From: a virus
IMG/VR virus record: IMGVR_UViG_3300029259_000438
Span: 1-31,198 of that record
Reading direction: 5' to 3' (one strand)
DNA: 31,198 bases
The notes beneath the pieces are model-generated. The model saw nothing but the letters and a program-made list of their open reading frames with translations, was not told the DNA's origin and ran no database searches. Shown here one piece after another: positions 1-31,198 of the stretch; the stretch's first letter is position 1; each line of letters begins with the position of its first letter. Made by a program: the position numbers and the translations under genes.

Positions 1-2
1 AT

Positions 3-182
3 TTTGTTATTACAACTGGTAAATCTTTACACCACTATACTGATAATGAGTTTTTTCTTAAAATGGTAAAGTGTATAGGGTGGGATGAGTTGTGTGAGTT
101 ATTAGATGGTAATAAAGGTTTTTGGAAAAGGGCAGAAGAAATAGTAAGATCTATTTCAGCATATGATTTGGATATCGTATAA
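3..182 (+). CDS. C-terminal end of an unknown protein (5' truncated by window edge)
   Basis: An open frame runs from the first bases of the window to a TAA at 180-182 and encodes at least 59 residues. The visible part contains TTGKSLHHYTDNEFFLKM near its beginning and ends in SISAYDLDIV. I do not recognise a family. The piece is soluble-looking, mixed in charge and without a membrane segment. A promoter-like TTCGTATATT element follows within 5 bases of the stop, so this gene appears to close a transcription unit before uvsE. The start lies outside the window. Confidence 0.6.
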   Translation, partial: FVITTGKSLHHYTDNEFFLKMVKCIGWDELCELLDGNKGFWKRAEEIVRSISAYDLDIV

Positions 183-186
183 ATTG

Positions 187-203
187 TTCGTATATTCATG
201 GGG
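187..203 (+). promoter_or_regulatory. Promoter-like element TTCGTATATTCATGGGG upstream of uvsE
   Basis: TTCGTATATT at 187-196 is followed by CATGGGGTAA. Nearly the same block recurs at 1162-1178, and shorter forms occur at 1856 and 23704, each ahead of a gene. TATATT plus the next bases resembles the TAnnTTTG -7 box of Bacteroidota housekeeping promoters. That suggests recognition by the host sigma factor (inference). The leader that follows ends in AATAAAGGTTATG. Confidence 0.5.
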
Positions 204-227
204 TAATAATAAAAAAATAAAGGTTAT

Positions 228-1124
228 ATGAATTTAGGTTATGCGTGTATTAACACGATTATGAGTGCAAAAGGTATTATGACAAATCGCACAATGCGTA
301 AGAAAACATTTCAAGCTAAAGGTTTAGAATATGTTTCGGATTTAGCATTATTAAATGTCAAAGATTTAAAGACTATTGTTGAGTGGAATAATGAACACGG
401 AATAAAATTATTTCGATTGTCATCCCAAATATTCCCTTGGCAAGATGAGTATGAATTTTCATCATTAAAAGATTATGATGAGATTTGTGAGTTAATGCTA
501 GAAATAGGTGAAATTGCTACCAATGCAAACCAACGACTTACAATGCATCCAGGTCCTTACAATTGTTTAGCTTCACCAAATCCAAAAGTAGTTGCAAAGA
601 CTGTTCGAGAACTCGATTGCCATAGCGAACAAATGAATATGCTTGGGTTTGAACCATCAAATTACAATAAAATTAATATTCATGTAGGTGGTGCTTACGG
701 CGATAAAAAATCGACGTTGACGCGTTTTGTGGAAAATTTTAGTCTATTGCGTATTGACACTAAAAACCGGCTAGTAATCGAGAATGATGATAGTCCAAAT
801 GAATATTCTGTTAAAGATTTATTTGATGGTATTTACAAAGAAATAGGTATTCCAATTACATTCGATTACTTCCACCATAAATTTAATACTGGGGATTTGA
901 ATGAGGAAGAAGCCCTTAAATTAGCTTCTACTACTTGGCCTGATGGTATAGCTCAATGTTGTCATTATTCAGAAAGTAGACGAAAAGAATTCTTAGATGA
1001 ATCAATTCGCCCCCAAGCACATTCAGATTTAATATATGAAAAAATCCAAACCTATGGTTTAGAGCCTGATATCGTTATTGAAGCTAAATCAAAGGAACAA
1101 GCAATATTTAAAAGAGTAATTTAA
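228..1124 (+). CDS. uvsE: UV DNA damage endonuclease, UvsE/UvdE family
   Basis: This 298-residue protein is a UVDE-family TIM-barrel endonuclease. Such enzymes nick DNA 5' of UV photoproducts and start an excision pathway independent of UvrABC. The family motifs are in order: N-terminal GYACIN, RLSS at 63-66, MHPG with H107, HVGG with H152, the ENDD block with E185, FDYFHH at 212-217 with D213 and H216, HYSES at 246-250, AHSD with H265, and IEAK near the end with E285 and K287. These include the His, Asp and Glu metal ligands and the lysine known to be modified in the family. The length is normal for the family. The ATG lies behind AATAAAGGTT and a promoter-like element of its own, and a hairpin follows the stop, so it looks monocistronic. 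It probably repairs UV-damaged phage DNA in sunlit water (inference). Confidence 0.93.
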   Translation: MNLGYACINTIMSAKGIMTNRTMRKKTFQAKGLEYVSDLALLNVKDLKTIVEWNNEHGIKLFRLSSQIFPWQDEYEFSSLKDYDEICELMLEIGEIATNANQRLTMHPGPYNCLASPNPKVVAKTVRELDCHSEQMNMLGFEPSNYNKINIHVGGAYGDKKSTLTRFVENFSLLRIDTKNRLVIENDDSPNEYSVKDLFDGIYKEIGIPITFDYFHHKFNTGDLNEEEALKLASTTWPDGIAQCCHYSESRRKEFLDESIRPQAHSDLIYEKIQTYGLEPDIVIEAKSKEQAIFKRVI

Positions 1125-1130
1125 AGACTT

Positions 1131-1149
1131 CCGCGCATTTGCGTGGTTT
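1131..1149 (+). terminator. Possible rho-independent terminator after uvsE
   Basis: CCGCGC at 1131-1136 can pair with GCGTGG at 1141-1146, with one G-U pair and an ATTT loop. TTT follows. The stem is GC-rich in an AT-rich genome, begins six bases after the uvsE stop and precedes a new promoter-like element. The U-tract is short, so termination may be partial. Confidence 0.5.
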
Positions 1150-1161
1150 CTCGACATATTG

Positions 1162-1178
1162 TTCGTATATTTACGGGG
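1162..1178 (+). promoter_or_regulatory. Promoter-like element TTCGTATATTTACGGGG upstream of small-gene cluster
   Basis: TTCGTATATT at 1162-1171 and TTACGGGGTAA just after it nearly repeat the element in front of uvsE. The leader to the next ATG at 1223 also ends in the same TAAAAAATAAAGGTTATG block as uvsE. Both ends of the 5' region are therefore conserved between the two units. A short GGC/GCC hairpin (around 1186-1196) lies between them. Confidence 0.5.
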
Positions 1179-1222
1179 TAAATAAGGCGCGAAGCCGAGT
1201 TAATTATTAAAAAATAAAGGTT

Positions 1223-1438
1223 ATGACAGATTACGATTTATACGAAGCTCAACAAGAGTACAATTATTTTGAAATGTTGGTAAATACCAAAGAGCATGTT
1301 ACCACAGATGAATATAAGTTCATCATTAATTATGACAAAACTGAAGAAAATAATTTCAGTTATGTTGATAGTTACTTAGGTGATTATTTAAATTTAAACG
1401 TTTACAGTGAGCATGATTGTGAGGAGTTGGAATTTTAA
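1223..1438 (+). CDS. Small acidic protein of unknown function
   Basis: This 71-residue protein begins MTDYDLYEAQ and is rich in Asp, Glu, Tyr and Asn, so strongly acidic, ending in CEELEF. It has no membrane segment, zinc motif or family I recognise. The ATG follows an A-rich leader ending AAAGGTT, the same sequence as at uvsE, which supports the start. It is the first of four small genes behind the 1162 promoter-like element. Small acidic early phage proteins often bind host proteins or mimic DNA, but nothing here shows that directly. Confidence 0.7.
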   Translation: MTDYDLYEAQQEYNYFEMLVNTKEHVTTDEYKFIINYDKTEENNFSYVDSYLGDYLNLNVYSEHDCEELEF

Positions 1439-1448
1439 AATTTGAAAT

Positions 1449-1643
1449 ATGAAATTTAAAGAAACTTTGTTAGCAACTATTGAAGATAATCGACTAGAAA
1501 TGTTGATGCCTTCCCGAGAATATTCCGAAGAAGAACGCATATACATGCGTGGTTATAATCAAGCACTAAGTGATATGTTAGGTGATTTTAACGATGAATT
1601 AGACGAAATTAACCATAATAAATACACACACTCATTAAATTAA
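1449..1643 (+). CDS. Small protein of unknown function
   Basis: This 64-residue protein starts ten bases after the preceding stop. It looks mainly helical and contains ERIYMRGYNQALSDMLGDF, a pattern of spaced aromatic and hydrophobic residues typical of small soluble phage proteins. There is no transmembrane segment or recognisable catalytic motif. Tight spacing between the 71-aa and 65-aa genes suggests co-transcription. Confidence 0.65.
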   Translation: MKFKETLLATIEDNRLEMLMPSREYSEEERIYMRGYNQALSDMLGDFNDELDEINHNKYTHSLN

Positions 1644-1650
1644 TAAAAAT

Positions 1651-1848
1651 ATGAATCAGGTAAAAAATAAATTTCTAAAAAACTCTAAATCTTCTGAGAT
1701 GTTAGAATTCGTACAACTTATAAATGATGCCGAAAATGTAGGTTTGTTGGTGGAGGTAATTTACACGGCATTAGAGGATATGAAATTATGTCCTACTTCA
1801 TCACCCCTTCTTAGTATGCAGATAGCATCAAATGATTGGGATGTTTAA
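1651..1848 (+). CDS. Small protein of unknown function
   Basis: This 65-residue protein starts seven bases after the previous stop. It has a basic N-terminus (VKNKFLKNSK), a central amphipathic helix (EMLEFVQLINDAENVGLLVE) and a C-terminus ending NDWDV. No family is recognised. Spacing and strand place it in the same small-gene operon. Confidence 0.65.
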   Translation: MNQVKNKFLKNSKSSEMLEFVQLINDAENVGLLVEVIYTALEDMKLCPTSSPLLSMQIASNDWDV

Positions 1849-1855
1849 AAATAAT

Positions 1856-1865
1856 TTCGTACATT
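1856..1865 (+). promoter_or_regulatory. Weak promoter-like element TTCGTACATT
   Basis: TTCGTACATT differs by one base from the TTCGTATATT elements at 187, 1162 and 23704. It lies 24 bases before the ATG at 1889, in the only appreciable gap of the small-gene cluster. The GGGG that follows the first two copies is absent here. Confidence 0.35.
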
Positions 1866-1888
1866 ACACACAAATAAATAAATAAGTT

Positions 1889-2080
1889 ATGTTAAAGGAA
1901 AATAGAGAAACAGAATTGATTAACGAGTTAATATTTTTGAAGGAAGTTAAAGATAGAATGTGGAGATACCATCCATCAAATCCAAACATGGTTGATGTTG
2001 AGAATGAAATGGAATCACTTCAATTTGAAATTACTAAGTGTGAGTTAAAATTAGAAAACATAGCACCACGTAAGGTTTAG
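1889..2080 (+). CDS. Small helical protein of unknown function
   Basis: This 63-residue protein is predicted to be mostly helical. An N-terminal helix (ELINELIFLKEVKDRM) and a C-terminal helix (EMESLQFEITKCELKLE) flank a loop with YHPSNPNMVDVE, suggesting a helical hairpin or coiled coil. No family name is assigned. The ATG follows a repeated AAATAAATAAATAAGTT leader, and a probable terminator begins 24 bases after the stop, so this is likely the last gene of its unit. Confidence 0.68.
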   Translation: MLKENRETELINELIFLKEVKDRMWRYHPSNPNMVDVENEMESLQFEITKCELKLENIAPRKV

Positions 2081-2103
2081 AAATAAATTAAAAATGTGAT
2101 TAG

Positions 2104-2133
2104 TGGGGATTAGCTTAGCTTTTCCCCATTTTT
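2104..2133 (+). terminator. Probable rho-independent terminator
   Basis: TGGGGA at 2104-2109 pairs perfectly with TCCCCA at 2123-2128, and TTTTT follows immediately. It sits just after the 63-aa gene and before about 240 bases with little or no coding sequence, the expected place for the end of the small-gene operon. The 13-base loop is long, which lowers certainty. Confidence 0.6.
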
Positions 2134-2193
2134 GTCCTTGAATATTTAACATTATAAAATTACATATAAACCACACATAAAACCGCGCAAACT

Positions 2194-2212
2194 ACGCATA
2201 TTAATGCGTTTT
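2194..2212 (+). other. Perfect hairpin ACGCAT-ATTA-ATGCGT in noncoding stretch
   Basis: ACGCAT (2194-2199) and ATGCGT (2204-2209) are exact reverse complements around ATTA, and TTTT follows. The surroundings (about 2165-2290) hold loose repeats of CACACATA, CGCGCAAA, CACGCACAAA and TTAATGC. The hairpin could be a second terminator, a regulator binding site or part of a replication signal. The sequence alone does not decide. Apart from the listed elements, I see nothing else in the stretch 2081-2375. Confidence 0.4.
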
Positions 2213-2221
2213 AATGCATTG

Positions 2222-2229
2222 TATTTATA
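2222..2229 (+). promoter_or_regulatory. TATTTATA late-promoter-like element
   Basis: TATTTATA matches the element found upstream of the structural and region-5 genes. Here it lies 5 bases before the ATG of a 27-codon frame. Because it is outside the structural region and the reading frame is tiny, this copy is less certain than the others. Confidence 0.35.
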
Positions 2230-2234
2230 CTTAC

Positions 2235-2318
2235 ATGGAATGTGGTGATATCAATAAGTTTATGTTAAAACACGCACAAATCACACATACAATTAATGGT
2301 GAAGATAGTATAGAATAA
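2235..2318 (+). CDS. Possible 27-residue peptide
   Basis: ATG at 2235 opens a 27-codon frame (MECGDINKFMLKHAQ at its start, GEDSIE at its end) closing with TAA at 2316-2318. It lies directly behind a TATTTATA element. Nothing else supports translation, and the frame overlaps the CACGCACAAA repeats of the noncoding stretch. It could equally be a leader transcript or chance. Confidence 0.22.
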   Translation: MECGDINKFMLKHAQITHTINGEDSIE

Positions 2319-2331
2319 TTTGGGATATTAG

Positions 2332-2339
2332 TATTTATG
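2332..2339 (+). promoter_or_regulatory. Degenerate late-promoter-like element TATTTATG
   Basis: TATTTATG has one mismatch to TATTTATA and lies 36 bases before the ATG at 2376, a distance similar to the copy in front of the gene at 31004. The match could be chance in such AT-rich sequence. Confidence 0.3.
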
Positions 2340-2375
2340 ACATATATTAATGGGACAAATTAAATTTACACCAAA

Positions 2376-2564
2376 ATGAGTTATTCAGAAGATGTGCTTT
2401 ATGAAGTTTTAGAAGAGGTAAAGGTTAAAGGGTTAGAGAAAGATTTTTATAAAAAGCTCGATGAATTTAAACATCAACCAAAACACAAACATAAACAAGC
2501 ACATGAAAAGTGGTTGTATGCTTTATACAGAATCACAGGTGGTAAATCTTTAAAAAAATATTAG
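2376..2564 (+). CDS. Small basic protein of unknown function
   Basis: This 62-residue protein begins with a helix, VLYEVLEEVKVKGLEKDFYK. A Lys/His-rich stretch (HQPKHKHKQAHEKW) and a basic C-terminus ending SLKKY follow. The charge suggests a nucleic-acid or RNA-polymerase partner, but this is inference. The next gene begins 4 bases downstream. Confidence 0.68.
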   Translation: MSYSEDVLYEVLEEVKVKGLEKDFYKKLDEFKHQPKHKHKQAHEKWLYALYRITGGKSLKKY

Positions 2565-2568
2565 AATA

Positions 2569-3012
2569 GTGATTGATGTAGAAAATTTATTTAATTTATT
2601 TCCTGATAGTGAGGATGATAGTAATAATATTAATAGTAGTGAGGAAGCAGATTTTGAATCTTATGTTAAAACTTCCCCTATCTATTGGTTAGGGATGTAC
2701 AAAAAACTTGTACTCAACCATATTAACTTTAATAAAAAAATTCTAAAATTCTTCAAAAGTGCTGATGTAGAATTAGATGTAAAGGATATGAGAGAAGCAG
2801 GTGAATCCTTTGTTTATATGAAAGCATGGGGTTATATAGAGAATATAATTGTTGAAGATGTAAAGCATATAGAAGCCATAGAATACTACTCAGATGAATT
2901 TTTAGATACATCTTTAAAGTTAGGAATTTCATACTTTGAAGAAATTGAAGAGTATGAAAAATGTGCTTATCTACTATCAATTCTAAAAAAATCTCAAGAA
3001 TTTCCAATTTAA
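2569..3012 (+). CDS. Acidic protein of unknown function, GTG start
   Basis: This 147-residue protein appears to start at GTG (2569), 4 bases after the preceding stop, because no in-frame ATG precedes the acidic N-terminal region. Residues 13-30 are very acidic (DSEDDSNN, SSEEADFE). The rest is mostly helical, with YWLGMYKKLVLNHINFNKK and a C-terminal EEIEEYEKCAYLLSILKK helix. A closing Y-E-K-C-x-x-L helix is common in small proteins of T4-like marine phages, from memory, and not diagnostic. A small transcription or replication accessory factor is possible. I do not assign one. Confidence 0.7.
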   Translation: MIDVENLFNLFPDSEDDSNNINSSEEADFESYVKTSPIYWLGMYKKLVLNHINFNKKILKFFKSADVELDVKDMREAGESFVYMKAWGYIENIIVEDVKHIEAIEYYSDEFLDTSLKLGISYFEEIEEYEKCAYLLSILKKSQEFPI

Positions 3013-3051
3013 ACTTGGATACCAGAAAAACCTCCATTAACTTAAAAACAC

Positions 3052-3221
3052 AGGTGTTAAAAGGGAATAAAGGGGTTAAAAGAGGAAATAGGGAAATAAG
3101 GGATATGAGATATAGGGTATATGGGATGGAGGAATATGGAGAATAAGGGAATATGGGGAATGAGGGAGATAGGTTGGAATATTGGGATATAGTGTGTATA
3201 TTGGTAATAATATAAAAATAT
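3052..3221 (+). other. Cytosine-free, G-run-rich noncoding tract
   Basis: No cytosine occurs on the + strand for 170 consecutive bases. The core (about 3060-3190) is strongly purine-rich and holds nine runs of three or four G, many spaced 5-6 bases apart as GGGAATAT, GGGGAATGA and GGGAGATA. The units look like a degenerate short tandem repeat. The tract fills most of the gap between the 147-aa and 62-aa genes. A transcript of it could not form G-C pairs within itself but could form G-quadruplex-like stacks. The function is unknown. Confidence 0.75.
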
Positions 3222-3227
3222 CAAATT

Positions 3228-3416
3228 ATGAGAAATAAGGAATTAGTGGACAAAAGGTTCATGCAAATTGAGGGTAAAATAAAAACCCTAAAACACTTAA
3301 TGCAACGTCAATCTACTCAAAAGGATTTTTTAGATGAAATTAATAATCTATCCGAAGTTGTAGATGACTTAAAATCTATAATTGAAAGAGAATCATCACC
3401 CCTAAGAAACGGTTAA
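3228..3416 (+). CDS. Small coiled-coil protein of unknown function
   Basis: This 62-residue protein has heptad-like hydrophobic spacing over most of its length (IEGKIKTLKHLM, FLDEINNLSEVVDDLKSII), so a short coiled coil is likely. It has no catalytic motif or membrane segment. It is the first gene after the cytosine-free tract and starts 20 bases ahead of the next gene, whose leader ends in AAAATTAAAGTT. The two are probably co-transcribed. Confidence 0.68.
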   Translation: MRNKELVDKRFMQIEGKIKTLKHLMQRQSTQKDFLDEINNLSEVVDDLKSIIERESSPLRNG

Positions 3417-3435
3417 ATTTAAAAAAATTAAAGTT

Positions 3436-4212
3436 ATGAAATTAACAGCAAATCAAATCCAAGAAAATTGGGAAGAGTTTATGGGTAATATTGATACTCA
3501 CATCTCATCACCTCGTAAAGAGAAATTAATAGAGTTTTATGAAAAGTATCAAGAGCGTATTTCGCTTATGCCTGCTGCTCATAAAAAAGAATACCATTCT
3601 GCCTTTCCGGGTGGTTATGTTGATCATGTTAATCGTGTTGTTAGAGGTGCTTTATCCATGTCAAGTGTTTGGGAGAGTTTTGATTGTGATATGGCTACAT
3701 TTACCACTGAGGAATTAATATTCTCAGCTATAAATCACGATTTAGGAAAAATGGGTGATTCAGAACATGAATCTTATATCCCCCAAACAGACAAATGGAG
3801 AAGGGATAAATTAGGTGAAGATTATATGTTTAATAAAAAGCTAGCATTTGCAGGTGTCCCAGATCGTGGATTATTTCTACTTCAGGAACATGACATTAAG
3901 TATACATTTAATGAAATGATAGCAATCCAAACACATGATGGTTTATATGACTCAGCAAATGAGAAATACTTAAAAGGGTATTTAGTTGAGCAAAAACCTA
4001 GAACATCACTTCCATTTATATTACATCAGGCAGATATGATGGCTGCTCGTATAGAATGGGAGATTGAATGGTTGCCTAAATTTAAAAGTGGGGATAGTAA
4101 ACCAAAATCAAACTTTGCATTAGATAGTAAAAAAACAACTATTGCTGTAAAAAATAAAGCATTAGGTTCTATTAAAAGTGAGGGTTTAAAAAATATGTTA
4201 GATAACTTATGA
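3436..4212 (+). CDS. HD-domain phosphohydrolase-like protein
   Basis: This 258-residue protein has the ligand pattern of HD-superfamily metal-dependent hydrolases: H54 and H64 in HSAFPGGYVDHV, the HD pair H101-D102 in INHDLGKMG, H167-D168 in IQTHDGLY, and D200 in LHQADMMAAR. The order GG-x-x-x-H, HDLGK, then H-x-AD resembles the HD domain of YhaM-type 3'-5' exoribonucleases and other nucleotide- or RNA-acting HD enzymes. No nucleic-acid-binding OB domain is attached. The substrate could be a nucleotide, RNA or a signalling nucleotide, and the sequence does not say which. The stop overlaps the next start (ATGA), so it is translationally coupled to the membrane protein. Confidence 0.78.
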   Translation: MKLTANQIQENWEEFMGNIDTHISSPRKEKLIEFYEKYQERISLMPAAHKKEYHSAFPGGYVDHVNRVVRGALSMSSVWESFDCDMATFTTEELIFSAINHDLGKMGDSEHESYIPQTDKWRRDKLGEDYMFNKKLAFAGVPDRGLFLLQEHDIKYTFNEMIAIQTHDGLYDSANEKYLKGYLVEQKPRTSLPFILHQADMMAARIEWEIEWLPKFKSGDSKPKSNFALDSKKTTIAVKNKALGSIKSEGLKNMLDNL

Positions 4213-4484
4213 TAGTTGCAATAATAATACTAGCAATATTGGCGGCATCTCTAGGATATACCACCTTTAATCTCTTAAGAAAAACAGAAACTGCAGAAGA
4301 TATTGTAGTTAACTATCTTATATACTTAGATAAAATATCTAAAGTAATTGAGATGTCCGATAAAAGACTTAAACAAGTTGATCATAAGGGAACATTTAAA
4401 AGTGACGATGAAGTTGGATTCTTTTTTGAAGAGATAAAACAAATTCAAGATATTTTAAATGATTTTAATTTAAAAAAACTATAA
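4209..4484 (+). CDS. Small membrane-anchored protein
   Basis: This 91-residue protein begins with a hydrophobic segment (IVAIIILAILAASLGYTTF) followed by a basic flank (LLRKTE). That is a single N-terminal anchor with the remainder probably cytoplasmic. The rest is helical and charged, with FFFEEIKQIQDILNDFNLKKL at the end. No lipobox is visible. It overlaps the HD-domain gene by 4 bases and precedes the sigma gene by 9. The role is unknown. Small anchored proteins in this position could tether a partner to the membrane (inference). Confidence 0.75.
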   Translation: MIVAIIILAILAASLGYTTFNLLRKTETAEDIVVNYLIYLDKISKVIEMSDKRLKQVDHKGTFKSDDEVGFFFEEIKQIQDILNDFNLKKL

Positions 4485-4493
4485 AATGTACAT

Positions 4494-5306
4494 ATGGATT
4501 CTATAATTAGAAAGCATAAAAGTGAGAAACAAAAGAGGGTATACTTTTCAAAAGATACGGAAAACGCTATTGTAAGGTATAACCACTCTACAGATAGTAA
4601 TGAGAGAAGTAAAATTTATTCTGAATCCATCCATTGGCCTTTTTATAAATTAACTGAAAATATAATCCATACCTTTAAATTTTATTATACAGATGGAGTT
4701 GAGAATTTAGAAGATCTACAGCATGAAATAATTACCTTCTTGCTATCAAAAATCCATTTATTTAACCCTGAAAATGGAGCAAAGGCTTATTCTTATTTTG
4801 GCACAATTGTTAAAAGATGGTTAATAGTATACAACCAGAAAAACTATGGTAATAAAGTCAATAATATTTCTATTGCTGATTTAAATCATTACTCTCAACT
4901 AGACACAACAGACCCAGGATTTATTACATCTCAAAGAATTGAAGATGCAATTAATGTAACAGTGATAGAAGAAGAATTTAGTAATAGTGATAGATTTTCT
5001 CCTAAAGATTACAAACATGAAGATCGTTTATCTTTATTTATAGATTTATACACCCAACATTGTACCGATAATATTTATGAATTCTTTCCTAAGGGAAATG
5101 ATGCTACTATTGCAGATGCTATATTAGAGTTATTTAGGAAGAGAGATAATATTGATGTTTTTAATAAAAAAGCACTTTACATCTATATTCGTGAAATGGT
5201 AGATGTAAAAACACCAAAAATAACTAAAATTGCTAATAAATTATATACTATTTTTAAGAAAAAATATTTGTTTTATCTAGAACATGGTTATTTTCCAAAC
5301 ACATAG
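4494..5306 (+). CDS. Putative late-transcription sigma factor, gp55-like
   Basis: This 270-residue protein resembles the late sigma factors of T4-like phages. The resemblance is in the block of residues about 24-125: AIVRYNHSTDSNERSKIY, then a helix with LTENIIHTFKF, then EDLQHEIITFLLSKIHLFNP and AYSYFGTIVKRWLIVYNQKN. This corresponds to sigma region 2, which binds the core polymerase clamp and the -10 DNA. The remainder is less conserved and contains a C-terminal basic helix (KLYTIFKKKYLFYLEHGY). T4 gp55 is shorter, about 185 residues. A TATTTATA element begins 14 bases after its stop and recurs ahead of the structural genes, which fits a role in late transcription. Family assignment is by pattern only. 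Confidence 0.72.
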   Translation: MDSIIRKHKSEKQKRVYFSKDTENAIVRYNHSTDSNERSKIYSESIHWPFYKLTENIIHTFKFYYTDGVENLEDLQHEIITFLLSKIHLFNPENGAKAYSYFGTIVKRWLIVYNQKNYGNKVNNISIADLNHYSQLDTTDPGFITSQRIEDAINVTVIEEEFSNSDRFSPKDYKHEDRLSLFIDLYTQHCTDNIYEFFPKGNDATIADAILELFRKRDNIDVFNKKALYIYIREMVDVKTPKITKIANKLYTIFKKKYLFYLEHGYFPNT

Positions 5307-5319
5307 TTATTTTTATATA

Positions 5320-5327
5320 TATTTATA
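5320..5327 (+). promoter_or_regulatory. Late-promoter-like element TATTTATA ahead of baseplate operon
   Basis: TATTTATAACTAAAA stands 9 bases before the ATG at 5337. It is the first of the series in front of structural genes. The core is the reverse complement of TATAAATA, the T4 late-promoter core. If it acts as a -10 element, transcription would begin only a few bases before the start codon. Confidence 0.6.
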
Positions 5328-5336
5328 ACTAAAAAT

Positions 5337-5681
5337 ATGGGACAATTAGATTCAACTGTTTTTGGTGATAAAAAATTCTCGGATATATTAGAAGAAATTT
5401 ATACCAATCAAAAAAAGAGAGATGTACAAGTTGTAGCTCTTATTTCTGAATTGAAACCATTAGTTCAAGAGATAGGAGATGCAACTCTTATAGTACCCCT
5501 TATTAAGGAATACATGGAGATTGGTGTTAAGAATGATGAACAACTTATTAAAATGGCTACTATAATACAAAGAGTATTATCTAGATCTGAAGAAGAAGCA
5601 GGATTAGGCATATCAGATGAAGAAAAAGACCAACTTTTAGCAGAAATGGCAAAGTTAACAAAAGGAAAAGATGATAAATAA
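5337..5681 (+). CDS. Conserved phage protein of unknown function at head of baseplate operon
   Basis: This 114-residue, mainly helical, acidic protein contains FSDILEEIYTNQKKRD, LISELKPLVQEIGDATLIVP and a charged C-terminus (EEEAGLGISDEEKDQ). There is no membrane segment or enzyme motif. Its start follows the late-promoter-like element, and its stop overlaps the gp5-like gene as TAATG, so the two are coupled. A baseplate hub assembly or chaperone role is plausible from position alone. I do not recognise the family by name. Confidence 0.78.
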   Translation: MGQLDSTVFGDKKFSDILEEIYTNQKKRDVQVVALISELKPLVQEIGDATLIVPLIKEYMEIGVKNDEQLIKMATIIQRVLSRSEEEAGLGISDEEKDQLLAEMAKLTKGKDDK

Positions 5682-6913
5682 TGGTTAAAACTCCAACGGG
5701 TTTATCATCTTTAAACCCAACAAAATCTTCTGAAAATTCTCCTGGAGGTATTTTTGCAGCTAGGGTAAGACATGCTTTATTAGATGATAAACAATACCCA
5801 CAAGTATTTAAGGATTTTGGAGAGTGGAGTTCTTTAGGTTGTGTTTTTTTTGATAAACTCAATTCCCCTAACGCAAACCCAGACTTCACATCTTCTAATT
5901 TTGCAATTCCTCTTTTTCCATTTAATTCTTCAATACCCCTAAAAAATGAAATCATTTACATTATGTCTTTACCTAACAGTAATATTCAGTCTGATGTTAA
6001 TGATACAATATACTACTATTTTCAACCAATTAACATATGGAATAGTACACACCATAATGCTATTCCTGATCCTATTAATGGTAACTCTTCCCCAAATAGT
6101 CAAACTCAAGATTACGAACAAACCTCTATAGGTTCAGTTAGAAGAGTAACTGATGGTGGGACTGAAATAGATTTAGGGTTAGGATTTCAAGAAAAGCTAA
6201 GTATAAGAAATCTTCAACCTTATATAGGAGATTTAATACATCAAGGTAGGTGGGGTCAATCTATTAGATTTGGTTCAACCTTCAATGGGGCTAAAATACC
6301 AAACCCATGGTCAAATATTGGTGAAGATGGAGATCCTATTACTATAATAAAAAATGGACAACATGAGGAATCTACTGAGCCTTGGATTCCTCAAGTAGAA
6401 GATATTAATACAGATGCTTCTAGTGTATATCTAACAACTACTCAAGAAATCCCAATTGAAGTAGCAAGTAAAGATTATAAATCATATAAATCTGCTCCTG
6501 AATCTCCTAACAAATTTGTAGGAGAACAAATCATACTAAATTCAGGTCGATTACTATTTAATGCTAAAACTGATTCAATTTTACTAACATCACATAATAC
6601 TATTAACTTAAATGCTGTGAATAGTTTAAATGTAGATGCACCTAAATCTGTATTTAATTCAAAAGAAATATATTTAGGAGATAAAAACGCAAATGAGTCT
6701 GTAATATTAGGGGATAAGTTTTTAGGAGATTTTCAAAAACTTTTATTATCTATAATACAATTATCTACAGCATTAACAACACCTATAGGTTCACCTGCTC
6801 CTTATGTACCTAATGCAGCTATACCTGCACCGGCAGCCGATACCCAAATAAAAGCACAAAACATGCTTAATAAAATTGGATCTTATAAATCTAAAGTAAG
6901 TAAAACTAAATAA
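5681..6913 (+). CDS. Baseplate central spike/hub protein, gp5-like
   Basis: This 410-residue structural protein matches the gp5/VgrG type of tail spike. Residues about 20-210 include GGIFAARVRHALLDD, GSVRRVTDGG, YIGDLIHQGRWGQSIRFGS, then DPITIIKNGQ, patterns seen in the OB-fold region of spikes in T4-like phages. Residues about 270-345 (GEQIILNSGRLLFNAKTDS, ILLTSHNTINLNAVNSLNVD) are short repeated strands typical of the triple-stranded beta-helix. The T4 gp5 lysozyme domain is not evident, so wall digestion would have to come from another protein. It is coupled by TAATG at both ends. The C-terminus is helical and Ala/Pro-rich. Confidence 0.83.
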   Translation: MVKTPTGLSSLNPTKSSENSPGGIFAARVRHALLDDKQYPQVFKDFGEWSSLGCVFFDKLNSPNANPDFTSSNFAIPLFPFNSSIPLKNEIIYIMSLPNSNIQSDVNDTIYYYFQPINIWNSTHHNAIPDPINGNSSPNSQTQDYEQTSIGSVRRVTDGGTEIDLGLGFQEKLSIRNLQPYIGDLIHQGRWGQSIRFGSTFNGAKIPNPWSNIGEDGDPITIIKNGQHEESTEPWIPQVEDINTDASSVYLTTTQEIPIEVASKDYKSYKSAPESPNKFVGEQIILNSGRLLFNAKTDSILLTSHNTINLNAVNSLNVDAPKSVFNSKEIYLGDKNANESVILGDKFLGDFQKLLLSIIQLSTALTTPIGSPAPYVPNAAIPAPAADTQIKAQNMLNKIGSYKSKVSKTK

Positions 6914-8853
6914 TGTCAGTAGCTATTTCAAAAATAATAATTTCAAGTATTACTAAAGTAATCAAAAGTACTGCAAAATTTGATATTACTATAGATGAGT
7001 TATTAGAAAAGTTTAAAGAGTCATGCCCCCCAAAACCTGAACTTTTATTAATAGTCCAACAGAAAAACCAAATTCAATCTGCATTAACTACGATTATTGG
7101 TACAGTTGCAACTTTAGAAAAAACTGCAACTACCACTAAAAAAATTATAAAAGGAGTTGGAACAGCAGTTACAGTAATCAAAATCATCCCTTTACCAACT
7201 TCAGTACCTCCAGGAGTTGGTATTCCAGTTAGTATTATTAATGCTTTCACTGCTGGGTTAATGGCACTTGGAAAAGTTCTTGATAGTGCTGAAGGAGCAG
7301 TTTCAATAGTACCACCAGCTGCTAAAACTATTGGAAGATCAGCACAATCAATTCTAAATAAACTACAACTTTTAAATCAGGTAGTAGATAAATGTGCTGT
7401 AGAACTTATAGATAATATAGAATGGAATAAAGATATAACATATCAAGAGGGAGATGTTGTAACTTATAAAATTAGTAATGGTAAACCTAATTATTATTCT
7501 TCACTTATAGGTTCAAACTTAAATGTTCCACCTACTAACTTAACAGTCCCACCTTCATGGTTAATCTCTACAGAGCAAGAAGCAACTAATCAAATAGTAG
7601 GTCAAATTCAAATAGCAGCTTCAACAGCTGGGGCATTTGAAAATATAGGAGTTAATGCGTTGGGTGAAGAGGCTTTACTAGCTAGATTATCTCCTAATTC
7701 TAATGATCCCCTACTTTATAAAGGATTTCAATTAGAAATACAATTTAATAATAATAATACTTATTCATTCCCTCAAAGAAGAATTTTTGGGACAGGTACT
7801 GATGAGCTTATAGATATTATTAACCTCACACAAGATAGTAAGCAGGCAGATTTAGATCCATCAACCATAACAATAACCAATCTAGAAGATGGAGCCTATT
7901 CTTACTCTAATTCAGTACAAATACTAATTGATGAAATTAAATTTAGAATAGACCAATATATTTTAGAAAACCCAATAATAATACCGCCAATCATACCTCC
8001 CGTAGTACCAGTAGTTATTGTTCCTCCTGTAGTCCCAAACAAATCAATACCAACTATTCGAGGATTAACTGGAAATTATGTAGGCGAAGTAGGATATTTA
8101 GTACAATTTAAACAATTAGCAATTTTTAATGAATCTTTAGGAACGGAGGTTGCAACAACCACAATTAAAGTTAGTAAATATATATGGGAAGGTCCTTACC
8201 AAGGAGCAGTTGTTAGCATTTCTGGAGTTTCAAATTCCCCCCAATGGGTTTTTAAAACCGAAACCACTTCTACAAAGGTTGAAAATTTCTCGGTTATATC
8301 AATACCCCGTAACGCAAACCCTGATAACTACACTCGCTTTAAAACATTAATATTTCCAACTATTCCTTTGTCCCCTCCTTTATACCCTCTTTCTCGTGCA
8401 TTGGAAATCATTGAAACTACCCCAGATATTCAAACCATCAACACTAACCCCAACTCCACAAAATACAACAGAATTGGTAGTAATTCTGGAGGTAAAATCA
8501 TATGTAATGAATTACACAACCAGGGATTTTTAAATGGGAAGTTATGGGATGCTGATGAAAGATATGGTGAAATGATGTTTAAAAAGACACCAAAAGCCAT
8601 TATTGGGTACCAAATGTGGGCTAAGTATGTAGTTAAATATATGAGAAATAATCCCCATAATACTAAACATTTATATCGTATTATAAAACCTTGGACTGAA
8701 TATATGGGTTATGAAATGGGGATATTAGATAAACAAAACTATATAGGTAAAATAATGCACAACATAGCAAAACCTCCAACATATTTAATTTTCTATTTAG
8801 GTGGAGGGAAAAAATTGCTTAATTGCATAACCACTAAAAAAATTAAAATATAA
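6913..8853 (+). CDS. Composite virion structural protein, probably baseplate
   Basis: This 646-residue protein has several parts. Residues 1-165 are Ala/Val/Ile/Thr-rich, with a Gly/Pro-rich hydrophobic stretch (LPTSVPPGVGIPVSIINAF) that could contact a membrane or pack inside the hub. Residues 170-350 are beta-rich. Residues 354-378 form a Pro-Ile-Val linker (IIIPPIIPPVVPVVIVPPVV). A C-terminal helical domain, roughly 525-625, contains CNELHNQGFLNGKLWDADE, GYQMWAKYVVKYM and KPWTEYMGYEMG, which I recall from other T4-like marine phage structural proteins. It is coupled to the gp5-like gene by TAATG. The DNA around 8220-8480 is more C-rich than its neighbours, so this part may have been acquired separately. 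Confidence 0.72.
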   Translation: MSVAISKIIISSITKVIKSTAKFDITIDELLEKFKESCPPKPELLLIVQQKNQIQSALTTIIGTVATLEKTATTTKKIIKGVGTAVTVIKIIPLPTSVPPGVGIPVSIINAFTAGLMALGKVLDSAEGAVSIVPPAAKTIGRSAQSILNKLQLLNQVVDKCAVELIDNIEWNKDITYQEGDVVTYKISNGKPNYYSSLIGSNLNVPPTNLTVPPSWLISTEQEATNQIVGQIQIAASTAGAFENIGVNALGEEALLARLSPNSNDPLLYKGFQLEIQFNNNNTYSFPQRRIFGTGTDELIDIINLTQDSKQADLDPSTITITNLEDGAYSYSNSVQILIDEIKFRIDQYILENPIIIPPIIPPVVPVVIVPPVVPNKSIPTIRGLTGNYVGEVGYLVQFKQLAIFNESLGTEVATTTIKVSKYIWEGPYQGAVVSISGVSNSPQWVFKTETTSTKVENFSVISIPRNANPDNYTRFKTLIFPTIPLSPPLYPLSRALEIIETTPDIQTINTNPNSTKYNRIGSNSGGKIICNELHNQGFLNGKLWDADERYGEMMFKKTPKAIIGYQMWAKYVVKYMRNNPHNTKHLYRIIKPWTEYMGYEMGILDKQNYIGKIMHNIAKPPTYLIFYLGGGKKLLNCITTKKIKI

Positions 8854-8877
8854 TATAATAAAAACCAAACAATTTAA

Positions 8878-8885
8878 TATTTATA
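8878..8885 (+). promoter_or_regulatory. Late-promoter-like element TATTTATA
   Basis: AATATTTATAATAGAAATG: the core ends only 6 bases before the ATG at 8892. It is a perfect TATTTATA followed by A-T-A, as at 25439. With such a short distance, a transcript started here would have almost no leader. Confidence 0.58.
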
Positions 8886-8891
8886 ATAGAA

Positions 8892-9230
8892 ATGAAGTCA
8901 TCAGAATTAAAAAAGCTAATTAAAGAGGCAGTAAGAGAAGCAATCCAAGAAGAATTAAAAGAAGTTCTCTTGGAAGCGGTTCGTGCTCCTAAGATTACAA
9001 ATACTGCTGCCCCTTCACAAGTTTTAGAAGCGGTAACATCAGAACAACCTCCATTTTCAAACACCCCTCAACAAAGAGAGGCATATGCAAATATTTTAGG
9101 AGGAATGGAAAGTGGTTTAACAACTAACCAAGTTCCACCAAAGTTTAACCCAACAGGAGGACTACCAGGTGGAGATTTACCTCCAGGTGAGGTAGATATG
9201 AGTCAAATAATGAGTATAATGGGTAAATAA
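8892..9230 (+). CDS. Virion-associated protein with N-terminal SELK helix and LLE-A motif
   Basis: This 112-residue protein starts with a strongly amphipathic helix, MKSSELKKLIKEAVREAI, followed by LKEVLLEAVRAP. Residues L26-L27-E28 before A29 fit the T4 prohead-protease pattern (L/I)-x-E. The same SELK opening occurs in the gene starting at 31004. The C-terminal half is Pro/Gly-rich and flexible (NPTGGLPGGDLPPGEVDM) and ends in a short Met-rich helix. It follows a late-promoter-like element and overlaps the gp25-like gene as TAATG. It could be a baseplate accessory protein or a head-packaged protein. The sequence does not separate these. Confidence 0.72.
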   Translation: MKSSELKKLIKEAVREAIQEELKEVLLEAVRAPKITNTAAPSQVLEAVTSEQPPFSNTPQQREAYANILGGMESGLTTNQVPPKFNPTGGLPGGDLPPGEVDMSQIMSIMGK

Positions 9231-9637
9231 TGGCTAGAATATTAGAAAATAGATTTCCAATTGATTCAGTTGCTCGAAAAGCAGTTGGGTTTGGTTTTCC
9301 CTTAAATGGGCCTGCTGTTTTTGTGCCAACTTATACTACTAGAGAACAAACAAAATCTAATTTAATTAATTATTTATTAACTGATAGAGGGGAAAGAGTA
9401 TTTAACCCTAACTTTGGTGCAGATTTAAGGAGTTTAGTATTTGAAAATATTGTAGATCAAACTTCTGAGGATTTACAATCACGCATTCAAAATGATATTA
9501 CTCTTCTCTTCCCACAAATAATTATAGAACAAATTCAATTTGATAATGATCCTGATTCAAACACTATAAATTTTACACTGACATATCAGATAGAAAATTT
9601 TGGTGTGACAGATGAAATAAATATATTACTACAATAA
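9230..9637 (+). CDS. Baseplate wedge protein, gp25-like
   Basis: This 135-residue protein has the length and pattern of the GPW/gp25 family: NLINYLLTDRGERVFNPNFGADLRSLVFEN near residues 44-73, then paired strands with IIIEQIQFDND and TINFTLTYQI. In contractile injection systems this protein links the wedge to the first sheath ring. It is coupled by TAATG both to the preceding 112-aa gene and to the gp6-like gene, the usual gp25-gp6 order. The N-terminal extension (FPLNGPAVFVPTYTT) is typical of phage versions. Confidence 0.9.
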   Translation: MARILENRFPIDSVARKAVGFGFPLNGPAVFVPTYTTREQTKSNLINYLLTDRGERVFNPNFGADLRSLVFENIVDQTSEDLQSRIQNDITLLFPQIIIEQIQFDNDPDSNTINFTLTYQIENFGVTDEINILLQ

Positions 9638-11499
9638 TGGCTAATTTAAAAAGAGACATAAGGTATATAGATAGAGATTTTAATGAGTTTAGAAACTCAT
9701 TAATAAACTACTCAAAAACCTACTTCCCAAACACATTTAATGATTTTACAGATACCTCTACAGGTATGTTATTTATGGAAATGGCATCCTATGTTGGGGA
9801 TGTTCTATCATTTTATTTAGATAATCAAATTCAGGAAACCTTTATCCAAAAGGCACGACAGCAAGAAAATTTATATCAAATGGCTTATCTTTTAGGCTAT
9901 AAACCAAAAGTAACAACAGTTGCAAGTGTAGATATTGATTTTTACCAACAGGTACCTTCAAAGTTAGAAGGGGGAGTATATGTTCCTGATTTTAATTATG
10001 CCATGATTATTCCTGAAAATACTCAAATAACATCCAATCTAGATGGTACTCAAAATTTTATTATCGAAGATGTTATTGATTTTTCAGCCTCAGGTTCATT
10101 AGACCCTACAACAACTTCAGTATATCAAATTTCAGGTACAACCCCAACATATTATCTTTTAAAAAAGACAAGAAAAGCAATATCAGCAACCATAAATACT
10201 TCAACTTTTACATTTACAGCTTCAAAAAGATTTGATACTAGAAATATAGCTGCAAGTAATATTATAAGCGTATTAGATGCAAAAGATTCGGATGATAATA
10301 CGTGGTATGAAGTTCCTAATATGGCGCAGGAAAACGTATATGATACGATTAGAAACACAAATGCCAGTGACCCAACATATAACTTAGAAGTAGATGCTCC
10401 TTATTTACTTCAATTAAAACAAGTACAAAGAAGATTTACTACTAGATTTATAAGTTCTGGATCTTTAGAACTCCAATTTGGAGCTGGTGCAACTACAAGT
10501 AATGATGAAATAATAGTACCAAACCCAGATAATGTAGGTTTAGGACTGCCATTTGAAAGAGATCAACTAACAACTGCATTCTCTCCTTTAAATTTTATCT
10601 TTACAAACACTTATGGTATTGCTCCCTACAACACAACTTTAACAGTTAGATATTTAACAGGTGGGGGAGTTAGTGCAAATGTAGAATCTGGAACTTTAAC
10701 AGTATTAGATGATACTAATTTTAAATTTATTAATCCTAATTTAGCAAATACAGCACTAGCAAATCAAATATTTGCTTCTGTTTCTTCAAATAATGTTTTA
10801 GCAGCTGATGGTGGGCAAGATGGAGATAGTATAGAGGAACTTAGATTAAATGCTGTTGGTAATTTCCAAAATCAACTACGTACAGTTACTAAGGAAGACT
10901 ATTTAATCAGAACATTATCTATGCCCTCAAATTTAGGAACTATAGCAAAAGCTTATGCTGTGCCTTGCAAAATTACTGAATATCAACCAGGGGAATTACC
11001 AACAATTTTAGATTTATTTATTTTAACTTACAATTCAACTAAGCAGTTAAAAACAGCATCAAAATTAATTAAAAGAAATCTTCAAACATACTTAGCTGAA
11101 TACAGAATGATTAATGATTCTGTTAAAATTAAAGATGCATTTATAATCAATATTGAAGTAATATTTGACATAATTGTATTACCCAACAATAATAATAATG
11201 AAACTATAACAAAATGTATTACTTCACTAACAAATTTATTTAATATAGATAATTGGCAACTTAATGAACCCATTTTAATGAGAGATTTATATATTCTTTT
11301 AGATAAAGTAGAAGGGGTACAAACCGTTAAAAATGTAGTTGTAAATAATCTTACAGGCGAAGATTTAGGTTATAGTGAATACGCATATGATATACCAGGA
11401 GCTACTATAGATGGTGTAATATACCCATCAATAGATCCTATGATTTTTGAAGTTAAATACCCAAATACAGATATTAAAGGTAGAGTAGTACCATTATAA
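9637..11499 (+). CDS. Baseplate wedge protein, gp6-like
   Basis: This 620-residue protein has the N-terminal signature of T4-like gp6 proteins: IRYIDRDFNEFRNSLINY, then TGMLFMEMASYVGDVLSFYL, then AYLLGYKPK. The centre carries the baseplate_J-like region, with RLNAVGNFQNQLRTVTKEDY near residues 405-425, and the C-terminus has IDNWQLNEPILMRDLYILLDK followed by VEGVQTVKNV. In T4 gp6 dimers form the inner iris of the baseplate, with gp25 and gp53. The length is close to T4 gp6 (about 660). The start is fixed by the TAATG overlap with the gp25-like gene. Confidence 0.88.
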   Translation: MANLKRDIRYIDRDFNEFRNSLINYSKTYFPNTFNDFTDTSTGMLFMEMASYVGDVLSFYLDNQIQETFIQKARQQENLYQMAYLLGYKPKVTTVASVDIDFYQQVPSKLEGGVYVPDFNYAMIIPENTQITSNLDGTQNFIIEDVIDFSASGSLDPTTTSVYQISGTTPTYYLLKKTRKAISATINTSTFTFTASKRFDTRNIAASNIISVLDAKDSDDNTWYEVPNMAQENVYDTIRNTNASDPTYNLEVDAPYLLQLKQVQRRFTTRFISSGSLELQFGAGATTSNDEIIVPNPDNVGLGLPFERDQLTTAFSPLNFIFTNTYGIAPYNTTLTVRYLTGGGVSANVESGTLTVLDDTNFKFINPNLANTALANQIFASVSSNNVLAADGGQDGDSIEELRLNAVGNFQNQLRTVTKEDYLIRTLSMPSNLGTIAKAYAVPCKITEYQPGELPTILDLFILTYNSTKQLKTASKLIKRNLQTYLAEYRMINDSVKIKDAFIINIEVIFDIIVLPNNNNNETITKCITSLTNLFNIDNWQLNEPILMRDLYILLDKVEGVQTVKNVVVNNLTGEDLGYSEYAYDIPGATIDGVIYPSIDPMIFEVKYPNTDIKGRVVPL

Positions 11500-11510
11500 T
11501 AATTTAAAAT

Positions 11511-12650
11511 ATGGCAGTTTATAAAATATTCCCAACACAAGATGCTACTCTCTATTCAGAATACCCAAACATGAATACAGGGTTAGATGAAATTATAGAA
11601 GCATCTACTTATGTAAAAAACTCAAAAGGTCAAGTTAGTAGATATTTAGTTAAATTTTCTACAAGTGAAATATCAAATATAATTTCTACCAAAACATCAA
11701 ATGATGAATGGACTGCAAATTTAAGAAATTTCAATGCTGTAGTAACAGGGTTAAATTTAGAAACTCAACTATTATTCTACCCAGTATATGGTAATTGGGG
11801 AATGGGTACTGGTAGGTATTTAGATTCACCTTTAGTAACTAATGGTACCAGTTGGAATTGGTTAGACTACTCAGGCTCAGCTTTATGGCCTATTACTGGA
11901 TTTCCAACTTACGTAACAGCCTCTTGGCAAAATGATGTAGAAGGTGGAGGTAATTGGTACACAGGCTCTAATTTACCATTAAATGTAACTCAATCTCAAA
12001 CATTTACATATGCTAATAATAAAGATATAAATGTAGATGTTAAATCAACAGTTGAAACTTGGTATAGTTATTCTTTAAATGCTGCCAATGGGTTTGAAAA
12101 TAATGGATTTATTGTCAAGCAAACAGATGAGAATGAATTTGTAAATAATTTAAATAATCAAAAAACATTTAGATTTTTTTCAATAGATACTCATACAATT
12201 TATCCCCCTCAGTTAGAGTTTAAATGGAATGATTATACATTTAATACAGGTTCTTCTAAAAATACAATTTTACCCCAAGTAGAAAGCTTTATTTCTATTT
12301 ATAATAATGCTGGTACATACTATTCACAAAGCATTCCTAGATTAAGATTTGCGGCTATGCCAAAATATCCTGATAGAGTATTCCAAACAGCATCTTTATA
12401 TTCAACTAACTACTATCTACCAGAATCCCAATCATTATATGCTGTAAAAGATACAGAAACCAATGAATTTGTAATTGATTTTGATAGTGAATATACAAGA
12501 ATTAGTTCAGATGCAACTTCAAGTTATTTCGATTTATATATGAATGGCTTAGAACCAGAAAGATACTATACTGTTTTAGTTAAAACTTCAATAGGGGGTA
12601 CAACAAAAGTATTTGATGAAGATATTATGTTTAAAGTAGCTAAAGGATAA
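11511..12650 (+). CDS. DNRLRE-like virion structural protein
   Basis: This 379-residue beta-rich protein begins YKIFPTQDATLYSEYPNMN-TG, a DNRLRE-like opening in which a Ser/Thr and Asp-rich beta domain is attached to a surface. Later parts contain SGSALWPITGFP and the closing YLMNGLEPERYYTVLVKTS pattern of a fibronectin-like or jelly-roll strand (written from its frame as YMNGLEPERYYTVLVK). It lies 11 bases after the gp6-like gene. In related phages proteins of this type sit next to the wedge genes and are probably baseplate or fibre-anchor components. Enzymatic activity is not indicated. Confidence 0.72.
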   Translation: MAVYKIFPTQDATLYSEYPNMNTGLDEIIEASTYVKNSKGQVSRYLVKFSTSEISNIISTKTSNDEWTANLRNFNAVVTGLNLETQLLFYPVYGNWGMGTGRYLDSPLVTNGTSWNWLDYSGSALWPITGFPTYVTASWQNDVEGGGNWYTGSNLPLNVTQSQTFTYANNKDINVDVKSTVETWYSYSLNAANGFENNGFIVKQTDENEFVNNLNNQKTFRFFSIDTHTIYPPQLEFKWNDYTFNTGSSKNTILPQVESFISIYNNAGTYYSQSIPRLRFAAMPKYPDRVFQTASLYSTNYYLPESQSLYAVKDTETNEFVIDFDSEYTRISSDATSSYFDLYMNGLEPERYYTVLVKTSIGGTTKVFDEDIMFKVAKG

Positions 12651-12652
12651 AT

Positions 12653-13030
12653 ATGGAAAATTTAAAAAATGTAAAAATTTCTAGACAAGTTTTTGATAAA
12701 GATAAATTTAATGAAACTGTAGATACTACATTCTCACAACTAATACCTTTACCTGATCCATCTTTCTTTGATATTAACTTGGCTACCCTAGAAGATTTTT
12801 GGACATTGTATGATAAGTTTTTTTATATAATACCTAAAGAAGGTGAAATTAATTCTCACATATATTTAATTGAAGAAAGCTCACAATATGTTAATTATAA
12901 CCCCAATCAAGAAGAAATACAAGCATTATTAGAAGAAATTGCAGACTTAAGAGAAGAAAATTTAGAGGTTTATCAAGATTTAGCAAATCAAGCAACTGAA
13001 TTTGCTAAAATCAAAGAAGTAAAAACATAG
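12653..13030 (+). CDS. Small structural or chaperone protein with C-terminal coiled coil
   Basis: This 125-residue acidic protein starts 2 bases after the preceding stop. The first half holds FSQLIPLPDPSFFDI and EDFWTLYDKFFYIIPKEGEI. The last 40 residues form a probable coiled coil (IQALLEEIADLREENLEVYQ). The pattern resembles small proteins next to large fibre genes that act as assembly partners, but that is inference. The giant tail gene follows with its own promoter-like element. Confidence 0.72.
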   Translation: MENLKNVKISRQVFDKDKFNETVDTTFSQLIPLPDPSFFDINLATLEDFWTLYDKFFYIIPKEGEINSHIYLIEESSQYVNYNPNQEEIQALLEEIADLREENLEVYQDLANQATEFAKIKEVKT

Positions 13031-13069
13031 AATGACATTTAATAAAATCCAACTTGGTAAAAAAATATT

Positions 13070-13077
13070 AATTTATA
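13070..13077 (+). promoter_or_regulatory. Late-promoter-like element AATTTATA ahead of giant tail gene
   Basis: ATTAATTTATAAATAGATATG: the core AATTTATA has one mismatch to TATTTATA and ends 7 bases before the ATG at 13085. Position, spacing and flanks match the perfect copies, so I include it with lower certainty. Confidence 0.48.
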
Positions 13078-13084
13078 AATAGAT

Positions 13085-16000
13085 ATGCCATCAACTCCAT
13101 ATAACAATCTTCAATCAACACCCCAAAATAACCCCCAAATTACAGGTTCAGCAGGAGGGCCTACTCAAGGGTATGGGGGTATTGCTGAAGAAACTTTTAC
13201 ATTAAGTAAACCAAACCCAAATGAAGAAACTACTTTTCAAGGTTTAAATGCTTCTCCAACCTCAACTGAATCCCCTTTAATAATTCCTGTAAGTACTTCA
13301 ATTTCTCAAGTTGACCCTAATTCATTATCTAATGAGGGTTTTGAGTTACAAGATCAAAGTATTATACCTAATGAAATAATCCCTTCATCATTTACCCCAG
13401 GGGAAAATTTTGTTGAATTTTTTATATATGATTCTCAAAAAGATTTACTAACATCTAATAACTATTTTTATGAAGATTGGTCAATAACCAACGATACAAA
13501 TAGAGAGCAACTCTCGGGTTCATATGTTGACCCCGTAACAGGTTTAAATGTTATTGAAGCATCTTCTACAACTGTCCCAACTAATGAAATTACTTTAAAC
13601 CCAGGTTTAAATGTTTACAATGAAGGATTTGAGAATGGGGTTGTATATGCCTCTTACAATTTTGTTAACTATGAATTAGGTTCATCTCCCGAGAATACAT
13701 TTTACCTATCTGAAATTTCATCTGATAGAACAGAAATAGCAATTAAGTCTAATATAATACCTTTAACAGATTTTAGAAAAGGATATGATAGCTTAGTTTC
13801 TTCTATAACTACTAATGATTTTTTTGATGAATTTTATGTTAGTTTCTTTGATAATGATTTTGTAATAGCTACTAATCTACAAATAAGCGGTTCACTTCCT
13901 GAAGGGTTAAAGGGTGCTACAATATCAAATGAAACAGTTTATATAAAATTATATGAACCTTTATCTCCAAAATTTACCTTAAAGAGTGAATTATATGTAG
14001 TTTCAAAAGTAGGAGAAAGCCAAGCATATAGAGTTGAATTTCAAGAAGATTTTAGTGAGTTCATTGAACAAGCTAATTATATTAAAGGTCCTAATGTTAA
14101 TATCCCTCTAAAGGATTTAATAAATAACTCTACCACATTAAAATCTTATGATGATTTAACATCAACTCCATCATCTGAATCATTAAATAATTTATTAAAT
14201 ACTTTAAACCAGCGGGGAGTTACAATTACCCCTAACTACTCATATAATACTTTTAATGAATTTATTAATTTTTCTTCTGCTAAAGCTAGGATAAATAATT
14301 TTTATGAAAAAGTATCACAAATTCAATCATATGAGGCTGATATTGAAACATTAACAGGTATAACAGGTTCTAACCCAAACGTTAGTGGGATATCATCAAG
14401 TTTAGCTAGTTTACAAACTAATGTAACAAATCTTATAACTAATTTTGATGGGTATGAGAGTTATTTATATAATAACTCATCATCATTTGCTTATCCAAAA
14501 TCAGGCTCATCCTACCCTTACCCATTACTATCAACTGGAAGTACTGAAGTATTAACATGGTTAGGTAATGACAATGAAAGTTCACAATATTATGGTGGGT
14601 ATGTATTATCTGCTTCTCTATATGATGAAGATAATCAAAACTGGCTCTACTATACCATCCCAGATTTTATAAAAGAAAATTCAACTAATAGTGAATATAT
14701 TGATTTTTCAAATATGGTTGGTCAGTCTTTTGATGAGATTTGGCTTTATACTAAAGCTTTAAGTGAGAGGTATAATACAAGTAATGATCCGGATAAAGGG
14801 ATACCTTTAGATTTAGCAGCAGATGCTATTAAAGGTTTAGGGTTTGAAACTTTTGGTAATAATTATGATAACCAAGATAACTTTATAGGTTTAACAGGTG
14901 AAGATAATGGTAGTTATGTTCCACCTACAGGAAGTGAATTAATAACCCAATATATAGCAGTAAATAGTGGTAGTATTATTAACTATTGGAGTGATGGTTA
15001 TGCTTGGGCTGATTATGTCCAATCTGTAACAGAACCAGGATTTCCATATGCTATTGATAAGGTAAGTAAAGAAATTTATAAACGTCTTTACCACAACATG
15101 GCTTACCTTACTAAAAAGAAAGGTACAATATCTGGGTTAAGACAATTAATTAATATATGGGGGATACCAAATACAATTCTTAGAATTAATGAATTTGGTG
15201 GTAAAAATAGGGATAATAGTAATGATTATGATTTATGGTATAATAGATTTAGTTATGCCTATACACCAGTAGCAAATTCATACCAAGCAAGCTCTTCAGT
15301 CAAAATCCCTTGGATGCCCTTAGAGCGTAATAGGATAGCAGAAGATGAGTATATAGTTCCTGATGGTTTAGCTTTTAGATTTAAAACAACAGGATTCCCA
15401 TCATCAAGTTTTGGTGGTTCTTATTATAGCCAATCATTAGCCGTAAAAAAATCTAATGGTATTAATGACAATAAGTTTGATTGGGGTATTCAATTAATTT
15501 ACGAAAACCAACCTTCAGGCTCATATTCTGGTTCAAATAATAGTGATTATTATGAATATGGAAAAGTAAGATTTTTTATATCAGGGTCAGGTGGTGATGG
15601 AGGTGTAGCACAGTCTGAAGATATCTATTTACCATTTTTTAATAAAGGGTGGTGGAGTGTTTCTTTTCAAAGAAACCAACACGTTTCATCTTCATACCAT
15701 CTAAGAGATACTACCTACACATTACAAGTAGCCAATAATCAATATAATGGAGCTGATGGTAATATTATAGGTTGGACAGGCTCAGTAAATATAAATGTAG
15801 GTCAAGACCAAAATACTTATGGAATTGGAAATTATGGTTCTATTACATACGATGATCCCGCTCCCAATTTTGGATATGGTGTAGGTAATTATGGAGAAGT
15901 AATATATGGGCAAGGGAATATTTCATCATCACTAAATAAAGCTTGGAATGCATTTGGAGTAACTGATGTAGATGGTGTGTATCTTGGGGGTTATATATCT

Positions 16001-19000
16001 GGGTCTAACATAATGTCAAGAGTTTCAAATGAATTTGGTAAAATATTTTCGGGATCATTTCAAGAGTTTAGGTATTACTCAAATGATATTCCTACAGAAG
16101 TATTCCATGACTTTACAATGAATCCTGAATCAATTGAAGGTAATAGTATTACAGGTTCAGAATCATCATTTGATATTGTAAACTTTAGAGCACCTTTGGG
16201 TAATGAATTAGAATATGTGTATACAGCATCTCAATATGGGTATTATGTAGAAAATATTTCATCCTCCCACCCAGCAATAACAGGCTCAGCTAATTTAATT
16301 ATTACAGCTTCATTTGTTAACCCATCAAACAATTCAGTTACTTCAAGTTATGAATTTATCCACTATTCAAGTTCAACATTAAGAACTTATAGTAAAACAA
16401 ATACTGAAGTTTATCAATTAGACCAACCTGCAATTGGGATTAGAAACAGAATTTCAAATAAAATTCAAGTTGAAGATGGAGATGCATATGGCAATGTGCT
16501 ATCGAGACAAATAAGTATAGATCAAAATTACCTAATAAGTCAAAGTTATACTGAAGATGTTACAAATCTAGAAGTTGCATTTTCACCACAAGATGAAGTA
16601 AATGATGATATTATTGCTTCTTTTGGATATGGGGTTATTTCCGATACAATTGCAGATCCAAGATTTGCATTTGATTCCAAATTAAACTACTACCCAAATT
16701 TAAGAAAGGTAGCAATTGATTACTTTAAAAAATACACAGAAGGTAATGTTTATGATTATTTAAGATTAATTAAATACTTCGATAATTCACTATTCAAAGC
16801 TATTAAATCATACGTACCAGCGCGTACAAGCGTAACTACAGGCGTTGTAATTAAACAAAATCTATTAGAGCGCAACAGGCGTCCAGCAGTAACTATTTCA
16901 CCAAATACGACGATTGCTCGTACAATTGAAACTGGTTCACTTAATGATATCCTAACAAATGAAACAGGTTTAAACAGTGCAATACAACTTAGAAATTTAG
17001 AAATTACAGGAAGTATTTATGGTAATGATGGTGTTTCAGATGTAATTTCAATAGAGGGTGGTGCTGGAGGTGTTCCAAACTCACTTAATGGGGTTAAAAA
17101 TATATTTAATGTAACCCAAAGTTGGACAGGATTTAATGAAACTATAAGTGGATCGGTTCCATTTACAGATTCAACACAAACTGAATTTTATGATGGAGAG
17201 TATAGTGGTAGTAATTTAGTAGTTACATCCCAATCACTACTAAATAACCCATTTTCAACATTTACAGGAACAGATTCATCATATTTTACTAGAATAACAC
17301 AATCTCTGTTTGCAACTACTGGATCAACCTTTAACGGAACACCCATTTCACTTGGCGTAAATATGCGAGCCAAGGTATTTACTAATCTTCAACTTGCAAT
17401 TGATAGTTTGGATGATTTTAATATGTCTAGCCCAGGTAATGGTGCAATTGCTTTCTTCCAACCAACCGCAGGAATTGCGATATACCAAGTCGCAGCAATC
17501 TTGTTTCCAAATCTTGTAGGACTTCCAAATAATTTACAATTTTCCACCGACATCACTAGATTCCTCTCCCAAGCAGAATCCGGTTTAACTTTTCCATACG
17601 ATGCTAGTAAATTTAGTGAAACTGCTGCTAGTAAGTATGGATTTAATAATCTTGCCCCCTATTTTACTTTCCAACTCGGCAATGTTGCAGGTAAAAACTT
17701 TACATATGCCGATGATTCTGCCACCCCCGGACTTAATAGTGGTAGAGTAATAAGTTCATTACTAGCATCAGGGGGTATAACATATGCAATATATCAAAAT
17801 GATAATAATGGGGTTATCACCCCAAACGCAGGTCTCCTCATTAAATGTGAAGGTATTCCCCCAGAAAATGTAACAGCAACCAAATTTGTTGATGTCACGG
17901 CATCACCAAATGGTAACACTATAACAACTAATGATGTATTCTTTATTAATCTTACACTTGGTAATTATAACACTGCAAGGCAGGATTTTGAAAGTACATT
18001 TACAACTGGAACAACTGCCCAATTACTACCAGCTGCAACAGCAAGTCTCCAACTTTACCAAACGACATATACGGGTTCAATTGGAGATTCTGGTGAATTT
18101 TACCCTCTAGGATGTGCTTTTAATAGAGATAGTATAAATAATAATGGTGAGTTAATTGATAACTCTAATACAATTGCGAATAACCCAGATTGGAATGTTT
18201 CTTTAAATTTTATAGGTACCCCTCAATCCCCAGATGCATATGCTGTTCCAGGTTCGGATTTCTACCAACGATTTAACCCAGGTGTAGCAGGTCCTAATTT
18301 TGATGTATTAAATGGTACTAATGCCTATTGGATATATAGTGGGATTAATAATAGACCATTAACTGGATCTATTCCTATTTCTCGAAAATTTCTCCCAATC
18401 GACACTCCATCTTTATATTATAACTGGAGCCCTGTACTCCCATCAATAACAAGGTTTTTTGAATCACCTTTCTACCCATTAATTAATAATATTACAGGAA
18501 GTGAATTAAATACATTTGTAGAACAATTAGAATTTGGAAATGGAGTGGAAACCCCTACAAACTTAGAATTAATAATAAGTGGATCAGCCCAAAAGGCACA
18601 AGTTAATGATAGTTTTTATACCCAAAAATCAATTATTCTCCCAAGATATGAGGGAGTTAAATTGCAAGCAGCAGATTATAACACCTTCACCCCACCCTCT
18701 CAAAGTATTACATATTTAAATGCTCTATCGGGAAGTGCTATTAGCCAATCAGGCCCTGGACGTGAGTATGTAGGTGATATTAGTTATGGTAATAACCCAG
18801 TAATTGATAAAAACCCAATATACTTTGCCCGTTTTAAATCTTCATATAATAATTTAAATCTTGATGGAACTTATACTTTTGAAATTGACTCATTAATCCT
18901 ATCACCAACATTTAACATTCAAGGAGATAATTCACCACTTATCCCAACTGTTATTAAAGTTGATGGTGGTGGTAGCAATTTGACTGAAGTAAGAAGTACA

Positions 19001-20485
19001 TTTGAGCTTAATAGAAAAGTAGGAGTAGCTTATGATTCTTTAGTATTTAATAATATTGATTATGGTAAATTAAGAACTGGAAATAGTAGAATATTTCAAG
19101 GAGCTTTAGAAATGAATACTATAGTTGCTACTACTAGTGGGAGAAATGGTCCTGATATATCATATGATAATGCCTTTCCATCATTTACCCCTACTATGTC
19201 ATTTTCTACAGCAAGTTGGGTTTCTAGTGGAAGTGTTATACCATCTTCAATGAAGATACGTTCAGAAGTATCACGATCAATAGATGGGAATCGAGGTTAT
19301 TTAATTACAGGGAGTAGTTGCTTTTACTTAGGAGGTGAAGATGTAATAGTTAATGCCGCCGGAGGTGAATATACTATCAGCCCAAATAATTTAGAATTTA
19401 CCCAAAGGGTTAGTGGTCCTGGGTTAGGAGTATTAAATTCTTATAATATTGCAGTAAGTAAATCAATCCCAACTTCTGCAATTGGGGGTAGGTTAACGTT
19501 CAATCCAAATTTCCCCCCATACAATTTCCTAGGTGCAGTTACATCTCTCCCATCAAATACTGTAAGTGGATTTTATCCTAACATACCAATGATAGGTGGT
19601 TCTGGAACTGGTGCAAAAATGGATGCTTTAACTAATGTGAATGGTTTGGTTGCTCTTATTATAGATGGGTTTGCAGGAGAAGGATACGCAGTAGGTGATG
19701 TATTAACAATACCAGCGGGTACATTTGGTGCTAGTTCTACAGTGACATCCCTGACATTACGTGCAGCTGATATTGATCCGACTCTACTAACAATTAATCC
19801 AGGAATACCTTCAGTCCTATCATCCTCATACTCACGTCAAGAAAGTGTAGGCAAACCAGATGCAGATTTTTTCATTGAAAATTTCAAATCAAGCTCCTTA
19901 GGAGCATTTAAAGAATCTGATGGTGGTGTTCCATTTATAATTAAAGTAGGTGATGAGATAGTAACTACGTATAATGATGCTACTAATTTTGGTATAGTAC
20001 GAGCAGAGAATTTTATTTCAAAAACTTTTATAGTAACAGGTATAACTGGTTCTTTAAGTGAAGTATTACCTTTTGGACATACCTATACGGGCTCATATTG
20101 TCAACAACCAAATCTTGAGGATGTTCTACCATTTTGTGAAGCTAATCCAAAAGAAATTGCAAACACCAATGGATGGTTACAAAATAAAATAATAGTTACT
20201 CCTAACCCAGCTATAGCTTTAGCTGGTGTGTCTCCTATTACAGGTGGACAAGTAGGAGGTTTTATAATTAGAAGAAGAGGAAATGCTGATGATAGAGTTA
20301 TTGTTTATCAAAGCCCACCATCACAATTTGGAATTAGTGCAACCACAGGATCAGGTGGTGGATTTTTAATCCCAGATGATTTTACTCCCCAACAAAAGAG
20401 AAATACTTTAACATTAATAAATCAATTAAGAGGTTTAAATTCATTCAGAGATGATTCAAATTTAAGTACTTCGGCTCCAGGATAA
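13085..20485 (+). CDS. Giant 2466-residue tail/baseplate protein, mosaic
   Basis: This is one uninterrupted frame of 2466 codons. The N-terminal 570 residues are Ser/Thr/Asn-rich and beta-like. Residues about 550-700 hold a helical segment (DEIWLYTKALSERY, IPLDLAADAIKGLGF, AYLTKKKGTISGLRQLINIW) typical of baseplate-fibre connectors in marine phages. Residues about 740-1010 look like a LamG/concanavalin-type domain, including WWSVSFQRNQ and SGSFQEFRYYSND. About 1205-1275 is a conserved helical block (IDYFKKYTEGNVYDYLRLIK, FDNSLFKAIKSYVPARTS). Beyond it the protein is Gly/Ser/Thr-rich with many T-G-S turns. A module near 2172-2216 (GGSGTGAKMD, GEGYAVGDVLTIPAG) resembles a repeat in phage adhesins. 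It likely spans the baseplate periphery and binds receptors. Codon use changes around 17.3-17.7 kb, suggesting an exchanged domain. Confidence 0.75.
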   Translation: MPSTPYNNLQSTPQNNPQITGSAGGPTQGYGGIAEETFTLSKPNPNEETTFQGLNASPTSTESPLIIPVSTSISQVDPNSLSNEGFELQDQSIIPNEIIPSSFTPGENFVEFFIYDSQKDLLTSNNYFYEDWSITNDTNREQLSGSYVDPVTGLNVIEASSTTVPTNEITLNPGLNVYNEGFENGVVYASYNFVNYELGSSPENTFYLSEISSDRTEIAIKSNIIPLTDFRKGYDSLVSSITTNDFFDEFYVSFFDNDFVIATNLQISGSLPEGLKGATISNETVYIKLYEPLSPKFTLKSELYVVSKVGESQAYRVEFQEDFSEFIEQANYIKGPNVNIPLKDLINNSTTLKSYDDLTSTPSSESLNNLLNTLNQRGVTITPNYSYNTFNEFINFSSAKARINNFYEKVSQIQSYEADIETLTGITGSNPNVSGISSSLASLQTNVTNLITNFDGYESYLYNNSSSFAYPKSGSSYPYPLLSTGSTEVLTWLGNDNESSQYYGGYVLSASLYDEDNQNWLYYTIPDFIKENSTNSEYIDFSNMVGQSFDEIWLYTKALSERYNTSNDPDKGIPLDLAADAIKGLGFETFGNNYDNQDNFIGLTGEDNGSYVPPTGSELITQYIAVNSGSIINYWSDGYAWADYVQSVTEPGFPYAIDKVSKEIYKRLYHNMAYLTKKKGTISGLRQLINIWGIPNTILRINEFGGKNRDNSNDYDLWYNRFSYAYTPVANSYQASSSVKIPWMPLERNRIAEDEYIVPDGLAFRFKTTGFPSSSFGGSYYSQSLAVKKSNGINDNKFDWGIQLIYENQPSGSYSGSNNSDYYEYGKVRFFISGSGGDGGVAQSEDIYLPFFNKGWWSVSFQRNQHVSSSYHLRDTTYTLQVANNQYNGADGNIIGWTGSVNINVGQDQNTYGIGNYGSITYDDPAPNFGYGVGNYGEVIYGQGNISSSLNKAWNAFGVTDVDGVYLGGYISGSNIMSRVSNEFGKIFSGSFQEFRYYSNDIPTEVFHDFTMNPESIEGNSITGSESSFDIVNFRAPLGNELEYVYTASQYGYYVENISSSHPAITGSANLIITASFVNPSNNSVTSSYEFIHYSSSTLRTYSKTNTEVYQLDQPAIGIRNRISNKIQVEDGDAYGNVLSRQISIDQNYLISQSYTEDVTNLEVAFSPQDEVNDDIIASFGYGVISDTIADPRFAFDSKLNYYPNLRKVAIDYFKKYTEGNVYDYLRLIKYFDNSLFKAIKSYVPARTSVTTGVVIKQNLLERNRRPAVTISPNTTIARTIETGSLNDILTNETGLNSAIQLRNLEITGSIYGNDGVSDVISIEGGAGGVPNSLNGVKNIFNVTQSWTGFNETISGSVPFTDSTQTEFYDGEYSGSNLVVTSQSLLNNPFSTFTGTDSSYFTRITQSLFATTGSTFNGTPISLGVNMRAKVFTNLQLAIDSLDDFNMSSPGNGAIAFFQPTAGIAIYQVAAILFPNLVGLPNNLQFSTDITRFLSQAESGLTFPYDASKFSETAASKYGFNNLAPYFTFQLGNVAGKNFTYADDSATPGLNSGRVISSLLASGGITYAIYQNDNNGVITPNAGLLIKCEGIPPENVTATKFVDVTASPNGNTITTNDVFFINLTLGNYNTARQDFESTFTTGTTAQLLPAATASLQLYQTTYTGSIGDSGEFYPLGCAFNRDSINNNGELIDNSNTIANNPDWNVSLNFIGTPQSPDAYAVPGSDFYQRFNPGVAGPNFDVLNGTNAYWIYSGINNRPLTGSIPISRKFLPIDTPSLYYNWSPVLPSITRFFESPFYPLINNITGSELNTFVEQLEFGNGVETPTNLELIISGSAQKAQVNDSFYTQKSIILPRYEGVKLQAADYNTFTPPSQSITYLNALSGSAISQSGPGREYVGDISYGNNPVIDKNPIYFARFKSSYNNLNLDGTYTFEIDSLILSPTFNIQGDNSPLIPTVIKVDGGGSNLTEVRSTFELNRKVGVAYDSLVFNNIDYGKLRTGNSRIFQGALEMNTIVATTSGRNGPDISYDNAFPSFTPTMSFSTASWVSSGSVIPSSMKIRSEVSRSIDGNRGYLITGSSCFYLGGEDVIVNAAGGEYTISPNNLEFTQRVSGPGLGVLNSYNIAVSKSIPTSAIGGRLTFNPNFPPYNFLGAVTSLPSNTVSGFYPNIPMIGGSGTGAKMDALTNVNGLVALIIDGFAGEGYAVGDVLTIPAGTFGASSTVTSLTLRAADIDPTLLTINPGIPSVLSSSYSRQESVGKPDADFFIENFKSSSLGAFKESDGGVPFIIKVGDEIVTTYNDATNFGIVRAENFISKTFIVTGITGSLSEVLPFGHTYTGSYCQQPNLEDVLPFCEANPKEIANTNGWLQNKIIVTPNPAIALAGVSPITGGQVGGFIIRRRGNADDRVIVYQSPPSQFGISATTGSGGGFLIPDDFTPQQKRNTLTLINQLRGLNSFRDDSNLSTSAPG

Positions 20486-20517
20486 GGATAACTTGGAATA
20501 AAAACAAAAATAACGTA

Positions 20518-20525
20518 TATTTATA
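20518..20525 (+). promoter_or_regulatory. Late-promoter-like element TATTTATA
   Basis: CGTATATTTATAATTAAAA: a perfect core lies 17 bases before the ATG at 20543, in the 57-base gap after the giant tail gene. The flanking AATTAAAA is shared with the copy at 29420. No hairpin terminator is visible in the gap, so transcription from upstream may also continue through. Confidence 0.58.
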
Positions 20526-20542
20526 ATTAAAATAATTAAATA

Positions 20543-21235
20543 ATGGGATACTTAAACAATCAAATAGTAACAGTGGATGCTATTCTAACTACCAAAGGAA
20601 GAGAACTTTTGGCAAGAGGAGATGGTTCTTTCAACATTAGTCAATTTGCATTGGCAGATGATGAAATTGATTATACACTTTACAACCCAACCAACCCTTC
20701 AGGTTCTGCATATTACGGAGAAGCAATAGAAAATATGCCTCTATTAGAAGCATTTCCAGATTCATTACAAATGATGAAGTATAAATTAGTAACTCTTCCT
20801 AGAGATACTGCTAAAATGCCTACACTTGCTATTGGTAATGCAAACCCATCATTAGCTCAAACAGAACAATATGTTGTTGCTCCAAATACGTTAAATTATC
20901 TTGGTGGTAATTCAGTAGTTGAATCATCAGGATATCTCTTTACATTAAGTGATGCTAGAATGTTTAGTGCTATAGTTCCAAATTCATCAATACAAACACA
21001 AACACCAGGTTTAGAGGGAGATATTAATTCTTCAACTTCCTCAACAGCAAGAAACACTACTAATGGTACAGATGTATCAAAAACAGTAATTGGAACTTCA
21101 TTAACATTAACCGCAACTGGAATTAATACATTATTTGGAACTACAAGAACTGCATTATTTGGCACCTTAACCATAACTGGTAGAGACTCAGGTGCAAGAT
21201 TACAAGTACCAATAACTATAACTAGAACATCGTAA
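20543..21235 (+). CDS. Virion structural protein, tail/baseplate associated
   Basis: This 230-residue protein begins GYLNNQIVTVDAILTTKGRE and continues LARGDGSFNISQFALADDEI-DY. I recall this N-terminal pattern (LTxKGRExLARG, ALADDEIDY) from structural proteins of many T4-like marine phages. The second half is Thr/Ser/Asn-rich (SSTSSTARNTTNGTDVSKT) and beta-like, as in fibre or decoration domains. It opens a set of three structural genes behind a late-promoter-like element. It may belong to the baseplate rim or fibre attachment. The exact T4 counterpart is not clear. Confidence 0.72.
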   Translation: MGYLNNQIVTVDAILTTKGRELLARGDGSFNISQFALADDEIDYTLYNPTNPSGSAYYGEAIENMPLLEAFPDSLQMMKYKLVTLPRDTAKMPTLAIGNANPSLAQTEQYVVAPNTLNYLGGNSVVESSGYLFTLSDARMFSAIVPNSSIQTQTPGLEGDINSSTSSTARNTTNGTDVSKTVIGTSLTLTATGINTLFGTTRTALFGTLTITGRDSGARLQVPITITRTS

Positions 21236-21246
21236 ATAAATAAAAC

Positions 21247-22293
21247 ATGGCAGGAGCATTTCAAATATTAGACCCCCGAGATTTAGTAATTAGTACAGAT
21301 AGTGTATCTAATACTGTATGGGAGAATAATTCCCCAACACTAACATCATATTATACTTCATCTACCCAAATATTAAGTACAACAGGTCAATTCTACTATA
21401 ACATATATGCAGGAATTGAAACTACAGGATCTGTTCAATTTGCAATAGCATATTGTGATTCTACAGGTGGTGGTAGCTTATTATATAATCCAAATGTACC
21501 CCAATTATCCCCAACAAGAACAAATTATGGTCAATACAGATCATTAATTTTAGGAGATGAAGAAAGTTCATTTGTATTTGGTAATATATCATCATCTCAT
21601 TTCTATGCACTTCCTATAGAAAGATCAGGATATAAACAAGAATTACTCCCAGGAGTAATGACATTAAATCTATCAGGTTCAGGTGGTGCAAATCAAAATT
21701 TATTTCTTACAGATGATAGTAAATTAGGAGGATCAGCTGTATTTACTGAAGCTGGTAGAGTCTACAACCTAGTTTCAGGTTCAGCAGGTAATGTTAATAC
21801 TACGGTTAATACCACGGGGTGGACATTAGCATCTGGATCATATGGTTGGTTTTTACCTGATGTAGGTTTAATTTTATTAAATGGTAATGCTTTAGCAAGT
21901 CCATTTGCAGCTGGTGGTATTAATTTAGTATCAAACAGAACAGCAAATTCTACCCAAAATAATCCTACTAAATTATATAATAGTTTAAATCTAGGAGGTT
22001 TAGATGCAACTTCACCAGGATGGACATTAAACTCACAAGAAACATTATCTTCAGACTTTATTTTTGCAAGAGCAAGGAACGATGAATTTAACTACTCAAC
22101 TAACCCATCATTTATTTCAGGCTCAACTGGAGCTGTTTTATTTGATTCATTTATTAACGACCCACAAGTATATATCACAACTGTAGGTTTATACAATACT
22201 AACCAAGATTTAGTAGCCGTAGCAAAACTATCTAGACCATTACTTAAAGACTTTACTAAGGAATTATTAGTAAGGATTAAGTTAGACTTCTAA
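21247..22293 (+). CDS. Virion structural protein with conserved C-terminal GLYN...KLS module
   Basis: This 348-residue beta-rich protein begins AGAFQILDPRDLVISTDSVS. Its C-terminus (YITTVGLYNTNQDLVAVAKL, then SRPLLKDFTKELLVRIKLDF) is a module seen in baseplate-proximal proteins of T4-like marine phages. The next gene ends in a divergent version of the same module, so the two are partial paralogues. The centre is Gly/Ser/Thr/Asn-rich with SGSGG and SGSAG turns. It starts 11 bases after the previous stop. The structural role is supported by context and pattern rather than a named family. Confidence 0.72.
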   Translation: MAGAFQILDPRDLVISTDSVSNTVWENNSPTLTSYYTSSTQILSTTGQFYYNIYAGIETTGSVQFAIAYCDSTGGGSLLYNPNVPQLSPTRTNYGQYRSLILGDEESSFVFGNISSSHFYALPIERSGYKQELLPGVMTLNLSGSGGANQNLFLTDDSKLGGSAVFTEAGRVYNLVSGSAGNVNTTVNTTGWTLASGSYGWFLPDVGLILLNGNALASPFAAGGINLVSNRTANSTQNNPTKLYNSLNLGGLDATSPGWTLNSQETLSSDFIFARARNDEFNYSTNPSFISGSTGAVLFDSFINDPQVYITTVGLYNTNQDLVAVAKLSRPLLKDFTKELLVRIKLDF

Positions 22294-22296
22294 TGA

Positions 22297-23247
22297 ATGA
22301 GCGCATTCAAACAATTTACAACAAAGGATGTTACTATAACTCCTTTTATAGCTGACAAAGGTTTTTCTTACACTGGTAACCCAATTACGGGTTCAACTGT
22401 AGGTATTAATATCTATCAAGGGAAGAATATAGACTATACATCCTCCTTAAATGTTCAAACAGGTTTTGAATATTCTTCTTCTTTGAATTCTATTTATAAT
22501 AGTGTAAAACAATTGTATTATACTAATTATATTTCTTCAAGTACAGGAGATCAAGGAATAACAGCTAGTGTACTACCAGGCACTACTCGTGAGAATGATG
22601 TTTACTTTGGTCCTATAGAAGCACCAAGGTATGATAATTATCTTCAATCTAGTCTAGAACAAAAAAGATATTGGCCTACAGGGAGTGGAGAAGACATTAC
22701 AGTTTTTGCAATCCCAACCCAACTATTTGGTGAAAAAATAGTCCCAACAACATTTGAATTTGGATACACAGGTTCAGTTCAGTTTGTTAATGGGGTATTT
22801 CTCCAAGATGATGGTGATGGTAATATTATAAGTGGATCCAATAAAACTGTTGTAGGTCAAATATTTTATTCTCATGGTATAGTTATATTAACTACCAGTA
22901 GTTGTCATACTATAGGAGAAGATATAAATCAAAACCCAACAAGATTATTAAAAACTGATTTTAGATTTTCTTCCTCCTTAACAATTTATGAGCAACAATA
23001 TAAGTGTACTATTTTAGAAAATGAATTTGGTTCATCTTTAAACCCATCACTATTAACATCATCCATAGCTGGAAGAGCAAATACTGTGTATTACCCATTC
23101 GTAACATCATCTTTTTTTACACCATACATAACTCAAGTTGGATTGTATAATGAAAATACTGAACTTGTAGCTGTGGGGAAATTATCATTCCCAGTTCCAA
23201 TTTCACAATATACAGACACAACAATTAATGTAAATTTTGACGTTTAA
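22297..23247 (+). CDS. Virion structural protein, partial paralogue of upstream gene
   Basis: This 316-residue beta-rich protein begins SAFKQFTTKDVTITPFIADK and ends YITQVGLYNENTELVAVGKL with SFPVPISQYTDTTINVNFDV. The ending shares YIT-VGLYN and LVAV-KLS with the neighbour at 21247-22293. Central T-G-S and G-S-G turns are again frequent. It begins 3 bases after the preceding stop, and its own stop overlaps the GIY-YIG nuclease start as TAATG. It is probably a baseplate or fibre-base component. Confidence 0.72.
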   Translation: MSAFKQFTTKDVTITPFIADKGFSYTGNPITGSTVGINIYQGKNIDYTSSLNVQTGFEYSSSLNSIYNSVKQLYYTNYISSSTGDQGITASVLPGTTRENDVYFGPIEAPRYDNYLQSSLEQKRYWPTGSGEDITVFAIPTQLFGEKIVPTTFEFGYTGSVQFVNGVFLQDDGDGNIISGSNKTVVGQIFYSHGIVILTTSSCHTIGEDINQNPTRLLKTDFRFSSSLTIYEQQYKCTILENEFGSSLNPSLLTSSIAGRANTVYYPFVTSSFFTPYITQVGLYNENTELVAVGKLSFPVPISQYTDTTINVNFDV

Positions 23248-23693
23248 TGGATTGGATATATAAATTAAAAAAAATAGAGTCTATTGATGATATTCCCCAA
23301 AACACGTTTGGTTTTATCTATATCATAACTCATAAACCTACTAAAAAATCTTATATAGGTAAGAAATTTTTAACTTTTACTCGTAAACAAAAATTAGGTA
23401 AAAAGGAATTAAAATTACTTGAAGGTCAAAAAGGTAGACCCTCTATATTTAAGATAACCCAAAAGGAATCAGATTGGAAAACATATTGGAGTTCTAACTC
23501 AACATTGAAAAATTTAGTTAAGAATGAACCTAAAGAAAATTTTGAACGTCGTATTCTTCATTTTTGTATGTCAAAAAAACAACTTACATATTTTGAAATA
23601 AAATATCAAATGGTATATCAAGTTTTAGAAAAACCCAAAGAATTTTTCAATGATAATATCCTAGGAAAGTTTTTTACAAAAGACTTGGAATAA
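23247..23693 (+). CDS. GIY-YIG family endonuclease
   Basis: This 148-residue protein has a GIY-YIG core. Its GIY strand is GFIYII at 22-27 with Y25, and its YIG strand is SYIGKK at 35-40 with Y36 and G38. A basic region follows (FTFTRKQKLGKKELK in outline), then SDWKTYWSSNSTLKNL. The probable metal-binding glutamate is E117 in LTYFEIKY. Family enzymes cut DNA, often as homing endonucleases. No separate DNA-binding domain is attached, so homing is not shown. Very similar stand-alone versions occur in many marine T4-like phages (from memory), which suggests a resident function. It is coupled by TAATG to the structural gene upstream. Confidence 0.8.
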   Translation: MDWIYKLKKIESIDDIPQNTFGFIYIITHKPTKKSYIGKKFLTFTRKQKLGKKELKLLEGQKGRPSIFKITQKESDWKTYWSSNSTLKNLVKNEPKENFERRILHFCMSKKQLTYFEIKYQMVYQVLEKPKEFFNDNILGKFFTKDLE

Positions 23694-23703
23694 CACATTT
23701 ATT

Positions 23704-23713
23704 TTCGTATATT
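23704..23713 (+). promoter_or_regulatory. Promoter-like element TTCGTATATT ahead of primase
   Basis: TTCGTATATT is identical to the elements at 187 and 1162 and lies 7 bases before the primase ATG at 23721. It appears here in place of the TATTTATA element used by the structural genes, which fits earlier expression of replication genes. The GGGG of the first two copies is missing. Confidence 0.48.
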
Positions 23714-23720
23714 ATTATTC

Positions 23721-24653
23721 ATGGTAAATGAACTATTAGTAAATCTAGTTAATTCTGTAGTTGGTACTGGTAAAAGGACAGCAAGGGGAAATCAAGCCCA
23801 TATATGTCCATATTGCAAGCACCATAAAGCAAAACTAGAAATTAATTTTTCAGAAAATAAAAAAGGTTATAATCCATGGCATTGTTGGGTTTGCAACAAA
23901 AAAGGTACTCGTATAACATCCCTATTTAAAGCATTAAAAACAACTCCTGAAAACTTTGAAGAGTTATATAAATTAATAGGAAATGAAAAAGAATACAAAA
24001 CAAAAACAATAACTACAAACCTAAAACTCCCAGAAGAATATAAATCTTTTAGTAAAATTACAACATCAAACATAGAAGGTAGACAGGCATTAGCTTATCT
24101 TAAAAGTAGAGAAATTACACAAGATGATATAATTAAATATGATATAGGTTATTGTGCTACTGGTAGATATGCTAAGATGGTTGTTATTCCATCCTATGAT
24201 GCTACTGGTAATATGAATTATTTTACCGCTAGATCATTTGAAAAAGACGCATATACTAAATATCGTAACCCCGAAACATCTCGTGATATTATACCATTTG
24301 AGATGTTTATAAACTGGGATTTACCATTAATTATATGTGAAGGTCCATTTGATGCTATTGCAATAAAACGCAATGCAATTCCTCTATTAGGGAAAAACAT
24401 CCAATCTACCCTAATGAAAAAAATAGTAACATCAACAGTCCAAAAGATATATATTGCTTTAGATTTAGATGCCCGAAAACAGGCTTTATACTTTGCTGAG
24501 CAGTTTATAAATGAAGGAAAAGAAGTATATTTAGTAGAACTCGAAGGAAAAGATCCAAGCGAGATGGGATTTTCCCAATTCACTAACCTTATCCAAAGAA
24601 CAATCCCATTAACCCAATATGATTTAATGGAAAAAAAATTAGAATTAGTATGA
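23721..24653 (+). CDS. DNA primase, zinc ribbon plus TOPRIM
   Basis: This 310-residue protein has the layout of phage DnaG/T4 gp61-type primases. A four-cysteine zinc ribbon uses C29 and C32 (HICPYC) and C55 and C58 (HCWVC). A middle segment (ALAYLKSREITQDDIIKYDI and GYCATGRYAKMVVIPSYD) matches the RNA-polymerase subdomain. The TOPRIM domain has ICEGPFDAIA with E207 and D211, the IALDLDA metal pair D248 and D250, and KDPSEMG with D278. It would lay RNA primers at the replication fork. No helicase domain is attached, so it probably acts with a separate helicase outside the window. It overlaps the nuclease gene as ATGA. Confidence 0.88.
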   Translation: MVNELLVNLVNSVVGTGKRTARGNQAHICPYCKHHKAKLEINFSENKKGYNPWHCWVCNKKGTRITSLFKALKTTPENFEELYKLIGNEKEYKTKTITTNLKLPEEYKSFSKITTSNIEGRQALAYLKSREITQDDIIKYDIGYCATGRYAKMVVIPSYDATGNMNYFTARSFEKDAYTKYRNPETSRDIIPFEMFINWDLPLIICEGPFDAIAIKRNAIPLLGKNIQSTLMKKIVTSTVQKIYIALDLDARKQALYFAEQFINEGKEVYLVELEGKDPSEMGFSQFTNLIQRTIPLTQYDLMEKKLELV

Positions 24654-25438
24654 GTAAAAAAATTGTATTAAAGAGCCCGTATAAACGCGTTTTAGAAGTA
24701 TCAAAGGATGCTAAACAAATTACTATGCCAGATTCCCGTTACTACCAACGTAATGGAGAACATTATCCATCTATCACTTATGTTTTAGGTTCTTACCCAA
24801 AGGGTAAATATTTTGAAGATTGGCTTAAAAAAGTAGGATATGCCTCTGAGCATATTGTACGTAAAGCAGCATCCCAAGGTACTGAAACACATGAGATGAT
24901 TGAAGATTATCTAAATGGTAAAGAATTAAATTTCTTATCCAAATTTGGCCAACCTCAATATGATACATTAGTATGGCAGATGTTCCTACGTTTTGTTGAT
25001 TTTTGGGAAGAATATAACCCAACATTAATTGAAGCCGAAGTACATTTATTTTCAGATGAATTGAAGGTAGCAGGTACCTGTGATATGGTATGTGAGATTG
25101 AAATTGATGGTAAAACTGAATTATGGATTATTGATTTTAAAACATCAAACCACCTTCAAACCACCTATGATTTACAAACTTCAGTATATGCTAAATGTTA
25201 TGAAGAATGTTTTGAGAAAAAAGCAGACAGATATGGTGTGCTTTGGTTAAAATCTAACAAACGTAAAGCTGCAGGAGGTAAAATTCAAGGTAAAGGGTGG
25301 GAAATGTATGAATCAAAACGCACACAAGAGGAAAATCTTGATATATTCATGACTGTTAAAAAGTTATTTGATTTAGAGAACCCCAACCACTCACCAGCAT
25401 TCACTAAATTCAGAACGCAAGCTAAAAGAAAATTGTGA
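24650..25438 (+). CDS. PD-(D/E)XK nuclease, RecB/Cas4-like
   Basis: This 262-residue protein has the motif order of RecB-type PD-(D/E)XK nucleases. H81 lies in GTETHEMIEDYL, the glutamate-rich strand is EAEVHLF, D145 lies in VAGTCDMV, the D-x-K pair is D162 and K164 in IIDFKTS, and motif QxxxY is at Q176-Y180 in YDLQTSVYAKCY. It begins with a substrate-binding helical part (YPSITYVLGSYPKG). Stand-alone versions in phages are usually called exonucleases and may process DNA ends or recombination intermediates. Helicase motifs and the four-cysteine Fe-S cluster of Cas4 are not evident. It is coupled to the primase by ATGA. Confidence 0.85.
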   Translation: MSKKIVLKSPYKRVLEVSKDAKQITMPDSRYYQRNGEHYPSITYVLGSYPKGKYFEDWLKKVGYASEHIVRKAASQGTETHEMIEDYLNGKELNFLSKFGQPQYDTLVWQMFLRFVDFWEEYNPTLIEAEVHLFSDELKVAGTCDMVCEIEIDGKTELWIIDFKTSNHLQTTYDLQTSVYAKCYEECFEKKADRYGVLWLKSNKRKAAGGKIQGKGWEMYESKRTQEENLDIFMTVKKLFDLENPNHSPAFTKFRTQAKRKL

Positions 25439-25446
25439 TATTTATA
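25439..25446 (+). promoter_or_regulatory. Late-promoter-like element TATTTATA at start of region 5
   Basis: TGATATTTATAATAAAA: a perfect core begins directly after the nuclease stop and lies 17 bases before the ATG at 25464. It marks the change from replication genes to the kinase and modular-protein genes, which would then be expressed late, with the virion proteins. Confidence 0.62.
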
Positions 25447-25463
25447 ATAAAATAAATACTAAA

Positions 25464-26285
25464 ATGAACGATTTTGATTTTAAAAAATACCTAGCTGAAG
25501 GACGTTTATTGAGAGAAGATAAAGATAATCCAAAAGCTATTATATTAGCAGGCGCCCCAGGTGCTGGTAAAGGATATATTTTACGTGGTTTAGATTTAGG
25601 TGGGATGAAAGTAATGAATATTGATGATAAATTCATCAACATGCTTAAACAAGCCAATGTATCTCTAGATTTAAAAAATGCTACACCTGAAGAAAGAAGC
25701 CAACAAGCCATACAAATGGCGGCTGCTAATAAAGAATTTAAAGGTGACATAACCACTACTATTAAAGGTAAAGAATCATTTGTATTAGACGGCACAGCAG
25801 CTTCATATAACACTACAGCTAAATTAAAAGCAGAATTAGAGGAAGCAGGATACGATGTATTTATGCTTTATGTGTATACTGATTTAGAACGTTCATTAAG
25901 TCAAAACCAAGATAGATATACAAAATCAGGTGGTGAAGATAGAAGTTTAGCACCTGCAATTGTAATGCGTACTTGGAAAAGTGTAACTCAAAATTTACCC
26001 GAATATGCTGATTTGTTTGGGTTTAATTTTGTTGCCGTAGCTAATACGTTAGATGATAGAATGCAAGATATAGATAAAATCATAGATAAATATCTTAAAC
26101 CCTTTGAACCCACAGGCACAAAACCTAAAACACCAGCTCAACAAAAGAAATCAGATGAGCGAAATACTCAAGATAAAGAAGAAATCCAAGCTATGTTAAG
26201 TGATGATTTTGTATATGATGTAATTGAGTATACGATGTCAAAAGAAGCAGCTCAAACGAGAATAGAAAAATTCCTTAATTCATGA
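25464..26285 (+). CDS. P-loop kinase, zeta-toxin-like, with possible capsid-targeting N-terminus
   Basis: This 273-residue protein has a Walker A GAPGAGKG at 30-37 with K36, an acidic NIDDKF at 53-57 and a second strand FVLDGTA with D109 at the usual Walker-B-like place of zeta-type kinases. It also has an Arg-rich helix (ERSLSQNQDRY). Zeta-family kinases phosphorylate UDP-N-acetylglucosamine or other small substrates. The substrate here cannot be told. The first 20 residues are MNDFDFKKYLAEGRLLREDK, a short helix ending L10-A-E12 before G13, as in T4 head-targeted proteins cut by prohead protease. The late-promoter-like element also fits a virion-associated protein. No antitoxin gene is adjacent. 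It overlaps the next gene as ATGA. Confidence 0.78.
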   Translation: MNDFDFKKYLAEGRLLREDKDNPKAIILAGAPGAGKGYILRGLDLGGMKVMNIDDKFINMLKQANVSLDLKNATPEERSQQAIQMAAANKEFKGDITTTIKGKESFVLDGTAASYNTTAKLKAELEEAGYDVFMLYVYTDLERSLSQNQDRYTKSGGEDRSLAPAIVMRTWKSVTQNLPEYADLFGFNFVAVANTLDDRMQDIDKIIDKYLKPFEPTGTKPKTPAQQKKSDERNTQDKEEIQAMLSDDFVYDVIEYTMSKEAAQTRIEKFLNS

Positions 26286-28636
26286 GTAAAATAATAGCAG
26301 CATATGGGGGTGGATTTAAACCACCTACCGCAGGTCACTTTGAAGTAGTTAAGAAAACACTTAAAGACACCCCAGAAATAGAGGAATTTATAATTTATGT
26401 TGGGGGTGGAGAACGTGATGGTATTAACCAAGCACAATCAGTTTTAATTTGGGAGATTTATCAATCATACCTCCCAATGAAGGTAAATATTCAACCATCA
26501 AAAGCTCCAATTGGTGATGTTATTCGTTTAGGAAAAAATAACTTACAAGATACAGTTTATTTTGTAATTGGGGGTAGAGAAGGTAGAGATGATGATGCCG
26601 AAGATATTGCATCTAGAACTAAAGGTATTGAAGAAAAATACCCCAATATGAAAGTTAAAGTAACTACAACTTCTGATAGTGGGATGAGTGGTACTAATGC
26701 TAGACAAGCAGCTAAAGTTTCATACGAGGATTTTGTTAAATATCTACCTACTGAATTATCAGATGAGGAAAAAGAATTGGTATATAACATCGTAAAACCA
26801 GCTATTAAAGAAACAGATAATCCCGAGGATGGTAAATCATCACCTTTTGGGTCTGGGTATAAAAAGCTAAATGAAAATGCTTCATATTCTAAAGACATAG
26901 ATGTTAAAGGTAAAATAATGCAATTAACACAACATATGTTAGATAAGGGCTATAATATTGAACCCCTACCTACAGTTGAATTTGTTGATGGAGACAGCGA
27001 TAATGCACGTGAGTTTCTCGGTAAAACCGCGTATTATAACCCGAACAACCAATCAATCACATTATACACCGAAGGCAGACATCCCAAGGATATAGTACGC
27101 TCATTTGCACATGAAATGATACACCATATCCAGAATTTAGAGGGTAGATTAGGTGCAATTACTACAACTAATACACAAGAAGACGATAATCTAAACGATA
27201 TTGAAGCAGAAGCTAATTTAAAAGGTACAATGACATTTAGAAATTGGACTGATAGCTTAAATGAAGCAATTGTAGGTGATAAAATCGTATGCGATAATTG
27301 TGATTGGAGTTGGAAAATAGTAGATGGTGGAGATGATTTATTTATATGTCATAAATGTGGACACGATAATACCCCATTAAATGAAGCAAATAAACCATAC
27401 AAACATAAATCAGGATTTAATGATAAATTAGGTAAAGACCCATTTGGTTTAAACCAATACGCTCGTGAATTAGCAACAGGGTTAGAAGAAGCAACTATGA
27501 ACGAAGGTCGCTATGATACACTAACAACTAAATTATCATCCATTGCCTTTGAAGCATTTAAAGATATTCACGATAGAGGTGATAAAGAAGGCTCATTTGA
27601 ATTCAGGGTAGACAACCCAGATGATGAGCATGATATTCCATCTAAAGATTTCTTTTTTGATTTTGTAGGTAAAGTTGAAATCACAGATGATGAGTATGGA
27701 GTAGATGGGGGAGCAAATGCTGGGTTTGATAACAAAGGAGAGGAAATAACTCCACTATTATCAGTTAAATTTAAAATACCTAAAAACCCAAACTGGCAAA
27801 AAGTATCATTTGATATTAAAGATGTTGTTAGACATGAGCTTGAACATTTAACTCAAGAGGGTTATAACCAACGCTCTAGTAAATACATGGAGGATGATAC
27901 ATTAGTAAGAGATTTAATTGATGCTGAAATGCTACCTAAATCACAATATTTCAAATTAGAAAAAGAAGTAGATGCAATGCTCCAAGGTTTGTATTTTAAA
28001 GCTAAAAAGTCAAAACGTCCCTTTAAAGATGTTATAGATGATTATTTAGATATATTTGTTAATCAAGAAACAATCACACAAGAAGAAAAAAACGTCATAT
28101 TAGACATTTGGAGAAGCAGGGGAAAGTCATTATCTTTACCACTATTCGAACAAGATAAAGATATGGACTACGAAATTTATAGTGATATGGACGGTGTGCT
28201 TACTGATTTTGATGCTTCCTTTATGAAAGCATCTGATGGTATATTACCTTCTGAATACGAAAAAAACTTTGGTAAAGATGGGTTTTGGAAATTAATTGAT
28301 GAAAGAGGTGTTGGATATTGGGCAGGAATGCCTTGGATGTCTGATGGTAAAATATACTGGGATTATATCAAAAAATACAAACCAACTCTATTATCATCTC
28401 CCTCTAGATCAAGTACCTCAAGGTTAGGTAAAAGATTATGGGTTAAAAATAACATACCTGGAACTAAATTAATATTAGCACAATCTAAAGATAAACAAAA
28501 CTATGCTCAAAAAGATAGAATCTTAATTGATGATAGACCATCAAATATAGATCAATGGAGGGCAAGTGGTGGTATTGGAATACTCCACATCTCAGCTTCA
28601 GATACAATTAGACAATTAAAAGAGTTAGGATTATGA
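26282..28636 (+). CDS. 784-residue modular protein: nucleotidyltransferase, HExxH, zinc ribbon, HExxH, HAD
   Basis: Five modules are visible in one frame. (1) Residues 1-175: a nucleotidyltransferase of the cytidylyltransferase/NMNAT type, with GGGFKPPTAGHFEVV and TAGH at 16-19, and SGTNAR at 136-141. (2) 205-320: a metallopeptidase-like domain with HEMIH at 277-281. (3) 329-368: a zinc ribbon with C337, C340, C356, C359. (4) 410-610: a second HExxH domain, HELEH at 518-522. (5) 628-784: a HAD phosphatase like phage 5'-nucleotidases, with DMDGVLTD at 635-642 and D750-D751 in ILIDDRPSN. Between modules stand LNE-N (196-198), LNE-A (326-328), LNE-A (366-368), LEE-A with MNE-G (401-408) and LFE (621-623). 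These fit (L/I)-x-E prohead-protease sites. It could be a packaged polyprotein. The start overlaps the kinase stop (ATGA). Confidence 0.8.
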   Translation: MSKIIAAYGGGFKPPTAGHFEVVKKTLKDTPEIEEFIIYVGGGERDGINQAQSVLIWEIYQSYLPMKVNIQPSKAPIGDVIRLGKNNLQDTVYFVIGGREGRDDDAEDIASRTKGIEEKYPNMKVKVTTTSDSGMSGTNARQAAKVSYEDFVKYLPTELSDEEKELVYNIVKPAIKETDNPEDGKSSPFGSGYKKLNENASYSKDIDVKGKIMQLTQHMLDKGYNIEPLPTVEFVDGDSDNAREFLGKTAYYNPNNQSITLYTEGRHPKDIVRSFAHEMIHHIQNLEGRLGAITTTNTQEDDNLNDIEAEANLKGTMTFRNWTDSLNEAIVGDKIVCDNCDWSWKIVDGGDDLFICHKCGHDNTPLNEANKPYKHKSGFNDKLGKDPFGLNQYARELATGLEEATMNEGRYDTLTTKLSSIAFEAFKDIHDRGDKEGSFEFRVDNPDDEHDIPSKDFFFDFVGKVEITDDEYGVDGGANAGFDNKGEEITPLLSVKFKIPKNPNWQKVSFDIKDVVRHELEHLTQEGYNQRSSKYMEDDTLVRDLIDAEMLPKSQYFKLEKEVDAMLQGLYFKAKKSKRPFKDVIDDYLDIFVNQETITQEEKNVILDIWRSRGKSLSLPLFEQDKDMDYEIYSDMDGVLTDFDASFMKASDGILPSEYEKNFGKDGFWKLIDERGVGYWAGMPWMSDGKIYWDYIKKYKPTLLSSPSRSSTSRLGKRLWVKNNIPGTKLILAQSKDKQNYAQKDRILIDDRPSNIDQWRASGGIGILHISASDTIRQLKELGL

Positions 28637-28836
28637 GTGAAATAAATTCAATAAACGGAGGATATAAAGGTGGTTCACCTCGAGTTAGAAGTGAAAATTC
28701 ACGTAAAATAACTCCAAAACCACCTCAACCAATCGATGTTCAAGATATGGTAACCCAAATCCACCAGTGGTATTTAGATGGAAGGTTATCTACTACAAAC
28801 ATCCAATATATAATATCAGAATTAAATAAAATATAA
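28633..28836 (+). CDS. Small protein of unknown function
   Basis: This 67-residue protein has a flexible, basic N-terminus (NGGYKGGSPRVRSENSRKI) and a proline stretch (PKPPQP). A compact C-terminal helix pair, VQDMVTQIHQWYLDGRLST and IQYIISELN, follows. No enzyme motif or membrane segment is seen. It is coupled on both sides, ATGA with the modular protein and TAATG with the next gene, so it is made with them. Confidence 0.68.
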   Translation: MSEINSINGGYKGGSPRVRSENSRKITPKPPQPIDVQDMVTQIHQWYLDGRLSTTNIQYIISELNKI

Positions 28837-29408
28837 TGTCAGATAATGTTTTAAAAAAAGATTTCCAACAGAGAGATGTTCAACGTCTCCGCAACTTAGT
28901 ACAAGGTAAATATGGTGATAAAGTTGGGGAAGGAGTAGGTTATACTAAAGTAGAAGAATTTCACAAAGAGGGAGATGTTTGGGAAGTTGATGGTAGAAAA
29001 TGGACTATTAAAGAGGGTATTAAACAAAATATCACCAAACTGGATAATGCTAAAAAATCACACGTTATGCCTCTATTTTGCCCCACTTGCAAAAATTTAA
29101 TGGATGAAAAGTTTGATAAAGATTATTATAACATCCATAAAAAATGTTTTAATTGTGTTTTAGATTTTGAATTTAAACTACGTAAGGCTGGTTTGTTTGA
29201 GGAATATGAAAAAAACATCATTAATTCTGAAATAGAAGGATTTATTGTTAATTTTAAGGATTATGTTGAATCTAAACTAACAGAATCAAACAATTCATTT
29301 ATTACCGAACAAGGGGATGTTGAGAAGTGGGATGGTGGTCTTGATAAAAAGAGAGTATTAGAAAATTTAAATAACACTATTGAATATCTTGAAAAATTAA
29401 AGAAATAA
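28836..29408 (+). CDS. Conserved phage protein with CxxC-HxxCxxC zinc motif
   Basis: This 190-residue protein has a probable zinc site formed by C82 and C85 (FCPTC) with C104 and C107 (HKKCFNC), H101 nearby. An N-terminal part (GEGVGYTKVEEFHKEGDVWE and GRKWTIKEG) precedes it. A helical part with FEEYEKNIINSEIEGFIVNF follows, then SKLTESNNSFITEQGDVEKW. I recall close relatives in many T4-like marine phages, all unnamed. LTE-S and ITE-Q near residues 148-160 fit (L/I)-x-E but may be chance. It is coupled to the preceding gene by TAATG. The function is unknown. A structural or regulatory zinc protein is likely. Confidence 0.75.
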   Translation: MSDNVLKKDFQQRDVQRLRNLVQGKYGDKVGEGVGYTKVEEFHKEGDVWEVDGRKWTIKEGIKQNITKLDNAKKSHVMPLFCPTCKNLMDEKFDKDYYNIHKKCFNCVLDFEFKLRKAGLFEEYEKNIINSEIEGFIVNFKDYVESKLTESNNSFITEQGDVEKWDGGLDKKRVLENLNNTIEYLEKLKK

Positions 29409-29419
29409 TATATCTTACA

Positions 29420-29427
29420 TATTTATA
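29420..29427 (+). promoter_or_regulatory. Late-promoter-like element TATTTATA
   Basis: TTACATATTTATAATTAAAA: a perfect core lies 13 bases before the ATG at 29441. Its AATTAAAA flank is shared with the copy at 20518. The gap after the preceding stop is 32 bases, so the element is the main content of the spacer. Confidence 0.6.
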
Positions 29428-29440
29428 ATTAAAACATACA

Positions 29441-29698
29441 ATGTCTGAATTTAACATATCTACATGGTTTAAAAACCAATACTTAACCGAAGCTGGTTTA
29501 GGTAGTACTAAATCACAATCACTAACTGATGCTATAAATGCTGCTATGATTCAAATTGATGATTCAATGTCTCATACAGACTTTGCTGAAGCTGTAGCTG
29601 CTGTTCTTATTGATGAATATGGTACACATAATTTTGCCCCATTTATGGAAGTGTTAAATGCTCGATTAGGCATGAGTGAAATCGAAAATAAAGATTAA
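29441..29698 (+). CDS. Small protein with possible capsid-targeting N-terminus (LTE-A)
   Basis: This 85-residue protein begins MSEFNISTWFKNQYLTEAGL, an amphipathic segment ending L15-T16-E17 before A18. The tripeptide stands at exactly the same position (15-17) in the genes starting at 29700 and 31004. The remaining 65 residues are helical (SLTDAINAAMIQIDDSM, FAEAVAAVLIDEYG, FAPFMEVLNARLG). No known family is recognised. If cut after E17 the product would be a compact helical protein of about 68 residues, similar in size to small internal head proteins. Its stop lies just before the next ATG. Confidence 0.72.
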   Translation: MSEFNISTWFKNQYLTEAGLGSTKSQSLTDAINAAMIQIDDSMSHTDFAEAVAAVLIDEYGTHNFAPFMEVLNARLGMSEIENKD

Positions 29699-29699
29699 A

Positions 29700-30947
29700 A
29701 TGAAAGACTTAAAACAAATACAAGAATTCTTTTCTAAACCTTTAGAAGAAAATACATTTAAAAAGGGTGATAAAGTAACCTATTTAGGACACCCAGCTAT
29801 AGTGACAGCTACTAAAGAATATAATGGTAGAGATTTTGTATCTGTATCATACGATAAAGGTACCGGTAAAACAAAGGCATCAATGGTTTTAACTACAAGT
29901 GGTGATGTTAAAGCTATAAATGAAGGTAATGATAAAAACATAACTTTTGGAGATTTTTTAGATGATTTAGATAATAGATTTGTAGATATTTTAAGGGCTA
30001 CTAAAGGTGTAATTAATACGAGAGCTACACTAAATCAAAATTTTACTTTATTTAGAAATTACATATCAGCACTAAAAAAAGAATATAGTGATGAACTAGG
30101 AAAAGAATTAACATTTTCTATAGATGAAGAAGGAAAACCAGGTTTGTGGGATAACATTCGTGCTAAAAGAGCAAGTGGTGAAAAAATGTCTTCTAAAGGA
30201 TCAAAAGCATATAAATCAGCAGTTAAAGCAGGTAAAAAGATAAACAAATTAAGTGAAATTGAACTTAGTGAACCCTTAAATGAAGGGATTGACTTTATAA
30301 AAGTTGCAAGTTATTTCGGAATGTCATACGAGCAATTTTATTCAAAATCAACTAAAGTTCGAAAGGAAATGGTAGAGCTTTATAAAAAAAACAACCCGTC
30401 ATTAAAAGAAGATGTAGATGGAGATAATAGTCCTGAAGAAAAATCATTCGATGCTGAATTAATGGCTGCTGCTAATGGTATAGCGGCTACATTAGGTAAA
30501 GAATTAAAATCTAAACAAGATGGCAAAAAACAATTAGATGAGGCAGTTGTAACATCTATAATTACAGCTGTTTTAACAGGTAATGCTCTTATAGGATTTA
30601 TTTCTAAAATGTCTAAAAAATTAGCTAAAAAATTCAATTGGAAAAAAGGTGAAGATTTTTCAGATAAGGTTAATAAATGGGCTCATGATAATGAGATAGC
30701 ATTTCAAAAACCAATTAAACGTATCTTAAAATTCTTTATTAAAGATGAGACAAAGTTAGAAGCAACTACTAAAGGAATTTATGCTCTTATAATTATAAGC
30801 ATGGCTGCAAATTATGGAGCTGAAGCTGTAAGTAGTTTAAGTAATGCTAGTTGGTTCAAAGCAGCTATAGCTTCATTAAAAGGAATTGCAAAAGGTGATG
30901 AAGCCATAGTAACTGCATACCCAGTACTAAAATCCTTCATCGCATAA
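29700..30947 (+). CDS. Modular protein with LxE sites and C-terminal hydrophobic helices
   Basis: I choose ATG at 29700 (415 residues) over an in-frame GTG at 29676, because ATG lies directly after the preceding stop and gives an N-terminus, MKDLKQIQEFFSKPLEE, like its neighbours. L15-E-E17 before N18 fits (L/I)-x-E. Residues 20-70 (KKGDKVTYLGHPAIVTATKE) look like a KOW/SH3-type barrel. Further candidates are INE-G (73-75), LNE-G (193-195), LKE-D (235-237) and LDE-A (279-281), splitting the chain into segments. After the last one come hydrophobic helices at about 282-302 (AVVTSIITAVLTGNALIGFI) and 359-375 (GIYALIIISMAANYGAEA). The C-terminal piece could insert into a membrane. The function is unknown. 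Head packaging is inferred. Confidence 0.72.
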   Translation: MKDLKQIQEFFSKPLEENTFKKGDKVTYLGHPAIVTATKEYNGRDFVSVSYDKGTGKTKASMVLTTSGDVKAINEGNDKNITFGDFLDDLDNRFVDILRATKGVINTRATLNQNFTLFRNYISALKKEYSDELGKELTFSIDEEGKPGLWDNIRAKRASGEKMSSKGSKAYKSAVKAGKKINKLSEIELSEPLNEGIDFIKVASYFGMSYEQFYSKSTKVRKEMVELYKKNNPSLKEDVDGDNSPEEKSFDAELMAAANGIAATLGKELKSKQDGKKQLDEAVVTSIITAVLTGNALIGFISKMSKKLAKKFNWKKGEDFSDKVNKWAHDNEIAFQKPIKRILKFFIKDETKLEATTKGIYALIIISMAANYGAEAVSSLSNASWFKAAIASLKGIAKGDEAIVTAYPVLKSFIA

Positions 30948-30961
30948 CATTACTTACTATA

Positions 30962-30969
30962 TATTTATA
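30962..30969 (+). promoter_or_regulatory. Late-promoter-like element TATTTATA
   Basis: TATATATTTATACTAGAAC: a perfect core lies 34 bases before the ATG at 31004, the longest spacing among the perfect copies. The leader is A/T-rich with AATATTTTTTAAAAATAG. Confidence 0.55.
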
Positions 30970-31003
30970 CTAGAACAACAATATTTTTTAAAAATAGAAT
31001 AAA

Positions 31004-31198
31004 ATGAAAAAATCTGAACTTAAAGAAATTATCAAATCTGCTATGTTAGAGGAAGCCGATGATTCTAAAAGAGGAAACAGCGAAGAACAAAAGCGTATGG
31101 AAGGTGCTATCCGTGATGATAGAGACCATATTAAAGATCTTGAAAAAGATATCAAAGATAATGAAGAAAAATTAGCTAAGCTAAAAAAAGACTTTAAA
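31004..31198 (+). CDS. Start of a protein with SELK/LEE-A N-terminus (3' truncated by window edge)
   Basis: At least 65 residues are visible. The N-terminus MKKSELKEIIKSAMLEEADD closely resembles MKSSELKKLIKEAVREAI of the gene at 8892. It carries L15-E16-E17 before A18, the same place as in the two preceding genes. The rest seen is a highly charged helix, probably a coiled coil (IKDLEKDIKDNEEKLAKLKK). It could be a scaffold, core or internal head protein. The frame stays open to the window edge. Confidence 0.72.
   Translation, partial: MKKSELKEIIKSAMLEEADDSKRGNSEEQKRMEGAIRDDRDHIKDLEKDIKDNEEKLAKLKKDFK

Follow-up and report, generated by a model that had tools for sequence, protein, structure and literature searches.

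Why should 170 consecutive bases between two phage genes be free of cytosine on one strand? The question was raised by a stretch of viral DNA of 31,198 nucleotides (IMG/VR virus record IMGVR_UViG_3300029259_000438; referred to here as the window), the plus strand of which consisted only of A (70), G (58) and T (42) from position 3052 to 3221. An earlier note on this DNA had reported the run and was correct as to its length and limits; both flanking bases, C3051 and C3222, were cytosines. To our knowledge, late-gene timing and the start of replication have been little studied in Bacteroidota phages, and we know of no described phage element whose defining trait is a lack of C starting at +3 of a single promoter. 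A literature search for C-free or G-rich phage leaders found nothing relevant. The tract is a single, conserved control region that is easy to recognise and leads to a testable prediction. The features of the locus are given in Table 1.

Table 1. Features at and around the C-free tract, in window coordinates.
Feature	Coordinates	Strand	Remarks
Upstream gene, 147 aa	2569..3012	+	Stop codon 2 bases before P1; homologues in relatives; no Pfam or PHROG match
Predicted promoter P1	3015..3043	+	TTGG (3015-3018), 19-base spacer, TAACTT (3038-3043); Bacteroidota type (TTG ... TAnnTTTG)
Predicted +1 of P1 transcript, A3050	3050..3050	+	Placed by distance from the promoter; +2 is C3051
C-free, G-rich initially transcribed tract	3052..3221	+	+3 to +172 of the predicted P1 transcript
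Predicted promoter P2	3174..3202	+	Located where the tract ends on its 3' side; TTGG-N19-TATATT, with +1 predicted at A3209
First operon gene, 62 aa	3228..3416	+	Small, probably coiled coil (read from sequence)
258-aa protein	3436..4212	+	Homologue annotated as phosphohydrolase in Flavobacterium phage immuto
91-aa protein	4209..4484	+	Probably membrane-anchored (hydrophobic N-terminus read directly)
Probable sigma factor (T4 gp55-like late sigma), 270 aa	4494..5306	+	Weak family and structure matches
Late-type promoter motif TATTTATAA	5320..5328	+	Ahead of structural genes

Composition of the C-free tract

The tract was more than twice as long as the next-longest C-free run in the window, which measured 78 bases. 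Assuming independent bases, the expected number of 170-base C-free runs was 9e-9 at the C content of the window, which was 14.7% rather than the value of about 13% assumed earlier, and 0.0096 at a C content of 7%. When the window was simulated 150 times with an order-3 Markov model, the longest run without C measured 64 bases at the median and 114 at most. The expectation that such a run would occur far less than once by chance was thus borne out, and the tract is not ordinary composition. Ten runs of GGG or longer were counted, starting at 3063, 3072, 3091, 3100, 3115, 3123, 3147, 3155, 3164 and 3184, one more than the nine claimed. The claimed rhythm of 10-15 bases was not recovered; runs of GG or longer were spaced 8-9 bases apart, with 11 of the 17 intervals falling between 7 and 10 bases (p = 0.0035 versus dinucleotide shuffles). 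The suggestion of a degenerate tandem repeat stood in part, as far as this spacing and the periods of 9 and 17 found in the tract by Tandem Repeats Finder support it; these periods were weak.

As had been stated, the tract lay between two genes and had no good reading frame. Stops occurred throughout the plus-strand frames, and a hidden gene was rejected. A minus-strand frame that was open across the tract was considered trivial, because a G-free strand cannot encode TAG or TGA, leaving TAA as the only possible stop. Searches of the window gave no Rfam match above the gathering score and no tRNA match, and the suggestion of a packaging signal found no support; a replication signal, also suggested, is possible by way of an R-loop. 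When genomes were scanned for similar tracts, as the earlier note had advised, this was the sole strongly G-rich, C-free non-coding stretch per genome in the longest of the relatives inspected, which measured 163 kb and 67 kb. Among the other C-free runs on the coding strand of the window, the records G001 and G003, and the cultured relative immuto, the strongest cases were nearly all coding. As a separate observation, gene gp143 of immuto (NC_055915, 68298-68678) was almost C-free over about 380 bases.

A composition step in register with P1

Promoters of the Bacteroidota housekeeping type carry TTG about 20 bases before TAnnTTTG, a consensus in use in the literature, and transcription is expected to start seven bases past the last T of the promoter. 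Both P1 and P2 fitted this type (TTG-N20-TAnnTT), the last two consensus bases being variable. On sequence grounds P1 is expected to be a conserved host-type promoter, and we infer that it is transcribed and that the conserved A at 3050 is its start. With A3050 as the predicted +1, the C-free run begins exactly at +3 and ends exactly at +172.

Relatives were collected by scanning IMG/VR twice with the flanking proteins, which gave 156 loci, 98 distinct gaps and 73 gaps with P1; these 73 were chosen by the promoter alone and never by C content. Although the search (TTGG-N19-TAnnTT) allowed spacers of 18-21 bases, the P1 spacer was 19 bases in all 73. The predicted +1 was A in 99% of these relatives and was followed by C and then by R-G-G; the corresponding site was A in 44% of 153 further promoters at these loci. 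On average across the 73 relatives, C made up 28.5% and 21.1% of two decades of the P1 spacer, 8% of the first ten transcribed bases (with the C at +2 included), 0.4% at +10 to +19 and less than 3% up to +59. Across the same start, G rose from 6-10% to 26-36%, about 33%. There was no C at all from +3 to +52 in 41 of the 73 relatives, and two or fewer in 70. From +3 to +32 there were on average 0.36 C and 9.93 G at P1, compared with 2.27 C and 4.44 G at the 153 other promoters (TTGG-N19-TATATT); the other promoters of these phages lack a C-free, G-rich start.

A comparison of the same gap in related phages had been named beforehand as a possible refutation, and the relatives do carry the tract in that gap. 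The description of the tract as a leader also held, since it begins at +3 of a promoter that is conserved in the 73 relatives. Because the composition boundary follows the promoter register, the tract acts through transcription or through the transcript and not as a double-stranded binding array. It is best filed among promoter-leader or transcription-primed control elements.

Further downstream the average A+T content of the relatives was about 80-85% from +80 on, with an A-rich stretch between the G-rich tract and the start codon. At the 3' end of the tract (3197-3227 in the window) a P2-like site was found in 26 of the 73 relatives and a GGTACC-type palindrome or hairpin in 27, with both in one; the two are nearly mutually exclusive. 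An apparent 3' half of a tRNA (GGTTCGATTCCCATCTATAGAGCT), possibly an inserted tRNA remnant, was seen in the leader of one relative (L072), in the gap before the homologue of the 62-aa gene.

Exchanges between A and G were 1.86 times as frequent per site as those between C and T in closely related leaders, the ratio being 0.87 at third positions in the adjacent gene; C is therefore avoided, whereas A and G are exchanged for one another. In 10 of the 73 relatives, at several separate places in the tree, G fell below 20% of the first 70 bases, and in nearly all of these C still made up 1-3% of the same bases. The AT-type leaders among them had no GGG runs. In the cultured relative immuto (NC_055915) P1 was present, the leader was short and AT-rich, and the richness in G-runs was absent. 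The tree of the 258-aa protein places G-richness as the older and wider state, from which the loss of G-runs arose several times. Words turn over and C-poverty persists, so that selection in the initially transcribed region appears to favour a strand composition and not any particular sequence.

A neutral, unselected spacer of low complexity between two promoters, grown by slippage, would account for the varying distance between +1 and the start codon (roughly 68 to 196 bases in the relatives) and for the longest tracts, those of the window and of locus L098, which were separate repeat expansions. These independent expansions nevertheless kept C out of both tracts, C stayed at or below 3% from +10 to +59 in 73 divergent relatives, and the composition switched at the predicted +1. 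Furthermore, when P1 followed by 34 C-free bases was searched for among 84,980 species genomes, only one of the two matches was true, and this was itself a relative of the window phage. A neutral origin is improbable, and the tract is very probably a conserved element that keeps register with P1.

The true match (L301) was a phage contig carrying the same phage genes and binned into the Flavobacteriales MAG NAT55 assembly, which points to Flavobacteriales as the hosts. The second match, in Bizionia (L300), lay inside a gene and was rejected as a chance resemblance; look-alikes of P1 with C-free DNA in HAD-phosphatase genes (L223, L255, L262 and L276) were likewise dismissed as coding coincidences. 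When viral contigs were scanned for P1 alone, 30 C-free bases followed it at 52 of the 76 sites with these neighbouring genes and at 6 of the 41 other sites, and several of the latter six were coding. Relatives of the window phage were frequent in the viral metagenome collection. In three related contigs (L182, which is record G008, L239 and L247), P1 with the same ACAGGGGTTTTGA start preceded a DNA primase gene; the gap ahead of the sigma operon had no tract in G008.

The operon downstream of P1 and P2

P1 is located at the junction between a region of small genes and the operon of the probable sigma factor. Members of the 270-aa protein family matched phrog_234, "late sigma transcription factor", in 17 of 26 cases (best E 0.0017) and a phage sigma family in 7 of 26 (best E 3.3e-4); the match of the window protein alone to phrog_234 was weak (E 0.4). 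An AlphaFold model of this protein (mean pLDDT 71) gave weak Foldseek matches, nearly all of them to RNA polymerase sigma subunits (best E 0.049). From these weak but concordant matches, the product is probably a gp55-like late sigma factor.

The motif AATATTTATAAtnAAA was found directly before late genes in the window, at 5320, 8878, 20518, 25439 and 29420, and occurred 23 times in G001, the 163-kb relative. In this relative, 23 of the 27 plus-strand copies of TATTTATAA lay 90 bases or less from a gene start, and there were six copies on the minus strand. Judged by its sequence and position, AATATTTATAAtnAAA is a probable late promoter motif that the sigma factor encoded by the phage may recognise. 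Taken together, the sigma-type matches and the late motif before late genes indicate that the operon headed by the tract-bearing gap, which is served by P1 and P2, probably supplies the late sigma factor, and that the genes just downstream of P1 probably turn on late infection.

Possible functions of the leader and known systems

The tract is best explained, by analogy and tentatively, as an R-loop-prone leader of P1 that is possibly a transcription-primed origin like T4 oriF and/or an activator of P2; this reading is named best because no single RNA-level version was judged more probable. In the mechanism that we infer, the nascent G-rich, C-free RNA would stay unfolded and, once the polymerase has passed, would re-anneal to the template strand, which is C-rich. 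The resulting R-loop would hold open the A-rich start region and the 100-200 bp that extend to P2, and would serve as a transcription-primed replication start in the manner of T4 oriF and/or activate P2; it might also bear on the timing of the late sigma factor. A C-poor, G-rich RNA start, conserved across dozens of Flavobacteriales (Bacteroidota) phage relatives, may in this way help the DNA to open through an RNA-DNA hybrid.

R-loops near a start site are favoured by G-rich non-template strands (PMC6442632). The purine-rich RNA of the tract cannot form G-C hairpins with itself, and its template is C-rich. In most relatives no other segment tested at the locus favoured the RNA:DNA hybrid over the DNA duplex more strongly (medians: z -3.2 and percentile 0; z = -6.0 for the tract of the window), these values, computed from nearest-neighbour energies, serving as a ranking only. 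Where P2 is present it would provide a normal short leader, and in those cases the tract is not needed as a ribosome leader.

Counting against an R-loop are the low-G and AT-type relatives, the latter with unremarkable hybrid energies (z about -0.6 to -1.8), and the AT-rich leader of immuto. Neither GC skew nor AT skew changed sign at the tract of G001 or of immuto, which is weak evidence and argues against a bidirectional origin only. Finally, the 8-9-base GG spacing is not explained by an R-loop and fits an RNA-binding protein better.

That spacing leads to the possibility, nearly as likely as the R-loop and also drawn by analogy, that the tract acts as the single-stranded 5' untranslated RNA of the late-sigma operon, on the GG repeats of which a single-strand RNA-binding protein (a phage SSB or a host protein) would bind cooperatively and control translation or decay as at T4 gene 32. 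GG runs 7-10 bases apart were more frequent than in shuffles in L098 (p 0.0005) as well as in the window, and the words AGG, TAGG, GGT and AGAGA were over-represented relative to dinucleotide shuffles. The window leader was also much less folded than composition-balanced shuffles (z 3.7), and the family less than local segments (median z 1.1). However, the sole invariant word was ACRGG at +2 to +6, the AT-type relatives lack GG repeats, and P2, where present, would yield an mRNA without the tract. GGAG was depleted, hence there is no CsrA-type signal, and a CsrA-like GGA array was rejected, GGA-type words not being enriched.

It is unlikely, but consistent with the same low folding of the leader relative to the surrounding sequence, that the long untranslated RNA from P1 to the first start codon must simply avoid hairpins and C-rich Rho loading sites, with C purged and the G-runs a by-product. 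C-poverty was indeed more constant than G-richness, the low-G relatives included; an A-rich leader would nevertheless suffice for this purpose, a G content of about 33% would not be needed, and the other leaders of these phages do contain C. Considered jointly, the RNA-level readings (a leader to which a protein binds, or one that has to stay unstructured or devoid of Rho sites) have close to an even chance.

The G-quadruplex-forming leader proposed in the earlier note fared poorly. The G4Hunter score was high compared with local segments (median z 3.5) and two-tetrad motifs occurred in 47 of the 73 leaders, but the canonical three-tetrad motif (four runs of three or more G with loops of 1-7 bases) was present in only 2 of the 73 and was absent from the window, and the G-runs have been lost in several lineages. 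A G-quadruplex switch in the leader DNA or RNA is highly improbable. As a side observation, immuto (NC_055915, 18-37 kb) carries a full queuosine/7-deazaguanine gene set with a DNA guanine transglycosylase; if the window phage also modifies G, the G-rich tract would be heavily modified.

If an R-loop forms, T4 would be joined by a second phage lineage for which R-loop-driven control has sequence rules; if the tract acts at the RNA level instead, it would represent an unusual class of leader that selects against one base. The broader proposal is doubtful, namely a phage cis-element class in Bacteroidota phages defined by strand composition, in which a C-less, G-rich leader from +3 of one promoter per genome would form an R-loop that opens the late-sigma control region and/or primes replication.

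Among known systems, the translational operator of T4 gene 32 is a long, unstructured 5' leader that bears repeats, is A+U-rich and has a 5' pseudoknot. The tract resembles this leader in length, lack of structure and repeats; the A+U-richness of the operator is a difference, and no 5' pseudoknot was visible in the tract. The primary origin of T7 has the tandem promoters phi1.1A and phi1.1B followed by an A+T-rich region. Two tandem promoters with an A+T-rich region after them are also predicted here; T7, in contrast, has a single-subunit polymerase and no G-rich, C-free tract. In the mammalian mitochondrial LSP/CSBII primer region and in class-switch regions, which are known R-loop formers, the non-template strand carries clusters of G after a promoter. 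The same order of promoter and non-template G clusters is seen at the tract, with R-loops being known in those systems only; there is no homology, and the tract has longer, AT-rich linkers and few canonical G-quadruplex motifs.

T4 oriF and oriG differ from the tract in that their element is an A+T-rich unwinding element and not a G-rich, C-free one, and in that T4 uses MotA middle promoters; the origin role of the tract is putative. Several T4 origins lie at transcription-strand switches, unlike the tract. At oriF and oriG a promoter is combined with a downstream unwinding element where the transcript forms an R-loop, and no specific R-loop sequence is required (PMC3016281). The promoter directly upstream that reads into the element at these origins has its counterpart in the predicted P1 of the 73 relatives. 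In both cases a promoter of the host-polymerase type precedes about 100 bp where the transcript could form an R-loop, and composition prevails over fixed sequence (PMC3016281).
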